Shown here: piece after piece, positions 1 to 64,000 of the stretch
Layout: each line of letters begins with the position of its first letter
How positions within the stretch are numbered: the stretch's first letter is position 1
Assembly (NCBI RefSeq): GCF_900091585.1
Contig: NZ_FMHT01000003.1
Span: 3,153,501 to 3,217,500 of the forward strand
DNA length: 64,000 nt
Reading direction: 5' to 3'
DNA from: Micromonospora nigra
GTDB taxonomy: Bacteria > Actinomycetota > Actinomycetes > Mycobacteriales > Micromonosporaceae
Notes under the pieces: generated by a model
Told to the model about the DNA's origin: nothing
The model's input: the letters and a program-made list of their open reading frames with translations, nothing else
Database searches by the model: none
Made by a program: the position numbers and the translations under genes

Positions 1-951
1 GTGGAGACGGTCGGCGGCTCGCTGACCGTCAAGGTGGAGAACAACACCGAGTCCGGGGAGGGCATCTACAGCGAGCCGGTCGACGAGCCGTTGCAGAGCC
101 TCGCCGACGCCGACGTGCACTGGGCCCGCGTCGGCCCGCTGATCCTGATCCGGCTGCGGCCGTACAAGGAGGAGGCCTGGCGGCACCTCGTCTTCAACGC
201 GCTCACCCGGGAGGTCGTACGGCTCGACGGGATCGGGGCGGCCTGCCAGCGGCTCCCCGACGACCACGGCATCATCTTCCCCGGCGGCTACCACCTGGCC
301 ACCGGCGTCACCCGCACCTTCGACACCGAGGTCGCCGACCTGGAGTTCGAGCGGGTGGTCCGGTCGCCGAACGGGGAGGACGTGCTGTACGTCTTCCACG
401 CCCGCGCCGAGGGTCGGTCGTTGCTGCTGCCGTACAACGCGATCCGCAAGGAGGTGGCCGCGCCGATCCCGTGCCACGGCTTCTCCCTGTTCGACGACGG
501 CACACTCGTCGTGTTCCGGGCGACGTCGGAGGAGCCCACCCGGGTCCACCCGATGCAGATCTGGCGTACGCCGTTCGTGTCCGACGCGTACGCGGCGGCG
601 CAGCCGGCCGGCACCGGCCCGCTGGAGCGGGTGGGCAACGCCGACCTGGTACGCGGCATCTCGGACTGTCTCTCGGTCGTCCGCACGGTCGACGGCACCA
701 CGCCGACGACCGGCGTCTACGAGGCGTTGATCGCCGCCTGTGCCCGCATCGGCGACCACCACCACTGGCTGGGCGAGGCGGAACTGGGTGACCTGCTGGC
801 ACCGGTGTCGGAGCTGCGCCGCACGGCCACCGCCGTGCTCGACGAGTACGAGAAGGTGCGCACCCTCACCGAGCAGGCGCGAGCCGCGGTCGACGAGAGC
901 GACGAGCGGATCGCGTCCCTGGCCCGCCGGGCCCGGGGGAGGCGCCGCTGA
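1..951 (+). CDS. DNA repair ATPase (DUF3686 type), N-terminal fragment, cut at the window edge and ended by a frameshift
   Basis: The gene starts upstream of the window; its first codons here (ETVGGSLTVKVENNT) lie inside the family sequence as I remember it. The 316 residues include the conserved beta-rich stretches GIIFPGGYHLATG, FERVVRSPNGEDVLYVFHARAEGRSLLL and GTGPLERVGNADLVRGISDCLSV, followed by a helical, probably coiled-coil segment. The frame stops at TGA 949-951 after ARRARGRRR. Family members are usually single chains of about 1600-1700 residues, and the next frame carries the rest, so this is one gene read as two pieces. The role is known only by annotation; the ATPase core is in the second piece. 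Confidence 0.8.
   Translation: METVGGSLTVKVENNTESGEGIYSEPVDEPLQSLADADVHWARVGPLILIRLRPYKEEAWRHLVFNALTREVVRLDGIGAACQRLPDDHGIIFPGGYHLATGVTRTFDTEVADLEFERVVRSPNGEDVLYVFHARAEGRSLLLPYNAIRKEVAAPIPCHGFSLFDDGTLVVFRATSEEPTRVHPMQIWRTPFVSDAYAAAQPAGTGPLERVGNADLVRGISDCLSVVRTVDGTTPTTGVYEALIAACARIGDHHHWLGEAELGDLLAPVSELRRTATAVLDEYEKVRTLTEQARAAVDESDERIASLARRARGRRR
935..951 (+). other. Probable single-base frameshift joining the two parts of the DNA repair ATPase gene
   Basis: A run of five G lies at 935-939. With six G the reading would pass from ARG into EAPLSADDWVAQLAGLRQARG, the continuation expected for this family, instead of ending at TGA 949-951. The downstream frame is open well before its first possible start (GTG 966). 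A real mutation and a base-calling slip in a G run look the same from the sequence alone. Confidence 0.75.
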
Positions 952-965
952 GCGCCGACGACTGG

Positions 966-3900
966 GTGGCGCAGCTCGCCGGGCTGCGTCAGGCGCGCGG
1001 CCACCTGGAGACCCTGCGGGAGCTGCGGTACGTCGACCACGGCCGGATCGACGAGCTGGCCGCGAAGCTGGACGGGGAGCTGGCGGCGGCGGGCCGGCGG
1101 GCGGTGGGGTTCCTGGGCCGCGACGACGCGTTCGACGGCTACCGGCAGCAGGTGGACCGGCTCGCCGAGCAGGCCGCCGCGATCGGCACGGTGGCCGAGG
1201 CGGCCCCCGTCCGCGATGAGCTGGCCGGCCGGGCGGAGGGCCTGCAGACCATCACCGACGTGGTGGGCGGGTTGGACATCGCCGACGCGACGGTACGCAC
1301 GGGCATCCTGGGCCGGGTCGGCGAGGTGCTCGGCGCGGTCAACCGGGCGCGGGCCGTGCTGGACAACCGTCGCCGGGAGCTGTTCGCGGCGGAGGGACGG
1401 GCCGGCTTCGCCGCCGAGTTCGCCCTGCTGGGCCAGGCGGTGACGGGGGCGCTGGCGGCGGCGGACACCGCCGAGCGCTGCGACGAACAGCTCGGCCGGC
1501 TGCTGCTGCGGGTGGAGGACCTGGAATCCCGGTTCGGGGAGTTCGACGACTTCCTCGCCGAGCTGAGCACCCGGCGTACCGACATCTACGAGGCGTTCTC
1601 GTCGCGCAAGCAGGCGCTGCTGGACGAGCGGGCCCGCCGGGCCGACCGGCTGGTGTCGTCGGCCGAGCGGATCCTGGCCAGCGTGCAGCGACGGGCCGGC
1701 ACCCTCGGCTCCCTCGACGAGATCAACACATACTTCGCGGCCGATCCGATGGTGGGCCGGCTCCGGTCGGTCGTCGCGGAGCTGCGTACCCTCGGCGACC
1801 CGGTGCGGGCCGAGGAACTGGACGGCCGGGTCCGCGCCGCCCGCCAGGAGGCCGGGCGCGGCCTGCGCGACCGCCTCGACCTGTACGCCGACGGCGGCGA
1901 GACGATCCGGTTGGGCCGGCACCGGTTCGCCGTCAACACCCAGCCGCTGGACGTGACGGTGGTGCCGCACGACGGGCTGCTGTCGTTCGCGGTGACCGGC
2001 ACCGACTACCGTGCCCCGATCCGCGACGAGCGGTTCCAGGGCACCCGCCGGTTCGCAGACCGACACCTCGTCTCCGAGTCGCCGCAGGTGTACCGGGCCG
2101 AACACTTGGCCACCTCGATCCTGGCCGCCGCCGAGGCCGGCCGGGACGGGCTCACCCTGGACGCCCTGCACGCCGCCGCGGTGGACGCCGACGGGCTGCG
2201 CGAGCTGGTCCGCCGGGTCGCCGAGACGCGCTACGACGAGGGGTACGAGCGGGGCGTGCACGACCACGACGCCGCCGCGATCCTGGGTACGCTGCTGCGC
2301 CTGCACGCCGGTGCGGACCTGCTGCGCTACCCGCCGGACGCGCGGGCCGCCGCTCAGCTGTGGTGGCGGTACGGCACCGACGAGCCGGCCAGGACGGGCT
2401 GGACGGCACGGGCCGCCTCGCTGGCGCGGGCCCGGGAGCGCTTCGGCCGCCCGGCTCCGGCGCGTACCCCCGGGGAGCCGGGCGGCGACGCGACGCCGGC
2501 GGCCGGCGACGGGCCCGGCGGGGACGCGATCGACCGGCTCTGCGCGGAGCTGGCCGGCGCGGTCGGCGGTTTCCTGCGGGACGCCGGCCTGCCGGGGCCG
2601 GCCGACTCGGCCGGTGAGTACCTGTTCGAGGAGCTGTCCCGCGCGCCCGTCCGGTTCGTCACCGGGGCCGGGGCGCGGGCTCTGCTGGACCGCTTCCGCC
2701 GGGCCCTCGGCGGCGCGCAGTCCCGGTCGGCGCGGGAGTTCGACGACGACCTGCGGGCCCTCGACGGCGACCTGACCAGCCGGTACCAGGTGGTGGAGGC
2801 GTGGCTGACCGCGTTCCTGGCCACCGACGACGCCGGCCTGTCCGGGTACGACCTGCCGGAGGCGGTGGCGGTCGAGCTGTGCGGGTCGGAACCGCCCCGG
2901 GTGGAGTCGACCGCGACGATGACGGGGACCGTCGGCGACCTGCTGGGCGCGCACCCCCGAATCGACGGGTCGGCGCTGACCCTGCGGCTGGACGAGACGC
3001 TGGCCCGCACCCGGCGCTTCCGCACGGTGTGGGTGCCCGCCTACCGCGACTTCCAGCGGCGGCGCAACGCCCTGGTGGACGCCGAACGGGAGCGGCTGCG
3101 GCTCGACGAGTACCGCCCGAAGGTGATGAGCGCCTTCGTCCGCAACCGGCTGCTCGACGAGGTGTACCTGCCGCTGATCGGCGACAACCTGGCCCGGCAG
3201 CTCGGCGCGACCGGCGACGGCAAGCGGGTCGACCAGTCCGGCCTGCTGCTGCTGATCTCGCCGCCCGGCTACGGCAAGACCACCCTGATGGAGTACGTGG
3301 CCAGCCGGCTCGGCCTGGTGTTCGTGAAGGTGAACGGGCCGGCCCTGGGCAGCGGGGTGACTTCGCTGGATCCGGCGGAGGCGCCCGACGCCACGGCCCG
3401 GCAGGAGGTCGAGAAGATCTCCTTCGCGTTGGAGCTGGGCAGCAACGTGCTGCTCTACCTCGACGACATCCAGCACACCAACCCGGAGCTGTTGCAGAAG
3501 TTCATCTCGCTGTGCGACGGGCAGCGGCGCATGGAGGGCGTGTGGGAGGGCCGCACCCGCACGTACGACCTGCGGGGCAAGCGGTTCGCGGTGTGCATGG
3601 CCGGCAACCCGTACACCGAGTCGGGGCAGCGGTTCCGCATCCCCGACATGCTCGCCAACCGGGCCGACGTGTGGAACCTCGGCGACGTGCTGTCCGGGCG
3701 GGAGGAGGTGTTCGCGCTGAGCTACCTGGAGAACGCGCTCACCGCGAACCCCGTGCTGGCCCCGCTCGCGGGGCGGGACCGGGCCGATGTGGAGCTGCTG
3801 GTGCGGATGGCCCGCGGCGACGACTCCGTACGGGCCGACCAGCTGTCGCACCCGTACTCGCCGGTGGAGCTGGAACAGATCGTCGCGGTGCTGCGCAAGC

Positions 3901-4340
3901 TGCTGCGGGTGCAGGAGGTGGTGCTGGCCAACAACCAGGCGTACATCGCCTCGGCGGCGCAGTCCGACGACGCGCGTACCGAACCGCCGTTCCAGCTCCA
4001 GGGGTCGTACCGGAACATGAACAAGCTGGCCGAGCGGGTCGTCCCGGTGCTCACCGACGACGAGTTGGAAGCGGTGATCGACGACCACTACCTGGGGGAG
4101 GCGCAGACCCTGGCGGCGGGCGCGGAGGCGAACCTGCTGAAGCTCGCCGAGCTGCGCGGCCGGCTCACCCCCGACCAGGCCCGCCGCTGGGCCGAGGTGA
4201 AGGCGGCCTTCCAGCGCACGCGGGCGCTGGGCGGGGCGTCCGACGACCCGGTGGACCGCGCGGTGGGCGCGCTGGGGCTGCTGGCCGACCGGGTCGGCGG
4301 GGTGGAGGCCGCCATCGGCCGCGCCGTCGGTCAGCCGTAG
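966..4340 (+). CDS. DNA repair ATPase (DUF3686 type), C-terminal part with the AAA-type ATPase domain
   Basis: This 1124-residue frame continues the preceding fragment. Its first half is helical and coiled-coil-like (RARAVLDNRRRELFAAEGRAGFAAEFALLGQAVTGAL), then a middle domain, then a P-loop ATPase. Walker A is PPGYGKTT at about residues 766-773, and a Walker B-like strand NVLLYLDDIQ lies at about 827. A C-terminal lid region follows (LANRADVWNLGDVLSGREEVF). GTG 966 is the first formal start but has no convincing ribosome binding site, and the coding signal continues upstream of it, which supports the frameshift reading. The 3' end overlaps the convergent acyl-CoA synthetase gene by 10 bases. 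If the frameshift is real, the ATPase may be lost or made as a separate chain. Confidence 0.8.
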   Translation: MAQLAGLRQARGHLETLRELRYVDHGRIDELAAKLDGELAAAGRRAVGFLGRDDAFDGYRQQVDRLAEQAAAIGTVAEAAPVRDELAGRAEGLQTITDVVGGLDIADATVRTGILGRVGEVLGAVNRARAVLDNRRRELFAAEGRAGFAAEFALLGQAVTGALAAADTAERCDEQLGRLLLRVEDLESRFGEFDDFLAELSTRRTDIYEAFSSRKQALLDERARRADRLVSSAERILASVQRRAGTLGSLDEINTYFAADPMVGRLRSVVAELRTLGDPVRAEELDGRVRAARQEAGRGLRDRLDLYADGGETIRLGRHRFAVNTQPLDVTVVPHDGLLSFAVTGTDYRAPIRDERFQGTRRFADRHLVSESPQVYRAEHLATSILAAAEAGRDGLTLDALHAAAVDADGLRELVRRVAETRYDEGYERGVHDHDAAAILGTLLRLHAGADLLRYPPDARAAAQLWWRYGTDEPARTGWTARAASLARARERFGRPAPARTPGEPGGDATPAAGDGPGGDAIDRLCAELAGAVGGFLRDAGLPGPADSAGEYLFEELSRAPVRFVTGAGARALLDRFRRALGGAQSRSAREFDDDLRALDGDLTSRYQVVEAWLTAFLATDDAGLSGYDLPEAVAVELCGSEPPRVESTATMTGTVGDLLGAHPRIDGSALTLRLDETLARTRRFRTVWVPAYRDFQRRRNALVDAERERLRLDEYRPKVMSAFVRNRLLDEVYLPLIGDNLARQLGATGDGKRVDQSGLLLLISPPGYGKTTLMEYVASRLGLVFVKVNGPALGSGVTSLDPAEAPDATARQEVEKISFALELGSNVLLYLDDIQHTNPELLQKFISLCDGQRRMEGVWEGRTRTYDLRGKRFAVCMAGNPYTESGQRFRIPDMLANRADVWNLGDVLSGREEVFALSYLENALTANPVLAPLAGRDRADVELLVRMARGDDSVRADQLSHPYSPVELEQIVAVLRKLLRVQEVVLANNQAYIASAAQSDDARTEPPFQLQGSYRNMNKLAERVVPVLTDDELEAVIDDHYLGEAQTLAAGAEANLLKLAELRGRLTPDQARRWAEVKAAFQRTRALGGASDDPVDRAVGALGLLADRVGGVEAAIGRAVGQP

Positions 4341-5893
4341 TAGCGGCGCAACTCGCGGGCCAGGACCTTGCCGGTGGCGTTGCGCGGCAGGTACTTCACG
4401 AACACGACGTCGCGGGGCACGGAGAAGCGGGCGAGGTAGTGGCGGACGTACTCGCGGACCGCGTCCGGATCGAGCGTCTCACCCGGGTGCAGCGCTAGGA
4501 AGGCGGCAAGCCGCTGGCCGTACTGCTCGTCGGGCACCCCGATGACGGCGGCCTCGCGTACCTGGGGGAGCTGGGCGAGGAGCTGTTCCACCTCGGACGG
4601 GAAGACGTTCTCTCCGCCGGAGACGATCATGTCGTCGGCACGGCCGTCGACGAACAGCAGCCCGTCGGCGTTGACCCGTCCCAGGTCGCCGGTGTCGAGC
4701 AGGCCGTCGTGGCGTTCCCGATCGATCCCGGAGGTGTAACCCTCGAAGAGCATCTCGTTGCCAACGAGGATCCGTCCGACCCGGCCGGCGGGTACGGGCT
4801 GGCCGGCGTCATCGAGGATGGCCAGCCGGGTGCCGTGCGGCGGGCGGCCGGCGGTGGTGGGTGCCTGCCGCAGGTCGGCGGGGCAGGCGATCGAGGCCCA
4901 GGAGACCTCCGTGGAGCCGTACAGGTTGTAGAGGACGTCGCCGTACGCGTTCATGAAGGCCGGCGCGAGGCCGCCGGGCAGCGCCGAGCCGCTGACCGCG
5001 ACGACCTTCAGCGCCGGCCGGGGCTGCGGCGGCGGCACCTCCATCAGCCGTTGCACCATCACGGGTACGGCGAACAGCGCGTTGCAGCGGTGCTCGACCA
5101 GGGCGGCCAGCGTGGCGGCCGGGTCGAAGCGCCGGTGCAGCACGATGGTGGCGCGCAGGGCGAAACAGACCTGGAGCGCGGCGTAGCCCCAGGTGTGGAA
5201 GAGGGGCGCGGCGATCATCACCCGGTCCCGCACGTGCAGGGGGATCCGGTCGATGATGGACACCAGGGGACCGAAGCCGTTGGGGGTGGGCCGGCGGGCC
5301 CCCTTCGGTGCCCCGGTGGTGCCGGAGGTGAGCACGATGATCCGGCCGTCCCGGCCGGGCGGTCGCAGGTCGCCGGGCAGGGCGTTGGCCAGCAGCTCCT
5401 CCCGGGCCCGCTCGTCGAGGCGGGGTAGGGCACCCGCCAGCCCGAGGGCCATCTCGGCGAACTCGTCGTCGTGCACCAGCACCCGCAGTGCCTGCTCCTC
5501 GGCCACGGCGGCCAGTTGGGCGGGGGACAGCCCGGTGTTGACCAGCACCGCGTCCGCGCCGAGCAGGGTGGCGGCGACGATCGTCTCGATCAGCCCGGAG
5601 TGGTTGCGGCACAGCATCCCGATCCGGTTGCCGGCCTGTACGCCGTACGCGGTGCGCAGCGCGCGGGCCAACCCTTCGGCCCGCCTGAGCAGCGTGCCGT
5701 ACGTCAGCTCGGTGCCGTGCTCGTCGACGACAGCAGTCCGGTCCGGGTCGCGGGCGGCGGCCTGGCGCAGCTCACCGGCGAGACTCCAACCCCAGGTGCG
5801 CAGCGCGGCGAGCTGGGAGGCGACCCGGATGGGACGGCCGGGGGCGAGCAGCCCACGGCGGGTCAGCGTGGCGACGACGAACGGCAGGTCCAT
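4331..5893 (-). CDS. AMP-forming acyl-CoA synthetase/ligase
   Basis: The 520-residue protein activates a carboxylic acid to acyl-AMP and then acyl-CoA. Visible ANL-superfamily motifs are the phosphate loop TSGTTGAPKG (about 189-198), LYGSTEVSW, the hinge-region DTGDLG and the C-terminal catalytic-lysine motif NATGKVL. I place the start at ATG 5893, preceded by an AGGAGG Shine-Dalgarno; longer in-frame readings lack one. It is the third gene after an SCP2 protein and an acyl-CoA dehydrogenase on the same strand, 70 bases after the dehydrogenase, so a fatty-acid or related acyl substrate is likely. The exact substrate cannot be read from sequence. Confidence 0.9.
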   Translation of the reverse strand: MDLPFVVATLTRRGLLAPGRPIRVASQLAALRTWGWSLAGELRQAAARDPDRTAVVDEHGTELTYGTLLRRAEGLARALRTAYGVQAGNRIGMLCRNHSGLIETIVAATLLGADAVLVNTGLSPAQLAAVAEEQALRVLVHDDEFAEMALGLAGALPRLDERAREELLANALPGDLRPPGRDGRIIVLTSGTTGAPKGARRPTPNGFGPLVSIIDRIPLHVRDRVMIAAPLFHTWGYAALQVCFALRATIVLHRRFDPAATLAALVEHRCNALFAVPVMVQRLMEVPPPQPRPALKVVAVSGSALPGGLAPAFMNAYGDVLYNLYGSTEVSWASIACPADLRQAPTTAGRPPHGTRLAILDDAGQPVPAGRVGRILVGNEMLFEGYTSGIDRERHDGLLDTGDLGRVNADGLLFVDGRADDMIVSGGENVFPSEVEQLLAQLPQVREAAVIGVPDEQYGQRLAAFLALHPGETLDPDAVREYVRHYLARFSVPRDVVFVKYLPRNATGKVLARELRRYYG

Positions 5894-5963
5894 GCCGCAA
5901 GGGCCTCCTTCTGCCGGGGTGAGGGCCCCGACCTGTGCCGGCCACGTTCCGTGGTGGCCGAGG

Positions 5964-7178
5964 TCAGCGGATCTGCATCCCGGAGATCGCCCGGGAGATG
6001 ACCAGCCGCTGGATCTCGGAGGTGCCCTCGAAGATGGTGTAGATCTTCGCGTCCCGGTACCAACGCTCGACCGGGTGGTCGCGCAGGAAGCCCGCCCCGC
6101 CGAGCAGTTGCACCGCCTTCCCGGTGACCGAGACGGCCACCTCACCGGCCTTCAGCTTCGACATCGACCCTTCGCCCGCCGTGAACGGCCGGTTGTTGCG
6201 GCCCATCCAGGAGGCCCGCCAGACCAGCAGCCGGGCGGCGTCGATCTCGGTTCGCATGTCGGCGAGGGCGAACGCGACGGCCTGGTTCTCGATGATGGGC
6301 CGTCCGAACTGGACGCGACTCTTCGCGTAGTCGAGCGCGTACTCGTAGGCGGCCCGGGCCACGCCGAGCGCCTGGGCGCCGACGGTGGGGCGGGACAGCT
6401 CGAAGGTACGCATCGCGGCCTGGCCGGAGGCGCGTTGCCCGGAGCGGGCCCGGTCGAGCCGTTCCCGCAGGGCGTCCCGGCCGCCGAGCAGGCAGTGGCC
6501 GGGCACGCGGACGTCGTCGAGGAAGACGTCGGCGGTGTGCGAGGCGCGCAGGCCGAGCTTGCGCAGCTTTCGGGTGGCGGTCAGGCCGGCGGTTCCCGGC
6601 GGCACGACGAAGGCCGCCTGCCCCCGCGAGCCGAGGTCGGGCTCGACCGAGGCGGTGACGACGTGCACGCCGGCGATCCCGCCGTTGGTGGCGTACGCCT
6701 TCTGGCCGCTCAGCACCCACTCGTCGGTGGCCTCGTCGTAGACGGCGCGGGTGCGCATGGCCCCGACGTCGGAACCGGCCTCGGGTTCGCTGGTGCAGAA
6801 CGCGGCGACGGCCGGTTCGTCGACCGTGCCGAAGCACTGGGGCACCCACTCGACGAGCTGGTCGGGGGTGCCGGCGCCGTAGATGGCGGCCACCGCGAGG
6901 GAGGTGCCGAAGATCGACAGGCCGATGCCTGCGTCACCCCAGAAGAGTTCCTCGCTGGCGATCGGCAGGGACAGGCCGGTGGGGTCGGCCCAGCAGGTGG
7001 CGAGGAACTCGAAGCCGTACAGGCCGACCTTCGCCGCCTCCTGGACGATCGGCCAGGGGGTCTCCTCCCGGGCGTCCCACTCGGCCGCGGCCGGGCGCAC
7101 GACGTCGGCGGCGAAGCCGTGCACCCAGTCGCGCAGATCCCGCTGTTCCTCGTTCAGGTCGAGCGAGAACTCAGCCAC
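5964..7178 (-). CDS. Acyl-CoA dehydrogenase
   Basis: A 404-residue FAD-dependent acyl-CoA dehydrogenase that would make the trans-2-enoyl-CoA in beta-oxidation. It shows the family blocks FCTSEPEAGSDVGAMRTRA and WVLSGQKAYATNGG. At the C terminus YTIFEGTSEIQRL places the usual catalytic base region at Glu384. Start GTG 7178 lies one base after the SCP2 stop codon, so the two are probably translated together. Length is normal for the family. The operon also encodes the ligase that would supply its substrate. Confidence 0.92.
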   Translation of the reverse strand: MAEFSLDLNEEQRDLRDWVHGFAADVVRPAAAEWDAREETPWPIVQEAAKVGLYGFEFLATCWADPTGLSLPIASEELFWGDAGIGLSIFGTSLAVAAIYGAGTPDQLVEWVPQCFGTVDEPAVAAFCTSEPEAGSDVGAMRTRAVYDEATDEWVLSGQKAYATNGGIAGVHVVTASVEPDLGSRGQAAFVVPPGTAGLTATRKLRKLGLRASHTADVFLDDVRVPGHCLLGGRDALRERLDRARSGQRASGQAAMRTFELSRPTVGAQALGVARAAYEYALDYAKSRVQFGRPIIENQAVAFALADMRTEIDAARLLVWRASWMGRNNRPFTAGEGSMSKLKAGEVAVSVTGKAVQLLGGAGFLRDHPVERWYRDAKIYTIFEGTSEIQRLVISRAISGMQIR

Positions 7179-7179
7179 G

Positions 7180-7632
7180 TCAGGCCTTGGGGATGTCGAA
7201 AAGGTTGGCGATGTTGGCGGCCAGGCCCAGGTCGCCCTTGGCCTTCAGCTTGCCGGTCATGAACATCATCACGGGGTTGGCGCCACCGGAGACGATCTTC
7301 AGGAACTCCACCGGGCCCATGGTGAGGCTCAGCTTGGGGTCGTGCTGCGGGGTCTCGTTGACGGTGCAGGTGCCGTCGGCGATGACCACCTCGTAGGTGT
7401 CGGTGCCACCGTCGGGGCGGCCGGTGATGTTCCAGTGGATCACCGCGTTGGTGGAGCCGGCCCGGTCGGCGCGGAACAGCTGCGGCATCCGGCCGAAGAC
7501 CTCGCTGAGGATCTTGCCGCGCAGGTCGCCGGACATCACCTCGGCGATCTTGTCGTCGGGGGTGGACTTGACCAGCTGGGCGAACTCCTTCGGGCCGACG
7601 TTGGCGAAGTTGGCCGGGTCGAAGTCAGTCAT
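7180..7632 (-). CDS. SCP2 sterol-binding domain protein
   Basis: A 150-residue single-domain SCP2-like protein (typical core AVIHWNITGRPDGGTDTYEVVIADGTCTV and LTMGPVEFLKIVSGGANPVMMFMTGKLKAKGD). Such proteins bind acyl or sterol ligands in a hydrophobic tunnel and probably present them to enzymes. It leads the acyl-CoA dehydrogenase/ligase operon. ATG 7632 has a GGAAGG site about seven bases upstream. The promoter region is shared with the divergent TetR gene and contains a large palindrome. Confidence 0.9.
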   Translation of the reverse strand: MTDFDPANFANVGPKEFAQLVKSTPDDKIAEVMSGDLRGKILSEVFGRMPQLFRADRAGSTNAVIHWNITGRPDGGTDTYEVVIADGTCTVNETPQHDPKLSLTMGPVEFLKIVSGGANPVMMFMTGKLKAKGDLGLAANIANLFDIPKA

Positions 7633-7655
7633 GTTGCACCTTCCGCGGGATTGGC

Positions 7656-7683
7656 TACTCGTGCGTAACCCTACGCACCAGTA
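7656..7683. promoter_or_regulatory. Palindromic operator in the SCP2/TetR divergent promoter
   Basis: The arms TACTcGTGCGTA and TACGCACcAGTA flank a 4-base ACCC centre. The inner 7-base arms (GTGCGTA/TACGCAC) and the outer 4-base arms (TACT/AGTA) are perfect complements. A TetR gene starts 15 bases away, so this is its likely autoregulatory site. Each half has the form TACTSGTGCGTA, related to the site at 14921. Confidence 0.65.
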
Positions 7684-7685
7684 GG

Positions 7686-7691
7686 TATGCT
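7686..7691 (+). promoter_or_regulatory. -10 box for the TetR gene, possible leaderless start
   Basis: TATGCT ends six bases before the GTG start at 7698, the distance expected if transcription begins at the start codon. No good -35 hexamer is seen; the palindrome occupies that region. Confidence 0.4.
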
Positions 7692-7697
7692 CGCAAG

Positions 7698-8336
7698 GTG
7701 TCCTCCGCCCCCTCGTTCAAGCGCCTCCCCCGCGCCGTACGCGAGCAGCAGATGCTCGACGCGGCGGTCCGGGTCTTCTCCCGCCGCGGGTACCACGCCG
7801 CGAGCATGGACGAGATCGCCGAGGACGCGGGCATCTCCAAGCCCATGGTCTACGCGTACCTGGGCCCCAAGGAGGAACTCTTCGTCGCCTGCCTGCATCG
7901 TGAGGGCACCCGGATGATGGAGGCCATCGCGGGGGCCGCTGCCCCGGGCCTGCCCGCCGACGAGCGGCTCTGGCGAGGGCTGCGCGCCTTCTTCGGCGTC
8001 GTCGGGGCACACCGGGACGGCTGGGCGGTGCTGTACCGGCAGGCCCGGGGCGAGCAGCCGTTCGCGGGGGAACTCGCCGGCATGCGCGCCCGCATCGTCG
8101 AGGTGGTCGCCGGCATGCTCGACCACGCCCTGCGCGCCGAGGGGCGCGAGGTGGGCGAGACGGAGCTGGAGGTCGTCGCGTACGCCCTGGTGGGCGCGAC
8201 CGAGTCGCTGGCCGACTGGCTCGCCGACCACCCCGAGGCCGACCCGGAGAAGACCGCGACCCGGATGATGAACGCGGCCTGGCTCGGTGCCGGCCAACTC
8301 CTCCACGGTGCCACCTGGCGCCCCACGACCCCCTGA
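7698..8336 (+). CDS. TetR-family transcriptional regulator
   Basis: A 212-residue TetR repressor. The N-terminal helix-turn-helix reads REQQMLDAAVRVFSRRGY, then MDEIAEDAGISKPMVYAYL. The C-terminal helical domain would bind the effector. It is divergent from an SCP2/acyl-CoA dehydrogenase/ligase operon with a palindrome in the shared promoter, so it probably represses that operon and itself, with an acyl-CoA as the natural effector to test. GTG 7698 is chosen because it gives the standard short N-terminal arm. Confidence 0.9.
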   Translation: MSSAPSFKRLPRAVREQQMLDAAVRVFSRRGYHAASMDEIAEDAGISKPMVYAYLGPKEELFVACLHREGTRMMEAIAGAAAPGLPADERLWRGLRAFFGVVGAHRDGWAVLYRQARGEQPFAGELAGMRARIVEVVAGMLDHALRAEGREVGETELEVVAYALVGATESLADWLADHPEADPEKTATRMMNAAWLGAGQLLHGATWRPTTP

Positions 8337-8394
8337 CGGTAGCTGCGACGGACCGGGTGGACCGTCACCTCCCGGCTCCGGGTCAGGGGTCGTG

Positions 8395-9735
8395 TCAGAG
8401 CGACCCACGCGACGCGGTGGGCAACCCACGTGACGGCGCGAGCAGGGGGCCGAGCGTGATCTTGTCGGCGGCCGTCGGGCCGTGGGAGGTGAGCGCCACC
8501 GGGGCACCCAGCGCCTCCGCCACCGCCGTCGGCCAGTCGGCCGGGGCCTCGTCGTACACCGGGTGGGCCCGGAGCAGACGGGCGGTCAGCGCCGCCTGCC
8601 GGTCCAGATCGCCGGGCGGGCTTGGCTCCAACCGGCCGAAGTCCGCGTAGCGGCGGCAGATGCGCAGGTCGAGCCCTCGGTCGATCAGGTCGAGGTGGGT
8701 CAGCGCGAGCCCGTCGACCCCGCCGGCCGCCGCCAGGGCGTACGCGTGGGCCACCGCGTCGAAGTGGCCGAACCGGAACCGGCCCTGCCACGGGTTCGTG
8801 GGATTGTGCGGGTCGGCCAGCGGCAGCGTCCCGTCCTCGGTGACCAGCGGCCCCGGCCCGTGTCGCGTGGTGACGGTGCGCAGCACCCCCAACCGGGTCG
8901 CCGAACCGGCCTGCCCGGCCTCGGCCAGCAACGACTCCGCGTTGGCGAACGTGGTGGTGCTCCACGTCGTGTACGGGTGGAAGCCGTGCCACTCGTCCAG
9001 CAGCACCCCCTGGGCGCCCTCGAAGACGCACGGCCCGGCCCGCAGCGCCCTCGCCAGCCAGGACCGGTCGACGACCGCCACCCGGTCGGCGAAGGCCGCG
9101 AACGCCGGCAGGCAGTCCTCGACCGGTGGGGCGTCCAACGGGCCGAGTTCGGCGGTGAGTCGGTCCCGCAGCACGGTCAGCCGCCGGCGCAGCAGCATCG
9201 GGCTGCGGCAGTCCGCCACGCGGGGCGCCTCGTCGGGGTGGGCGAGCCCGTACGCGACGGTCTCCCCCACCCCCAGCCCGCAGGAGCCGTGCCGGTCGGC
9301 TCCCCGGGCCAGCTCCCGCGCCCGGTTGGCGGCCCGGTGGTACGGGGTGGCCAGCAGCGCCTCCCCGTCCACGGTCAGCCGGTCCAAGGCGTCGGTCACC
9401 CCGACGGCGGCGAGGTGGTCGGCCTCGGCGGCCAGCGCCAGCGGGTCCACCACGACGTGCCGGGACAGGTGCGTCCGCACGCCGGGGTGGAAGCTGCCGG
9501 CACCGAACTGGGCGAAGGTGTGGTGGCGTCCGTCGCGCAGGACGACGGTGTGTGCCGCCTGCGCGCCCCCGTTGAACCGGACCACCGTGTGCACGGGACG
9601 GGTGGCGCAGAGCCAGTCCACGACGGTGCCCTTGCCCGCGTCGCCGTACCCGAGGTCGACCACGACCGTGTGCGGCCCGCGCGGCCCCCTCGCCGCCGGA
9701 GCGCACACAGCCTGGCCCGCCGCCGTGCCGGTCAC
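8395..9735 (-). CDS. Divergent adenylosuccinate-synthetase (PurA) paralogue
   Basis: A 446-residue protein of the adenylosuccinate synthetase fold, clearly diverged from the housekeeping enzyme. The P-loop is GYGDAGKGT where PurA has QWGDEGKGK, keeping the catalytic Asp. The catalytic-His motif is AAHT for AGHT, FEGAQGVLLD is intact, and THLDLIDRG matches the base-recognition TKLD motif. The IMP-side GTTGRGIGP has become GSCGLGVGE, and the aspartate loop ATTGRRRRTGWLD has become NPWQGRFRFGHFD. GTP use looks possible but the IMP or aspartate sites may accept something else. GTG 9735 overlaps the VWA stop (GTGA), making it the last gene of a four-gene operon. It is unlikely to be the cell's purA. 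Confidence 0.82.
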   Translation of the reverse strand: MTGTAAGQAVCAPAARGPRGPHTVVVDLGYGDAGKGTVVDWLCATRPVHTVVRFNGGAQAAHTVVLRDGRHHTFAQFGAGSFHPGVRTHLSRHVVVDPLALAAEADHLAAVGVTDALDRLTVDGEALLATPYHRAANRARELARGADRHGSCGLGVGETVAYGLAHPDEAPRVADCRSPMLLRRRLTVLRDRLTAELGPLDAPPVEDCLPAFAAFADRVAVVDRSWLARALRAGPCVFEGAQGVLLDEWHGFHPYTTWSTTTFANAESLLAEAGQAGSATRLGVLRTVTTRHGPGPLVTEDGTLPLADPHNPTNPWQGRFRFGHFDAVAHAYALAAAGGVDGLALTHLDLIDRGLDLRICRRYADFGRLEPSPPGDLDRQAALTARLLRAHPVYDEAPADWPTAVAEALGAPVALTSHGPTAADKITLGPLLAPSRGLPTASRGSL

Positions 9736-10697
9736 AGCCGCACGACTCCGCTGCCGCCGCTGCCGGTGCGCCCGGCCGGCAGTTCGGCGACCTCGGCCCG
9801 ATCCGCCCCGCCGAGGCGGGCCAGGGCCTTCGACACCGTGCCGGTGGCCGTCGAGCCGGCACGGTCCAGGTCCCGCAGGCCCGCGTCCAGGTCGATGGCC
9901 TGCTCGCCGAGGCCGACGGTGAGCGCGATCGTCTCGCACACCGCGTCGAGGTCGTCCAGCTCCAGGGTGTTCTGGCCGAGCAGGCCGCGCCAGAAGTCCA
10001 GCACCTTCCGGTTGCCCGAGTAGTGGCTGCCGGCGGGCAGCAGGTAGTACGTGTCCCAGCGGCGGGTCACTTCGTCGACCACCTGCCGCAGCGGCACGTC
10101 CTCGCGCGGACCGTCACCGATCAGCCGGGCCACCTCGGCGGCCTTCACCCGGGGGTAGGCCAGCTCGTCGCCGATGATGAACAGGTAGCCGCGCCGGCCC
10201 CGCTTCTCCCAGCTGTCGGTGACCGTACGGCGGGCCATGAAGTACATCGCCAGCTCGTAGGACTCCATCATCTGGCCGCCCCCGCCGCCCTCCAGGACGA
10301 TCCGGCCGAGGTCCTCGTCCATCCGGTTGTCGGATTCGAACTGGCCCACCTGCAACGGCACCCGGTCGCAGGTGGCGTCGCCGATCGCCCCGAACATGAC
10401 CTGCGGGTCGCGGGCGTACCCCTGGCGCAGCAGCAGCCCGAGCAGTTGCGGCAGCTTCGCCTGGAGGGTGCGGGGCACGTGCCCCATCGAGCCGGTCACG
10501 TCGAACAGCACGGCGACGGGCGTGGACTGCGGGTGCTCGGCGGAGTCCCGGCTCTCCCGCACCGCGCCGCGCGGATCGAGCGCCGGGTGCACGACCCGTG
10601 CCCCGCTGTCGCTGTACGAGAAGGCACTGGCCCCGGTCGCCCGGCGGTACCGGTCGGCGGCGTCGTACACGTCGGTGGACCACATTCCGCTGCCCAT
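9732..10697 (-). CDS. VWA-domain protein
   Basis: A 321-residue protein with a von Willebrand factor A-like domain. Its metal-site motif is DVTGSMG (DxTxS form) near residue 67, followed by the later VWA strand FIIGDELAYPR. There is no signal peptide or membrane segment, so it should be cytosolic, where VWA domains usually act as Mg-dependent protein-binding platforms, often with AAA ATPases or kinases. ATG 10697 has AAGGAGG upstream. It lies 10 bases after the J-domain/pseudokinase gene and overlaps the PurA-like gene by four bases. Partners are probably the operon products. Confidence 0.82.
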   Translation of the reverse strand: MGSGMWSTDVYDAADRYRRATGASAFSYSDSGARVVHPALDPRGAVRESRDSAEHPQSTPVAVLFDVTGSMGHVPRTLQAKLPQLLGLLLRQGYARDPQVMFGAIGDATCDRVPLQVGQFESDNRMDEDLGRIVLEGGGGGQMMESYELAMYFMARRTVTDSWEKRGRRGYLFIIGDELAYPRVKAAEVARLIGDGPREDVPLRQVVDEVTRRWDTYYLLPAGSHYSGNRKVLDFWRGLLGQNTLELDDLDAVCETIALTVGLGEQAIDLDAGLRDLDRAGSTATGTVSKALARLGGADRAEVAELPAGRTGSGGSGVVRL

Positions 10698-10707
10698 GGC
10701 AGCCTCC

Positions 10708-11682
10708 TTACGGGTTGAGGGTGAAGGGTCGGAAGGTGCGCGGCCCGTAGAGCCGGTGCAGCACCTCGTCGAGTTCGCGCAGCAGCCGCCAGGCGTCGTC
10801 GGGGCGGGCGCGCAGGAACCGTTGCCGGCAGCCCTGGGCGAAGGTGAGCAGTTCGCGCGGGGCGTGGCGGCCCATCAGCCAGGTCATGCACCGGGTGGCC
10901 AGGAAGATGTCGGTGCCCGGCCCGCAGGGGTGGCGGTCGGGGACCTCCGGCGGGTACCAGTCCTCGTGACCGGGCACCATCGCCGGGACGAGGCCGCCGG
11001 GCTCGGCGGAGAAGCACCAGTCGACCAGTACCACCCCGTGCGCGTCGGGTTCGACCAGCACGTGCGGCGGCAGCACCGCGCCGTGCACCACACCCGCCCG
11101 GTGGGCCAGGCCGAGCGCGACCAGCAGTCGCCGCCACATCCACGCCACGTCGCGGGGGTCCAGACCGTCCGGGTACGCGCGCTTCACCTCGACCAGGCTG
11201 CGCAGACCGGGCGCGGTGGCGAGCACGGTGATCCGCCGGTGCGCCCCGGTGGTGGTGTCCCGGTGCGCGAAGCTGTCGACCAGTCGGGGCACGTACGGCA
11301 GCCAGCGGGGGTCGCCCCGCTCGGCGAGGGTGCGCAGGGCCCGCTCCTCGCGGGCCATCAGGTCGTTGTCGTGCGGGTCGCGGGGCAGCTTGAGCAGGCG
11401 GTCCGCGCCGACGTCGTACAGGTCGGCGAGGTCGCCCGAGTACGCGGGCCGGCCGCAGCGGTAGCCGCGCAGCACGGTGATCCCGCGGGACCGCCATCGG
11501 GTGGTGACCCGGACGAAGGCGTCGGAGGCATCGGCGCGGGTCTGCGGGTCGGCCCGGCCGAGCCGGTCGGGGTGCAGGGCGGCGACCAGTTCCCGGTAGC
11601 GGCGTTCCGGCGCGTCGCCGCCGAACAGTTCGTCGTCGTCGCGGGCGGCGGCGACCAGGCGGACGGCCTCCTCGGTTCTCAT
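10708..11682 (-). CDS. J-domain/protein-kinase-like (pseudokinase) fusion
   Basis: The first 60 residues of this 324-residue protein resemble helices II-III of a DnaJ J-domain, with YRELVAALHPDR giving HPD at 37-39. The rest looks like a protein-kinase fold. A beta3 lysine (LLKLPR) and helix-C glutamate (REERAL) are present. The catalytic loop reads HGAVLPPHVLV where kinases have HRDLKPxN, so the catalytic Asp is Ala and the Asn is His; the metal motif is DWC for DFG. This argues for a pseudokinase that binds rather than phosphorylates. Its ATG overlaps the Nudix stop (ATGA), and GAGGAG lies upstream. The J-domain call rests on one motif. Confidence 0.68.
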   Translation of the reverse strand: MRTEEAVRLVAAARDDDELFGGDAPERRYRELVAALHPDRLGRADPQTRADASDAFVRVTTRWRSRGITVLRGYRCGRPAYSGDLADLYDVGADRLLKLPRDPHDNDLMAREERALRTLAERGDPRWLPYVPRLVDSFAHRDTTTGAHRRITVLATAPGLRSLVEVKRAYPDGLDPRDVAWMWRRLLVALGLAHRAGVVHGAVLPPHVLVEPDAHGVVLVDWCFSAEPGGLVPAMVPGHEDWYPPEVPDRHPCGPGTDIFLATRCMTWLMGRHAPRELLTFAQGCRQRFLRARPDDAWRLLRELDEVLHRLYGPRTFRPFTLNP

Positions 11683-12431
11683 CGCGCGGTCTCCTCACGG
11701 GCGGGGCGCAGCAGCGCCGGGTGCAGCAGCCGGGCGTCGCCGGCCCGGTAGAGCCGGGCCCGCGGGCCGCCCCGGGCCCCGCCGCGCTCGGTGCTGGTGC
11801 CGGTGCCCTCGACGAAGCCCGGCACGGAGAGCACCTTGCGGTGGAAGTTGCCGGCGTGCACCGGGTGGCCCCAGACCGTCTCGTAGACGGCCCGCAGGTC
11901 GCCGATGGTGAACTCGGTGGCCAGGAATCGGGTGGCCAGCGGCGTGTATTCCAGCTTGGAGCGGGCCCGCTCCAGGGCGTCGTCGACGATCCGGCCGTGG
12001 TCGAAGGCGAGCGGCCGGGCGGTCAGCCCGGCGACGGGCACCCAGGCCGCCTCGGCGGCGTCGGTGCCGGCGGCGGGGTCGGGCAGGTCGGGGGCGAAGG
12101 CGAGATGGGCGACGGAGACGACGCGCATCCGGGGGTCGCGGTCCGGAGCGCCGTAGCTGGCCAGCTGCTCCAGGTGGACGCGGCGCAGCCGCTCACCGCC
12201 GAGGCCGGTCTCCTCGGCCAGCTCGCGTCGGGCGGCGTCGGTCAGGTCCTCGTCGGGGCGGACGAAGCCGCCGGGCAGCGCCCAGTGGCCCGCGTACGGC
12301 TGTTCGGCGCGGCGGATCAGCAGCAGGTGCAGAGAGGCGTCGCGGATGGTCAGGGCGACCACGTCCACGGTGACCGCGACGGCGGGGTAGGCGCGCGGGT
12401 CGTAGTCGGCGAGGAAGTCCTGCTCGTTCAC
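11679..12431 (-). CDS. NrtR-like regulator: Nudix domain plus winged helix
   Basis: A 250-residue protein with an N-terminal Nudix domain and a C-terminal winged-helix-like region (FTIGDLRAVYETVWGHPVHAGNFHRKVLSVPGFVE), the architecture of NrtR regulators that sense ADP-ribose and control NAD metabolism. The Nudix box GFVRPDEDLTDAARRELAEETGL keeps all catalytic positions, so hydrolysis is possible. GTG 12431 is the start, with GGAG upstream. It heads the operon with the J-domain/pseudokinase, VWA and PurA-like genes and probably controls it. The direct repeat just upstream is a candidate binding site. Confidence 0.82.
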   Translation of the reverse strand: MNEQDFLADYDPRAYPAVAVTVDVVALTIRDASLHLLLIRRAEQPYAGHWALPGGFVRPDEDLTDAARRELAEETGLGGERLRRVHLEQLASYGAPDRDPRMRVVSVAHLAFAPDLPDPAAGTDAAEAAWVPVAGLTARPLAFDHGRIVDDALERARSKLEYTPLATRFLATEFTIGDLRAVYETVWGHPVHAGNFHRKVLSVPGFVEGTGTSTERGGARGGPRARLYRAGDARLLHPALLRPAREETAR

Positions 12432-12447
12432 GCTCCATCACCCTCAC

Positions 12448-12473
12448 TCTGAGAACATCTCCATCTGAGAACA
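12448..12473. repeat. 10-bp direct repeat upstream of the Nudix regulator operon
   Basis: TCTGAGAACA occurs at 12448-12457 and again at 12464-12473, 16 bases apart, within 45 bases of the GTG start. AT-richer repeats of this kind stand out here and are placed where an autoregulatory operator would be. Confidence 0.5.
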
Positions 12474-12517
12474 ACCTAGCGCGAAAGAGAGGGCCGGGCA
12501 AGTGCCCGGCCCCCGAA

Positions 12518-13537
12518 TCAGCGGACGGTGCCCACCACGTGTGGTCGTCCGCGCAGGTCGTGCAGGGCGAAGTCCCAGTGCGCTCCGTCCGCCGTGGCGC
12601 TGAACGCCGCCGTGGTCGGCAGCGGCACCGGCAGCTTGAACGCCACCTCGACCGTGTACGCCTCCGGCAACCGGCTCTCCAGCGCCGCCAGGCAGCGGGC
12701 CTTGCTCCACATGCCGTGCGCGATCGGCCGGGGGAAACCCAGCAGGCGGGCACCCAGCCGGGAGGTGTGGATCGGGTTGTGGTCGCCCGACACCCGCGCG
12801 TAGTCCGTACCGACGCGGGGGGCGACCCGCCAGTGCGCCGAGGCGGCCGGCGGCCCGGCTCCCTCGCGCGCCTCGCGCCGCCCCCCGTCGCCGGGGGTGC
12901 GCTCCCTGCCCAGGTACGTGGACACGCCGCGCCACACCTCCGCACCACCGACCGTGCCGACCAGCACCACGTCGACCTGCCGGCCGCGCTCGTGCGGGCG
13001 CAGGTTCTCCGCCCAGGTGGTGAAGGCGACCGTCTCGTCGGCGGTGACCGGCCGACGCACGGTGATCCGGTTGCCCACGTGCACCACGCCGGTCAGCGCG
13101 ATCGGGAACTCCGGGGCGGTCATCAGCCGCAGCGACAGTGGGAAGCCCACCACGTGCAGGTAGGTGGCCGGTAGCCGGTCGGTCAGGCGGAACCCGCACA
13201 CCCGGTCGTAGTCGGCCAGGTGCTCCCGGTCCACGGTCACCCCGTCCACGGCCAGCTCGACCGCCGGCACGTCCGCCGCCCGCCGCCCGCCCACCAGCGG
13301 CAGCGCGTTCAGCAGGGCACGCCGGTACAGCGGCCCGGCCGCCGGCAGCCGGGGCAGCGCGATCCGGGCCCGGCCGTCCGCGCCACCGCTGGCGTACGCG
13401 GACAGGTCGTGGGTCTCCTCCAGCTCCCTGCCGCCGGCACGTGCCGCCGCCAGCAGGTCGGACGACAACACCTCCGTGGGGCCCTCGATCAGCTCGTGGA
13501 CCGACAGGTCCTCCGTGGGTTCCTCCCGCCGTGCCAT
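12518..13537 (-). CDS. htdX: MaoC-like (R)-specific enoyl/3-hydroxyacyl thioester dehydratase, HtdX-like
   Basis: A 339-residue double-hotdog protein. The C-terminal hotdog has the hydratase-2 signature DYARVSGDHNPIHTS with AHGMWSKA, which carries the catalytic Asp/His of MaoC dehydratases. ATG 13537 shares its A with the stop of the upstream reductase gene, indicating coupling. The order dehydratase, long FabG, divergent thiolase is that of Mycobacterium tuberculosis Rv0241c (HtdX), Rv0242c (FabG4) and Rv0243 (FadA2). It should dehydrate 3-hydroxyacyl thioesters in fatty-acid elongation or degradation. Confidence 0.87.
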   Translation of the reverse strand: MARREEPTEDLSVHELIEGPTEVLSSDLLAAARAGGRELEETHDLSAYASGGADGRARIALPRLPAAGPLYRRALLNALPLVGGRRAADVPAVELAVDGVTVDREHLADYDRVCGFRLTDRLPATYLHVVGFPLSLRLMTAPEFPIALTGVVHVGNRITVRRPVTADETVAFTTWAENLRPHERGRQVDVVLVGTVGGAEVWRGVSTYLGRERTPGDGGRREAREGAGPPAASAHWRVAPRVGTDYARVSGDHNPIHTSRLGARLLGFPRPIAHGMWSKARCLAALESRLPEAYTVEVAFKLPVPLPTTAAFSATADGAHWDFALHDLRGRPHVVGTVR

Positions 13538-14910
13538 CACGCCCCCAGCAGGCTCTGGCCGCAGACCCGGACCACGTTGCCGCTGACCGCGCCGGACGCC
13601 GGCCACGCCAGCCAGCCGATGGTCTCGGCCACATCCACCGGCAGGCCGCCCTGGGAGAGGCTGTTCATCCGGCGTCCCGCCTCGCGCAGCACCAGCGGGA
13701 CCCGGGCGGTCAACCGGGTCTCGATGAAGCCCGGGGCGACCCCGTTCACGCTGATCCCGCGTTCGGCCAGCACCGGCGCCAGGGACTCGACCAGACCGAC
13801 CACCCCGGCCTTGCTGGTGGCGTAGTTGGTCTGCCCCCGGTTCCCGGCGATCCCGGCGATCGAGGAGACCGTCACGATCCGGCCGCCCGCCGGGATCAGC
13901 TCCCGTTCCAGCAGCACGTCGGTGATCCGCTCCTGGCTGGACAGATTGATGTCCAGCACGGAGTCCCAGCGGTCGGCGTCCATCCGGCCGAGGGTCTTGT
14001 CCCGGGTGATGCCGGCGTTGTGCACCACCACGTCGACCCGGCCGTGCCGGGCGGCCAGGTGCTCGGCGAGCCGGGTGGGGGCGTCCGGGGCGGTCAGGTC
14101 GAGCTGCACGGCGGTGCCGCCGATCTCGTTGGCCACCGCCGCCAGCTCGTCCCCGGCCGACGGGATGTCCAGTGCCACCACCTGCGCGCCGTCACGGGCC
14201 AGCACCCGCGCCAGCGCCGCACCGATGCCCCGGGCCGCGCCGGTGACCAGCACCACCTGCCCGTCGAGCGGCCGGTCCCAGTCCGCCGGGGCCGTCGCCT
14301 GCCCGGCCCCCACGCGGATCACCTGACCCGAGACGTACGCGGACCGGCCCGACAGCAGGAACCGCAGCGTCGCCTCCAGGCCGGTCAGCGTGCCCGCGTC
14401 CCCGGTCTTCGTGACGTACACCAGCTGCGCGGTGATGCCCCGGCCGAACTCCTTGCCGACGCTGCGGACGAAGCCCTCCAGCGCCCGCTGGGCGGTGGCC
14501 TCGCGCGGGGTGGCGCACTCGGCGGGCGGGGTGCCGAGCACCACCACCCGCCCGCTGGGCTGCACCGCGCGGGCCTGCGGGTGGAAGAAGTCGTAGAGCT
14601 GACGCAGCCCGGCCGAGTCCGTGATGCCGGTAGCGTCGTAGACGAGGGCGGCGCTGGCCGGCGTCCGCCCGGTGGCCGGATCGGCGACGGCGGTGGCCGG
14701 GTCGCGCAGCGCGACCCCGGCGGCGGCCAGGATCCTCCCGACCGGCTCGGCGAGGCGGCCACCGTCGGCCGCGCCGGTCAGGACGAGCCCGGGGACGAGT
14801 GGATCGCCGGGGGTGTGCCGGCGCAGTCGTGGCGGGTCGGGCAGCCCGAGCCGCTTGACCAGCGCGCGGCCGGCCCCCGATTGGACGAAGCTCGCGTACC
14901 TGTCGGTCAT
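13537..14910 (-). CDS. fabG4: High-molecular-weight 3-oxoacyl-thioester reductase, FabG4-like
   Basis: A 457-residue two-domain protein. The N-terminal half is a degenerate Rossmann-like domain. The C-terminal half is a full short-chain dehydrogenase with cofactor loop VTGAARGIGAALA, catalytic serine in VTVSSIAGI and active-site TNYATSKAG (Tyr-x3-Lys). This doubled size is typical of FabG4 (about 450 residues in mycobacteria) and not of ordinary FabG. ATG 14910 is only six bases from a TAGGCT -10 box, so the transcript is probably leaderless. Confidence 0.9.
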   Translation of the reverse strand: MTDRYASFVQSGAGRALVKRLGLPDPPRLRRHTPGDPLVPGLVLTGAADGGRLAEPVGRILAAAGVALRDPATAVADPATGRTPASAALVYDATGITDSAGLRQLYDFFHPQARAVQPSGRVVVLGTPPAECATPREATAQRALEGFVRSVGKEFGRGITAQLVYVTKTGDAGTLTGLEATLRFLLSGRSAYVSGQVIRVGAGQATAPADWDRPLDGQVVLVTGAARGIGAALARVLARDGAQVVALDIPSAGDELAAVANEIGGTAVQLDLTAPDAPTRLAEHLAARHGRVDVVVHNAGITRDKTLGRMDADRWDSVLDINLSSQERITDVLLERELIPAGGRIVTVSSIAGIAGNRGQTNYATSKAGVVGLVESLAPVLAERGISVNGVAPGFIETRLTARVPLVLREAGRRMNSLSQGGLPVDVAETIGWLAWPASGAVSGNVVRVCGQSLLGA

Positions 14911-14916
14911 GGGCGT

Positions 14917-14944
14917 AGCCTACTGGCGAGTAAGGTGCGGGCAA
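14917..14944 (-). promoter_or_regulatory. Promoter of the fabG4-htdX operon
   Basis: On the minus strand, TTGCCC (14939-14944) and TAGGCT (14917-14922) are separated by 16 bases. The -10 box ends six bases before the fabG4 ATG, giving a leaderless transcript. The palindrome at 14921-14932 lies inside this promoter. Confidence 0.5.
14921..14932. promoter_or_regulatory. Palindromic operator TACTGGCGAGTA between fabG4 and the thiolase gene
   Basis: TACT and AGTA are inverted around GGCG. The site matches the pattern TACTSGYNMGTA seen in both halves of the 7656-7683 palindrome next to the TetR gene. It overlaps the fabG4 -10 box, as a repressor site would. Confidence 0.5.
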
Positions 14945-14962
14945 CACCAGAGGAGGCGGATC

Positions 14963-16255
14963 GTGCAGAACATTCGGCGGGTCGGGGTCATCGGCGGCAA
15001 CCGCATTCCCTTCGCCCGGTCCAACTCCCGCTACGCGAACGCCTCCAACGCCGACATGCTGGGCGCGGCGCTCGACGGCCTGGTGGCCCGCTACGGGCTG
15101 GCCGGTCAGCGGGTCGGTGAGGTCGTCGCCGGGGCGGTGCTCAAGCACGCGAAGGACTTCAACCTCACCCGCGAGGTGGTGCTCGGCTCGAAGCTCGACC
15201 CGCACACAACCGCGTACGACATCCAGCAGGCCTGCGGCACCGGCCTGGAGGCCGCCATCCTCGTCGCCAACAAGATCGCCCTCGGGCAGATCGACGTCGG
15301 TATCGCCGGTGGCGTCGACACCACCTCCGACGCCCCGCTCGCCGTCAACGAGGACCTGCGCCGCACCCTGCTCAAGCTCAACTCCGCCCGCACCCTCGGC
15401 GAGCGCCTCAGGATCGCCGCGAAGCTGCGCCCCACCCAGCCGTTCAGGCCGGAGGTCCCGCGCAACGCCGAACCGCGCACCGGGCTGTCCATGGGTGAGC
15501 ACGCCGCCCGCACCGCGCTGCGCTGGAACGTCGACCGGCAGGCCCAGGACGAGCTGGCCCTGCGCTCGCACCAGCGGCTCGCCGCCGCGTACGACAAGGG
15601 GTTCTTCGACGACCTGACGACCCCCTACCTGGGGTTGACCCGCGACCAGAACTTGCGCCCCGACACCACCCTGGAGAAGCTCGGTTCGCTGCGGCCCGTC
15701 TTCGGTGCCAAGGGCCCCGACGCCGACCGGGCCACCATGACCGCCGGCAACTCCTCCCCGCTGACCGACGGTGCCTCCACGGTGCTGCTCGCCAGCGAGG
15801 AGTGGGCGCGCGAACACCACCTGCCCGTGCTGGCCTGGTTCACCTGGTGTGAGACCGCCGCCGTCGACTTCGTGCACGGTGACGAGGGGCTGCTGATGGC
15901 CCCCGCGTACGCGGTGCCCCGGATGCTGGCCCGCGCCGGGCTGACGCTCCAGGACTTCGACTACTACGAGATCCACGAGGCGTTCGCCTCGCAGGTGCTC
16001 GCCACCCTCGCCGCCTGGGAGTCGCCCGAGTTCTGCAAGGACCGGCTGGGCCTGGACGCCCCGCTCGGCGGCATCGACCGGGAGAAGCTCAACGTCAACG
16101 GCTCGTCGCTGGCCGCCGGCCACCCGTTCGCGGCGACCGGCGGGCGGATCGTGGCGACGCTGGCGAAGCTGCTCGCGGAGAAGGGCAGCGGACGCGGGCT
16201 GATCTCCATCTGCGCAGCCGGCGGCCAGGGCGTGACCGCGATCCTGGAACGCTGA
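14963..16255 (+). CDS. fadA2: Acetyl-CoA acetyltransferase (thiolase), FadA2-like
   Basis: A 430-residue thiolase for the reversible cleavage of 3-ketoacyl-CoA. All active-site blocks are present: the acyl-accepting Cys91 in QQACGTGLEA, the NVNGSSLAAGHPFAATG histidine block and the C-terminal CAAGGQGV cysteine. GTG 14963 has AGGAGG at 14951-14956. A longer in-frame reading upstream lacks a ribosome binding site and would run into the divergent promoter. It faces fabG4-htdX in the mycobacterial fadA2 arrangement. Confidence 0.93.
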   Translation: MQNIRRVGVIGGNRIPFARSNSRYANASNADMLGAALDGLVARYGLAGQRVGEVVAGAVLKHAKDFNLTREVVLGSKLDPHTTAYDIQQACGTGLEAAILVANKIALGQIDVGIAGGVDTTSDAPLAVNEDLRRTLLKLNSARTLGERLRIAAKLRPTQPFRPEVPRNAEPRTGLSMGEHAARTALRWNVDRQAQDELALRSHQRLAAAYDKGFFDDLTTPYLGLTRDQNLRPDTTLEKLGSLRPVFGAKGPDADRATMTAGNSSPLTDGASTVLLASEEWAREHHLPVLAWFTWCETAAVDFVHGDEGLLMAPAYAVPRMLARAGLTLQDFDYYEIHEAFASQVLATLAAWESPEFCKDRLGLDAPLGGIDREKLNVNGSSLAAGHPFAATGGRIVATLAKLLAEKGSGRGLISICAAGGQGVTAILER

Positions 16256-16337
16256 CGTCCCTGCGGTCGGCGACGACCACCAGCGGGGCCGGGCGGCCGG
16301 CCGTACCCGCCGTACCCCGCCGGGAGGCTCGACGGCG

Positions 16338-17780
16338 GTGCCGGACAATGGCGGGGTGACGACGATCCCGAACGTGCTCGCGAACCGCTACGCCTCACCC
16401 GAACTGGTCGCCCTCTGGTCGCCGGAGGAGAAGGTCCGCATGGAGCGGCGGCTGTGGCTCGCCGTCCTGCGGGCCCAGCGGGATCTCGGCGTGGCCGTGC
16501 CGGACGGCGTGGTCGAGGCGTACGAGCAGGTGCTCGACCAGGTCGACCTGGCCTCGATCGCGCAGCGGGAGCGGGTCACCCGGCACGACGTGAAGGCGCG
16601 GATCGAGGAGTTCAGCGCCCTCGCCGGGCACGAGCACGTGCACAAGGGCATGACCTCGCGGGATCTCACCGAGAACGTCGAGCAGCTCCAGGTGCGCCGC
16701 TCGCTGGAGCTGATCCGCGACCGGGTGGTGGCCGCGCTGGCCCGGCTGGCCTGGCACGCGCACGAGTACTCGGGCGTGGTGATGACGGGCCGGTCCCACA
16801 ACGTCGCGGCGCAGGCCACCACGTTGGGCAAGCGCTTCGCGTCGGCCGCCGAGGAACTGCTGATCGCGTACGAGCGGCTGGAGGAGCTGATCGCCTGGTA
16901 TCCGCTACGGGGGATCAAGGGCCCGGTCGGCACCGCCGCCGACCAGCTCGACCTGTTCGACGGCGACGCCGACCGGGTGGCCGAGCTGGAACGGCGGGTC
17001 GCCGGGCATCTCGGGTTCAGCCGGGTGCTGGACAGCGTCGGGCAGGTCTACCCGCGCTCGATCGACCTGGCCGTGATCTCCGCGCTGGCCCAGGTGGCCG
17101 CCGCGCCGTCGTCGCTGGCCACCACGATCCGGCTGATGGTCGGCCAGGAGCTGGCGACGGAGGGCTTCAAGCCGGGCCAGGTGGGCTCCAGCGCGATGCC
17201 GCACAAGATGAACACCCGCTCGTCGGAGCGGGTCAACGGCTTCGCCGTGATCATCCGGGGTTACCTGTCGATGGTCGGCGAGCTGGCCGGTGACCAGTGG
17301 AACGAGGGGGACGTGTCCTGCTCGGTGGTCCGCCGGGTGGCCCTGCCGGACGCGTTCTTCGCCGCCGACGGGCTGTTCCAGACCTTCCTCACCGTGCTCG
17401 ACGAGTTCGGGGCGTACCCGGCGGTGATCAACCGCGAGCTGGAGCGCTTCCTGCCGTTCCTGGCCACCACCAAGATCCTGGTCGCGGCGGTGCGCCGGGG
17501 CGTCGGCCGGGAGGTCGCCCACGAGGTGATCAAGGAGCACGCGGTGGCCGTGGCACTGGCCATGCGTGAGAAGGGCACCCCGGACAACGACCTGTTCGAC
17601 CGGCTCGCGGCCGACGACCGCCTGGGCCTGTCCCGCGCGGAGATCGACGCCCTGGTCGCCGACCGGGCCGCCTTCGTCGGCGCCGCCCCCGCCCAGATCC
17701 AGAGCGTCACCCGCCGCATCACCAGGGTGGTCGAGTCCCACCCCACGGCGGCCACCTACGCCCCACCCCCCATCCTCTGA
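16338..17780 (+). CDS. purB: Adenylosuccinate lyase
   Basis: The 480-residue enzyme cleaves SAICAR to AICAR and adenylosuccinate to AMP plus fumarate. The fumarase/aspartase-superfamily signature GSSAMPHKMNTRSSERV is clear, and TGRSHNVAAQATTLG provides the histidine region. GTG 16338 has GGGAGG ten bases upstream. The next in-frame GTG at 16356 matches the start I remember from Streptomyces homologues (then IPNVLANRYAS) but has a weaker site. The gene stands alone, not fused to the purSQL operon 1.7 kb downstream. Confidence 0.93.
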   Translation: MPDNGGVTTIPNVLANRYASPELVALWSPEEKVRMERRLWLAVLRAQRDLGVAVPDGVVEAYEQVLDQVDLASIAQRERVTRHDVKARIEEFSALAGHEHVHKGMTSRDLTENVEQLQVRRSLELIRDRVVAALARLAWHAHEYSGVVMTGRSHNVAAQATTLGKRFASAAEELLIAYERLEELIAWYPLRGIKGPVGTAADQLDLFDGDADRVAELERRVAGHLGFSRVLDSVGQVYPRSIDLAVISALAQVAAAPSSLATTIRLMVGQELATEGFKPGQVGSSAMPHKMNTRSSERVNGFAVIIRGYLSMVGELAGDQWNEGDVSCSVVRRVALPDAFFAADGLFQTFLTVLDEFGAYPAVINRELERFLPFLATTKILVAAVRRGVGREVAHEVIKEHAVAVALAMREKGTPDNDLFDRLAADDRLGLSRAEIDALVADRAAFVGAAPAQIQSVTRRITRVVESHPTAATYAPPPIL

Positions 17781-17835
17781 TCCGCCCCCGCCATCGACCC
17801 GGTGGGGATCGGTGCGGTGGGGGGGCGAGAGGCGA

Positions 17836-18303
17836 TCAGCCTGACGGGTCGGGGGTGGGGGTCTCGGCGGCCGAGGAGAGGGTGGGGGCGCTGGGGGGTT
17901 CGGCGATGCCGCCCGGGGAGTCGGCCAACGCCGCGTCGTGGGCCGTCCCCGCCGCCACCAGGGGCTGGTCGGAGGGCATGACGTCGGGCATCTTGGGCAC
18001 CACGATCACCGCCGTGCCGTAGGCGCAGATCTCCATCCACATCTCGCCGCAGTCCCGGCTGTCGAAGCGCATCCCCACCACCGCGTTCGCGCCGAGCCGG
18101 CGGGCCTCCTCACCGAGCCGGGCCACCGAGTCGGTACGCCAGCGGGTCAGGTTGTCCGGCGCCATTGGGTCGTACGCGCCGCCGCGCAGGTTCTTGACCC
18201 CCTCGCGGTACGGGTTGCGGGTCCTGGCCATCGAGGAGACCACCTCGCCGAGGATCTGGCGGATCTCGTAGCCGGGAAGTTGATCCGTCGTCACGACCAG
18301 CAC
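17836..18303 (-). CDS. YbjQ/UPF0145 family protein (putative heavy-metal-binding domain)
   Basis: A 155-residue protein whose first 105 residues match the YbjQ family: TDQLPGYEIRQILGEVVSSMARTRN, then EEARRLGANAVVGMRFDS and a C-terminal AYGTAVIV strand. Family members form a small pentameric fold of uncertain function. GTG 18303 gives VLVVTTDQ, the usual N terminus; GTG 18294 is an alternative. The last 45 residues are a Pro/Ala/Ser-rich tail not typical of the family. It converges on purB. Confidence 0.82.
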   Translation of the reverse strand: MLVVTTDQLPGYEIRQILGEVVSSMARTRNPYREGVKNLRGGAYDPMAPDNLTRWRTDSVARLGEEARRLGANAVVGMRFDSRDCGEMWMEICAYGTAVIVVPKMPDVMPSDQPLVAAGTAHDAALADSPGGIAEPPSAPTLSSAAETPTPDPSG

Positions 18304-18432
18304 GGTTCCGATGCTGTCAGCCGATCCTGCGCCACATCGGGGGGCCTGTTCACCTGATCGGATGCTGCAAAACGGCGCGGCGCGGACGGCGGGCGCATTG
18401 CCCACCATCCGCGCCGCCGAGGGCGCTAACCG

Positions 18433-19116
18433 TCAGACGCCGGCCACGGACCTGATCCAGGCCCGGTTGTACGCGACGCTGCCGTAGTTCTGGATGCTCT
18501 GGCCGTCGGCGGTGGAGGCGACACCGACCTGCTGGCCGTTGTAGAACTGCGGGCCGCCCGAGTCGCCCCGCCACGCGTTGCCGTTGATCCGGCTGCTGCG
18601 GATGGCCTGGCCGCCGTACGCGTCGCTGACGTTGGTGCTGGTCACCCGCACGGAAGCGGTCTTGAGCTGGGTGGAGGCGGAGCAACCGCTGTAGCAGGTC
18701 ATGCCCCAGCCGTAGATCGAGTTGGTCGACCCGACCGGCGGGTTGGTGCTGGCGAGGGAGACGTAGGAGGTGCTGACCGGGCTGGACAGGCGCATGAGGG
18801 CCAGGTCGTAGCGGCCGTAGGTGGCGCTCACGGTGCGGGTCACGCCGCCGGAGGAGCGGTAGACGCTGCCGATCCGAACCGACATCGAACCGCCGAGGCA
18901 GTGCCGCGCGGTGAGGACCCACTGCGACGAGATGACCGAGCCGGAGCAGGTGAACGACCCGTTGCTGAACACCGCCGCCGCCCAGGGGGCGGAGGAGACG
19001 GTGCCGCCGCCGATGATGTACGGCGTGGCGGTGGGGGAGGCGACCGCGCCGGAGCTGGCGCCGAGCACGCCGGCCAGCGTGGCCGCGAACACCGCGACCA
19101 GGGATCGGATGCGCAT
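18433..19116 (-). CDS. Secreted trypsin-like serine protease (S1 family)
   Basis: A 227-residue pre-enzyme. The signal peptide MRIRSLVAVFAATLAGVLGASSGAVA is followed by a mature start near YIIGGGTVSSAPWAAAV. The catalytic triad is visible as TARHC (His), YDLALMRL (Asp) and GDSGGP (Ser). Cys pairs around TARHC and CYSGC suggest disulfides. There is only a short pro-region, unlike alpha-lytic-type proteases. ATG 19116 is preceded by AAGGAG. Likely an extracellular chymotrypsin-fold protease of Streptomyces SGT (trypsin) type. Confidence 0.92.
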   Translation of the reverse strand: MRIRSLVAVFAATLAGVLGASSGAVASPTATPYIIGGGTVSSAPWAAAVFSNGSFTCSGSVISSQWVLTARHCLGGSMSVRIGSVYRSSGGVTRTVSATYGRYDLALMRLSSPVSTSYVSLASTNPPVGSTNSIYGWGMTCYSGCSASTQLKTASVRVTSTNVSDAYGGQAIRSSRINGNAWRGDSGGPQFYNGQQVGVASTADGQSIQNYGSVAYNRAWIRSVAGV

Positions 19117-19221
19117 CGTGAGGCTCCTTGGGGGCTGGACCCGGGTTCGCCGGGTCGACCTGCGACGGCGGCCTGGGGGTGACCGCCGTTCGCGACGCCA
19201 TAAATCGACGTCTGACGATGT

Positions 19222-19250
19222 ACCGTAGGGGTCCGTGCGGTGTTTCACAA
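19222..19250 (-). promoter_or_regulatory. Promoter of the serine protease gene
   Basis: On the minus strand TTGTGA (19245-19250) and TACGGT (19222-19227) are 17 bases apart, a good vegetative-type match. The implied leader is about 100 bases. A TGTTTC-N14-GAAACA inverted repeat overlaps the -35 box. Confidence 0.55.
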
Positions 19251-19468
19251 GAGTTGGATAGAAACAATCCGATGTAACAGTTGGATTTCGCGTGACCCGC
19301 CCCGCCGGGTCCGACACTCCGGCCCCGACAACGAACGCGCATCGGGATCGCAACGAACCCGCATCGGTCCCGTCCGCTGCGGACAGGTAACGCCGATCAC
19401 TGCCCCGACGCCCTCCGGCCGGTGCGTCCCGGGCGGTATCTGCCAGGTAGGCTGGCTGCGCTCGCCCG

Positions 19469-19497
19469 TTGTGGGTCGGCACCCAACTGCGTACACA
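19469..19497 (+). promoter_or_regulatory. Promoter of the purSQL operon
   Basis: TTGTGG (19469-19474) and TACACA (19492-19497) are separated by 17 bases. Transcription would start close to the AGGAG ribosome binding site at 19501-19505, giving a very short leader. Confidence 0.5.
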
Positions 19498-19511
19498 GTC
19501 AGGAGTGCCCA

Positions 19512-19775
19512 GTGCCTCGCGTCGTCGTCGACGTCATGCTCAAGCCCGAGATCCTCGATCCTCAGGGCCAGGCCGTCGCAAACGCGCTGCCCCGGCTCGG
19601 CGTCAACGACGTCGCCTCGGTACGGATCGGCAGGCGAATCGAGATCGACTTCACCGGTGAACCGGACCTCGACCGGGCCCGGGAGATCGCCGACAAGCTG
19701 CTCGCCAACCCGGTCATCGAGGACTTCACCGTCCACCTGGTCGAGGCCGACGAGCCCGCGGACGCCCGGTCGTGA
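19512..19775 (+). CDS. purS: Phosphoribosylformylglycinamidine synthase subunit PurS
   Basis: An 87-residue PurS, the small scaffold subunit that joins PurL and PurQ in the FGAM synthase complex (FGAR + Gln + ATP to FGAM). Recognisable blocks are [31 protein letters not shown] and the C-terminal [14 protein letters not shown] 19512 has AGGAG seven bases upstream. Its stop overlaps the purQ start (GTGA). Confidence 0.93.
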
Positions 19776-20455
19776 CCGCGCGGGTCGGTGTGGTGACGTT
19801 CCCCGGCTCGCTCGACGACGGGGACGCGGCCCGGGCCGTCCGGATCGCCGGGGCGGAGCCGGTCCGCCTCTGGCACGGCGACCCCCAGCTGCACGGGGTG
19901 GACGCCGTCGTCCTGCCCGGCGGCTTCTCCTACGGCGACTACCTGCGCTGTGGGGCCATCGCCCGGTTCGCCCCGGTGATGGAGACGATCGTCGACGCCG
20001 CCCAGGGTGGCCTGCCGGTGCTCGGCATCTGCAACGGCTTCCAGATCCTCTGCGAGGCCCACCTGCTGCCCGGGGCGCTCACCCGCAACCAGCACCTGCA
20101 CTTCCGCAACCGCGACCAGATCCTGCGCATCGAGTCCACCGGCACCGCCTGGACGAACGCCTTCCAGCCCGGCCAGGAGGTGCTGATCCCGGTCAAGAAC
20201 GGCGAGGGCTGCTACGTGGCCGACAGCGCGACGCTGGACGCGTTGGAGGCGGAGGGCCGGGTCGTCGCCCGCTACCTCGGCGGCAACCCCAACGGTTCGC
20301 AGCGCGACATCGCCGCGATCACCAACCCCGCCGGCAACGTGGTCGGCATCATGCCGCATCCCGAGCACGCGGTGGAGGCGCTCACCGGCCCCTCCCTCGA
20401 CGGCCTCGGCTTCTTCACCTCGGTGCTCAAGCACCTGGTGGGGGCGCCGGCGTGA
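19772..20455 (+). CDS. purQ: Phosphoribosylformylglycinamidine synthase subunit PurQ (glutaminase)
   Basis: The 227-residue class I glutamine amidotransferase subunit supplies ammonia to PurL. The nucleophile lies in [11 protein letters not shown] and the His/Glu pair in MPHPEHAVE. The GTG start overlaps purS by four bases. Length is normal. purL follows after 67 bases with its own ribosome binding site. Confidence 0.95.
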
Positions 20456-20522
20456 CCGTGCGCGGCGGGATCATCGGTAGGCTCACCCGCCCGCTGGGCG
20501 GCGAGCGCAGCGAGGAGAGTTC

Positions 20523-23402
20523 ATGACCACCCACCCGGACGAGGTACGGGAGACCCCGGGGGCCTTCCCGGCCGCTGGAGTGCAGCCTGCGCAGTCGCGT
20601 CCGGCTCCCGTCGCGCCGCACGCCGCCGCCCCGGCCCGGCCCGCCGAGCCGGCGTCCGACTGGGCCGAGGACGTGGACACCGTGCCGCGTGCCGCCGGCA
20701 CGGCCGGAGAGCTCCAGCCGTACGCCGAGCTGGGCCTGCGCGACGACGAGTACGAGCGGATCCGGCACGTGCTGGGCCGCCGCCCCACCCAGTCCGAGCT
20801 GGCCATGTACTCGATCATGTGGAGCGAGCACTGCTCCTACAAGTCGAGCAAGGTGCACCTGCGCCAGTTCAGCGAGAAGGCCCCGCCCAGCGACCGGATG
20901 CTGGCCGGCATCGGCGAGAACGCCGGCGTCGTGCAGGTCTCCGACGAACTGGCGGTCACCTTCAAGGTCGAGTCGCACAACCACCCGAGCTTCGTCGAGC
21001 CCTACCAGGGCGCGGCGACCGGTGTCGGCGGCATCGTCCGCGACATCCTCGCCATGGGTGCCCGCCCGGTCGCGGTGATGGACCCGCTGCGCTTCGGCGC
21101 GGCCGACCACCCCGACACCGCCCGGGTGCTGCCCGGAGTCGTCGCCGGGGTCGGCGGGTACGGCAACTGCCTCGGCCTGCCCAACATCGGCGGCGAGGTC
21201 GTCTTCGACCCCTGCTACCAGGGAAACCCGCTGGTCAACGCGCTGTGCCTCGGTGTGCTGCCGGTCGACCGGCTACAGAAGAAGGACGCGACCGGCCCCG
21301 GCAACGTCGTGGTGCTGATGGGTGCCAAGACCGGCCGGGACGGCATCGGCGGCGTGTCGGTGCTCGCCAGCGCCACCTTCGACGAGGGCAGCGAACAGCG
21401 CCGCCCGTCCGTGCAGGTGGGTGACCCGTTCACCGAGAAGCTGCTGATCGAGGCCTGCCTGGAGCTGTACGACGCCGAACTGGTCGTCGGCATCCAGGAT
21501 CTGGGCGGTGCCGGGCTGACCTGCGCGCTGACCGAGACCGCGGCCTCGGCCGGCACCGGCATGCGGGTGTGGCTGGAGCGGGTGCCGCTGCGCGAGCCCT
21601 CCATGGAGCCGCACGAGATCCTGGCCAGCGAGTCGCAGGAGCGGATGCTGCTGGTGGTCGAGCCGGAGAAGCTCGACGCCGTGTTGAAGACCTGCGAGAA
21701 GTGGGGCGTGCTCGCCACCGCGATCGGGGAGGTCACCCCGCCCGCCGAGGACGGCCAGCCGGGCCGACTGACGATCACCTGGCGGGACCACCTGGTCGTC
21801 GACGTGCCCCCGGGTTCGCTGGTCGACGACGGCCCGGTCTACGCCCGTCCGATGCGCGAGCCGGCCGACCTCATCCTGCTCCAGGCCGACCGGGCCGAGA
21901 CGCTGCCCCGGCCCAGCGACCCGGATGCGCTGCGGGAGACCCTGCTGCGCATGATCGCCTCGCCGAACCTCTGCGACAGGGCCTGGGTCACCGAGCAGTA
22001 CGACCGTTACGTCCTGGGCAACACCGTGCTGGCCCAGCCCGAGGACTCGGGCGTGATCCGGATCGACGAGCGGACCGGGCTCGGCGTGGCGCTGTCCGTG
22101 GACGGCAACGGCCGGTACGCCCGGCTCGACCCCTACCAGGGTGCGAAGCTGGCGCTGGCCGAGGCGTACCGGAACGTGGCGGTGACCGGCGCGAAGCCGA
22201 TCGCCGTCACCAACTGCCTCAACTTCGGCTCGCCGGAGGACCCGGGCGTGATGTGGCAGTTCGCCGAGGCCGTGCGTGGCCTGGCCGACGGCTGCCTGGA
22301 ACTGGGCATCCCGGTGACCGGCGGCAACGTCAGCTTCTACAACCAGACCGGCGCGGCGGCGATCCACCCGACCCCGGTGGTCGGGGTGCTCGGTCTGCTC
22401 GACAACGTGGCCGAGCGGGTGCCGATGGGCTTCGTGCCCCGCGCCAACGGCGACCACGACCAGATCTTCCTGCTCGGCGAGACCCACGTGGAGCTGTCCG
22501 GCTCGGAGTGGGCGTGGGTCACCCACGAACACCTCGGCGGTGTACCCCCGCAGGTGGACCTGGACCGCGAGCGTCAGCTGGCGGAGCTGCTGGCCGACGC
22601 GGCCCGCGTCGGGCACCTCAGCTCCGCCCACGACCTCTCCGACGGCGGTCTGGCGCAGGGCCTGGTGGAGGCGTGCCTGCGTCGCGGCGTCGGCGCCCGG
22701 ATCGCCGTGCCCGAGCGCTTCGAGGGCGGCTCCATGCCGTTCGTCTACCTGTTCAGCGAGTCGGCCGGGCGTGCGGTCGTCTCGGTGCCGCGTGGGCACG
22801 AGAAGGCGTTCACCGCCCTCTGCACCCAGCACGGCGTGCCGTGGGAGCCGATCGGGGTCACCGACCCGACCGGCGGTGCCCTGGACGTGCACGGCCAGTT
22901 CCGGCTCGGGCTGGACGAGCTGAGGGCCGCTCACACGGCCACCCTGCCGGCTCTGTTCGGCGGTGCCGGGCTGGCCGAGGTGCCGGCGCCGGCCGCCGGG
23001 GTCGCGGGTGCCGTCGAGGCGGTTCCGCTGCCCGCCGACGCCCCGGCCACCGAGGTCGACCCGGCGATCGGGTCCGAGCCGATCGCCACGGCCGGCCCAC
23101 AGCCCCGCACCGGTGCGGTCGAGCGGGAGGCCGACGCCGACGTCCCGCCGACGGCTGCCCCGGTGGGCACCGCGCCGGCCGGCGACGCGATTCGGGCCGG
23201 TGCGGCACCTGCTGCGTCGACTGTCGACGACGGCCGGTCCGACCCGGCCGGCGACCACGGACCGTCGGGCGCTCCCGGTGACCGTGCCGCGCCGCCGGTG
23301 CGCCCCACCGGTCGGCCTGCGCCGTCGACCGACGACACCGCCGGGCACCGGCACCCCGAGCCCGGTGCCACCGAGCACCACTCGGCGCCTGACGAGCGCT
23401 GA
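20523..23402 (+). CDS. purL: Phosphoribosylformylglycinamidine synthase subunit PurL with long extra tail
   Basis: This 959-residue PurL is the ATP-using subunit. Core blocks include [57 protein letters not shown] and [17 protein letters not shown]. Actinobacterial small-type PurL usually ends near LPALFG, at about 750 residues. Here the frame continues for roughly 148 residues of Ala/Pro/Asp-rich sequence without recognisable fold, and the N terminus is about 35 residues longer than usual. ATG 20523 has GAGGAGAG just upstream. The enzyme core looks intact; the tail is unexplained. Confidence 0.93.
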
Positions 23403-23406
23403 GGCA

Positions 23407-24162
23407 ATGGCCGAGGCCGTTCACGGCCAACCCGGTGCCGGGGCACGGTTCGACTGGGGACTGGCCGGGGCGGCGGAACTCGGTCGGGTGTGCGCGGCGT
23501 TGGTGGTGGTGGACGTACTTTCGTTCACCACCGCCGTCGAGGTGGCGGTGGGGCGCGGCATGCGGGTCCATCCCTTCCCCTGGGGCGGGCAGGCTGCCGC
23601 CTACGCCCGGCGGGTCGGCGCGGTCGTCGCGGTCGGTCGCCGTCAGGCCGACACCGGCCATCCGTGGTCGCTGTCACCGGCGGCGCTGGGCACCGCGCCC
23701 GTCGCCACCGATCTGGTGCTGCCGTCGCCGAACGGCTCGGCCATCAGCGCCGCCGCCAGCGCCACGGGGCGTCCGGTGGTCGCGGCCAACCTGCGCAACG
23801 CTCGCGCCGTCGGGCGCTGGCTGCTCCGCCAGGGGTACGGCTCGACGACCGCCCCGATCGGGGTGGTCGCCGCCGGTGAACGGTGGCCCGACGGGTCGCT
23901 GCGCCCCTGCGTGGAGGACCAGCTCGGGGCGGCGTGCGTGCTGGACGCCGTGTCCGACTCACCCGGTGGCCTCTCCGTGGAGGCGGCGGTGGCGCTCGCC
24001 GCACTGGCCAGCACGCCGGACGTACCGGCGGCGGTGCGTGGGGGCGTCTCCGGTCGGGAACTGATCGAGGACGGCTTCGCCGGGGACGTCGAGATCGCGG
24101 TACGCGTCGGCACCTCCGAAGTGGTGCCGCTGCTGCGCCGGGGCGTGTTCACCCCGGCCTGA
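23407..24162 (+). CDS. 2-phosphosulfolactate phosphatase-like (ComB family) protein
   Basis: A 251-residue ComB-family protein, visible in ALVVVDVLSFTTAVEVAV, LVLPSPNGSAIS, AANLRNARAVGRWL and VVAAGERWPDGSLRPCVEDQLGAACVLD. The archaeal enzyme removes phosphate from 2-phosphosulfolactate in coenzyme M synthesis. Actinomycetes do not make that cofactor by this route, so the true substrate here is unknown. ATG 23407 begins four bases after the purL stop, so it is probably cotranscribed with purSQL. Confidence 0.82.
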   Translation: MAEAVHGQPGAGARFDWGLAGAAELGRVCAALVVVDVLSFTTAVEVAVGRGMRVHPFPWGGQAAAYARRVGAVVAVGRRQADTGHPWSLSPAALGTAPVATDLVLPSPNGSAISAAASATGRPVVAANLRNARAVGRWLLRQGYGSTTAPIGVVAAGERWPDGSLRPCVEDQLGAACVLDAVSDSPGGLSVEAAVALAALASTPDVPAAVRGGVSGRELIEDGFAGDVEIAVRVGTSEVVPLLRRGVFTPA

Positions 24163-24315
24163 CGCCGCTCGGCTGGTTGACGCACCGCCCCGGCGACCCA
24201 CGCCGGCCTGACACCATCCCCGCGGGTTCACGCCGGCGCCTGACGGCGCGATCCGATGCTGGGCGGGGACAGTGGTGCGGGGCCGGGAGACAGGGCGGAG
24301 TGCCCGGGAGCTGCC

Positions 24316-24346
24316 GTGCGGGCCGCCCGAGTCGGGTGGCCCGCAC
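24316..24346. terminator. Bidirectional hairpin terminator
   Basis: A 13-base stem (GTGCGGGCCGCCC with GGGTGGCCCGCAC, one G-T pair) encloses a 5-base loop between the convergent ComB-like gene and the Gly/Tyr-rich membrane protein gene. It has no U tract, as is common at this GC content. Confidence 0.65.
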
Positions 24347-24381
24347 GTGTGGTGCCGGGACGGGGCGGCCCCGTCGGTTGG

Positions 24382-26448
24382 TCAGTCGTCCAGCCAGTCG
24401 AGGCGGCGACCGCCGCGTTCCGGGGGCGGTCCGTCGGGCCGGCCGCGACCGGGCTGCGCCGGGTCGCCGTAGTAGCCGCCCTGGTCGTAGGTGGTGGGTT
24501 GGTCGTAGCTGCCGGGCTGCTGGCCGCCGTACCCGCTCTGGCCGTAGCCGCCCTGGTCGTAGCTGTCGTATCCGCCGCGCTGTGCCGGTGGCTGCTGACC
24601 GTATCCGCCGGCCTGCGGGCCGTCCTGGCCGTAGCCGCCGTGCTGTGGCTGCTGGCCGTAGCCGGCGGACTGGCCGGTCTGCTGGCCGTAGCCGCCGCCC
24701 TGGTCGTATCCGCCCTGGTCGTATCCGCCGGGCTGGGCGGCGTATCCGCGCTGGTCGTATCCGCCGGTCGGCTCGGCACCCCGGCCGTAGCCAGCGGGAT
24801 CCTGCTGACCGTAGTCCTGGCCCTTGCCGGGCTCGTAGACGCCGGTGGCGTACGGGTCGGCGGGCGGCGGGAAGCGCGTCTCCTCCCCGCTGTACCGGCC
24901 GGTCGGCTCGTCGTAGCGGTCGCCGTAGCCGGGACCGCCGGCGGGGACGGGCGGATAGTCGGTGCCGCCGCCCGGCGCGCCGTAGTCCCGGCCGGCGTAG
25001 CCGCTGCCCGGGGACGGCGCGGTGCCGTAGCCGCCGGCCGGAGCGGATCCGCTGCCGTAGCCGCCGCCGGACGCGGGGGCCGTGCCGTAGCCACTGCCGG
25101 ACGCGGGGGCCGTGCCGTAGCCGCTGCCGGAGGAAGGAGCGTTGCCGTAGCCGCTGCCGGAGGAAGGAGCGTTGCCGTAGCCGCTGCCGGAGGAGGGCGC
25201 GTTGCCGTAGCCCGGCGTGCCGTACCCGCCCTGGTCCTCGCCGTAGCCGCCCCAGCCCGTACCCCCGGACGCGCCGTAGGGCTGCGGCGGGGCGCCGTAC
25301 GGGTCGGGCGGCACGTCGTCGATCACGGGGCGGTGCATCATCGTCGGGGCGTTGCTGAGGGCGGCGCCCCCGGCGACCATCGTCGGATCCGGCCCGGCGC
25401 CGCCGACCCGGTTCACCACGCGGGTCTGGTCGTCGGCCCCGCGGATCGCTCCCCGGGCGGCCGGCGCGGCACCCGCGCCGGTCGCGGTGGCGTCCGCGTC
25501 CTCCTCGTCGGTCTCGCGGCGCTTCATCCACAGCAGAACGATGGTGCCGACGCCGATCGCGACGAAGAGCCCGCCGAGCAGGATCAACAACCAGTTGCCG
25601 AAGCCGCCCGAATCCTCGTTGGCGGCCGGTGCCGCCGCGACCTCTGTCGGCTCGACGATCTCGTCGAGGGGCTCCTCGGTCGGCTCGACGGTCGGCACGG
25701 CCGACTCGCTGGCCGACGGGGTGGGGCTCGGGGTGGCCTCGGTCTTGATGGCAAGGGAGATCCGCCGGTTGGTGACGCTCTGGCCGGCGCTGGCGTTGAA
25801 GCTCACTGCGGCGAGGATGTCGTCCTTGCTCGCGCCGAGGTCGATGCGGCCCGGTGCGATGGGGTTCTCCGTGCTGCCGGTGAACCGGAAGTTGCCGCTG
25901 CCGTCGGTGGTGGTGTCGCGCTGCCGGCCGGCGCTGTCCTTCAGTAGGACGTACGCGTTCGGCACGCCCTCGCCCTCCTGGGTGACCACCCGGCCGGAGA
26001 TCGACTTGACCGTCTGCGCCCGGGTGGGCTCCGGCGCGGCGCGGCCCTTGACGGTCAGCGAGAAGTTGGCGGTGTCGTTGCCAGATTTCGCCTCGACCTG
26101 GACGGTGACGTTGGCCGTCGCGTCGCCCGCGTTGTCGTTCGCCCTGATCGTCAGCTCGACCGACTTCGGTTGATCGGAGTCGAAGGTGATCTGACCGCAA
26201 CCGCCGCAGCTCACGCCGGACGGCAGGCCGCTGAGACTGACCTTCGCGTTCTCGTCGTTGTCACGGGGAGTGACCTGTACGGTCACAGTGGCGTCGCTGC
26301 CGGCGTTGACGGTGACCGAGCCGGGCGAGACGGTGACGTCGGCGGCGTGGGCAGGTGTCGCGGGGACGGCGAGCAGGGCGCCGACAACCAGCGCCACGAC
26401 CACACCGGCCCGCTGCTGCCAGGCACGTCGGTGTGTTGACACGTCCAC
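24382..26448 (-). CDS. Membrane protein with extracellular Ig-like/carboxypeptidase-regulatory-like domains and a Gly/Tyr/Gln-rich cytosolic tail
   Basis: A 688-residue protein. Residues 1-35 are a signal peptide (cut after TPAHA). Residues 36-135 form a beta-sandwich-like domain ([22 protein letters not shown]). Residues 146-190 look like a carboxypeptidase-regulatory-like domain ([23 protein letters not shown]). A Pro/Thr/Glu linker leads to one membrane helix at 285-308, and WMKRR sets the tail in the cytosol. The 380-residue tail is low complexity, dominated by [12 protein letters not shown] and GYGQQ units, and contains five exact-length 10-residue repeats. GTG 26448 is the start; a second GTG lies two codons later. 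Function unknown. Confidence 0.82.
25051..25210. repeat. 30-bp tandem repeats inside the Gly/Tyr-rich gene
   Basis: Five consecutive 30-base units plus a partial copy encode [10 protein letters not shown] or [10 protein letters not shown]. The units at 25111-25140, 25141-25170 and 25171-25200 are nearly identical, so copy number may vary between strains. Confidence 0.85.
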
Positions 26449-26599
26449 CGCCTTCCGGACTGACTTCCTCGGCCGGCGGGCGCCGGGCCGGGATCATCAC
26501 GGTACGAATACGCCGTCGGCAACTATGCCTTGTCGGGCCGGATCGGCGCGACCCAGGGCCAGCGTGATAGGCCGTGTCGGCGGGCCGTATCGTCCCGTC

Positions 26600-26953
26600 G
26601 TGTCCTCTCCGCACATAAAGTCCGCCGCCGTCGCGGCGACGTTGTCGGCGCTCGACGAGGGGCGTACGCCCGAACGGCCGGTGTTCCGGGAGGCGGTCCG
26701 TACGTTGTTGGCCGCCCTCGTGGAGCGCGCCCCCGGCCGATCGGTGGAGGTGCGCGTCCCACCCTACGGTGCAGTTCAGTGCGTCGCGGGTCCGCGACAC
26801 ACCCGCGGCACGCCACCGAACGTGATCGAGATGGATCCATCGACCTGGGTGGCGCTGGCCGTCGGTCGCGTCGACTGGGTGGCGGCGGTGACGGAGGGTC
26901 GCGTGCGGGTGAGTGGCGCGCGGGCGGACCTGGCGCCGTACCTGCCGCTCTGA
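26600..26953 (+). CDS. Sterol-carrier-family small protein next to purF
   Basis: A 117-residue protein similar to small actinomycete proteins annotated as sterol carrier family and found beside purF (for example SCO4085 in Streptomyces coelicolor, from memory). Visible features are [30 protein letters not shown] and an SCP2-like end, [38 protein letters not shown] 26600 gives the usual length; longer readings upstream are antisense to the membrane protein gene. An excellent GAAGGAG site follows its stop, discussed under purF. Confidence 0.8.
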
Positions 26954-27026
26954 GAAGGAGCGACGTGGATCACATCAGCACCGAACGTGGCGAGATGCTC
27001 ACTATCCGTATAGACCACTGTTCGCG

Positions 27027-27032
27027 TACACT
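27027..27032 (+). promoter_or_regulatory. Possible -10 box for purF
   Basis: TACACT in the context GCGTACACT, about 90 bases before the purF start. No clear -35 hexamer is visible at 16-18 bases, so this is a weak call. Confidence 0.3.
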
Positions 27033-27123
27033 GTCAGGCGACGACAGCGGTCCCGGTGGACCGGCGCGGAGCAGCTCTCCTGACTCCGCCGGACGGGTCC
27101 AGACCAGCAAGAGGGAGCGGCAG

Positions 27124-28659
27124 GTGCCCCGAGGCGACGGCCGGCTGAGCCACGACCTTGATCCCCAACGACCCGGCCCCCAGGACGCCTGTGGCGTCTT
27201 CGGTGTCTGGGCGCCGGGCGAGGAGGTCGCCAACCTGACCTACTTCGGTCTCTACGCGTTGCAGCACCGGGGGCAGGAGGCGGCGGGCATCGCGGTCAGC
27301 GATGGCTCGGGAGTGGTCGTCTACAAGGACCTGGGCCTGGTCGCCCAGGTGTTCGACGAGCCGACCCTGGCCAGTCTGCGTGGGCATCTGGCGATCGGGC
27401 ACGCGCGGTACTCGACCACCGGCGGCTCGACCTGGGAGAACGCCCAGCCGACCATCCGGGCCACGAGTGCCGGCACGACGATCGCGCTGGCCCACAACGG
27501 CAACCTGGTCAACACCTCCGAGCTCCAGCGTGAGGTTGCCGAGCGTGGCCTGGTGGCCGACGGCGCGACCAACGACACCTCGCTGGTCACGATGCTGCTG
27601 GCCAGCCGCCCCGACCTCTCGGTCGAGGCCGCCGCGCTGGAGGTGCTGCCCCAGTTGCGCGGCGCGTTCAGCTTCGTCTTCATGGACGAGTCGACCCTCT
27701 ACGCGGCCCGCGACCCGCACGGCGTGCGCCCGCTGGTGCTCGGTCGGCTGGAGCGCGGCTGGGTGGTGGCCAGTGAGACCGCCGCGCTGGACATCGTGGG
27801 GGCGAGCGTGGTCCGCGAGGTCGAGCCGGGCGAGCTGATCGCCATCGACTCCGACGGCCTGCGCTCCGCCCGGTTCGCGGCCCCCGAGCCCAAGGGCTGC
27901 CTCTTCGAGTACGTCTACATCGCCCGCCCGGACGCCACCATCGCCGGCCGCAACGTGCACTCCGCCCGGGTGCAGATCGGCCGCCAGCTGGCCAAGGAAC
28001 ACCCCGTGGAGGCCGACCTGGTCATCCCGGTGCCCGAGTCCGGCACGCCGGCCGCGATCGGGTACGCCGAGGAGTCCGGCATCACCTACGGCCAGGGCCT
28101 GATGAAGAACCCGTACGTCGGGCGCACCTTCATCCAGCCGTCGCAGACCCTGCGTCAGCTCGGCATCCGGCTGAAGCTCAATCCGCTGCGGGAGAACGTC
28201 CGCGGCAAGCGTCTCATCGTGGTGGACGACTCGATCGTGCGCGGCAACACCCAGCGGGCGATCGTGCGGATGCTGCGCGAGGCCGGCGCGCTGGAGGTGC
28301 ACGTACGCATCTCGTCGCCGCCGGTCAACTGGCCCTGCTTCTACGGCATCGACTTCGCCACCCGGGCGGAGCTGCTGGCCAACGGCCTCGACACCGACGG
28401 CATCCGCCGCTCGATCGGGGCCGACACCCTGGGCTACGTCTCGTTGCCCGGGCTGATCGCCGCGACGGAGCAGCCGAAGACCCGGTTGTGCCGCGCGTGT
28501 TTCGACGGTGAATACCCGATCGAGCTGCCGGCTGGCAACCTGATCGGCAAGCACGTGCTCGAAGGGGTGGGCCGGCGGGTCGCCGCCACCGACACCGCCG
28601 AGCAGACCATCCCTCCGCTCGTCGCCACTCCGGGCGGCGCGACCGCGCACCGCCCGTAG
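27124..28659 (+). CDS. purF: Amidophosphoribosyltransferase
   Basis: The 511-residue enzyme makes 5-phosphoribosylamine from PRPP and glutamine, the first committed purine step. The N-terminal nucleophile is Cys23 in QDACGVFGVW, so a short propeptide must be removed. The PRPP loop is LIVVDDSIVRGNTQ. Cysteines in CLFEYVY and RLCRACFDGEYP are consistent with the Fe-S-containing type. GTG 27124 (PRGDGRLSHDL) matches Streptomyces homologues and has AGGGAG upstream. An in-frame GTG at 26965 with a better ribosome binding site would add 53 residues. Confidence 0.95.
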   Translation: MPRGDGRLSHDLDPQRPGPQDACGVFGVWAPGEEVANLTYFGLYALQHRGQEAAGIAVSDGSGVVVYKDLGLVAQVFDEPTLASLRGHLAIGHARYSTTGGSTWENAQPTIRATSAGTTIALAHNGNLVNTSELQREVAERGLVADGATNDTSLVTMLLASRPDLSVEAAALEVLPQLRGAFSFVFMDESTLYAARDPHGVRPLVLGRLERGWVVASETAALDIVGASVVREVEPGELIAIDSDGLRSARFAAPEPKGCLFEYVYIARPDATIAGRNVHSARVQIGRQLAKEHPVEADLVIPVPESGTPAAIGYAEESGITYGQGLMKNPYVGRTFIQPSQTLRQLGIRLKLNPLRENVRGKRLIVVDDSIVRGNTQRAIVRMLREAGALEVHVRISSPPVNWPCFYGIDFATRAELLANGLDTDGIRRSIGADTLGYVSLPGLIAATEQPKTRLCRACFDGEYPIELPAGNLIGKHVLEGVGRRVAATDTAEQTIPPLVATPGGATAHRP

Positions 28660-28719
28660 CACCGCCCGGAGCCGCCCGGCCCTCCCGGTGCGGTCCCGTG
28701 AACCACAAAGGGGAGAACC

Positions 28720-29874
28720 GTGACGCACGTGTCCGAGCGCAGCGGCGCAGGAAGCAGTCCGTCGGGTGCCGGCGGCGATCGCCAGCCCTGGACAGCCGGC
28801 ACCGGCCGTACGACGCGCAAACGCTCGGTCTCGTACGCCGACGCCGGGGTGTCGATCGAGGCGGGCGACCGCGCGGTCGAACTGCTCAAGTCCAAGGTGC
28901 GGGAGACCCGACGCCCGGAGGTGATGGGCGACCTTGGTGGCTTCGCCGGCCTGTTCCGGCTGGACACGAAGAAGTACAAGAACCCGATCCTGGCCTCGTC
29001 CACCGACGGGGTGGGCACCAAGCTGGTGATCGCCCAGCAGATGGACATCCACGACACGGTGGGCATCGACCTGGTCGCGATGGTCGTCGACGACCTGGTG
29101 GCCTGCGGCGCGGAGCCACTGTTCCTGCTCGACTACATCGCGACCGGCGAGGTCGTGCCGGACAAGGTCGCCGAGATCGGCGCGGGCATCGCCGACGGCT
29201 GCCGGTACGCCGGTTGCGCGCTGCTCGGCGGTGAGACGGCCGAGCACCCGGGCGTGCTGCGTCCGGACGAGTACGACATCTCCGCCACCGGCGTGGGCGT
29301 GGTGGAGGAGAGCGACATCCTGAGCCCGGAGCGGGTCGAGGTGGGTGACGTCGTCATCGCGATGCGCTCCTCGGGCCTGCACTCCAACGGCTACTCGCTG
29401 GTGCGGCACGTGCTGCTGGGCGCGGGCCGGATGCGGCTGGACGTGGTGATCGACGACTTCGGTCGGCAGCGCACCCTCGGCGAGGAGCTGCTCACCCCGA
29501 CGAAGATCTACGCGCAGGACTGCCTGAAGCTGATCGCCGAGGCCGAGGTGCGGGCGCTGGCCCACGTGACCGGCGGCGGCATCCCCGGCAACCTGGTGCG
29601 GATCCTGCCCGAGCACGTCGACGCGGTGGTCAACCGGTCCACCTGGAAGCCCCAGCCGATCTTCGACCTGATCCAGTCCAAGGGGCGGATCGAGGATCCG
29701 GAGATGGAGGCGACGTTCAACATGGGCGTCGGCATGTTCGCGATCGTCTCGGCCGAGGACGCCGACCGCGCCCTGGCCACCCTCACCGGTCGGGGCGTGG
29801 AGGCCTGGCAGGCGGGCGAGATCATCGAGGGCACCGGCACCGTGCAGATGGTCGGCCAGCACACCCGCGGATGA
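28720..29874 (+). CDS. purM: Phosphoribosylformylglycinamidine cyclo-ligase (AIR synthetase)
   Basis: A 384-residue PurM, ATP-dependent closure of FGAM to AIR. Core blocks are SYADAGVSIEAGDRAVELLK, LASSTDGVGTKLVIAQQMDIHDTVGIDLVAM, ALLGGETAEHPG, GLHSNGYSLVR and HVTGGGIPGNL. The first 35 residues are a Ser/Gly-rich extension. GTG 28720 has GGGGAG upstream. It follows purF by 60 bases in the same direction. A hairpin overlaps its stop codon. Confidence 0.95.
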   Translation: MTHVSERSGAGSSPSGAGGDRQPWTAGTGRTTRKRSVSYADAGVSIEAGDRAVELLKSKVRETRRPEVMGDLGGFAGLFRLDTKKYKNPILASSTDGVGTKLVIAQQMDIHDTVGIDLVAMVVDDLVACGAEPLFLLDYIATGEVVPDKVAEIGAGIADGCRYAGCALLGGETAEHPGVLRPDEYDISATGVGVVEESDILSPERVEVGDVVIAMRSSGLHSNGYSLVRHVLLGAGRMRLDVVIDDFGRQRTLGEELLTPTKIYAQDCLKLIAEAEVRALAHVTGGGIPGNLVRILPEHVDAVVNRSTWKPQPIFDLIQSKGRIEDPEMEATFNMGVGMFAIVSAEDADRALATLTGRGVEAWQAGEIIEGTGTVQMVGQHTRG

Positions 29875-29895
29875 TCACACTCCGCTGATCATCCG
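29868..29895 (+). terminator. Hairpin at the end of purM
   Basis: CGGATGATCA and TGATCATCCG form a perfect 10-base stem around an 8-base loop, and the purM stop codon lies in the left arm. No U tract follows. The TGATCA core recurs at 29902-29907, so an operator role is also possible. Confidence 0.5.
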
Positions 29896-29935
29896 GGCAC
29901 CTGATCAGGGCTTCACCCGAGTAGCCATCGCGGCC

Positions 29936-29941
29936 TAGCCT
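29936..29941 (+). promoter_or_regulatory. Possible promoter of the amcBA cassette
   Basis: TAGCCT, with TTCACC at 29912-29917 (18-base spacer). It would place the whole 29940-30000 stem structure in the 5' leader. Confidence 0.3.
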
Positions 29942-30000
29942 GAAGGGCACCCTCTCACGCTGTCGGATGCCCGCGTCCGGTCAACCCGACAGCCCTTCAG
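29940..30000 (+). promoter_or_regulatory. Structured leader before amcB
   Basis: CTGAAGG (29940-29946) pairs with CCTTCAG (29994-30000) and GCTGTCGG (29959-29966) with CCGACAGC (29986-29993). This gives a 15-base stem with a 12-base bulge on the left arm. It ends six bases before the GAGGAGGG ribosome binding site, so it could affect translation or termination. Confidence 0.5.
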
Positions 30001-30015
30001 CCGCTGAGGAGGGCG

Positions 30016-31149
30016 ATGGCTGCTCGGGGACGGTCGATGCGCGGGATGCGGGGCCTGGCCACCGTCCCGTCGTACGTCGTCATGCAGCCGACGACCCTCT
30101 GCAACCTCGACTGCGCGTACTGCTACCTGCCGTTTCGGGCGGTGGACCGGCGGATGCCGGTGGCGGTGGCAGAGGCGGTGGCCGCCTCGGTGAACCCGTG
30201 GGCGGCCGACGGCCGGTTCTCCGTGGTGTGGCACGGCGGGGAGCCGCTCACGGCTGGCCGGGAGCATCTGGCCGCCCTGATGGCACCCTTCGCGCCACAG
30301 GTGGAGCACCACGTCCAGACCAACGCGACGTTGATCGACGACGCCTGGTGTGCGTTCTTCGCCAACCGCGGGATGCGGGTGAGCATCAGTGTGGACGGGC
30401 CACGGGAGCGGAACGGGGACCGGGTCACCCGGGCCGGGAGGCCGGCGTACGACCGGATCGTGCGGGGGGTGGCGGCCCTGCGCCGGCACGGCCTGCCCTT
30501 CTCGGCCCTCGCCGTGGTGGGCGACCCGGCTCCGGGCCGGGCGGTGGAACTGTACGACTACTTCCTCGATCTCGGCTGCGACGTGCTCGGCGTCAACATC
30601 GAGGAGACCGAGGGGGTCAACACCCGGGACAACGCCCACGACGCGGCGACGGTGACGGCCTTCTGGGCCGAGCTGGTGGCGGCCTGGCGCCGCAACCCGC
30701 GCATCCACCTGCGCGAGGTGGAGTGGTCGCTGCGGTACGCGGCCGCCGTGCTGGACGACACAGCGGATGGGCTGCTTCCGGGCCGGCTGGACCCGATCCC
30801 CACGGTTGCCCACGACGGGGCGGTGGTGGTGCTGTCGCCGGAGCTGGCGGGCTTCACCGACCCCCGGTACGGCGACTTCTCCAGCGGGAACGTGCTGGCC
30901 ACCCCGCTGCGCACGATTCTCGCCGGGGCGGCGGGGACGGGTTGGGTGGGCGAGTTCGTGGCCGGCGTGGAGGCGTGCCGGACGACGTGCCCGTACTTCG
31001 GTTTCTGCGGCGGTGGCCACGCGGCCAACCGGTACTTCGAACTGGGGCGCTTCGACGTCACGGAGACCGAGCACTGCCGCAACAGCAAGATCCGCCTACT
31101 GGAGGGAGTGTTGGAGCATGCCCGAAACCACCAGGCACCGGGAATGTGA
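30016..31149 (+). CDS. amcB: Radical SAM/SPASM cyclophane-forming RiPP maturase, AmcB-like
   Basis: A 377-residue radical SAM enzyme. The cluster-binding motif CNLDCAYC has Cys29, 33 and 36, followed by GGEPL and the strand VSISVDGP. A C-terminal SPASM-like region has cysteines in CRTTCPYFGFCGGGHAANRYFE and EHCRN, expected to hold auxiliary Fe-S clusters. ATG 30016 has GAGGAGGG. The next gene overlaps it by 32 bases and encodes a peptide rich in aromatic-x-Asn triads, the substrate type for cyclophane crosslinking. Sulfatase-maturase-like enzymes look similar, but no sulfatase is nearby. The family name is from memory. Confidence 0.8.
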   Translation: MAARGRSMRGMRGLATVPSYVVMQPTTLCNLDCAYCYLPFRAVDRRMPVAVAEAVAASVNPWAADGRFSVVWHGGEPLTAGREHLAALMAPFAPQVEHHVQTNATLIDDAWCAFFANRGMRVSISVDGPRERNGDRVTRAGRPAYDRIVRGVAALRRHGLPFSALAVVGDPAPGRAVELYDYFLDLGCDVLGVNIEETEGVNTRDNAHDAATVTAFWAELVAAWRRNPRIHLREVEWSLRYAAAVLDDTADGLLPGRLDPIPTVAHDGAVVVLSPELAGFTDPRYGDFSSGNVLATPLRTILAGAAGTGWVGEFVAGVEACRTTCPYFGFCGGGHAANRYFELGRFDVTETEHCRNSKIRLLEGVLEHARNHQAPGM

Positions 31150-31354
31150 GCGTGCGGGGGCAGCCACCCCGGACGGGGTTGCCGACCGGGTGCGGGAGGC
31201 CGCCGTCGGGCTGACCGCCCTGCTCCACGACGCCGAGGCGGCGCGACGGCTGCGAACGGAGGTGACGGATCGCGACGGGCCCGGCGCGGTCTGCGCCTGG
31301 AACCACTTCGAGAACATCCCGACGTTCTACAACTGGAACAACCGGCCGCGGTGA
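31118..31354 (+). CDS. amcA: RiPP precursor peptide, AmcA-like (multiple cyclophane)
   Basis: A 78-residue peptide. Residues 1-57 form a helical leader with EAAVGLTALLHDAEAARRLRTEV; the C-terminal core ends FENIPTFYNWNNRPR. The triads F-E-N, F-Y-N and W-N-N fit the aromatic-x-Asn pattern that radical SAM enzymes convert to three-residue cyclophanes by aromatic-to-Cbeta bonds. ATG 31118 lies inside the end of amcB, preceded by GGAGGGAG. No protease or exporter gene is adjacent, so cleavage and export must use enzymes encoded elsewhere. A strong terminator follows. Confidence 0.77.
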   Translation: MPETTRHRECERAGAATPDGVADRVREAAVGLTALLHDAEAARRLRTEVTDRDGPGAVCAWNHFENIPTFYNWNNRPR

Positions 31355-31381
31355 GCGGTGGCCGGTTCCGGGCTGCCGCTC

Positions 31382-31432
31382 TCAGGGCCTGCCGTCACCG
31401 CCGGATCGTCCTCCGGTCACGGCAGGCCCTGA
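31382..31432 (+). terminator. Terminator of the amcBA cassette
   Basis: The outer arms TCAGGGCCTGCCGT and ACGGCAGGCCCTGA are perfect complements (14 bases), and the inner arms continue imperfectly to CCGGA/TCCGG. The structure starts 28 bases after the amcA stop. Confidence 0.75.
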
Positions 31433-31510
31433 TCGTCGGGTGGTACGCCGCTGCCGAGTGAGCACATGCGTGAGCACGCGGACTGCCGCGTGCTCAGCTG
31501 CGACGGATGG

Positions 31511-31726
31511 TCAGCGGGTCGGACGAGCCCACGGATCCGGGTCGTCGTCCGCGTGATCCTCATCATCGTCGTCGACATACTCTTTGTAGTCGTCGTCGAA
31601 GTTGTGCTCAGACTTACCAGCACCCGCCAGTTCGCGCTGCAAGGCGGTGAGGTCGGTGTTCGGGGAGTGGTACTTCAACTCCCGGGCCACCTTCGTCTGC
31701 TTGGCCTTAGCACGGCCGCGCCCCAT
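31511..31726 (-). CDS. DUF3073 family protein
   Basis: A 71-residue actinobacterial protein: basic N terminus MGRGRAKAKQTKVARELKYHSP, then LTALQRELAG, and a very acidic tail (YKEYVDDDDEDHADDD). The family is conserved next to purM and valine dehydrogenase in Streptomyces, with no known function. ATG 31726 has GAGGGGG upstream. The gene converges on the amcBA cassette. Confidence 0.88.
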   Translation of the reverse strand: MGRGRAKAKQTKVARELKYHSPNTDLTALQRELAGAGKSEHNFDDDYKEYVDDDDEDHADDDPDPWARPTR

Positions 31727-32041
31727 GGCTCGACCCCCTCGCACAGAATGCGGGGCAGCCCGAAGGCGGGCCCCGATGACGTCAGGCATCTCTCGTGGCT
31801 CTTACGGTACATGGGGATGCCACCGTTCGGCACCTCGGGTTACCGACGACCGGCCCTGCGCGTCGCGGTGGTCCGGCCGTCACACAGTGTACCCGGTAAG
31901 GGGCGGAGTCGTTGACGCTCATGACACCGGACAAACGACCACGAAAGCGGCTCCAGGGGCCCGGCCGGCCCGACCACGACCCGGGTGTCTGGCGAGGCCG
32001 GCACCGGGGGCGGCGCGGACCCGGCCGCCCCCGGTCGTCGC
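31727..32041. other. Intergenic region between DUF3073 and valine dehydrogenase genes
   Basis: No gene is seen. A TACACT -10-like box on the minus strand (31886-31891) may serve DUF3073. The vdh terminator occupies 32003-32035. Confidence 0.5.
32003..32035 (-). terminator. Terminator downstream of valine dehydrogenase
   Basis: ACCGGGGGCGGC and GCCGCCCCCGGT form a perfect 12-base stem with a 9-base loop, ending seven bases past the vdh stop codon. Confidence 0.75.
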
Positions 32042-33124
32042 TCAGCGCAGGTGGATCGTGCGGAGCCGGCCGACCTCGGCCATCCGTCGCTCGGCCAACC
32101 GGTCGGCCGCGACCGCCGGGGGTACGCCCTCGGCGTCCGCCAGCCGCAGGATCTCCCGCGTGGTGTCGTAGATCCGGGTCGCCCGCAGCTTCGCGCGCTC
32201 GAAGTTGAAGCCGTCGATCTCGTCGGCGACCTGGATCACGCCGCCCGCGTTGACCACGTAGTCGGGGGCGTAGAGGATGCCGCGGTCGGCCAGCAGCTTC
32301 TCGATGCCCGCGTGCGCGAGCTGGTTGTTCGCGGCCCCCGCCACCACCCTGGCCCGCAGCACCGGCACCGTCTCGTCGTTGAGCGCGCCGCCCAGCGCGC
32401 AGGGGGCGTACACGTCGAGGTCGGCGGCGACCAGCGCGGCGGCGTCGTCGACGAGGGTGACCTGCGGGTGGTTGGTGCGGGCCCAGTCCACGGCCCGCTG
32501 GCTGACGTCGGCGGCCACCACCTCGGCACCGTCGTCCAGCAGGTGCCCGACCAGGTACTTGCCGACCTTGCCCAGGCCGGCGACGCCGACCCGCCGGCCG
32601 GCCAGCGTCGGCGAGCCCCAGACGTGCTCCGCGGCGGCCCGCATGCCCTGGAAGACCCCCCAGGCGGTGAGGATCGAGGAGTCGCCGGCCCCGCCGTGCT
32701 CCACGCTGCGGCCGGTCACGAACCGCGTCTCGCGGGCGATCACGTCCATGTCCGCCACGTAGGTGCCGACGTCGCAGGCGGTGTAGTAGCGCCCGCCGAG
32801 GGATTCCACGAACCGGCCGTACGCGCGCAGCAGCGCCTCGCTCTTGACCTGCTCCGGGTCGCCCCAGATGACCGCCTTGCCGCCGCCGAGGTCCAGCCCG
32901 GCCAGGGCGTTCTTGTACGCCATCCCGCGGGACAGGTCGAGCACGTCGGCGAGGGCGGCCTCCTCGCTGGCGTACGGGTAGAACCGGGTGCCACCGAGCG
33001 CGGGCCCGAGCGCGGTGGAGTGGATCCCGATGATCGCCCTGAGGCCGGTCTGCGTGTCCTGGCAGAACACGACCTGCTCGTGACCGGTGGACCCCGGGTC
33101 GTCGGTGCTGGCGAATACGCCCAT
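32042..33124 (-). CDS. vdh: Valine (Glu/Leu/Phe/Val family) dehydrogenase
   Basis: The 360-residue NAD-dependent amino acid dehydrogenase should deaminate branched-chain amino acids. The catalytic lysine lies in [15 protein letters not shown], the Rossmann loop is [11 protein letters not shown], and [11 protein letters not shown] is near the C terminus. Size and position (DUF3073 - this gene - conserved protein - bldC) match Streptomyces vdh, so valine is the likely substrate, although leucine dehydrogenase cannot be excluded. ATG 33124 is the start. Control could be by ammonium or valine but no site is evident. Confidence 0.9.
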
Positions 33125-33287
33125 GACTGCTCCTGTGTCGGCAGGCGCCCTTGTGGGGCGCGGACCTGGTGGACGCCGGCGGGGATGCTGCCGGTGTGGC
33201 CATGAGCCTAATATCGGGCGGCGTCGTCGCGCCCCTTGCGACAGCGCCGGGGGGCGCTCGGCTTGCGCTTCGTGGGAGGATCGCGCG

Positions 33288-34127
33288 GTGCCGTCGCTTT
33301 TCGCTTCTTACCTGCGCGTCTACGAGCCGCTGACCGCCTTCGACCGCGACCGCCAGTCGTACTGGCGGCGGTACGTGGAGCAGGGGCGGGCCGTGGCACC
33401 CGTGGAGGGCCCCGGCCGGCAGCGCACGGCGGTCATCGAGGCGCTCGGCGCGGGCTGGACCCGGCTGCCCGACCTGCCCGACGAGGCGTACGTGCTGGAG
33501 ACGGACGAGACCCTGCTGGTCTGCCCGTGGAACCTGCGTATCCGGGTCGCCGAGGCGGCGCTGAGCGCCCGCGACGGGGTGCCGCCGGTGCTCGCCGACG
33601 CCTTCGTCCCGCCGGTGCTCGCCGGGCAGGCCAGGGCGGTGGTGGACGACTGGCGCAGCGGGGCCCGGGTGCTGGAGCACGGGGTTCCCCGGGTGCACGA
33701 GCAGATCGCCACCTGGGGCGTGCCGCTGCGGTGGTTCGTGCTGTTCGACGCCGAGGAACGGCAGCACGTGACAGCACCGCAGCGCCGGTCACTGCGCTTC
33801 CAGGCGGAGATCTCGAAGGCGCGTCGACGGTCGTCGCGGGCGCTGTCGGTGTTGCGCAAGTCGGTCGGCGAGGCGCCGATCACCGAGGCCGTCGAGGAGG
33901 CCGCCCGCTGGTTGGAGGAGTTCCACCCGCGCTCGGTGGTGGAGCTGGACTACGGCGGTCTGGTGGACCTGCTGTCCGACGAGACGCTCGCCGAGGACGA
34001 CTCGCCGGAGCTGGTCGCCTCCGGGCTGGCCGGACTGTCCCGGGGCGAGGCCGAGGAGGCGTCTTCGGCGTACGACAAGCTGGTCGCGCGGTGGCGCGCG
34101 GTGCAGCTCCTGGAGCGGTGCAACTGA
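33288..34127 (+). CDS. Conserved actinobacterial protein of unknown function (bldC-adjacent)
   Basis: A 279-residue protein I do not recognise beyond its conserved place between vdh and bldC. It starts [31 protein letters not shown] and contains [14 protein letters not shown], then a basic helix [25 protein letters not shown] and an acidic helical C terminus. There is no signal peptide or membrane helix. GTG 33288 has GGGAGGA ideally placed. The equivalent Streptomyces gene (SCO4090, from memory) is also uncharacterised. Confidence 0.85.
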
Positions 34128-34177
34128 TACCGGTTTGTCCCGGGAAAGTGCCCCCAAGGCGAGGGAGCCTCGTAGTT

Positions 34178-34205
34178 GACTCATCACGAACCGTGATCAT
34201 GAGTC
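34178..34205. promoter_or_regulatory. Imperfect palindrome upstream of bldC
   Basis: GACTCAT-CACG on the left pairs with CGTG-ATC-ATGAGTC on the right, with three unpaired bases. A TTGACT -35-like hexamer (34176-34181) overlaps it. A TATAAA box at 34238-34243 lies further down, in an AT-rich stretch unusual for this genome. Confidence 0.45.
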
Positions 34206-34380
34206 CGAATAAGGGGCATTCTGGGGTGTAAAAGTCGTATAAATCGGGCATGGTTCATCCGTCCGTCTAGGGACGTTCGGCCGTTCGGCCCATGTCGGAC
34301 ATCGGGGACTAGCCGGACCATGGGAGACGCGTCGGCCGGCGGGACCCCGGCCGATGTCTATACATGTGGAGGAGTGACCG

Positions 34381-34590
34381 ATGGCATCGCGAACGCATGA
34401 ACCAGAGCCGCTGCTTACACCGGCCGAGGTGGCGTCGATGTTCCGCGTCGACCCGAAGACGGTGACCCGCTGGGCCAAGGCTGGCAAGCTCAGCGCCATC
34501 CGCACCCTGGGTGGGCACCGCCGGTACCGCGAGTCTGAGGTCAGAGCCCTGCTACAGGGGCAGATCCCCCAGCAGCGCCAGGGGGACTGA
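34381..34590 (+). CDS. bldC: Developmental regulator BldC
   Basis: A 69-residue MerR-like DNA-binding protein with only the winged helix-turn-helix: LLTPAEVASMFRVDPKTVTRWAKAGKLSAIRTLGGHRRYRESEVRALL. In Streptomyces, BldC binds AT-rich direct repeats and holds back premature sporulation. It has no effector domain. ATG 34381 has GGAGGAG eight bases upstream. The leader region of about 250 bases is AT-rich for this genome and could bind BldC itself. Confidence 0.96.
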   Translation: MASRTHEPEPLLTPAEVASMFRVDPKTVTRWAKAGKLSAIRTLGGHRRYRESEVRALLQGQIPQQRQGD

Positions 34591-34618
34591 CCGGTCGGGC
34601 GAGACAAGACAGGATCTC

Positions 34619-34653
34619 ACGAAGGGCGACGGACCTGGTCCGCCGCCCTTCGT
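34619..34653. terminator. Bidirectional terminator between bldC and the PPOX gene
   Basis: ACGAAGGGCGACGGACC and GGTCCGCCGCCCTTCGT form a 17-base stem with a single mismatch and a 1-2 base tip, between convergent genes. Confidence 0.75.
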
Positions 34654-34659
34654 CGTGTC

Positions 34660-35040
34660 TCAGTCGGCGACGGTCACCCGGATGCCGACGGTGCCGCCCT
34701 CGCCCCGGCGCAGCCGGCTGGCGAGCAGGCTCAGCCGGCCGATCAGCCGGTACTTCTGCTTGAGCAGGTCACGGATCCGCCGGGTGTGGGCCGGGTCGCA
34801 CAGGCTCGCGTGCCCCGGCACCGCCGGCCCGTGCGGGCGACCCCGCACGTCGCACGGGGCCACGGTCACCTCACCGCTGCGCCGGATGCGTTTCACCTTG
34901 CCGGAGTCCGCCACCGTCCACACCGCCAGCGCGTCACCGTCCCGCACCGCCCACACCGGGGTCGGCACGGCGCGGCCGTCCTTGCGGAACGTGGTGAGCA
35001 GGACGTACTTCTCCGCCGCGAGGCGGTCCAGAGTCGTCAC
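34660..35040 (-). CDS. PPOX-class F420-dependent oxidoreductase
   Basis: A 126-residue split-barrel flavin/deazaflavin reductase: LAAEKYVLLTTFRKDGRAVPTPVWAV, LAVWTVADSGKVKRIRRSGEVTVAPCDVRG, HTRRIRDLLKQKYRL. Small members of this size in actinobacteria usually use coenzyme F420 and reduce diverse substrates. GTG 35040 gives the standard start TTLDRLAAEKY; an in-frame longer reading would overlap the divergent methyltransferase gene. The specific substrate is unknown. Confidence 0.85.
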   Translation of the reverse strand: MTTLDRLAAEKYVLLTTFRKDGRAVPTPVWAVRDGDALAVWTVADSGKVKRIRRSGEVTVAPCDVRGRPHGPAVPGHASLCDPAHTRRIRDLLKQKYRLIGRLSLLASRLRRGEGGTVGIRVTVAD

Positions 35041-35093
35041 GCCGCCAGGATACGGCGGGTGCGACGCGCTGAGCGGGGGGATAGCGTGAGCCC

Positions 35094-35903
35094 GTGACGG
35101 GGCGACCACGGATCGGTGACGTGTACGGGGAACTGCTGCGCGACGCGTTCGCCACGGCCACCGGGATCGGCCCCCGGCCACTCGCGGGCGGCCGGCTGCC
35201 GCGCCCGGTCATCGAGATCATCGAGCGCGACGACGGGCTGGTCCACGGGGCTCCCGCCGCGCACTACCTGGACGGGCCGGAACACTGGCAGCCGTACGAC
35301 CACCGGGCGGTGGACCGGGTGCGGGGCGCCACCCTGGACGTCGGCACCGGGGCCGGGCGCGTCGCGCTGCTGCTCCAGGAGCGGGGCGTACCGGTGACCG
35401 GGCTCGACACCTCGGCCGGCGCGCTCGACGTGTGCCGGCGTCGGGGCGTACGGGACCTGGTCTGCGGGACCGTCGACACGCACGCCGCCGACGGGCGGCG
35501 GTACGACACCTTCCTGCTGCTCGGCAACAACCTCGGCCTGTTCGAGGGACGGGAACGGGCCCCCGCGTTCCTCGCCGCGCTCGCCGCCCTGGCCCGCCCC
35601 GGCGCGCAGGTCATCGCCCAGGGTACGAACCCCTACGGCACCCGGGATCCGCTGCACACCGGCTACCACGAACTCAACCGCCGGCGGGGCCGCCTCGGCG
35701 GGCAGTTGCGGCTGCGACTGCGCTACCGCGACCTGGCCACCGGATGGTTCGACTACCTGGTCTGCTCGCCCGACGAACTGGCGGAACTGGTCCGGGGCTC
35801 GGCCTGGGAGCTGTCCGACGTGGACGTCGCCGACGCCCCCTACTACCTGGCCACCCTGCGCCTGGCCGGCGGGCCGGCGGCTGCGGTGGCGGACACCCGC
35901 TGA
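35094..35903 (+). CDS. Class I SAM-dependent methyltransferase
   Basis: A 269-residue methyltransferase. Motif I is TLDVGTGAGRVALLLQERG, the acidic residue after strand 2 is in VTGLDTSAGALDVCRRRG, and DTFLLLGNNLGLFEG is the motif IV area. The substrate is unknown. GTG 35094 is the first plausible start and is divergent from the PPOX gene with 53 bases between them. Confidence 0.87.
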   Translation: MTGRPRIGDVYGELLRDAFATATGIGPRPLAGGRLPRPVIEIIERDDGLVHGAPAAHYLDGPEHWQPYDHRAVDRVRGATLDVGTGAGRVALLLQERGVPVTGLDTSAGALDVCRRRGVRDLVCGTVDTHAADGRRYDTFLLLGNNLGLFEGRERAPAFLAALAALARPGAQVIAQGTNPYGTRDPLHTGYHELNRRRGRLGGQLRLRLRYRDLATGWFDYLVCSPDELAELVRGSAWELSDVDVADAPYYLATLRLAGGPAAAVADTR

Positions 35904-35995
35904 CCGACACCCCCACGGCGGAGACCCGCTGACCGGCCCTCCCGGCCCGCCCCGGGGCCGCCACGTCGCCGGGGCCGGGCGGGACGATGCGGCCC

Positions 35996-36292
35996 TCAGA
36001 CCCGCACGGTCGGGGGGAGTTCCTCGGGCGGCAGGCCGCCGTCACCGTCGACCACCTCGTCGGGCGTGCCGTCCTCGTCGATGTCGACCATCGTGATGTC
36101 GACCTTGCCGTCCCCGTCGGTGTCGAACTGGAACAGGTCCGCCTTGCCGTCGCCGTCGGTGTCGACCACCCACACGTCGGTCTTCCCGTCGTTGTTGGTG
36201 TCGGCGCGCAGCAGCTCCACGCGCTCGTCGCCGCGGGTCTCCACGGTCTCCTCGGTGCCCACGCCGTCCACGGTCTCCGGTGCCTGGCTCAT
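35996..36292 (-). CDS. Small acidic protein with four DxDxDG calcium-loop-like repeats
   Basis: A 98-residue protein without signal peptide. After a short acidic lead it has four consecutive loops, DTNNDGKTDVW, DTDGDGKADLF, DTDGDGKVDIT and DIDEDGTPDEV, spaced 11-13 residues apart. This spacing is like dockerin or thrombospondin type-3 calcium repeats and unlike paired EF hands. Such repeats are usually extracellular, which makes the missing export signal notable. ATG 36292 has GAAGGAC upstream. No partner is evident. Confidence 0.78.
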   Translation of the reverse strand: MSQAPETVDGVGTEETVETRGDERVELLRADTNNDGKTDVWVVDTDGDGKADLFQFDTDGDGKVDITMVDIDEDGTPDEVVDGDGGLPPEELPPTVRV

Positions 36293-36384
36293 CTGTCCGT
36301 CCTTCCCTCGGTTGCGGCCGTCTGTACCCGCTCCCGCTCGCCCCCACGCATCAGGGCCGGACCGATGCTGCATAGGGTCGCACC

Positions 36385-37326
36385 ATGACTGAGCGGAGCG
36401 GACCGACCGGACGGCCCGACGCGGCGGAGACCCCGCGCGTCGCCGACGGCGGCATCAGCGAGCGGTTCGTGGTCGTCGGGGCCGGCACGATGGGCCTCGG
36501 CATCGCGTACGTGGCGGCCGGAGCCGGATACGCGGTGGACCTGGTCGAGGTGGACCGGGACCGGGGCGCGGCGGCCCTGGACAGGTTGACCGAACTCGGG
36601 CACAAGGCGGTGCGCAGGGGCAACCTGACCGCACAGGAGGCCGCCGCGAACCGGGAGCGGATCACCCTGCGCGGCACGCTGACCGAGGTCGCCGAGGGGC
36701 CGGACGTCGTCGTGGAGGCCGTACCGGAGCGGCTGGAGCTGAAGCGGACGGTGCTGCGCGCCGCCGAGGCGCTGCGCCCGGCGCTGCTGGGCAGCAACAC
36801 CTCCAGCATCGCGATCGGCGAGCTGGCCGCCGGGCTGGACCACCCGCAACGGTTCTGCGGGCTGCACTTCTTCAACCCCGTCTGGACGATGGCGCTGCTG
36901 GAGGTGGTGGTCGGCGCGGCCACCGCCCCGGAGACCGCCGACGCCGCCGTGACGCTCGCCGGCCGGCTGGGCAAGGACCCCGTCGTCGTACGCGACATGC
37001 CCGGCTTCGCCACCTCACGCCTCGGGGTGACCCTCGGGCTGGAGGCGATCCGGATGGTCGCCGACGGGGTGGCCTCACCGGCCGACATCGACAAGGCCAT
37101 GACGCTCGGCTACCGGCACCCCGTCGGGCCGCTGGAGCTGACCGACCTCGTCGGCCTGGACGTGCGCCTCGACATCGCCCGCACCCTCCAGGCCGCGTAC
37201 GGGGACCGGTTCGCGCCGCCCCCGCTGCTGGAGGAGATGGTCGCCGCCGGGCGGCTGGGCCGCAAGACCGGCCACGGCTTCTACCGCTGGGAGAACGGCG
37301 TCAAGGTGACGGAGGTGGGTCGGTGA
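36385..37326 (+). CDS. 3-hydroxyacyl-CoA dehydrogenase
   Basis: A 313-residue NAD-dependent enzyme oxidising 3-hydroxyacyl-CoA to 3-ketoacyl-CoA. It has the Rossmann loop VVGAGTMGLGIAYVAA, GSNTSSIAIGELA, the catalytic-His region GLHFFNPVWTMALLEVV and C-terminal MTLGYRHPVGPLELTDLVGLDVRL. It is similar in size to 3-hydroxybutyryl-CoA dehydrogenases (Hbd/FadB2). Its stop overlaps the enoyl-CoA hydratase start (GTGA), so the pair act in sequence. Confidence 0.9.
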   Translation: MTERSGPTGRPDAAETPRVADGGISERFVVVGAGTMGLGIAYVAAGAGYAVDLVEVDRDRGAAALDRLTELGHKAVRRGNLTAQEAAANRERITLRGTLTEVAEGPDVVVEAVPERLELKRTVLRAAEALRPALLGSNTSSIAIGELAAGLDHPQRFCGLHFFNPVWTMALLEVVVGAATAPETADAAVTLAGRLGKDPVVVRDMPGFATSRLGVTLGLEAIRMVADGVASPADIDKAMTLGYRHPVGPLELTDLVGLDVRLDIARTLQAAYGDRFAPPPLLEEMVAAGRLGRKTGHGFYRWENGVKVTEVGR

Positions 37327-38069
37327 GCGGGGGGCTGCGGGTCGACGACCTGCCCGACCGGCTGGTGGTCACCCTGGACCGGCCGGAGAAGCGCAACGCC
37401 ATCGACGCCGACCTGATCGGCGCGTTGCACGAGGTGTGTGCCGAACTGGAGGCCCGGCCCCGGCTGCTGCTGCTCACCGGCGGCGTCGAGGGCATCTTCG
37501 CCGGCGGGGCGGACATCGCCCAGCTGCGGGAACGCGGGCGACTCGACGCCCTCGCGGCGATCAACCAGGCGGCGTTCGCCCGGATCCGGGCGCTGCCGAT
37601 GCCGACCGTCGCGGCCGTCGACGGGCCGGCGCTGGGCGGCGGCGCCGAGCTGGCGTACGCGTGTGACCTGCGGGTGTGCACGGCGCGGGCGGTGTTCGGC
37701 CAGCCCGAGGTGCGGCTGGGCATCCTGGCCGGGGCCGGCGCGACACACCGGCTGCCGGTGCTGGTCGGTGAGGCCCGCGCCAAGGAGCTGCTGTTCACCG
37801 GCCGGCGGGTGGACGCCGAGGAGGCGCTGCGGATCGGCCTGGTCAACCGGGTGGTGGCCGAGCCGGCGGAACTGCTGCCGGTCGCCCACCAGCTGCTCGA
37901 CGAGATCGCGAAGGGCTCGGCCCTGGCGGTGCGGCTGACCAAACTGGCCGTGGACGCGCCGCCGGCCGCCCACCCGCACCTCGACCTGGTGAGCCAGGCG
38001 GTGCTCTTCGAGGACGAGGAGAAGCACCGCCGGATGACCGAGTTCCTGGACCGCCGCCGCGCCCGCTGA
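37323..38069 (+). CDS. Enoyl-CoA hydratase/isomerase family protein
   Basis: A 248-residue crotonase-fold protein: LDRPEKRNAIDADL, the oxyanion-hole region GGVEGIFAGGADI and ALGGGAELAYACDLRVCTARAVFGQPEVRLGILAGAG. A glutamate at the usual acid/base position (QPEV) supports hydratase activity. Start GTG 37323 overlaps the dehydrogenase gene by four bases. The two would carry out consecutive beta-oxidation steps. A strong terminator follows. Confidence 0.9.
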   Translation: MSGGLRVDDLPDRLVVTLDRPEKRNAIDADLIGALHEVCAELEARPRLLLLTGGVEGIFAGGADIAQLRERGRLDALAAINQAAFARIRALPMPTVAAVDGPALGGGAELAYACDLRVCTARAVFGQPEVRLGILAGAGATHRLPVLVGEARAKELLFTGRRVDAEEALRIGLVNRVVAEPAELLPVAHQLLDEIAKGSALAVRLTKLAVDAPPAAHPHLDLVSQAVLFEDEEKHRRMTEFLDRRRAR

Positions 38070-38169
38070 CGCCACCCGGCCCGCCGGCCCGCCGCCCGAC
38101 CGCCGCCCGATCGCCGCCCGGCTCGGCGCGGTGGCCGCGTCCGGTGGCCGCGTCCGGCGGCTCGGACGA

Positions 38170-38203
38170 CGACGGCCGCACCGGCGTACCGGTGCGGCCG
38201 TCG
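38170..38203. terminator. Bidirectional terminator
   Basis: A perfect 15-base stem (CGACGGCCGCACCGG with its complement) around a CGTA loop, between the enoyl-CoA hydratase gene and the convergent binding-protein gene. Confidence 0.85.
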
Positions 38204-38222
38204 GGTCGCCGACGTCAGCGCG

Positions 38223-39557
38223 TCACTGCCGGATCTGCACCCCGGCGTCGGCGAGCGCCCGGATCACCGCGGCGGACTCGCTGAAGCCGATGATCAGAAC
38301 GGCTTCCGCGCCGAAGTCCTTGATCTGCTTCGCGCCGTCGGTGAAGTTCACCGGGTTGGCCTTGGCGTCCTCCGGCGGGTCGTAGGTCAGCAACTTCACC
38401 CGGTCGGCACCGAGGCCGGCCCGCTCCAGTTCGGTGCGGACCGTGTTCTGCAGCCCCTCGCCGTAGGAGTCCCGGCGGGCGACGATCGCGACCTTCTGCG
38501 GGCCGTCGCGGAGGATGACGTCGGCCAGCGCCCGGCCCTGGAGGCTGTCCGGCGGGGAGGTACGGAAGTAGAGCCCGTCGTCGTCCAGCTCGGTGAGGCT
38601 CGCGTCGGTGTTCGACGGCGAGAACAGGACCAGGCCCGCACTGACCACGTCGGGCAGCACGGCGCGGGAGATGCCCGAGGCGCCGGCGCCGATGATGACG
38701 TGGACACCGGCCTGGACGTGTTCCGCCACGGTGGCCTTGGCGACCGCCGGGTTGGTGCCGTCGTCGCCGTCGATCCACTTGACCGGCTCGCCCAGCACGC
38801 CGCCGGCCGCGTTGATCTCCTTGATCGCCAACGCCGCCCCGGCACCCAGCGGGGGGTAGGCCAGCGCCAGGTCACCGGTCTTGGGCAGCAACCCGCCCAG
38901 GACCAGCGGACCGTCGGCCCCCGCGGCACCGGGCTTCGGCTTCGGTGGGGCCTTGGTGCTGGCCGCCGACTCGTCACCGGCACCCACGAACTCCGTCTTG
39001 GCGTCGTTGAGCTGTTGACCGTCGAAGTGCAGGGTGGCGTAGCTGGCGGTGGCCGGTTCGCCGGCGTCGGTGAACCCGGCCCGGGTCATCGAGACGCTGC
39101 GGTACTCCACGTCCCGGCCCGAACGGGCCGCCGCCAGGCAGTCCTTCGCGTTCTCACAGCGCACCCCCCGGTTGGTCACGCCGACGATCTGCCGGGCGAT
39201 GGCCGCCGGGTCGGTGGTGCCGGCCAGCTCGGCGGCGAGCGCGCTGATCAGCACGGCGTCGTACGCCTCGGCGGAGTAGAGGAAGTCGGTCAGCTGCGGG
39301 TTCACCGTCCGGAGCCGGTTCTTGAAGGCGTCGGGCAGCGGGGTGAGCGGGGTGGTGCCCTTCATGCCATCGACCAGCCCGGCACGGTCCCCCAGCTCCG
39401 CTGGGTACGTGTTGAGCATGTTGCCGTCCGTGCCGTAGAGGCGTACCGGCGTGGTTACCGGCTCCTCTGGCTGGTCCGTTCCGCAAGCGCTGGTGGCGAG
39501 CAGGAACGTGGCACAGGCGGCCGTGATGACCGTCCGCGCCCCGCGTGACATGTGCAT
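38223..39557 (-). CDS. ABC-transporter solute-binding lipoprotein (LivJ-like), halves in circularly permuted order
   Basis: A 444-residue lipoprotein with signal and lipobox LLATSAC. Residues about 33-190 (RLYGTDGNM... DAFKNRLRTVNPQLTDFLYSAEAYDAVLISALAAELAG... FTDAGEPATASYATLHFDG) resemble the second, C-terminal half of branched-chain amino-acid-type binding proteins. After a linker (STKAPPKPKPGAAG), residues about 215-444 resemble the first half (LVLGGLLPKTGDLALAYPPLGAGAALAIKEINAAGGVLG... IGFSESAAVIRALADAGVQIRQ). The C-terminal end would normally run straight into the N-terminal half. ATG 39557 has AAGGA upstream. No permease or ATPase gene is adjacent. Confidence 0.83.
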   Translation of the reverse strand: MHMSRGARTVITAACATFLLATSACGTDQPEEPVTTPVRLYGTDGNMLNTYPAELGDRAGLVDGMKGTTPLTPLPDAFKNRLRTVNPQLTDFLYSAEAYDAVLISALAAELAGTTDPAAIARQIVGVTNRGVRCENAKDCLAAARSGRDVEYRSVSMTRAGFTDAGEPATASYATLHFDGQQLNDAKTEFVGAGDESAASTKAPPKPKPGAAGADGPLVLGGLLPKTGDLALAYPPLGAGAALAIKEINAAGGVLGEPVKWIDGDDGTNPAVAKATVAEHVQAGVHVIIGAGASGISRAVLPDVVSAGLVLFSPSNTDASLTELDDDGLYFRTSPPDSLQGRALADVILRDGPQKVAIVARRDSYGEGLQNTVRTELERAGLGADRVKLLTYDPPEDAKANPVNFTDGAKQIKDFGAEAVLIIGFSESAAVIRALADAGVQIRQ

Positions 39558-39721
39558 GGTCGTCCTTCCTCCGGCGAAGGTCCGCTGCGCACATTAGCGT
39601 GCCGGCGCGGCCGGCGGGACCGTGGAGCCCGCTTAATCCGCAGGTCGCCCACCTAATCACTCTGAGTGACGGTCGGGTCGGTCCCGTGGACGGCTTGACG
39701 GGAGCCCGTACCGTGCGTTGA

Positions 39722-40111
39722 GTGACCGACTCGCCACAGCAGATGCTCGACGACGCCGCTGACGTGCTCCGCTCGGCGCTGGCCGGCGACGCGGACGCGG
39801 TCGTGGGTGCCTTCGACGCGGTGGTGGACCGCGCCGGCCTCAACGGCGCGTACGAGGTGGCGTGGTGCCTGGCGGCGACCATGGTCGGGGACGGGGCTCC
39901 CCGGGGGGCGTGCGCACTCGACTTCCCCGACATCGACCTCGCCGGATACGATGCTCGCTGGGTGGCTCGTTTCGTCAGCGCGTACGCCAACGCCGACATC
40001 GACACCGGCGAGGCGCTGTTCGGTGCCGCGGCGGCCGACGGGCTGCTGCCGGACTGCCTGCTGACCCTGGCCGGGTCGACCGTGGCCACGCTGCGCCACC
40101 GCGCCGGCTGA
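39722..40111 (+). CDS. Hypothetical protein, all-helical
   Basis: A 129-residue acidic protein with no recognised family. It looks fully helical (SPQQMLDDAADVLRSALAGDADAVVGAFDAVVDRAG, WCLAATMVGDG, WVARFVSAYANADIDTGEALFGAA). There is no signal peptide. Start GTG 39722 has no Shine-Dalgarno, but the upstream TACCGT is six to seven bases away, so a leaderless start is possible. It ends inside a terminator stem. Confidence 0.65.
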   Translation: MTDSPQQMLDDAADVLRSALAGDADAVVGAFDAVVDRAGLNGAYEVAWCLAATMVGDGAPRGACALDFPDIDLAGYDARWVARFVSAYANADIDTGEALFGAAAADGLLPDCLLTLAGSTVATLRHRAG

Positions 40112-40149
40112 CCGCGCGGCGCCCGTCCGGGGGGCGGGCGCCGCGCGGT
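40111..40149. terminator. Bidirectional terminator
   Basis: ACCGCGCGGCGCCCG and CGGGCGCCGCGCGGT form a perfect 15-base stem with a 9-base loop between convergent genes. Confidence 0.8.
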
Positions 40150-40152
40150 CGC

Positions 40153-40620
40153 TCAGAACGCGTGGTAGGCGACCAGGGGCTCGTACTCGTAGCGGAGCGT
40201 CTCGAAGCGGACCCGGAAGTTGACCCCGTCGCGGACGTTGGTCGCCACCGTCATCCAGCCGGAGCGGGCCGGCAGGTAGGTCAGGTAGTTGCACCGGCTG
40301 GTCACGTCCGTGAAGATCACGCACGCCTCGACACCGTACGGGCTGGCGTTGCGGACGTTGATGTCCCGACAGCGGCTCGTCGTGCGGTACGGACCGGCGT
40401 CCCCGCCCCATCCACCGGTGGCGAAGTAGCTGCGCTTCGCCCCGCCGTAGCAGGTGGCCAGGGTCACGTTCGCGCCCAGGTTGGCCCCGGTGCGGGCGGC
40501 TCCGGCGGTGCCCTCGGTGTGGGTTGCTGCGGGGGCGGCCCCGGCGGGAGCGGCCTGGGCGGGAGCACCGAGGGCGAGCACGGTCAGTGCCGCCGTGGCG
40601 GCCAACAGGCGAGCGGACAC
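40153..40620 (-). CDS. Small secreted protein of unknown function
   Basis: A 155-residue exported protein: signal peptide VSARLLAATAALTVLALGAPAQA, Ala/Pro linker, then about 110 residues with four cysteines (ATCYGGAKRSYFATGG, SRCRDINVRNAS, VEACVIF, SRCNYLTYLPARSGW), probably two disulfides. Its aromatic and beta-strand pattern suggests a small beta-sandwich. GTG 40620 is chosen because GGAGG sits seven bases upstream; an ATG 15 bases earlier has no such site. I recognise no family. Confidence 0.7.
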   Translation of the reverse strand: MSARLLAATAALTVLALGAPAQAAPAGAAPAATHTEGTAGAARTGANLGANVTLATCYGGAKRSYFATGGWGGDAGPYRTTSRCRDINVRNASPYGVEACVIFTDVTSRCNYLTYLPARSGWMTVATNVRDGVNFRVRFETLRYEYEPLVAYHAF

Positions 40621-40676
40621 GCGTACCTCCAACATCAGCTGACCGTCCGTCAGGGACGGTGCGCGAATCGTGATGA

Positions 40677-40688
40677 TGATACGCATCA
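40677..40688. promoter_or_regulatory. Palindrome upstream of the small secreted protein
   Basis: TGATACGCATCA is a near-perfect 12-base palindrome in a locally AT-rich stretch about 57 bases upstream of the GTG 40620 start. It could be an operator or overlap the promoter. Confidence 0.3.
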
Positions 40689-40741
40689 ATGAAAAGTGTC
40701 GGCTTCCGGGGCGGACCGGACGGCGTGCCAGGCTTGGCGAC

Positions 40742-41446
40742 ATGTCCGAGGCGATGCTCAGCAAGGTGCGCAAGCTCCTGGCCAAGGCCGAGGACCCGGC
40801 CTGCACCCCCGAGGAGTCGGCGGCGTTCACCGCCAAGGCCACCGAGCTGATCGCCCGCTACGGCGTGGACCGGGCGCTGCTGGCCGCCCGCGACCCCGCC
40901 AGCGACCCGGTCACCGACCGCATCGTCGACATCCGCGCCCCGTACGCCCGGGACAAGGCCGGCCTGCTCGCCGCAGTCGCGGACCCGCTGCGCTGTCGGT
41001 GTGTACGCCGTCGGCACGGGGACGGTTTCGCGATGCACCTGTTCGGCTTCGCCAGCGACCTGGACCGGGTCGACCTGCTCTGGACCTCGCTGCTGGTTCA
41101 GGCCGCGCACGGGCTCGCCGGTGCGCGGGTGCCGCCGGGCGAGCACCCGGCTGCCTTCCGGCGATCCTGGCTGGCCGGATTCGCGCAGGTCGTCGGCTCC
41201 CGGGTGCGGGCCGCCGAGGAGACCGCCGTCGCCGAGTCCGGTGCGCCCGCCATGGCCCTGGTGCTCGTCGACCGCTCCGACCGGGTGCAACACCGGCTCG
41301 CCGAGACGTATCCGACGGTGCGGACGGCACCGCGCCGCCGGCTCGCCGGCGGTGGCTTCGCCTCCGGGGCGGCGGCGGGACACCGGGCCGACCTGGGTGG
41401 GCGTGCCGGCGTACCCGGGCCCGGTGGTCCCGCTCTGCCCCGGTGA
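40742..41446 (+). CDS. DUF2786 domain protein
   Basis: A 234-residue protein. The N-terminal DUF2786 motif MLSKVRKLLAKAEDPACTPEESAAFTAKATELIARYGVD is diagnostic, and the C terminus (GGGFASGAAAGHRADLGGRAG) is also typical. Function unknown; the domain occurs in many actinomycete and phage proteins. ATG 40742 fits the family start. A longer reading upstream covers the promoter of the divergent secreted-protein gene. Confidence 0.87.
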   Translation: MSEAMLSKVRKLLAKAEDPACTPEESAAFTAKATELIARYGVDRALLAARDPASDPVTDRIVDIRAPYARDKAGLLAAVADPLRCRCVRRRHGDGFAMHLFGFASDLDRVDLLWTSLLVQAAHGLAGARVPPGEHPAAFRRSWLAGFAQVVGSRVRAAEETAVAESGAPAMALVLVDRSDRVQHRLAETYPTVRTAPRRRLAGGGFASGAAAGHRADLGGRAGVPGPGGPALPR

Positions 41447-41456
41447 CCCCCTCGGA

Positions 41457-41969
41457 TCAGCGCGGCGGAGCCAGCGGGCCGTGCACGACCGCGGCGGCGT
41501 AACGGGAGAGCAGTTCGTGCCAGCCCGCGGTCAGCGCCTCGCGGTAGCCCTCGGCGGCGGCCCCGTGCCGGTCGAAGTGGCGGTGGGCGACCTCCACCCG
41601 GGTGCCTGAGCCCTCCGGACCGAACAACACCTCGACCTCGCTGGCTCGGGCCGGGTCGGGCACCGGCACGCGGTCCGGCCCGATCTGCCAGGTGAAGACC
41701 AGTCGCCGGGGCGGATCCCAGGTGAGCACGCGACCCCAGTCGGCGCGGAAGCCGTGCGGGCCGATCTCGTAGAGCATCCCCCCGGCCCGTGGCTCCATCC
41801 CCAGCTCGGCGAGCAGGTTCGGCCCGGACCACGTGTATTCCGTCACCCACCAGTCGGTCAACTCCCCGGTGAACACCGAGAACGCCCGGTCCGTGGGGAC
41901 GGGAACCAGGAACGTGCTGCGGAGGGCGAACCGATCGAGATCCTGTCGGATGTCGATCGGATCGGCCAT
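41457..41969 (-). CDS. SRPBCC/AHSA1-like protein
   Basis: A 170-residue START-like protein: LDRFALRSTFLVPVPTDRAFSVFTGELTDWWV, GMLYEIGPHGFRADWGRVLTWDPPRRLVFTWQIG, TRVEVAHRHFDRHGAAAEGYREALTAGWHELLSRYAAAV. This is the Hsp90-activator-like SRPBCC group, small ligand-binding cups of mostly unknown substrate. ATG 41969 has a GGGACAGGG site; ATG 41981 is an in-frame alternative adding four residues. It converges on the DUF2786 gene. Confidence 0.85.
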   Translation of the reverse strand: MADPIDIRQDLDRFALRSTFLVPVPTDRAFSVFTGELTDWWVTEYTWSGPNLLAELGMEPRAGGMLYEIGPHGFRADWGRVLTWDPPRRLVFTWQIGPDRVPVPDPARASEVEVLFGPEGSGTRVEVAHRHFDRHGAAAEGYREALTAGWHELLSRYAAAVVHGPLAPPR

Positions 41970-42262
41970 GCCCTGTCCCATAGGCCCGGACCATACCGGC
42001 TGGTGCCCCGGTGCGCAGCTTCCCCGGGTGCTCCACCCGTCCCGCCCTGTCCGGTCCGGCCCGTCCTGTCCCGGCCCGCGCCCGCCATGGCCGAGGGTCC
42101 GACGCCGGCCTGCCCCGGCCCGCCCGGCCCCGCGCCCGCCCTGTCCCGGCCCGGCCTGTCTCCTTCGCGTCGGCCCGGTCCGGTGGATGGTCCGCCCCGG
42201 AGCGGGTAAGCGCGCCGGACGGTCCCGGGGCCGACCGGGCGGCGGATCATGGAGCGGAGCCG

Positions 42263-43228
42263 ATGAGCGAGAACCCACGCCAGGAGCCGGATCACGAGCC
42301 GGATCACGAGCCGGATCGGACGGCGGTCGCTCCGGCGGAACCGGACGTCCTGCTGGATATCCCGGACGTCTCGGTCGACTCGATCCGCCTGGCGGTGGAT
42401 GGTCTGGACGCCGACGTCTCGCTGCGGGCGCGGCTGGCGAACCTGCTCCAGCTCGACGCCGGCATCCGCGTCCATCTGCAGGGGGTCGAGCTGGACGTCG
42501 CGGGGGTGCATGCCGAGGCGCTGTTGAAGGTGCGGCTGGAGAAGCTGGTGACGATCCTGGACCGCGCCCTGACCACCCTCGACCGTAACCCGCAGATCAT
42601 CGATGCCCTCGCCGGTACGGCGACCGCCGCCACCGACGACGTCAACCGCGCGGCCGGGCAGGTCGTGGCCGAAGGCCGCCCCGTACGCCGGTCGGCGCGT
42701 CGGCCCGAGATGGTCGACGTGCGGGTGACGGCGGCGACCGGCGAGCCACTCGGCACTCAACCGGGCGGGGCCGGCGGTCCGCGCGGAGCCGGCGGTCCGC
42801 GCGGCGGCAGTGGCCCGGCCCGCAGTGGTCCGGGCGGCAGTGGCCCGGCCGGCAGTGGTCAGGCCGGCGGCGGTCGTGGTGGCGGCAGTGTTCAGGGTGG
42901 CGAACCAGGGGTGCGGGGTGGCGGGTCCGGAGGGCCGGTGGGGTCGGGTGACGGGGGTGGCGGTGCCACCGACGACCTCGGCCAGCAGGTGGGCGCGATC
43001 GGTGCGGTGGCCGACCGCCCACGGCCTGAGCGTGACGCCGGCCACCGGACCGAGCCGGAGGGGGCGGGGGAGCCGGCGGCGGTCCCACCACCGGCGGGGG
43101 CCCGGTCCGGGGCGGCGAGCGCCGTGCATCTGGCCGAACAGGCGGGGGAGACGCTGCGGCAGGCCGGACGCAGCGTGTGGGAGGCCATCCAGGACGGGGT
43201 GGCGGCCCACCGGCCCACCGGCCGGTAG
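42263..43228 (+). CDS. Conserved actinobacterial protein with Gly-rich low-complexity region
   Basis: A 321-residue protein. Residues about 28-125 form a conserved, probably helical unit (VDSIRLAVDGLDADVSLRARLANLLQLDAGIRVHLQGVELDV, then AEALLKVRLEKLVTILDRALTTLDRNPQII). A Gly/Ser/Pro-rich low-complexity stretch of about 80 residues follows (GGPRGAGGPRGGSGPARSGPGGSG), and the chain ends in a short amphipathic helix (AVHLAEQAGETLRQAGRSVWEAIQDGVAAH). There is no signal or membrane helix. ATG 42263 has GGAG upstream. I have seen similar N-terminal units in other actinomycetes but know of no function. Confidence 0.75.
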   Translation: MSENPRQEPDHEPDHEPDRTAVAPAEPDVLLDIPDVSVDSIRLAVDGLDADVSLRARLANLLQLDAGIRVHLQGVELDVAGVHAEALLKVRLEKLVTILDRALTTLDRNPQIIDALAGTATAATDDVNRAAGQVVAEGRPVRRSARRPEMVDVRVTAATGEPLGTQPGGAGGPRGAGGPRGGSGPARSGPGGSGPAGSGQAGGGRGGGSVQGGEPGVRGGGSGGPVGSGDGGGGATDDLGQQVGAIGAVADRPRPERDAGHRTEPEGAGEPAAVPPPAGARSGAASAVHLAEQAGETLRQAGRSVWEAIQDGVAAHRPTGR

Positions 43229-43269
43229 CTCAGCTTCCGGGCGCGCAGGGGCGCGTACAGAGGCGCGTA

Positions 43270-43311
43270 CAGAAAAATCCTCATCCGCGTCTCCGCAGAT
43301 GAGGATTTCTG
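43270..43311 (-). terminator. Intrinsic terminator of the tRNA cluster
   Basis: On the minus strand AAATCCTCATC pairs with GATGAGGATTT around a 10-12 base loop, followed by more T residues (TTTCTG). It lies 20 bases past the tRNA-Phe 3' end and is the only U-tailed terminator I see in the window. Confidence 0.8.
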
Positions 43312-43331
43312 TAGCCCGGCGAAAGGCTATG

Positions 43332-43405
43332 TGGCCAGGGGCGGGGTCGAACCGCCGACCTTCCGATTTTCAGTCGGACGCTCGTACCAACTGAGCTACC
43401 TGGCC
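43332..43405 (-). tRNA. tRNA-Phe (GAA)
   Basis: 74 bases. Acceptor arms GGCCAGG/CCTGGCC, D-arm GCTCAGTTGGTA, anticodon loop CTGAAAA with GAA, T-loop GGTTCGACCCC. The discriminator is A. CCA is not encoded. Confidence 0.95.
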
Positions 43406-43480
43406 GTGGTGCTCGGCTCATGCTACCGCACGGGCCGATACGCAGAACGCCGCGCGTTGAGGGCGCGGCGTCAGCGCTTG

Positions 43481-43554
43481 CGGTCCTGACGGGACTTGAA
43501 CCCGCGACCTCCGCCTTGACAGGGCGGCGAGCACTCCAACTGCTCCACAGGACC
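43481..43554 (-). tRNA. tRNA-Asp (GTC)
   Basis: 74 bases. Acceptor arms GGTCCTG/CAGGACC, D-arm GAGCAGTTGGAGTGCTC, anticodon loop CTGTCAA with GTC, T-loop GGTTCAAGTCC. The discriminator is G, as usual for tRNA-Asp. CCA is not encoded. Confidence 0.95.
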
Positions 43555-43587
43555 TAGCTGGTGTTGCCTCCGACCGGGGTCGGATCG

Positions 43588-43660
43588 TGCCCCCAACGGG
43601 ATTCGAACCCGTGCTACCGCCTTGAAAGGGCGACGTCCTGGGCCGCTAGACGATGAGGGC
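43588..43660 (-). tRNA. tRNA-Glu (TTC)
   Basis: 73 bases. Acceptor arms GCCCTCA/TGGGGGC with one G-T pair, D-arm TCTAGCGGCCCAGGA, anticodon loop CTTTCAA with TTC, T-loop GGTTCGAATCC. It is the first of three tRNAs transcribed together (Glu-Asp-Phe). Confidence 0.95.
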
Positions 43661-43812
43661 GGCCCCGCCATCATTGCACACTCGCAACTTCAAGCGGACT
43701 TGCTCCCATCCGGCCCCGCCGGAGGCTTGGAAAGCATACGTGATGGCCCGCTGGTCGGCCAAACCGGGATGGCCCGAGCCGCAGCCTGCGAAGAAGACCC
43801 AGGTCAGCCCGG

Positions 43813-44595
43813 TCAGCGAAGCTGGGCGACGCCGTAGCGCCCCGACAGGTCGGCGATCAGCCGGCGGCAGGCGGCGAGCGTGGCGGCCCGGTTGCCGCCG
43901 CCGTCGTGCAGCAGCACGATGGCCCCCGGGCGGGCCGCCCTGTGCACCCGCTTCTCGATCGCGGGAGCGGTGGGCCTGGCCCAGTCCCGGGGGTCGACGG
44001 TCCAGTGCAGCGAGCGCATGCCGAGCTGTTTGGCCACGGCGACCACCTCCGGAGTCCAGCGACCACCCGGCTGGCGGTAGAACGGCACCTTCGCGTCGGG
44101 CACGGCCGCCCGGATCGCCCGGTCGGTGCGGACGAGGTCGGCCCGGATCTGCGCGGCCGGCCGACGGGCGAGGTCCAGATCGTGGTTCCAACTGTGGTTG
44201 CACAACTGGTGGCCCTCCCGGACGATCCGCCGGACCAGTTCGGGGTGGCGGCGAACCTGGGTGCCCACCACGCAGAAGGTGGCCGACACCTTGGCCGCCC
44301 GCAGCCGGTCCAGCACCTTGGGGGTCCACGCCGGGTCGGGTCCGTCGTCGAAGGTCAGCGCCACCGCGCGTACCCCGGTGGTGCGTTTGAGACCCGCCGG
44401 CAGCTTCGCGGGCAGCGCCCGCAGCGGGGGTTTGGGCCGGACGACGCGGGTCGGCTTCGGAGCCGGGGGCGGCGGCGCGGGCGACAACGTGGCCGACGGG
44501 GCGGGGGCGACCGTGGTGTCGGGTCGGCCACCGCCGCAGCCGGTCACGACGAGCAGCAGACCGAGTAGGTGGGCGAGCAGGGCGCGAGAACGCAT
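43813..44595 (-). CDS. Polysaccharide deacetylase (NodB domain) lipoprotein
   Basis: A 260-residue lipoprotein: signal peptide ending in lipobox LVVTGC, a Pro-rich linker, then a NodB domain. Metal and catalytic motifs are TFDDGPD and the His pair in HSWNHDLD. The RQPGGRW loop and the C-terminal IVLLHDGGGN complete the CE4 set. It probably deacetylates peptidoglycan or another surface GlcNAc polymer. ATG 44595 has GGGAG upstream. Confidence 0.92.
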   Translation of the reverse strand: MRSRALLAHLLGLLLVVTGCGGGRPDTTVAPAPSATLSPAPPPPAPKPTRVVRPKPPLRALPAKLPAGLKRTTGVRAVALTFDDGPDPAWTPKVLDRLRAAKVSATFCVVGTQVRRHPELVRRIVREGHQLCNHSWNHDLDLARRPAAQIRADLVRTDRAIRAAVPDAKVPFYRQPGGRWTPEVVAVAKQLGMRSLHWTVDPRDWARPTAPAIEKRVHRAARPGAIVLLHDGGGNRAATLAACRRLIADLSGRYGVAQLR

Positions 44596-44663
44596 CGTTC
44601 GCTCCCGAGAGGGGTATCGGGGCAGGCGGACGGCCTGACGCTAGCTCACCGACCGGCGACCGG

Positions 44664-45635
44664 TCAGTCCGGCGTCGCCTGGTCCAGCGAGTCGCGGACG
44701 GCGACCGCGAGCGACACCGCCTCGGCCAGGTCGACCGGGCGCACCACTCCGGCGGGCAGCAGGTCGGCCCGCCAACCCGGCCCGGCGGCGAGCACCAGCA
44801 GGGGCCGGCGGGGTGCGGCGAACAGGGCGGTGAGCTGCGCCGGGTCGGCGGTGGCCCGGGTGTGTGACCACACCACGACGGCGGCCGGCCCGGTCCGGCG
44901 GATCGCCTCGATCAGGGCCGCCACGGGCACCCGGGCACCGAGCATCCGGTAGGCGACCCCGGCCTCGGCGAGCGCGGCGGCCAGCGCCTCCAGGGGCAGG
45001 CTGTGCTGCTCCTCGTCGGCGCAGGAGAGCAGGATCCGCGGTGACCCCGTGGCCGGGTGGCTCCGGGCGACGGTCGCGAACGCCTCCGAGACGCAGCGGG
45101 ACACCAGGTGCTCGACCTCGATCAGCCCGGCGGTGGCGGCGTGCCGTTCACCGATGCCGGCGAGCACGGGGCGCAGCAGCCCGTCCCATGTCGTGACGAC
45201 CCCGTCGGCGGCCAGGGCGCGGGCGATGGCGTCGCTGATCGCCACCGAGTCGAGCCGCATCGCGGCGCGGGCCAACCCCCGCGCCGCCGGCCCGGCCCGG
45301 CCCACCGGGATGGTCGTGCCCCCGCCGTCGCGGGCCGCGGCGACGCGCGTCCGGGCGGTCGACGCGGCCTCCACCGGCACCGCGTCGGGTGCCTGCCGGG
45401 CCCACCGCGCAGCCTCCGCGGGGCTGACCCCCTCGGCGGTGAGCCGCCGCATGATCTCCAGGCGGGCCAGGTCGGCCGGGGTGTAGCGCCGGTGGTGACC
45501 GGGGACATGTTCGCTCGGACCGAGCCCGTACCGCTGGTGCCAGGTGCGCAGCGTCGTCACGGCGACGCCCAGCCGCCGGGCCACGACGCCCGCGCTCAGC
45601 GCCTCATCGGCCACCTGGCCGCTCCGACGCGTCAT
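44664..45635 (-). CDS. litR: MerR-family regulator with B12-binding domain, LitR/CarH-like
   Basis: A 323-residue regulator. The N-terminal MerR helix-turn-helix is SAGVVARRLGVAVTTLRTWHQRYGL; the middle is a helical cobalamin-cap domain (IEVEHLVSRCVSEAFATVAR). The C terminus is a Rossmann-like B12 domain where DEEQHSLPLEALAAALAEAG places a histidine at the expected lower-ligand position. In Streptomyces and Thermus such proteins use adenosylcobalamin as a light sensor and repress carotenoid genes in the dark. It overlaps idi by 32 bases and closes the crtE-crtI-idi operon, which supports that role. Confidence 0.85.
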   Translation of the reverse strand: MTRRSGQVADEALSAGVVARRLGVAVTTLRTWHQRYGLGPSEHVPGHHRRYTPADLARLEIMRRLTAEGVSPAEAARWARQAPDAVPVEAASTARTRVAAARDGGGTTIPVGRAGPAARGLARAAMRLDSVAISDAIARALAADGVVTTWDGLLRPVLAGIGERHAATAGLIEVEHLVSRCVSEAFATVARSHPATGSPRILLSCADEEQHSLPLEALAAALAEAGVAYRMLGARVPVAALIEAIRRTGPAAVVVWSHTRATADPAQLTALFAAPRRPLLVLAAGPGWRADLLPAGVVRPVDLAEAVSLAVAVRDSLDQATPD

Positions 45636-46224
45636 CGGCCGGCAGCCCGGACGGGTTCACGGCCGGTTCGAGGCGGCCGGCCGGTGGCCCCGAGGGGCGC
45701 AGCAGCCGGTTCACCACCCCGCCCAGCCAGGGCGCGTACGCGCAGGGCTCGGCGTCGAGGTCGGCTTCGAGGACCGTCGGGTCCACCCAGCGCAGCTCGG
45801 CCACCTCGTCCGGGTCCGGGCGCAGTGCCGCGTCCGGCCGGAAGTCGCCCCGCAGGACGTGGTCGTACTCGAACTCGACCCGGCCGGTGGTCGGGTCCTC
45901 GGCGTAGTAGATGTACACCCCGATCTCGGTCAGCTCGACCGGCCCGGCCCCCAGTTCCTCGCCCAGGCGACGGTTGGCGGCCTCGGTCAGGGACTCCCCG
46001 GGCAGCGGATGCCCGCAGCACGAGTTGGCCCAGCGCAGCGGGAAGCGGGTCTTGGTGGCTGCCCGGCGTTGCAGCAGCACCCGGCCGGCCTGGTCGACCA
46101 GGAGCACCGAGAACGCGCGGTGCAGTTGACCGGGTGGTTGGTGTGCGGCGGCGACGGTCGCCTCGCCGTGGGCCCGGCCGGTGTCGTCGACCAGCTCGAC
46201 CAGGTGCCCTTCCCGGGTGGTCAC
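45604..46224 (-). CDS. idi: Isopentenyl-diphosphate delta-isomerase, type 1
   Basis: A 206-residue Nudix-fold enzyme that interconverts IPP and DMAPP. The catalytic cysteine is in ANSCCGHP, the catalytic glutamate region is RVEFEYDH, and the Nudix-like helix is GESLTEAANRRLGEELG. Start GTG 46224 overlaps the crtI stop (GTGA). The extra 45 C-terminal residues after the usual end are Pro/Arg-rich. In this cluster it balances precursor supply for carotenoids. Confidence 0.93.
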   Translation of the reverse strand: MTTREGHLVELVDDTGRAHGEATVAAAHQPPGQLHRAFSVLLVDQAGRVLLQRRAATKTRFPLRWANSCCGHPLPGESLTEAANRRLGEELGAGPVELTEIGVYIYYAEDPTTGRVEFEYDHVLRGDFRPDAALRPDPDEVAELRWVDPTVLEADLDAEPCAYAPWLGGVVNRLLRPSGPPAGRLEPAVNPSGLPADDASERPGGR

Positions 46225-47702
46225 CTGCCGTCTCCCGTGATCCGGTTCGCCGCCAGCCTGCCCGAGATGAGCACCATCGGGACGCCGACGCCGGGCTGGG
46301 TGCCCGAGCCGACGAAGACCACGTTCGACAGGGAACGGTGCAGATTCGACGGGCGGAACGGGCCGGTCTGGAAGAGGCTGTGCGCGGACGCGAAGGGGGT
46401 GCCCGCCGCCATGCCCTGCTCGGCCCACTCGGCGGGGGTGACGGCACGCAGCACCTCGACGCCCGCGCCGAACCCGACGTAGCCGCGCTCCTCCAGGGTC
46501 GCGATGAGTTGGTCGCCATAGCGGGCGGTGAGGTCGCCTCGCCACTCGAACGGCGCGCGTTCGAGGTTCGGCACCGGGGCGAGCACGTAGTAGGTGTGCT
46601 TGCCGGCCGGTGCCACCGACGGGTCGGTCCGGCTGGGGTTGGTCACCAGCAGCGACGGGTCGGTCATCAGCTCACCGCGCCGGATGACCTCATCGAACGT
46701 CCCCTTCCACGACCGTCCGAAGTGGATGTTGTGGTGCGCGATCCTGCCATATCCCTGCGACGACCCGACGTGCAGGACCACGCAGGACGGCGAGTAGGTC
46801 AGCCTGCGCTGGCGGGACGGGGGCAGCAGGTCGCGGTAGGCGACCGGTAGGTCCGGGTTGAGCACCACCACGTCCGCCGGGACGAACTCGCCGTCGGCGG
46901 TCACCACGCCGGTGGCCCGTCCGCCCGACGTCTCGACCCGGTCGACGGTGGTGCCGTACCGGATCTGCACGCCGTGCTTCTCGGCCGCGCCGGCCATGCC
47001 CCGGGAGACGGCGTGGATGCCGCCGCGCGGGAAGTACACCCCGGCCACCGAGTCGAGGTACGCGATGACCGCGTAGATGGCCAGCGCGTCGTGCGGGGCG
47101 AGGCCGGCGTACATGGCCTGGAAGGAGAAGATCCGCTGGGTACGCGGATCACGGAAGAACTGGTTGATCTTGGTTTGCAGTCGGCGGAAGGCGCCGTTGG
47201 CCAGCAACTTGAGCAGGTTGCCGGTGAGCAGGTCGGTCGGCGCGTCCAGGTTGCGTTCGATGAAGTCGGCCCGTTCCAGCTGCCACAGATTGCGGGCGAA
47301 GTCGACGAACCGCAGGTAGCCGTCGGCCTCCCGGGGGCCGCAGACGCGCGAGATCTCCGCCGCCATCCGGGTGGTGTCGGTGAACACGTCCAGCGTCGAG
47401 CCGTCCGGGTAGTAGGCCCGGTAGGCCGGGTCGAGGGGGGTCAGGTCCAGCCAGTCGTGCAGTTCCTCGCCGACCGCGCCCAACGCCTCGGCGATGAGGT
47501 CGGGCATGGTGAGCACGGTCGGGCCGGTGTCGAACTCGTACCCGTCCACGCCGAGCCGGCCGGCCCGGCCGCCCGGCACGGGTTCGCGCTCCAGCACCGT
47601 CACCTGCCGGCCGCTGCCGGCCAGGTGCAGCGCGCAGGCGAGCCCGCCCAGCCCGGCCCCGACGACGACCACCCGGTCGGTACGCCCGTCAACGGTCCGC
47701 AC
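46221..47702 (-). CDS. crtI: Phytoene desaturase
   Basis: A 493-residue FAD-dependent desaturase converting phytoene toward lycopene. The dinucleotide-binding motif VVVVGAGLGGLACALHLAGSGRQVTVLE is at the N terminus, and the bacterial-type phytoene dehydrogenase signature GTQPGVGVPMVLISGRLAANRI near the C terminus. GTG 47702 is preferred because AAGGAAG lies nine bases upstream; GTG 47711 abuts that site and is unlikely. It sits between crtE and idi. Confidence 0.94.
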   Translation of the reverse strand: MRTVDGRTDRVVVVGAGLGGLACALHLAGSGRQVTVLEREPVPGGRAGRLGVDGYEFDTGPTVLTMPDLIAEALGAVGEELHDWLDLTPLDPAYRAYYPDGSTLDVFTDTTRMAAEISRVCGPREADGYLRFVDFARNLWQLERADFIERNLDAPTDLLTGNLLKLLANGAFRRLQTKINQFFRDPRTQRIFSFQAMYAGLAPHDALAIYAVIAYLDSVAGVYFPRGGIHAVSRGMAGAAEKHGVQIRYGTTVDRVETSGGRATGVVTADGEFVPADVVVLNPDLPVAYRDLLPPSRQRRLTYSPSCVVLHVGSSQGYGRIAHHNIHFGRSWKGTFDEVIRRGELMTDPSLLVTNPSRTDPSVAPAGKHTYYVLAPVPNLERAPFEWRGDLTARYGDQLIATLEERGYVGFGAGVEVLRAVTPAEWAEQGMAAGTPFASAHSLFQTGPFRPSNLHRSLSNVVFVGSGTQPGVGVPMVLISGRLAANRITGDGR

Positions 47703-47732
47703 GGCGACCACCTTCCTTCACAGAGTTGCCCA

Positions 47733-48887
47733 TCATGAACGCCGGTGGGTGGCGGCGGTCGCGAGCCCCGTCAGCGCGGTGCGCGCGGTCTCGTCGATGG
47801 CGGCCGAGTCGAGGGCGGTCAGCGCCTCGGCCACCCGCTCGTCGATCATGCGTTCCACCCGGGCGACCGCCCCGGTGTCGGCCACCAGCTCGGCCAGCCG
47901 GGTGATCTCCCGGTCACCGACGTCCGCGCCGGCGCGGTCCAGCGCCCGTCGCTGCCCGGGGCGGGCCAGCTGCCGGGCCAGCATGAGCAGGGCGGTGGGC
48001 TTGCCCGTACGCAGGTCGTCGCCGGCCGGTTTGCCGGTGGTCGCCGGGTCGCCGTAGACGCCGAGCAGGTCGTCGCAGAGCTGGAACGCCTCGCCGACGG
48101 CCAGGCCGTAGCGGGTGTACGCGGCGATCAGCGGCGCGTCGGCGGCGACGCCGGCCAGGCAGGCCCCGAAAAGCAGCGGACGCTGCACGGTGTAGCTGGC
48201 CGTCTTGTAGCGGGCCACCCGCAGCGCCCGGTCGACGGACCAGGTGGCCGGATCGTTCTCGCCGAGCACGTCCAGGTACTGCCCGGCGACGGTCTCGACC
48301 CGCATCTGGTCGTAGCAGCGTCGCACGTCGAGCAGTCGGGCCGGGGGCACGGCGGCGTGCGCGAGCAGCCGGTCGGCCCAGACCATGCACAGGTCGCCGA
48401 TGAGCACGGCGACGGTCTCGCCGAACCGGCCGGAGTCGCCGCGGTGGCCGGCGGCGGCGTGCTGGGCGGCCACCGCCACGTGGGCGGTGGGCCTGCCCCG
48501 CCGGGTGGCGGAGGCGTCCATCACGTCGTCGTGCACGAGCGCGAAGGTGTGCAGCAGTTCCAGGGCGGCCAGCGCCGGCAGCACGGGGGTGACCGGTTCG
48601 GCCCTGCCGACGACCCCGTGCCAGCCCCAGTAGGCGAACGTTGGCCGTACCCGTTTGCCGCCCGCCAGGACGCAGTCGCGTGCCGTCGCGGCGAATCCGC
48701 CCATGGCTGCGTCGATCTCGGTCATCGAGTCGACCTCGCTGGCGAGGAAGCCCGCCAGGGTGTCGTCGACCGCCGTGACCAGATCCTTCGTGTACGCGGC
48801 CAGGACCGCGCGGACCGGATCGTCGCCTTCGGCCGGCCCCGCCGATGCCACCCGGAGCGCATCACCCGCAACTGCGTCGTTGGCCAT
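47733..48887 (-). CDS. crtE: Geranylgeranyl diphosphate synthase (polyprenyl synthetase)
   Basis: A 384-residue trans-prenyltransferase. The first Asp-rich motif is LVHDDVMDASATRRGRPT and the second FQLCDDLLGVYGD, with GGKRVRP near the N terminus. In the carotenoid cluster it should make GGPP for CrtB. A 30-residue N-terminal extension precedes the fold. ATG 48887 faces the crtB promoter. Confidence 0.93.
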   Translation of the reverse strand: MANDAVAGDALRVASAGPAEGDDPVRAVLAAYTKDLVTAVDDTLAGFLASEVDSMTEIDAAMGGFAATARDCVLAGGKRVRPTFAYWGWHGVVGRAEPVTPVLPALAALELLHTFALVHDDVMDASATRRGRPTAHVAVAAQHAAAGHRGDSGRFGETVAVLIGDLCMVWADRLLAHAAVPPARLLDVRRCYDQMRVETVAGQYLDVLGENDPATWSVDRALRVARYKTASYTVQRPLLFGACLAGVAADAPLIAAYTRYGLAVGEAFQLCDDLLGVYGDPATTGKPAGDDLRTGKPTALLMLARQLARPGQRRALDRAGADVGDREITRLAELVADTGAVARVERMIDERVAEALTALDSAAIDETARTALTGLATAATHRRS

Positions 48888-48916
48888 GCGGCCGAGCGTA
48901 CCCTAGGGTTACGAGT

Positions 48917-48938
48917 TGCGTCGATTGGTGCGTCGATT
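48917..48938. promoter_or_regulatory. 10-bp direct repeat in the crtE/crtB divergent promoter
   Basis: TGCGTCGATT occurs at 48917-48926 and 48929-48938, separated by two bases. Just upstream at 48894-48910 is a near-palindrome centred on CCCTAGGG. CarH-type regulators are known to bind direct repeats, so these are candidate sites for the LitR-like protein. Confidence 0.5.
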
Positions 48939-48954
48939 AACCGAGGAGGGCCGG

Positions 48955-49887
48955 GTGGACACAGATCTCACCGCTGCCTACGACCGTTGCCGTGAGCTGC
49001 ACAGACGCCACGGCCGCACCTACTATCTCGCCACCCGCCTCCTGCCCGCATGGAAACGGCGGCATGTGCACGCTTTGTATGGCTTCACCCGGTACGCCGA
49101 CGAGATCGTCGACCGCACCGAGGAGCTGCCGCCCGCCGAGCGCGCAGCGCGGCTCGACGACTGGGGCGGCCGCTTCGTCGCCGGCCTGCACGGTGCTCCG
49201 GTCGACGACCCGCTGCTGCCGGCCGTGCTGCACACCATCGCCGTCTTCGACCTCGACCGGGACGACTTCGCGTCGTTCCTGAAGAGCATGGCGATGGACC
49301 TGACGGTCACGTCGTACCGCTCCTACGATCACCTGCTCGACTACATGGAGGGCTCGGCGGCCGTCATCGGCACGATGATGCTGCCCATCCTTGGCAGCTC
49401 CGACCCCGCCGCCGCCCGCGAACCGGCCCGCCAGCTCGGTTTCGCCTTCCAACTCACCAACTTCATCCGCGACGTGGCCGAGGACCTCGACCGGGGGCGG
49501 ACGTACCTGCCGGACGAGGACCTGGCCCGGTTCGGGGTCACCCGCGACGACCTGCTCGCCGCCCGCGCCGCCGGACGCACCACCGAACCGATCCGTGACC
49601 TGATCCGGTACGAGGTGACCCGCGCCCAGGAGCACTACCTGGCCGCCGCCCCCGGCATCACGCTGCTCGCCCCCGCCTCCCAGGCGTGCATGCGTACCGC
49701 CTACGCGCTGTACGGCGGCATCCTCGACGAGGTGGCCGCGCAGGACTACGACGTCTTCGTCGACCGGGCGCTGGTGCCGCAGCGCCGCCGGATGGCGGTT
49801 GCCGCCCGCGCCCTGCTCACCCCCGCCGGCACGCCGGTGACCCTGCCCGGGCCTTCGGTGCCTCCGCCCGGGCCGTCGGTGCGGTGA
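48955..49887 (+). CDS. crtB: Phytoene synthase (squalene/phytoene synthase family)
   Basis: A 310-residue enzyme joining two GGPP to phytoene. It has the first Asp-rich motif in YGFTRYADEIVDRTE, then LGFAFQLTNFIRDVAEDLDRGRTYLP, containing the second (DVAED). GTG 48955 has GAGGAGGG seven bases upstream; a longer reading from 48916 lacks one. The C terminus ends in a GPSVPPPGPSV repeat. It overlaps phr by four bases. Confidence 0.93.
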   Translation: MDTDLTAAYDRCRELHRRHGRTYYLATRLLPAWKRRHVHALYGFTRYADEIVDRTEELPPAERAARLDDWGGRFVAGLHGAPVDDPLLPAVLHTIAVFDLDRDDFASFLKSMAMDLTVTSYRSYDHLLDYMEGSAAVIGTMMLPILGSSDPAAAREPARQLGFAFQLTNFIRDVAEDLDRGRTYLPDEDLARFGVTRDDLLAARAAGRTTEPIRDLIRYEVTRAQEHYLAAAPGITLLAPASQACMRTAYALYGGILDEVAAQDYDVFVDRALVPQRRRMAVAARALLTPAGTPVTLPGPSVPPPGPSVR

Positions 49888-51197
49888 CCGCCCGTACCGC
49901 GATCGTGCTGTTCACCCGCGACCTGCGGGTGCACGACCACCCGGCGCTGGCGACCAGCTGCGCCGCCTTCGACCGGGTGGTGCCCCTGTACGTGCTGGAT
50001 CCCGCGCTGGCCGGGCTGTCGCCCAACCGCACCCGGTTCCTGCACCAGAGCCTCGCCGCGCTCCGCGACGCCCTGCGCGGGCGCGGCGGCGACCTCGTCG
50101 TCCGGCACGGCGACCCGGTGGCCGAGACGATCCGGCTCGCCGCCGAGGTGCACGCCACCGGGGTCGCCCTGTCCGCCGACGTCAGCCGGTACGCGCGCCG
50201 CCGCGAACAGCGGCTGCGCGACGAGTGCGCCCGACACCGGCTGCACCTGCGGACGTTCCCCGGGCTGACCGTGGTCGAGCCGGGGGCGCTCAAGCCCGGT
50301 GGCGGGGACCACTACCGGGTGTTCAGCCCCTACCACCGGGCCTGGGCGCGGCAGGCGTGGCGCGACGAACTGGCCCCGCCGTGCCGGGTCACCCTGCCGA
50401 CCGGGGTGGTTGCCGGCCGGCTGCCCGCCCTGCCGCCGGGAGAGTCGCCCGACGCCGTCCCCGGCGGTGAGGACCAGGCGCGGCGGCGGCTCACCGCCTG
50501 GCTGCCGGCGCAGCCGCGCTACGCCGACCGGCACGACGACATGGCCGGTGACGAGACCTCCCGGCTCAGCCCGTACCTGCGGTTCGGCTGCCTGTCCCCG
50601 CTGAGCGTGGCGAACCGCGTCGACGACCGGGCCTCGCCCTTCGTCCGGCAGCTCTGCTGGCGGGACTTCTACTACCAGGTCACCGACGCCTTCCCCGGGA
50701 TCTCCACCGACGCGTACCGGCGCGGGGCCACCGAGAACTGGCGGTACGACGAGGACGCCCTCGCCGCCTGGGCGCAGGGGCGCACCGGGGTGCCCGTCGT
50801 GGACGCCGGCATGCGGCAGCTACGCCACCAGGGCTGGATGCACAACCGGGCCAGACTGATCACCGCCGGCCACCTGACCAAGTCGCTCGGGCTCGACTGG
50901 CGGGCCGGGGTGCGGGTGTTCTCCCACTGGCTGCTGGACGGGGACGTGGCGAACAACTCCGGCAACTGGCAGTGGGTGGCCGGCACCGGCAACGACACGA
51001 AGCCGTACCGGGGCTTCAACCCCGTACGCCAGGCGGAACGCTACGACCCCGACGGCGCTTACGTCCGCCGCTGGGTGCCGGAGCTGGCCGCGATCGCCGG
51101 CCCGGCCGTCCACCAGCCCTGGCGGCTGCCCACCCCGCCCGACGGCTACCCGCCGCCGCTGGAACCGCCCGGCCCCACGCCCACCTGGCTGCGCTGA
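49884..51197 (+). CDS. phr: Deoxyribodipyrimidine photolyase
   Basis: A 437-residue class I CPD photolyase, using light to repair cyclobutane pyrimidine dimers with FADH-. It has the N-terminal antenna domain (IVLFTRDLRVHDHPAL) and FAD-domain blocks TSRLSPYLRFGCLSP, QLCWRDFYYQV, GVPVVDAGMRQL and SGNWQWVAGTGNDT. Start GTG 49884 overlaps crtB. Coupling to carotenoid genes indicates a common light-induced photoprotection unit, as in Streptomyces. Confidence 0.95.
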   Translation: MTARTAIVLFTRDLRVHDHPALATSCAAFDRVVPLYVLDPALAGLSPNRTRFLHQSLAALRDALRGRGGDLVVRHGDPVAETIRLAAEVHATGVALSADVSRYARRREQRLRDECARHRLHLRTFPGLTVVEPGALKPGGGDHYRVFSPYHRAWARQAWRDELAPPCRVTLPTGVVAGRLPALPPGESPDAVPGGEDQARRRLTAWLPAQPRYADRHDDMAGDETSRLSPYLRFGCLSPLSVANRVDDRASPFVRQLCWRDFYYQVTDAFPGISTDAYRRGATENWRYDEDALAAWAQGRTGVPVVDAGMRQLRHQGWMHNRARLITAGHLTKSLGLDWRAGVRVFSHWLLDGDVANNSGNWQWVAGTGNDTKPYRGFNPVRQAERYDPDGAYVRRWVPELAAIAGPAVHQPWRLPTPPDGYPPPLEPPGPTPTWLR

Positions 51198-51308
51198 CAC
51201 CGACCGGGTGCCTGGCTGCGCTGACCCGGACCGGGCGGCGGGTCGTCGGGCGGCCCCTGGGCGATCGTGGCCCGGTGCCGGGAGCGACAGGGCGGAGCCG
51301 TGCCCGGT

Positions 51309-52073
51309 TCAGTCAGCGGGGGCCCCGTGCCGGCCGGCACCCGCCGCGAAGCGGGCCGCGCCGGGCATCGCGTCCGTGGCGAGGGCGACCAGGCCGAACT
51401 CCAGTTCGACGGCCATCGCCTGCGGCTCCGGCAGGCCGGCCGTGGCGCGCACCGCCGCCCGGTCGGTGCGCAGGCAGGTCTGCGGGTGCCGGGCGATCTC
51501 GGCGGCGAGCCGCTCGGCCGCCGTCCTCGCCCCACCCGGCGCGACCAACCGGTTGACCAGCCCCATCGCGTACGCCTCGTCGGCCGCCACGGGCCGGCCG
51601 GTGAGGATCAGGTCCATCGCCCGGCTCTCCCCGATCAGCCGGGGCAGCCGGACGGTGCCCCCGTCGATCAGCGGCACCCCCCAGCGTCGACAGAACACTC
51701 CGAGCGTGGCGTCGGACTCGGCCACCCGCAGGTCGCACCAGAGCGCCAGTTCGAGCCCGCCGGCCACCGCGTGACCGGAGATGGCCGCGACCACCGGCTT
51801 GCCGAGGGCCATCCGGGTGGGGCCCATCGGCCCGTCCCCCTCGGTCTCCACCCGGTTGCCGCTGGGTGTGCCGATGGCCTTCAGGTCGGCACCGGAACAG
51901 AACGTGCCGCCAGCCCCCCAGAGCACGGCCACCGCCGCGTCGGGGTCGGCGTCGAAGGCGCGGAACGCGTCCGCGAGGGCGCGTGCGGTGGGACCGTCGA
52001 CGGCGTTGCGCGCCGCCGGCCGGTCCAGGATGACGGTGGTCACCGGCCCGTCGCGTTCCACCCGTACGCCCAC
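51309..52073 (-). CDS. Enoyl-CoA hydratase/isomerase-like (crotonase superfamily) protein
   Basis: A 254-residue crotonase-fold protein: ILDRPAARNAVDG, the oxyanion loop GGTFCSGADLKAIG, GHAVAGGLELALWCDLRVAESDATLGVFCRRWGVPLIDGGTVRLPRLIG. The usual second catalytic glutamate region is replaced (CRRWGVPL), typical of a hydratase-like subgroup with uncertain reaction. GTG 52073 has a GGGCGG site; longer readings run into the cobalamin riboswitch region. Confidence 0.87.
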   Translation of the reverse strand: MGVRVERDGPVTTVILDRPAARNAVDGPTARALADAFRAFDADPDAAVAVLWGAGGTFCSGADLKAIGTPSGNRVETEGDGPMGPTRMALGKPVVAAISGHAVAGGLELALWCDLRVAESDATLGVFCRRWGVPLIDGGTVRLPRLIGESRAMDLILTGRPVAADEAYAMGLVNRLVAPGGARTAAERLAAEIARHPQTCLRTDRAAVRATAGLPEPQAMAVELEFGLVALATDAMPGAARFAAGAGRHGAPAD

Positions 52074-52140
52074 CCGCCCAGCATGCCGCACGTCCCGCCC
52101 GGCAGCCAGCGACGAGCGGGCCGGCGCTAGCATCGCCGAC

Positions 52141-52326
52141 GGCACATCATGTGAGGTGCCCCGCGCGAGCGGGGAGAATCGGGAAGCCGGTGCGAATCCG
52201 GCACGGGCCCGCCGCGGTGACCGGGGAGCCACCGTCCACGCGCGCAGCGCAGCCACTGGCCCAGCGGCCGGGAAGGCGGACGGCCAGGCGTCGATCCGGG
52301 AGTCCGAAGACCGGCCTCGCGTCAGG
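52141..52326 (+). ncRNA. Cobalamin riboswitch upstream of bluB
   Basis: The conserved B12-aptamer features occur in order: GAGAATCGGGAAGCCGGTG with CGAATCCGGCACGGGCCCGC (52176-52212), GGTGACCGGGGAG, the B12 box GCCACTGGCC (52252-52261), and GGGAAGGCGGACGGCCAGG with GGGAGTCCGAAGACCGGC at the 3' side. A TAGCAT -10 box at 52128-52133 would start transcription at the first aptamer bases. Confidence 0.95.
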
Positions 52327-52327
52327 T

Positions 52328-52348
52328 GCCCACGCCTGCGGCGTGGGC
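52328..52348 (+). promoter_or_regulatory. Hairpin after the cobalamin aptamer (likely expression platform)
   Basis: GCCCACGCC and GGCGTGGGC form a 9-base stem with a 3-base loop, 10 bases before the CGGGAG ribosome binding site of bluB (52358-52363). It could be a terminator or help hide the ribosome binding site. Confidence 0.5.
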
Positions 52349-52369
52349 CGAGCGCAGCGGGAGCCTGCC

Positions 52370-52996
52370 ATGGACCTGTACGACGCCATCCACACCCGCC
52401 GGGACGTACGCGCCCAGTTCACCGGTGCGCCGGTGCCCGAGGAGACCCTGCACCGGATCCTGGCGGCGGCACACGCCGCGCCGAGCGTCGGCCACTCCCA
52501 GCCGTGGGACTTCGTGGTCGTCCGGGACCCGGAGACCCGGCGGCGGTTCCACGAGCACGTGCACACCGAGCGGGACGTCTTCGCGGCCACCCTGGACGGC
52601 GAGGCCGCCGACCGGTTCACCCGCATCAAGATCGACGGGGTGCTGGAGTCGACCCTGTCGGTCGTGGTCACCTACGACGCCGCGCGCGGCGGACCCGCCG
52701 TGCTCGGCCGGCACGCCATCGCCGACGCCGGGCTCTACTCGGCCTGCCTCGCCATCCAGAACCTGTGGCTGGCCGCCACCGCCGAGGGACTCGGCGTCGG
52801 CTGGGTGTCCTTCTACCGCGAGGCCTGGCTCGCCGGGCTGCTCGGGATCCCCGCCGGCATCCGCCCGGTGGCCTGGCTCTGCCTCGGCCCGGTCAGCCAC
52901 CTGGAAGCCGTGCCCGACCTCGTCCGGCACGGCTGGCGGCGCACCCGCCCACTCGCCGAGGCCATCCACGAAGGTCGCTGGCAGTCTGGTCGCTGA
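52370..52996 (+). CDS. bluB: 5,6-dimethylbenzimidazole synthase BluB
   Basis: A 208-residue flavodoxin-like nitroreductase-fold enzyme that cannibalises FMN to 5,6-dimethylbenzimidazole, the lower ligand of B12. Motifs are IHTRRDVRAQFTG, AAHAAPSVGHSQPWDFVVV, VVTYDAARGGPAVLGRH and YSACLAIQNLWLAATAEGLGVGWVSFY; ordinary nitroreductases lack this set. ATG 52370 has CGGGAG. The cobalamin riboswitch upstream confirms a B12-related role and means expression should fall when B12 is plentiful. Confidence 0.95.
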   Translation: MDLYDAIHTRRDVRAQFTGAPVPEETLHRILAAAHAAPSVGHSQPWDFVVVRDPETRRRFHEHVHTERDVFAATLDGEAADRFTRIKIDGVLESTLSVVVTYDAARGGPAVLGRHAIADAGLYSACLAIQNLWLAATAEGLGVGWVSFYREAWLAGLLGIPAGIRPVAWLCLGPVSHLEAVPDLVRHGWRRTRPLAEAIHEGRWQSGR

Positions 52997-53063
52997 CCGT
53001 CCCGGAGCGCAATTCATCCTCCGCGACCGGTTTGTGACCTGGAACGTCGGGAAGTCGGTACGG

Positions 53064-53915
53064 GTGCGAGCACTGATGAGGAAGATCGAGCAGGCATCCG
53101 GGCTGGACCGGTTCGGTGACCGGTTGCAGAAGGTCGTGCAGGGCACGCTGCGGGGGCAGCGGGTCCGCGACCTGCTGCACGGCGTGTGGTTGGGGCACCC
53201 CCTGCACCCGGCGATGGTGCAGGTGCCCGCGGGCGCGTGGATCAGCACCGCCGTGCTGGACCTGTTGCCCGGCCAGCGGCGGGCGGCCACCACGCTCACC
53301 GCGGTCGGCACCCTGAGCGCCCTGCCCACGGCGGTGGCCGGCCTCAACGACTGGGCCGCCCTATCCCGTGAGCAGCGCCGGATCGGCCTGGTGCACGCCG
53401 CCTCCAACACGGTCGGGCTGGCCCTCTACGCGGGCTCGCTGGCCGCCCGGCTCTCCGGTCGGCACAACCTCGGCCGTACCCTCGGCTGGTTCGGCCTCGG
53501 CGCGGCCGGCGCGGGCGCCTACCTGGGCGGCCACCTGGCCTACAAGCAGGGCGCGCAGGTCAACGTGAGTGTCTCCGAGCTGCACCGGATCAGCGACGGC
53601 TGGCACTCCGTGGTCGACGTGATCGACCTGCCGCAGCGGGAACTGATCACCCGCAGGGTCGACGACGTCTCGCTGATCCTCTACCGCCAGGGCGACGAGG
53701 TGACCGCGATGCTGGAGCGCTGCCCGCACCAGAGTGGACCACTGGGCCAGGGCGAGGTACGCGAGATCGACGGCCACGCCTGCGTGGTCTGCCCCTGGCA
53801 CGGCAGCGCGTTCCGGCTCGCCGACGGCGAGGTCGTGCACGGCCCGTCCCCGAACGACCAGCAGATCCTGCCCACCCGGATCATCGGTGGTGTCGTGGAG
53901 GCCCGCCTGCCCTGA
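53064..53915 (+). CDS. DUF2231 membrane domain fused to a Rieske [2Fe-2S] domain
   Basis: About 283 residues. The N-terminal half has a DUF2231-like membrane region (WLGHPLHPAMVQVPAGAWISTAVLDLL, TAVAGLNDWAAL, LVHAASNTVGLALYAGSLAARL) with about four hydrophobic helices. The C-terminal Rieske domain has CPHQSGPLGQGE and CVVCPWHGSAF, giving the Cys/His pairs that bind the cluster. Such fusions are common in actinobacteria; the electron partner is unknown. GTG 53064 has GGGAAG nine bases upstream; ATG 53076 is an alternative start. Confidence 0.83.
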   Translation: MRALMRKIEQASGLDRFGDRLQKVVQGTLRGQRVRDLLHGVWLGHPLHPAMVQVPAGAWISTAVLDLLPGQRRAATTLTAVGTLSALPTAVAGLNDWAALSREQRRIGLVHAASNTVGLALYAGSLAARLSGRHNLGRTLGWFGLGAAGAGAYLGGHLAYKQGAQVNVSVSELHRISDGWHSVVDVIDLPQRELITRRVDDVSLILYRQGDEVTAMLERCPHQSGPLGQGEVREIDGHACVVCPWHGSAFRLADGEVVHGPSPNDQQILPTRIIGGVVEARLP

Positions 53916-53932
53916 CCGCGGGCTCGGGGGCC

Positions 53933-55084
53933 TCAGTCGCGGCGGTGCCTGCCCGCGGGCAGCTCGCGGTGCTGCTGTGCCCGCACCTGCGTGGTCGGGG
54001 CCACCGCCGCCGTGGGTCGCCGACGCAGGCCCAGCACCGCGCCGATCTGCGCGCCGACGATGCTGGCCACCGCGAGGACGGCGGAGACCGCCAGCGGCCG
54101 GTTCACCCGGTCCGGCTCTCCGGCCCGGGCCGCCCCGACCGTCACCAGCGGGTGATCCCCGGCCGGACGCTGCGCCGGAGGCTCGTCGGGGTGGGGGGCG
54201 GACTCTCCCGGTCGCACCTCGGTCGGCGCTTCCTGCGCGCCGTCGTGGTTCTCCGGCACGTCGCGGGTCGCGTCGTCCCGCGGGGTGGCCTGCTCGGGCG
54301 CCGGCCGGGGTTCGGCCCGGGTGACCAGGCGACCGGTGGCGTGCCGGCGGGCACCCTGGTCGTCGGCCTCGGCGGGCAGCGCGAGCAGCTGGCCGGGTCG
54401 GATCCGGTCGGGGTCGTCGAGGCGGTTCATCGCGGCCAACTGCCGGTAGTCGTCGAAGTCGTCGAGGTAGCGGTCGGCGATCTCGCCCAGGTAGTCGCCC
54501 CGGGCCACCCGGTAGACGGGGGCGTCGGAGGCCGGCGGCGTGGCTGCCATCGCCACCGCCGGTCCGGCAGTCAGCGGTCCGGCAGCAACCGGTCCGACCG
54601 CCGCCGGGGGCGCGGCCATCGCCGGTCCGGCCACCGCCGGGGGCGCGGCCATCGCCGGGGCGTACCCCGGGGTGGTGGCCAGTGTCGCGGCGCTCGCCGC
54701 GACCGGGCTCGCCGCCAGGATCAGCGCCACCGACCCGACCAGCGCGGCGGCGGCCCGCTGCTGGCGGCCCATCCCCGGCAACCGGGGCGCGGGACGGCGC
54801 ACCACCTGTGCACCCAGCTCGACCAGCACGGACAGCGCGAAGGTGGCCCAACCGAACCAGCCCGCCAACGCCAGCGCGCGGAGGAACAACTGCCCGTCGT
54901 CCCGGCTGGTGAGGGTGGAACCGGCCTCGGCGAGGGTGGGCACATGGTCGGGCAGCGGGTTCCCGGCCAGGGCGAGAAGGGCCACCGGCCCGCCGACGAG
55001 CAGGGCGGCGAGCACGACGAGCGCGCCCAGCCCGGTGAGGACGTGTCCGGTCCGGCGTAGCGGGGACCGACCCGAAGCGGCCAT
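53933..55084 (-). CDS. LysM-domain membrane protein at the end of the Tad locus
   Basis: A 383-residue protein. Two N-terminal membrane helices (LGALVVLAALLVGGPVALLALAG and LALAGWFGWATFALSVLVEL) and a third (AALVGSVALILAAS) precede an Ala/Pro linker and a LysM domain (YRVARGDYLGEIADRYLDDFDDYRQLAAMNRLDDPDRIRPGQLLALP). One more helix lies near the C terminus (AVSAVLAVASIVGAQIGAVLGL). LysM binds peptidoglycan; here it may anchor or let through the pilus machine. ATG 55084 is 15 bases after the preceding Tad gene. Confidence 0.83.
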   Translation of the reverse strand: MAASGRSPLRRTGHVLTGLGALVVLAALLVGGPVALLALAGNPLPDHVPTLAEAGSTLTSRDDGQLFLRALALAGWFGWATFALSVLVELGAQVVRRPAPRLPGMGRQQRAAAALVGSVALILAASPVAASAATLATTPGYAPAMAAPPAVAGPAMAAPPAAVGPVAAGPLTAGPAVAMAATPPASDAPVYRVARGDYLGEIADRYLDDFDDYRQLAAMNRLDDPDRIRPGQLLALPAEADDQGARRHATGRLVTRAEPRPAPEQATPRDDATRDVPENHDGAQEAPTEVRPGESAPHPDEPPAQRPAGDHPLVTVGAARAGEPDRVNRPLAVSAVLAVASIVGAQIGAVLGLRRRPTAAVAPTTQVRAQQHRELPAGRHRRD

Positions 55085-55099
55085 GGCTACCTTCCCTCC

Positions 55100-55615
55100 C
55101 TAGGGTGCCCCGGTCAGCGGCCGCGCGGTCGCCTCCCCGGAGACGGTGACGGTGTCGTCGAAGCCGAACAGGCCGAGCACGGCCCGGTGGTAGGTGACGG
55201 TCACCCGCACCTGGATCAGGGTTTCGCCGTCCACCACGGGGAAGCTCACCGAGTGGCCGGTGGCCCCGGCGGCGGCGAGATACCCGGCGACGGCGCGGCG
55301 GGCCTGGGCCTGGTCGATGCGCGTGGGTCCGCCCTCGATGGCCGTGGCCCGGTCGATGGCCTGCCCGCCGGCACGGGCCGCCTCGGCGGCCAGGTTGTCG
55401 GCCCGCTGGAGCGAACGCAGCTGGCCCGCGCCGTCGAACGACATGCCGATCACCGCGAGGACGCCGAACAGCGCCACGGCGAGGAAGATGCTCACCCGCC
55501 CTCCGTCGCCGGCCGGCGGAGTCGGCGGGTGCGGCAGGCACGGCCGTGCCCGCCCCCCGTAGCCGGCCGGCGGGGACGGCGTGGCGGCCGGGGCACTCCG
55601 GCGATAGGTGGTCAC
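55100..55615 (-). CDS. TadE/TadG-like minor pilin (pseudopilin)
   Basis: A 171-residue protein with a Pro/Gly-rich start, then one hydrophobic segment GGRVSIFLAVALFGVLAVIGMSFDGAG. This is the pattern of TadE/TadG-like proteins, followed by a soluble domain (LAAEAARAGGQAIDRATAIEGG... VRVTVTYHRAVLGLFGFDDTVTV). Start GTG 55615 overlaps the preceding gene by four bases. Processing by prepilin peptidase is possible but the cleavage site is not obvious. Confidence 0.78.
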   Translation of the reverse strand: MTTYRRSAPAATPSPPAGYGGRARPCLPHPPTPPAGDGGRVSIFLAVALFGVLAVIGMSFDGAGQLRSLQRADNLAAEAARAGGQAIDRATAIEGGPTRIDQAQARRAVAGYLAAAGATGHSVSFPVVDGETLIQVRVTVTYHRAVLGLFGFDDTVTVSGEATARPLTGAP

Positions 55616-56067
55616 CCTCTGCTCCGGTAGCGGTCCAGGGGCGAGGTGAAGCTCGCCGTGATCCGGTTCCCGGTGGGCATTCCCGGCACCGCCGACAGCC
55701 GCAGGTCCCGGAAGGACACGGTGCAGGTGATCCGTACGGTGACCGAGGCGTCCTGCCCGACGGGGCTGCGGAACGCCTCACCGAGGGAGGTTGCCCGTCC
55801 GGCCACCGTGCCGCTGAACCTCACCTGGGGCTGGTTGGTGCAGGCCAGTCCCCGCCAGTCGAGCTGCCGGCGGGCCGCGTCCCGGGCGTCGACCTGCGCG
55901 GTGCGGGCGTCCCGGGAGATCGACGCCGCGCGGGCCGCGTCGTGCGCGGCGGCCTCGATCGCCTCGGTGGCCACGGCCGTACGGCCGGCGATGCCCGCCA
56001 GCACCATCATCGCCACGAAGGCGGGCGCCAGCACGGCCACCTCGATCGACACGGAGCCCCGGCTCAC
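55612..56067 (-). CDS. TadE-like minor pilin
   Basis: A 151-residue protein with the TadE motif at the N terminus: RGSVSIEVAVLAPAFVAMMVLAGIAGRTAVATEAIEAAAHDAARAASISR. The Glu five residues into the hydrophobic segment is characteristic. GTG 56067 overlaps the upstream gene's stop (GTGA). It sits in the pilin part of the Tad operon. Confidence 0.84.
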   Translation of the reverse strand: MSRGSVSIEVAVLAPAFVAMMVLAGIAGRTAVATEAIEAAAHDAARAASISRDARTAQVDARDAARRQLDWRGLACTNQPQVRFSGTVAGRATSLGEAFRSPVGQDASVTVRITCTVSFRDLRLSAVPGMPTGNRITASFTSPLDRYRSRG

Positions 56068-56591
56068 GGCGTGGTCCACCGTTCCACCGTCCCGTGCGCC
56101 GTCTGCCGCACCGGGAAGCTGACCCCGGGAACGACCGACAGGGACCGGCCGGTGACCGTGCAGGTCACCTCGGTCGCCTCGGCCGCGGTGCTCGTGCAGC
56201 TCGGCCCCGGATTGTCCCAACCCACCAGCCAGTCGCCGGCCGCACGCAGGAACTGGTCGGCGCGGGCCGCGCCGGCCCCCTCCGGCGCCTGGTGCAGACG
56301 TTGGGCGTTCACCGCGCTCTGCGCGGCGTTCAGCGCCGTGGACCGGGCGACGAACCACGCCGCGACCTGGATCGAGCCGAACAGCAGCACCAGGATCGCG
56401 GGCAGCGTCACCGCCAGCTCGACCGGGTTGCCGCCCCGATCCCCGCGCCACGCGGCGAGCCGGGTGCCACGCGGGGCGGCGGATCGGGTGCCACGCGGGG
56501 CTGTGGATCGGGTGCCACGCGGCGCGGTGGGCAGGGTGCGACGCCGGACGGCCTCGACCGTCCGGCGTCGCGCGGTAGCTGCCCGGCGCAC
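56064..56591 (-). CDS. TadE-like minor pilin with repeat-built N terminus
   Basis: A 175-residue TadE-like protein. The core motif is GDRGGNPVELAVTLPAILVLLFGSIQVAAWFVARSTALNAAQSAVNAQRL. The first 50 residues are Arg-rich and built from an 8-residue repeat (PRGTRSTA, PRGTRSAA, PRGTRLAA), encoded by 24-base tandem units. GTG 56591 follows the Flp-like gene after three bases. A later start cannot be excluded, since the repeat may lie outside the true protein. Confidence 0.78.
   Translation of the reverse strand: MRRAATARRRTVEAVRRRTLPTAPRGTRSTAPRGTRSAAPRGTRLAAWRGDRGGNPVELAVTLPAILVLLFGSIQVAAWFVARSTALNAAQSAVNAQRLHQAPEGAGAARADQFLRAAGDWLVGWDNPGPSCTSTAAEATEVTCTVTGRSLSVVPGVSFPVRQTAHGTVERWTTP
56461..56544. 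repeat. 24-bp tandem repeats
   Basis: Units at 56461-56484, 56485-56508 and 56509-56532 share CGGGTGCCACGCGG and are followed by a decayed partial copy. They encode the Arg-rich N terminus of the TadE-like protein. Confidence 0.75.
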
Positions 56592-56594
56592 GGA

Positions 56595-56804
56595 TCAGGG
56601 CGCCGTCGGGTCTTGGTGCGTCGGGATGTTGCCCATCCAGTCGTTGGCCGCGCCGAGGGCGGCGGCGGTGACCGCCATCGCCACGGCCACCAGACCGAAG
56701 ATGATCACCGCCGTGGGTACGGGGCTGTCGCCACGGTCGCCGTGCGTACGCAGCTCCGCCAAGCGCGCACGTGCGGCGACGTGCAGGTAGGTGAGGACGG
56801 ACAT
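56595..56804 (-). CDS. Flp-type small pilin-like protein
   Basis: A 69-residue protein: a short basic start MSVLTYLHVAARARLAELRTHGDRGDSPVPTAVIIFGLVAVAMAVTAAALGAANDWMG. The single hydrophobic helix and size fit the major Flp pilin or a closely related subunit, although the cleavage-site Glu/Tyr of classical Flp is not evident. ATG 56804 has GAAGGAG upstream. It lies between tadC and the TadE-like genes. Confidence 0.75.
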   Translation of the reverse strand: MSVLTYLHVAARARLAELRTHGDRGDSPVPTAVIIFGLVAVAMAVTAAALGAANDWMGNIPTHQDPTAP

Positions 56805-56830
56805 GGCTTCTCCTTCACATCGGGGGTCGG

Positions 56831-57694
56831 TCACAGTCGGGCCAGGAACGGATAGATCGCGAAGCCGAGCAGGACGAAGACCAGCAGCGCCCCCGGGATG
56901 TCGAGGCGGCTGGTCACCCCCTCGGCCCGGGCCAGGTTGTCGGTGCGGATCTGGTCGCGCAGCGAGTCGGCGCGGCTGCGCAGGCTCTCGTGCACCTGCG
57001 CGCCCTCGCTGCCGGAGGACCGCATGATCGCGCCCACGTCGCCCAGTTCGGGGATGCCGATGCGGTCCGACAGGTCGCGCAGCTCGTCCCACGGCGAGTG
57101 CATCTGCATCTGGGCGATCCGCAGCGCCTCGGAGATGCGGTCGAAGACCCAGCCGTCGCAGATCGCCGCCGCCCGTTCCAGCGACTGCACCGGCCCGTGC
57201 GCGGCGGACATCTGCAACGCCACCAGGTCCAGGTAGGTGCAGACGGCCTGGCGGAACTCGTCGCGCGCCGCGTCCGCCCGGGTCAGCACCGCCCGGTGCG
57301 CCACCAGCGCGCAGAGCAGCGCCAGCCCGAGGCTGCCGAGCACGGGCACGACCAGCGGCAGGGAGACACCGACCGCGAACAGGGTGACGCCGAGCAGCGT
57401 CGGCGCGGCGAGGCCGACCAGCGCGGACAGCAGCAGCGACAGCGCGTACTGCTCGGGGGTCCGGTCGAGGAGGGCGAGCTGCCGGTGCGGTGGGCGCAGC
57501 CAGCGGGCCAGCCCGGCCAGCCAGTCCAACCGGCGGTCGGCGGGGGCGATCCGGGCGGTGCCGGCAGGCTGGTGCAGCCGGCGCAGCGCCGGCCCGAGCG
57601 CGGGGGTGGCCGGCACCAGCTCCCGGACGATCAGGAACACGCCCCACCCGACGGCGGCGCCGCCGCACACGGCGAGGGTCAGCTGCCAGTTCAC
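56831..57694 (-). CDS. tadC: TadC-like type II/IV pilus inner-membrane protein (T2SF domain)
   Basis: A 287-residue platform protein of the GspF/T2SF family. It has hydrophobic segments near the N terminus, in the middle (LSLLLSALVGLAAPTLLGVTLFAVGVSLPLVVPVLGSLGLALLCALVAH) and at the end (IPGALLVFVLLGFAIYPFLA), with a cytosolic T2SF region DEFRQAVCTYLDLVALQMSAAHGPVQSLERAA. GTG 57694 overlaps the tadB stop (GTGA). Confidence 0.88.
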   Translation of the reverse strand: MNWQLTLAVCGGAAVGWGVFLIVRELVPATPALGPALRRLHQPAGTARIAPADRRLDWLAGLARWLRPPHRQLALLDRTPEQYALSLLLSALVGLAAPTLLGVTLFAVGVSLPLVVPVLGSLGLALLCALVAHRAVLTRADAARDEFRQAVCTYLDLVALQMSAAHGPVQSLERAAAICDGWVFDRISEALRIAQMQMHSPWDELRDLSDRIGIPELGDVGAIMRSSGSEGAQVHESLRSRADSLRDQIRTDNLARAEGVTSRLDIPGALLVFVLLGFAIYPFLARL

Positions 57695-58593
57695 GCCACC
57701 ACCTCCCGAGGGTCGGGCGACGGCAGGAACCGGGCCGGGCGGGGCGGCTGGCTCATCGAGCGCACCCAGGCCAGCAGGCCCACGAACGCGGCACCGAGCA
57801 CCGCCATCACGACCTGCCCGAACGGTGTGTCGTACGGGCGGACGTACTCGGTGTTCAGCAGCCCGTACGCGATGGTGGCCAGGGTCATCCCGGTCAGGAA
57901 CCGGACGGCGAAGCGGGGCTGGGTGCGCTTGGCCTCGATCTCCCGCCGGGTCGCCACCTCGGCCGCCGCCGCCGAGGCGATGGAGCCGAGCACGTCGCCG
58001 AGGCGTTCGCCCCGGTCGGTCAGGTGCAGGATCAGCGCGGCCACCACCTGGTCGCAGACCGGGTCGCCGATCTCGTCGGCGAAGGCCAGCAGGGCGGAGC
58101 GGGCCAGCCAGCCGGCCTGGAGGCGGGCGGCGAGCAGGCGTACCTCCTCCTGGATCTCCTCCGGGGCGGTGGTGACCGTGCCGGTGATCGCCTGCTGGAG
58201 ACCCTGCCCGGTCGCGGAGACGTCCTTGAGCCGGCGGGTCCACTCGCCGACGGCCTCGATCCGGGCGATGGCCCGCTGCTCGGCCCGGCCCACGGAGAAC
58301 AACCACGGGGTGCCGGGCACCGCCACCGCCACCAGCAGGCCCACCACCGGCAGGCCGGTGACCAGGAAGGCCAGCGCGCCGGCGACCAGCGCGCCGACCA
58401 GCAGCGTCTGGTGGGCGCGCTGCTCGCGGGGCGTGGTGCCGGACCCGAGCCACAGCCGGCGTACGCCGATCCCGCCGCCGGGCGCGGGCCCGGCGGGCCG
58501 GGTGGTGCCGACCAGCGCGACGACCGCCAGCACCAGGCCGGCCACGCAGGCCGCGCCGGACACCACGGCGATCAGTTCGATGTCGTCGCGCAC
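57691..58593 (-). CDS. tadB: TadB-like pilus inner-membrane protein (T2SF domain)
   Basis: A 300-residue T2SF protein. The cytosolic block VGEWTRRLKDVSATGQGLQQAITGTVTTAPEEIQEEVRLLAARL is typical of TadB, flanked by hydrophobic segments (LLVGALVAGALAFLVTGLPVVGLLVAVAV, and near the C terminus VVMAVLGAAFVGLLAWVRS). GTG 58593 lies four bases after the tadA stop. With TadC it forms the membrane platform driven by TadA. Confidence 0.88.
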   Translation of the reverse strand: MRDDIELIAVVSGAACVAGLVLAVVALVGTTRPAGPAPGGGIGVRRLWLGSGTTPREQRAHQTLLVGALVAGALAFLVTGLPVVGLLVAVAVPGTPWLFSVGRAEQRAIARIEAVGEWTRRLKDVSATGQGLQQAITGTVTTAPEEIQEEVRLLAARLQAGWLARSALLAFADEIGDPVCDQVVAALILHLTDRGERLGDVLGSIASAAAAEVATRREIEAKRTQPRFAVRFLTGMTLATIAYGLLNTEYVRPYDTPFGQVVMAVLGAAFVGLLAWVRSMSQPPRPARFLPSPDPREVVA

Positions 58594-58597
58594 GCCG

Positions 58598-60172
58598 TCA
58601 CCGCCGGCCCAGCCGGGTGTGCCGGGGCCGCCGCCAGGCACCCTGGCCGGCTTCGATCCACCGGCTGAGCAGGCGGGCGTCGTAGCCGACGCGCAGCAGC
58701 TGGTCGCGGATCCGTTCCGGCAGGTGCCGGGGTACGGCGCGGCCGTCCGGCCCCGGCCCGAACACGCGGGTGGTGGTGATCCGGTTGCCGTCGCCGACGC
58801 CGATGACCTCCTCGACGTGCGAGACGAAGCGGTGCTTGCGGCCTCCGATCGCGGTCTCGTCCTCGACGGTCACGTAGACGATGAGGTCGAGTGCGTTGCC
58901 GGCCATCCGGCGGGCCTGGTCGACGGTCATCTCCCGGCCGTGGGCCAGCGCCAGCTCGACGATCCGTTCACCGACCCCGGCCGAGGTACGCGCGTGGATG
59001 GTGCACATCGAGCCCCGGCTGGTGGTCATGGCCTGGAGCATCGGCACGATCTCGCGGGACCGGACCTCACCCACGATGATCCGCAGCACGCCCATCCGCA
59101 GGGACACGGGGATCAGGTCGGCGATGCTCACCTCACCGGCGGGCCGGCCGTCGGGCCCCCGCTCGCCGTGCCCCTCCCGGGCCTCGAAGCTCATCACCGC
59201 CCGGTGCCGTTCGCTGCGGCGGGCGGGCAGCAGCTCCCGGCTCTCCTCGAGCAGCACGTACGGCTCGTCGGGCGGGATCTCGCTCATCAGCGCCCGGATC
59301 ACGGTCGTCTTCCCCGCACCGGCCAGCCCGGCGACCATGATGTTGAGGCCGGCCCGCATGGCGGCGCGCAGGAAGTCGCGCAGCAGCGGGTCGATCATCT
59401 CGTCCAGGTCGCCCCGGGTGCCGGCCAGGTCGTCGAGGGTGACGTCGAGGGTGTTGTGCTTGCGGATGACCGCGTACGGGCGGTGACTGACCAGGAACAC
59501 GGCGGCCAGCCGGCTGCCGTCGGGCAGTTGCAGGTCGAGGGTGGGCTTGGAGGTCGACAGGGACCGTTCGGTGGCCCCCGCCCGACGTGCCGCCGCCTGG
59601 AGGATCTCCACCAGTTCGTCGTCGCTGTCGGCGATCGGTTCGACCCAGTCGACGCCGCCGCCGTGCCGGGTGATGCGCACCTGGTCGCAGCCGAGGATGT
59701 GCACCTCCTCGATGGTGCCGTCGACGAGCAGGGTCTGGAGTCGGCCGAGGCCCGCCAGTTCGGCGGTCACCTGGTCGAGCAGCAGCCGTTCCTCACCGGC
59801 CGCCATCGGGGTGCCGGCCCGGCGGACCGCGTCGGCGTACTCGGCGACCAGGGTCACCGCGAGCCGGGCCCGCTCGGTGTCCTCCTCGTCGACGGTGAAC
59901 TCCCGGCCGCGCTGCCACAGGGTGAGCCGTTCGGTCAGCGCGCGGCGCAGCTCGCGGACCACCTGGAAGTCGACCCGGGGGCGGGGCGGCGGCTGCTGCG
60001 GCGGCGGCGCGATGGCCGGTGACCCGGTGGTGGGTGACCCCGTGGCGGGTGGGGTGAGGGCTGGTGGCGCGGACACGGGGTGGTGGTGCCGCCCGTTGAC
60101 CGGGACCAGCGGGGGAACCGTCGAGGTGGCGGCCTGGCGGCGGGGGTCGGAGGAGACGGGTTCAAAGCGCAT
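58598..60172 (-). CDS. tadA: TadA/CpaF-family pilus assembly ATPase
   Basis: A 524-residue secretion ATPase powering Flp pilus assembly. Walker A is GLAGAGKTTVIRALM, the Asp box region EEPYVLLEESRELL-like follows, and a Walker B/His-box set is in RMGVLRIIVGEVRSREIVPMLQAMTTSRGSMCTIHARTS. The first 75 residues are a Pro-rich disordered lead. ATG 60172 overlaps the MinD-like gene by 11 bases. Confidence 0.93.
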   Translation of the reverse strand: MRFEPVSSDPRRQAATSTVPPLVPVNGRHHHPVSAPPALTPPATGSPTTGSPAIAPPPQQPPPRPRVDFQVVRELRRALTERLTLWQRGREFTVDEEDTERARLAVTLVAEYADAVRRAGTPMAAGEERLLLDQVTAELAGLGRLQTLLVDGTIEEVHILGCDQVRITRHGGGVDWVEPIADSDDELVEILQAAARRAGATERSLSTSKPTLDLQLPDGSRLAAVFLVSHRPYAVIRKHNTLDVTLDDLAGTRGDLDEMIDPLLRDFLRAAMRAGLNIMVAGLAGAGKTTVIRALMSEIPPDEPYVLLEESRELLPARRSERHRAVMSFEAREGHGERGPDGRPAGEVSIADLIPVSLRMGVLRIIVGEVRSREIVPMLQAMTTSRGSMCTIHARTSAGVGERIVELALAHGREMTVDQARRMAGNALDLIVYVTVEDETAIGGRKHRFVSHVEEVIGVGDGNRITTTRVFGPGPDGRAVPRHLPERIRDQLLRVGYDARLLSRWIEAGQGAWRRPRHTRLGRR

Positions 60173-60962
60173 CCGGCACCCCCTGCGTGACCGGCCAGGC
60201 CAGCCGGGCCCGCCGCCGGTCGAGCAGCGCCCCGACGGGCACCTCCAACCCCTGGGCCGCGCGCATCAGTGGCCGTCCGGTGCGGACGGTCCCGCCCAGG
60301 CCGAGCACCCCGGCGGTACGCGGGTCGTGCGGTAGCCGGGCGATCACCGGCAACCCCAGCGCCTTGCTGATCTCGCTCTTGCCGTGGCCGTCGCCGACCA
60401 GCAGCAGGCGCAGCGTGCCCGGCGGCACCCGGTGCTCGGCGAAGTCCCGTTCGATGGCCCGGACCATCGCCCGGGTGCCGGACAGGTCGGGCAGGTTGGC
60501 CCGGGTCACCAGCAGCACCACCGACGCGGCGCGCAGGATCGGCCAGGGCGGGCCGACGACGTGCAGCCGGCCGCAGTCGACGAGCACGTCGTACGCGGGC
60601 TCGCCCCGTTCCAGCCCGGTGAAGAAGTCGGCGAAGCGCTGCCACAGCGGAATGACGCTGCCGGCCTGGGCGGGGTCGACCACGCCGGGCAGCAGCAGCC
60701 GTTCCCGGCGGGGCGCGTCGAGGTCGACGAGCTGCGACCAGAACGCCGTCTCCAGGTTGCCGTCCCGCAACTCGCCCACGGCCAGTTCGCCGATGCCCCG
60801 GGGGCCGTCCAGCGCGCCGCCGAGGTAACCGGCGAGGATCGACCCGCCGGCCGGGTCACACTCGGCGAGCACCACCCGGCGGTGCCAGCTCAGCGCGCAG
60901 GCCAGCGCCGAGGTGGTGACGCCGGGGGAACCCTTGGCCGAGACCAGCGCGATGATCGCCAT
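60162..60962 (-). CDS. CpaE/TadZ-like MinD-family ATPase
   Basis: A 266-residue ParA/MinD-type protein with the deviant Walker A KGSPGVTTSALALACAL-like sequence (AKGSPGVTT), AECDPAGGSILAGYL, and VLVDCGRLHVVG. In Tad systems the equivalent (TadZ/CpaE) positions the pilus machine at the cell pole. It lacks the response-regulator-like N-terminal domain found in proteobacterial CpaE. ATG 60962 follows the SAF gene after two bases. Confidence 0.87.
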   Translation of the reverse strand: MAIIALVSAKGSPGVTTSALACALSWHRRVVLAECDPAGGSILAGYLGGALDGPRGIGELAVGELRDGNLETAFWSQLVDLDAPRRERLLLPGVVDPAQAGSVIPLWQRFADFFTGLERGEPAYDVLVDCGRLHVVGPPWPILRAASVVLLVTRANLPDLSGTRAMVRAIERDFAEHRVPPGTLRLLLVGDGHGKSEISKALGLPVIARLPHDPRTAGVLGLGGTVRTGRPLMRAAQGLEVPVGALLDRRRARLAWPVTQGVPDAL

Positions 60963-60964
60963 CG

Positions 60965-61621
60965 TCAGGCCGTCCGGGTCAGCACGACCGCGAGCCGGTC
61001 CTGTGCGGACAGTGCGACCACGGCTGGCACGTCCCGTACGGCCAGGGCCAGGTAGACCACCACCTCGTCGTTGCTGCCGGGGGTGGCGGTGTCGATGACG
61101 GTGGCCTCGAACCGGGTGGCGGTCGAGGCGCGTGCCGAGTCGTCGTCGGGGGTGCTGACCAGCAGCACCCGGTCGCCGGGGCGCAGCACCCGGGCCGGCA
61201 CCTCCGCCGGCTTGAGGCCCAGCGCGAACTGCTGTTGCCCGGGGCCGAGCAGCGGATCCTCGGTGAGCTGCTCCATGGTCAGCAGGGTGCCGGGGGTGAG
61301 CGCCACGGCGGCCCGCAGGCCGACCACCTCGTCCAGGTTCCCGGACGGCACGGGGGACAGCCCCCGACCGCCGGCCACCTGTACGGAGATCAGGTCGTCG
61401 GCGCTGAGCACGGTGCCCACCTCGACGGGGCGGGCGATCGCGAGGTAGCTGCCGGTGGCCCGCACGGAGGTGACCGCGAACGCCGCTCCCAGGCCGCCGA
61501 GGGCGATCAGCAGCACGGCCAGGCCGAGGAGCCCGGGTCGGGTGCGGCGCTGCCGCACGACCTTGGGCGGGGCGACCGGAGCGTCCACCGGCCCGGTCCC
61601 GGGACGTGTCGCCAGGCTCAT
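60965..61621 (-). CDS. SAF-domain (CpaB/RcpC-like) pilus protein
   Basis: A 218-residue protein with one N-terminal membrane helix (LLGLAVLLIALGGLGAAFAVTSV) and a SAF domain (RPVEVGTVLSADDLISVQVAGG... LTPGTLLTMEQL), as in CpaB/RcpC, which interact with the secretin or the wall in Tad systems. The C-terminal part (VLRPGDRVLLVSTPDDD) is also CpaB-like. ATG 61621 overlaps the upstream stop (ATGA). Confidence 0.85.
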   Translation of the reverse strand: MSLATRPGTGPVDAPVAPPKVVRQRRTRPGLLGLAVLLIALGGLGAAFAVTSVRATGSYLAIARPVEVGTVLSADDLISVQVAGGRGLSPVPSGNLDEVVGLRAAVALTPGTLLTMEQLTEDPLLGPGQQQFALGLKPAEVPARVLRPGDRVLLVSTPDDDSARASTATRFEATVIDTATPGSNDEVVVYLALAVRDVPAVVALSAQDRLAVVLTRTA

Positions 61622-62604
61622 CGGTTCACCACCTGAAGTTCGTTGATCTGGATCTCGACCGTTCCGGTGGTGCGGGTCAGCGGGATCTGGCCGGTCTGGC
61701 CGCCGCCCCACCAGTGCACGGTCCAGTACGTGGTGGCCCACACCGAATAGCGGCGGGGCAGCTGGTAGCCGCGGTCGTAGCCGCAGGTCGGGGAGCGCTT
61801 ACCGGCGTGTGGCCCGGTGGCCCGGTAGGGAGTGCCGGCCCGGCCCGCGCCGGTGCAGGTGACCTTCTGGCCGTCGCCCATGTCCCAGACGATCCGGTCG
61901 AAGTCGGGTCGGATGGTGACGGTCAGGCCGCGGTCGGTGTCGGACTTCGCCGGGATCGGGCCGAAGGTGGCCGGCCGGTTGTCGCCCCACATCCACACGG
62001 GCAGGCCGACCAGGCCGGGGCCCTTGCTGCGGCGGGGGGCGACCTTGATCCGGGGTGCCTCGATGGTGATGGTGGCCAGCACGCGGCGGGCGATCTCCTC
62101 CGGGTCGGGCGGGGTGCCGAAGCCGGGTGGCGGGGCGTCGAGTGGCACCGACGTCTGGTCGCCGAGACCGGCGTTGCAGGTGCGGGTGTACCACTGCTGG
62201 CCGTCGGGGGCCTCGGGCTGCGGCTCGGCGAGCTTGTAGTAGCAGCCGTCGCCGTTGTTGAACCAGCCGAGCACGTCGTGGTAGCAGGGCACGGTGCGGC
62301 CGTTCCACTGGCACTTGCCGCTGCCGCTGCCGCCGCCGGAGTTCCCGCCGTCGTCGCCGCCGTCGCCGCCACCGCCGGGGATGCCCGGGTCGTCGTCCCA
62401 GACGCTGCAGTTGGGCTGCGCGGGCGGGCATTCGGCGCCGGGATCGGCGGCGAGCGCGGGCACGGCCCCGGCAGCCAGCAGCAGGGTCAGGCCGGCGGCG
62501 AGCAGCGCGGCGCGGCGGGCGGGGGCGAGCACTGACGCGCGGCGGGCGGGGGCGAGCAGCGACGCGCGGCGGGCGGGAGCGCCGGCCGACCGGCGGGTCA
62601 GCAC
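61618..62604 (-). CDS. Secreted/exported protein of the Tad locus, unknown function
   Basis: A 328-residue exported protein. The signal peptide is preceded by a repeat-built basic lead (ARRASLLAP, ARRASVLAP, ARRAALLA); the hydrophobic core is AGLTLLLAAGAVPALAA. The mature part has a Gly/Asp-rich linker, six or more cysteines (GAECPPAQPNCSVW, KCQWNGRTVPCYHD, GCYYKLAE, TRTCNAG) and a beta-rich end (ITIEAPRIKVAPRRSKGPGLVGLPVWMWGDN, RPDFDRIVWDMGDGQKVTCTGAG). Similar proteins accompany actinomycete Tad genes; no function is known. GTG 62604 overlaps the preceding gene. Confidence 0.77.
   Translation of the reverse strand: MLTRRSAGAPARRASLLAPARRASVLAPARRAALLAAGLTLLLAAGAVPALAADPGAECPPAQPNCSVWDDDPGIPGGGGDGGDDGGNSGGGSGSGKCQWNGRTVPCYHDVLGWFNNGDGCYYKLAEPQPEAPDGQQWYTRTCNAGLGDQTSVPLDAPPPGFGTPPDPEEIARRVLATITIEAPRIKVAPRRSKGPGLVGLPVWMWGDNRPATFGPIPAKSDTDRGLTVTIRPDFDRIVWDMGDGQKVTCTGAGRAGTPYRATGPHAGKRSPTCGYDRGYQLPRRYSVWATTYWTVHWWGGGQTGQIPLTRTTGTVEIQINELQVVNR
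62510..62580. repeat. 27-bp tandem repeats in the signal region of a Tad-locus gene
   Basis: Units at 62510-62536 and 62537-62563 differ by only two bases and a partial third follows. They encode ARRASxLAP repeats ahead of the signal-peptide core. Confidence 0.8.
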
Positions 62605-63158
62605 GGCTGGTCCTGGTGGGCGGCCCCGGTGCTGATCAGCCAGCGTCCGTCGGGGTAGCGGGTGGCGACGGCGGTGGCCAGGTGCCGGCTTCCGTCGCTG
62701 CCGGGAACGGTGCGCTTGTTGCGGGTGAAGACCAGCCGGTAGCCGGTGGCGTCGAGGCAGTCCTGGATCTCCACGGTGGGCGGATCGGCCTCCAGGTCGA
62801 CGGTGGTGACGGTCGGGTCGGAGCGCAGCGTGCCGGTGCCGACCGCGCCGTTCTCGCGGGCCCGGTGCAGGGCCAGCCGCACCTTGGTCAGCAGCGGGTC
62901 GGCCACGTAGCGGGCCAGCTCGGGGTGTCGCGGGTCGCTGTGCCGCCCGGCGGCGCGCGAGGCGTCGAGATATCCGGCGTACGCGGCGAGGGCCGCCTCG
63001 GCCGCCGCCCGTTGCGCGGCGTCGCGGTCGGCGGGGGCGGCGGCCCGGCGGTCGGACGCCGTCCGGGTGGTCGCCTCTGGTTCGGCCGCGCACGCGGCGG
63101 CGGGGCCGACCGCCAGGGTCGCGAGCAGTCCGGCCGCCCAGCATCGCTGTCGTCGCAC
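62598..63158 (-). CDS. Putative lipoprotein at the head of the Tad operon
   Basis: A 186-residue lipoprotein (signal VRRQRCWAAGLLATLAVGPAAAC, lipid cysteine after AAA). The mature protein has an Ala-rich helical stretch (RDAAQRAAAEAALAAYAGYLDASRAAG) and a cystatin/SnoaL-like C-terminal region (GTGTLRSDPTVTTVDLEADPPTVEIQDCLDATGYRLVFTRNKRTVP). GTG 63158 has GGAGGA upstream. It overlaps the next Tad gene by seven bases and is probably the first gene of the operon. Confidence 0.76.
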   Translation of the reverse strand: MRRQRCWAAGLLATLAVGPAAACAAEPEATTRTASDRRAAAPADRDAAQRAAAEAALAAYAGYLDASRAAGRHSDPRHPELARYVADPLLTKVRLALHRARENGAVGTGTLRSDPTVTTVDLEADPPTVEIQDCLDATGYRLVFTRNKRTVPGSDGSRHLATAVATRYPDGRWLISTGAAHQDQPC

Positions 63159-63750
63159 CGTCGTCCTCCTCGGTGTCCACCACCCGGTGGCCACCCTCGT
63201 GAGCCGGCCATCCGGGCAGGCGGCAGCGCGACCGATTGCGTCCGGCTGCTCGGTCGAACTACCCGCCACATTTACCGATACGGATCTTTAGGAATGCATG
63301 TGTCCCAGGTCGTCGGTTTCGTCCACGGTGGGTTGCGTCACACCCAAGGGGCGAGCATAGGCTGACGCCCGCCGATGCAACAGAGGCAATTCGTTCGAAC
63401 ACTTTGAGTGATGACAGGTGGTGGGTGCTGGTGGTTGCCGGCAGGTTGCGGGCGTCCGTCGGGCTGGGGTGGGGCGTGGGCGTCCGGACCCGGCACGCCC
63501 GGGGATCGACCCCTCGAGGGCCGGCCCACTGCCGTTTCACACCGGGTGGTGGGCGGGCTTTCTGGTCCGATCCGTCCCGCACTGCCCCGACTCAACGAAA
63601 GGGCGAATTGCAATCCGTGGGAATCTCACATGAGTGCGGGAAACGATTGGTGGGTGACACCCGTCATGCTCCGGGCGTCATCGGCTGTCACACGTCCACA
63701 TCGGCGACGCTACGGTCGGTCACCGGTGTCGGGGGGAGCGGGAAGCAGCC
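63159..63750. other. Divergent intergenic region of the Tad locus
   Basis: About 590 bases with no convincing gene. It contains an AT-rich stretch near 63265-63300 that probably holds the Tad operon promoter, a GTTCGAAC palindrome (63393-63400) in another AT-rich patch, and a TACGGT -10-like box (63711-63716) that could serve the rightward gene. Confidence 0.5.
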
Positions 63751-64000
63751 GTGACCCTCACCGAGACCCCGTCGGGCGTACGCCGCCACGGCCCCCGCGT
63801 CGCGGCCCTGCTGACCCTCACCCCGCTGCTGCGGCTGGCCGTCGTGCGGCACGCCGTACCCCCGGAATCTCCCCACCGGGCGGCGTGTGACGCCTGCGGC
63901 ACGCCGATCCGCCTCGACCGGCCCTGGCCGGTGCTCGGCCCCACCGCCCGGTGCGGCGGGTGCGGCACCCGGGTCGGCCCACCGCCCGCGACCGTGGAAC
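63751..64000 (+). CDS. Probable prepilin peptidase (A24), N-terminal part, cut by the window end
   Basis: Starts at GTG 63751 with GGAAG upstream and runs off the window. The first 83 residues contain a hydrophobic stretch (RVAALLTLTPLLRLAVVRHAV), then four cysteines in CDACGTPIRLDRPWPVLGPTARCGGCGTRVG. This two-CxxC zinc-like motif is the signature of the cytosolic loop after the first helix of prepilin peptidases. Position beside a Tad locus fits. The catalytic Asp residues lie beyond the window, so the call is provisional. Confidence 0.65.
   Translation, partial: MTLTETPSGVRRHGPRVAALLTLTPLLRLAVVRHAVPPESPHRAACDACGTPIRLDRPWPVLGPTARCGGCGTRVGPPPATVE

Follow-up and report, generated by a model that had tools for sequence, protein, structure and literature searches.

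Most natural circular permutations are ancient events that happened once and whose course is difficult to retrace. The closest described system is TpMglB-2 (Tp0684) of Treponema pallidum, a naturally circularly permuted, lipid-anchored type I binding protein for which the designation Type Ic / Cluster Bc was proposed; in the accessible sections of the paper it is described as binding D-glucose and changing conformation, the same topology is reported for putative sugar-binding proteins of other treponemes and of many Gram-positive bacteria, and its authors suggest that tethering may favour permutation (PMC4990184). In those sections nothing was found on repeated origins or on syntenic unpermuted orthologues (PMC4990184). 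No other natural permuted type I binding protein was found in the open-access literature searched, and its listings showed neither a paper on a LivJ-type permutant nor one on a binding-protein family permuted more than once. Circular-permutation relations at less than 24% sequence identity were found by structure among glycine-betaine-binding proteins, molybdate-binding proteins and CysB (CPSARST, PMC2395249), and permutation by duplication is described for swaposins and DNA methyltransferases (PMC3320104), in both cases as given in the accessible portion of the source.

An open reading frame of the window (the whole stretch of DNA analysed, 64,000 nucleotides) had been read in the initial annotation as a naturally permuted ABC solute-binding lipoprotein with its C-terminal half ahead of its N-terminal half. 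Its features are listed below.

38223..39557, minus strand: circularly permuted PF13458 solute-binding lipoprotein, 444 aa (open reading frame; BLAST of halves, Smith-Waterman rotation, Pfam)
39483..39557, minus strand: predicted signal peptide, residues 1-25, with lipobox-like TSAC and Cys25 (sequence motif)
39450..39482, minus strand: short tether, residues 26-36 (mostly low pLDDT; segment 1-34 below 50)
38970..39449, minus strand: canonical C-terminal part, now first, residues 37-196, starting PVRLYGTDGN (aligns with the C-terminal part of unpermuted sisters)
38916..38969, minus strand: Pro/Lys linker from the old C-terminus to the old N-terminus, residues 197-214 (sequence; pLDDT)
38226..38915, minus strand: canonical N-terminal part, now last, residues 215-444, ending ADAGVQIRQ (PF13458 positions 3-216; structural match to residues 1-221 of 3ipc)

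In its native order the protein was matched by PF13458 over residues 219-441 only, corresponding to profile positions 3-216 of 343 (119.1 bits, gathering cut-off 31.7), so that a conventional co-linear alignment over the whole length fails, whereas the de-permuted sequence was matched from 3 to 317 in a single stretch (134.3 bits), as expected if residues 37-196 are the C-terminal and residues 215-444 the N-terminal part. PF13458, PF01094 and PF13433 were the only Pfam families matched, and in a sequence search of the PDB the best stretches of all 34 matches lay within residues 205-441 of the native protein. On wrap-around alignment the Smith-Waterman score against the unpermuted sister L080, to which residues 37-196 are 48.6% identical, rose from 497 to 787 at the best rotation, with start residues 192-195 just before the linker. 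A rotation gain of 290-523 was obtained for nine of nine permuted proteins, each compared with one unpermuted reference, and a gain of 0 for three of three unpermuted controls. When the scan was repeated with an HMM, a clear gain was seen in five of ten permuted proteins, including that of the window (233 to 363 bits), and in L069, L121, L123, L196 and L170 the increase in the best single-domain score did not exceed 1.5 bits; all five proteins gain on rotation by Smith-Waterman, and we think that the small gains reflect splitting of the match by HMMER. BLAST of the two halves against the fetched loci separated permuted (P) cleanly from unpermuted (U) genes, giving a first set of 79 P and 41 U after duplicate removal. 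The details first noticed by eye hold as well: the lipobox, called by the usual motif rule (TSAC, Cys25), stands at the front and the linker between the halves, and these join without overlap or gap, ADAGVQIRQ and PVRLYGTDGN together replacing the unbroken stretch of U proteins (...EVGIGPSDGMLVYGVDGN) with all conserved residues kept. With a loose pattern, and duplicates included among P, a lipobox-like motif was found in 100 of 100 P open reading frame copies versus 40 of 42 U copies. The window open reading frame is confirmed as a true natural circular permutant of a LivJ-type (PF13458) binding lipoprotein, and the interpretation of the initial annotation is supported.

A misassembled or chimeric contig, which would make the order an artefact, has a vanishingly small probability: nothing beyond the odd order itself speaks for it, and against it the same order recurs within genus and family in genomes independent of this one, often on single contigs, and in other families too. 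It was present in all 36 other genomes of the genus searched (35 full-length, ten of these single-contig), and in the full-length copies the linker joins the same halves, which excludes the misassembly at 38910-38975 that had been named as a concern. The one copy among these 36 with its halves in two overlapping open reading frames (L066 in G014, a draft of 890 contigs) has a frame break in the linker. Compared with six genes of the same genus, dN was 0.13-0.17 and dS 0.40-0.60 (dN/dS approximately 0.25-0.34), and on these estimates the window gene is under purifying selection. Within the family, 232 of 300 genomes, across 33 of the 44 genera sampled, gave a match at E<=1e-15, not all of these matches being permuted, and 11 of the 44 genera gave no match. 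A full-length permuted copy was found in 28 of 32 family genomes examined in detail, one per genus and picked because they already matched in the family search, and in four family genomes (G065, G074, G082, G103) a P gene coexists with a U gene.

Among the unpermuted relatives are U sisters in families f8, f10 and f15 (L077-L084), which are 40-49% identical in both halves. In Nocardioidaceae (f41), 100 of 197 genomes matched at E<=1e-60, 13 as full-length permuted genes and the other 87 by halves only; both forms occur in genera g148 and g218 among the fetched loci and in g160 by match pattern. In f49, 65 of 85 genomes matched, with 10 full-length permuted genes and two cut by contig ends, and in f39 four of four were permuted; in G1182 only one half was recovered (L186) since the contig ends. 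The Nocardioidaceae P protein L123 is 67-75% identical to the U proteins L161-L167, and permuted genes of Nonomuraea and Streptomyces (L196, L199-L202, L208) are 64-68% identical to L123. As those included in the tree (L196, L201, L202) nest inside the Nocardioidaceae P clade, their position suggests horizontal transfer of permuted genes to Nonomuraea and Streptomyces.

A tree of 127 re-ordered proteins contained three P clades, each among U proteins, and its starred branches force three changes of order. Clade A comprises the window's family (f1), f16, which we take to be Geodermatophilaceae, and f13 (support 95/80); clade B comprises f39 and f49 (98/85), and clade C Nocardioidaceae (f41), Nonomuraea and Streptomyces (99/94). 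A single group of all P rows was rejected (p=1.5e-43, 96 rows), as were the pairwise unions in AU tests on 58 rows (A+B 1.1e-74, B+C 2.7e-57, A+C 4.6e-7). Trees of each half alone were poorly resolved; the P groups mostly stayed separate in them, and the two trees imply 4 and 5 P/U changes, 3 and 2 of them forced by starred branches.

In U proteins the chain ...AGIGP-xx-xxLYxVDGN... is continuous across the cut site. In the P proteins of clades A, B and C, GIGP or its equivalent is followed by one to four residues (nine in L065) before the chain ends, in a comparison of 52 of 53 P rows (L170_P left out) in which the Asp landmark is mis-set for L055_P. The ends read ...GVQIRQ, ...GIGPNS and ...GIGQGS, and the starts that follow lipobox and tether ...VRLYGTDGN, ...GTPLYLVDGN and ...GTQLYFVDGN, plus variants; in the window the cut falls at PF13458 position ~216. 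The last residues of the predicted model align with residue 221 of 3ipc (entry numbering), and the DG motif of 3ipc, at about position 226 by sequence count, aligns with the DGN of the window's subfamily, whose Asp (Glu in E. coli LivJ) presumably contacts the ligand. By homology the new termini fall at the lobe2-to-lobe1 crossing of the hinge, just before the conserved Asp of DGN. Fold searches with the model of the window protein aligned almost wholly residues 215-444, and the near-absence of residues 37-196, for which model confidence is mixed, is no evidence about that part; blocks 191-210 around the linker had a mean pLDDT of 51-53. A permuted superposition was not obtained because the model of the unpermuted relative L203 was poor (pLDDT 47). 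A search of the phylum gave 38 matches at E<=1e-50 in 396 genomes and six further permuted genes in other classes (f68, f81, f122). Those six carry a second cut site, ending ...DGNMGNALGENFDAGK or similar and starting ...GELEGMKGTTP or similar, which lies ~20 residues downstream of the clade A/B/C cut, after the hinge strand.

The starred branches of a 77-row tree force five P/U changes, six being needed if the two cut sites are separate states. Clade A was single in the 96- and 127-row trees and split in the 58- and 77-row trees, the window's family grouping with unpermuted f8/f15 (90/75) in the 77-row tree, and the two site-2 groups were also split there. Neither clade A as one clade (p=0.25) nor the site-2 groups as one clade (p=0.11) was rejected. 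Therefore four events are claimed, not five or six, and the trees argue for four or more permutations if none of the changes was a reversal. Gain and loss look alike in the trees, whose root is uncertain; five paralogues from the window genome, tried as an outgroup, proved too distant (end branches of 1.2 to 10 changes per site) and settled nothing. All events are read as gains because the rest of PF13458 has the canonical order. One ancient permutation, followed by exact reversals in many lineages or by gene conversion of halves under a shared permuted frame, is improbable. By our reading a root inside the permuted part would allow a similar number of changes, to which trees blind to gain and loss do not object, and the cut site hardly differs between clades A, B and C; however, the Pfam profile and the PDB relatives are canonical, the permuted genes of Nocardioidaceae group with unpermuted ones, there is a second cut site, and the old C-termini that were retained appear on visual inspection to be specific to their lineages. 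The half-only trees, with weak support, also keep the P groups largely apart.

The genomic setting of the two forms was compared using crude gene calls; ten proteins were checked by Pfam, and three Liv loci supplied eight of these. Convergent LivF, LivG, LivH and LivM-type genes adjoin the U genes and, outside the window's family, most of the P genes, and the other flank of those loci often carries an ANTAR response-regulator gene. An ABC ATPase motif was found within 6.5 kb of 72 of 74 U genes and of 41 of 42 P genes in f16/f13 (6/7), clade B (9/9) and clade C (26/26), in motif-based counts of genes, not genomes, that leave out loci below 8 kb and count three f41 genomes twice. The site-2 genes showed the linkage in five of six cases, the sixth (L210) lying on a contig below 10 kb. 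Outside the window's family, the permuted protein thus appears to take the canonical protein's place at the same transporter.

Around the P genes of the window's family, none of 26 loci had an ABC gene (by motif) within 6.5 kb, which marks the window copy as an orphan. For LivJ-type proteins, linkage to Liv transporter genes is the rule, though one with exceptions. No close homologue of the linked LivH is encoded in the window genome, where the top match has E 6.8e-37; such a homologue was found in six of 16 genomes tested (E 5.9e-104 to 3.8e-115) and was missing in 10 of 14 tested from the window's family. That the protein has ceased to act as a transporter subunit here and is now an orphan receptor or a relic in decay is conceivable, if somewhat short of an even chance: the absence of linked ABC genes and of close LivH homologues fits it, as does the long branch (0.56) at the stem of the permuted clade in this family. 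However, all 36 same-genus genomes keep the gene, its dN/dS is low at the values given above and the conserved motif residues are retained, which together make decay unlikely; a receptor role has no direct support, and orphan binding proteins can serve unlinked importers too. The mechanism that we propose for the window's family is that the linked transporter was lost and that the protein would now serve an unlinked importer or a sensing role.

Several neighbours of the permuted gene were also recorded. In the window, 3-hydroxyacyl-CoA dehydrogenase and enoyl-CoA hydratase genes (36385-38069, plus strand) lie convergent with it, and both occur in five fetched family loci (L100, L101, L102, L110, L112). 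A small protein with repeated DTDGDGKAD-type motifs, like calcium-binding repeats, is encoded at 35996-36373 (minus strand) and is conserved close to the permuted gene at several loci of the family. In L110, Pfam identified a gene for a PrsW-type intramembrane protease (11063-12415, minus strand) downstream of the permuted gene, and in several other family genera the permuted gene is followed by membrane-protein genes that resemble the protease gene in size.

The permuted order would have arisen by tandem duplication, followed by an in-frame fusion that joined the old C- and N-termini through the Pro/Lys linker and by trimming of the outer portions at both ends. Tandem U copies are found (L126, L127, L168, L169, L176, L177, L188, L189), and a P-U tandem occurs in L170 (G1178), where open frames 1056-2483 and 2487-3989 lie on one strand with a stop codon between them. 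No 1.5- or 2-copy fusion intermediate was found among the loci tested (all but L210-L229), and the duplication route is therefore unproven. An ancestor of two separate proteins was considered and rejected, since among the loci tested separate-frame halves occurred only in the draft genome G014 (L066, frame break in the linker). The product of the window gene is very probably a lipid-anchored LivJ/PF13458 natural permutant with its termini at the hinge crossing, most likely of the usual Venus flytrap fold and binding an amino-acid-like ligand. Its two predicted lobes would close on this small ligand, and its lipid tether would enter at the hinge rather than where lobe 1 begins. More broadly, it is likely that the actinobacterial LivJ-type subfamily is a permutation hot spot, with at least four independent events at two cut sites ~20 residues apart that flank the hinge strand. 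Most of these would have occurred in place, next to the same Liv transporter genes, and single Nocardioidaceae genera still vary in order; tandem duplicates would be the raw material, and the move of the anchor to the hinge would be neutral or repeatedly favoured.

The subfamily thus appears to hold nature's own record of where a LivJ-type protein can be cut and rejoined, in several apparently separate swaps at nearly one spot, and offers cut sites pre-tested by evolution in a protein class used for biosensors. Because P and U versions 67-75% identical lie beside the same kind of transporter operon, both the route of permutation and its effects on folding, ligand affinity, docking on the permease and anchoring are directly testable, and the permuted and unpermuted forms, some in one genus, of several separate origins and with tandem copies nearby, are close natural pairs for study.

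TpMglB-2 and the window protein are both circularly permuted type I binding proteins with a lipid anchor, predicted for the latter, but in TpMglB-2 the first three N-lobe strands were moved to the C-terminus and it belongs to the MglB sugar-binding family (PMC4990184, accessible sections), whereas the window protein is cut at the lobe2-to-lobe1 hinge crossing and matches PF13458, PF01094 and PF13433 only. Canonical Leu/Ile/Val-type proteins (3ipc, Atu2422; 4n0q; 2liv) share PF13458 and the fold of the larger half, with 3ipc carrying the DG motif after the hinge as in the window's subfamily, but their order is unpermuted. The glycine-betaine- and molybdate-binding proteins and CysB are likewise binding proteins with permutation relations, of the type II fold and so of another fold type than the window protein. 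Swaposins and DNA methyltransferases, although unrelated proteins, followed the same general route as is proposed here.
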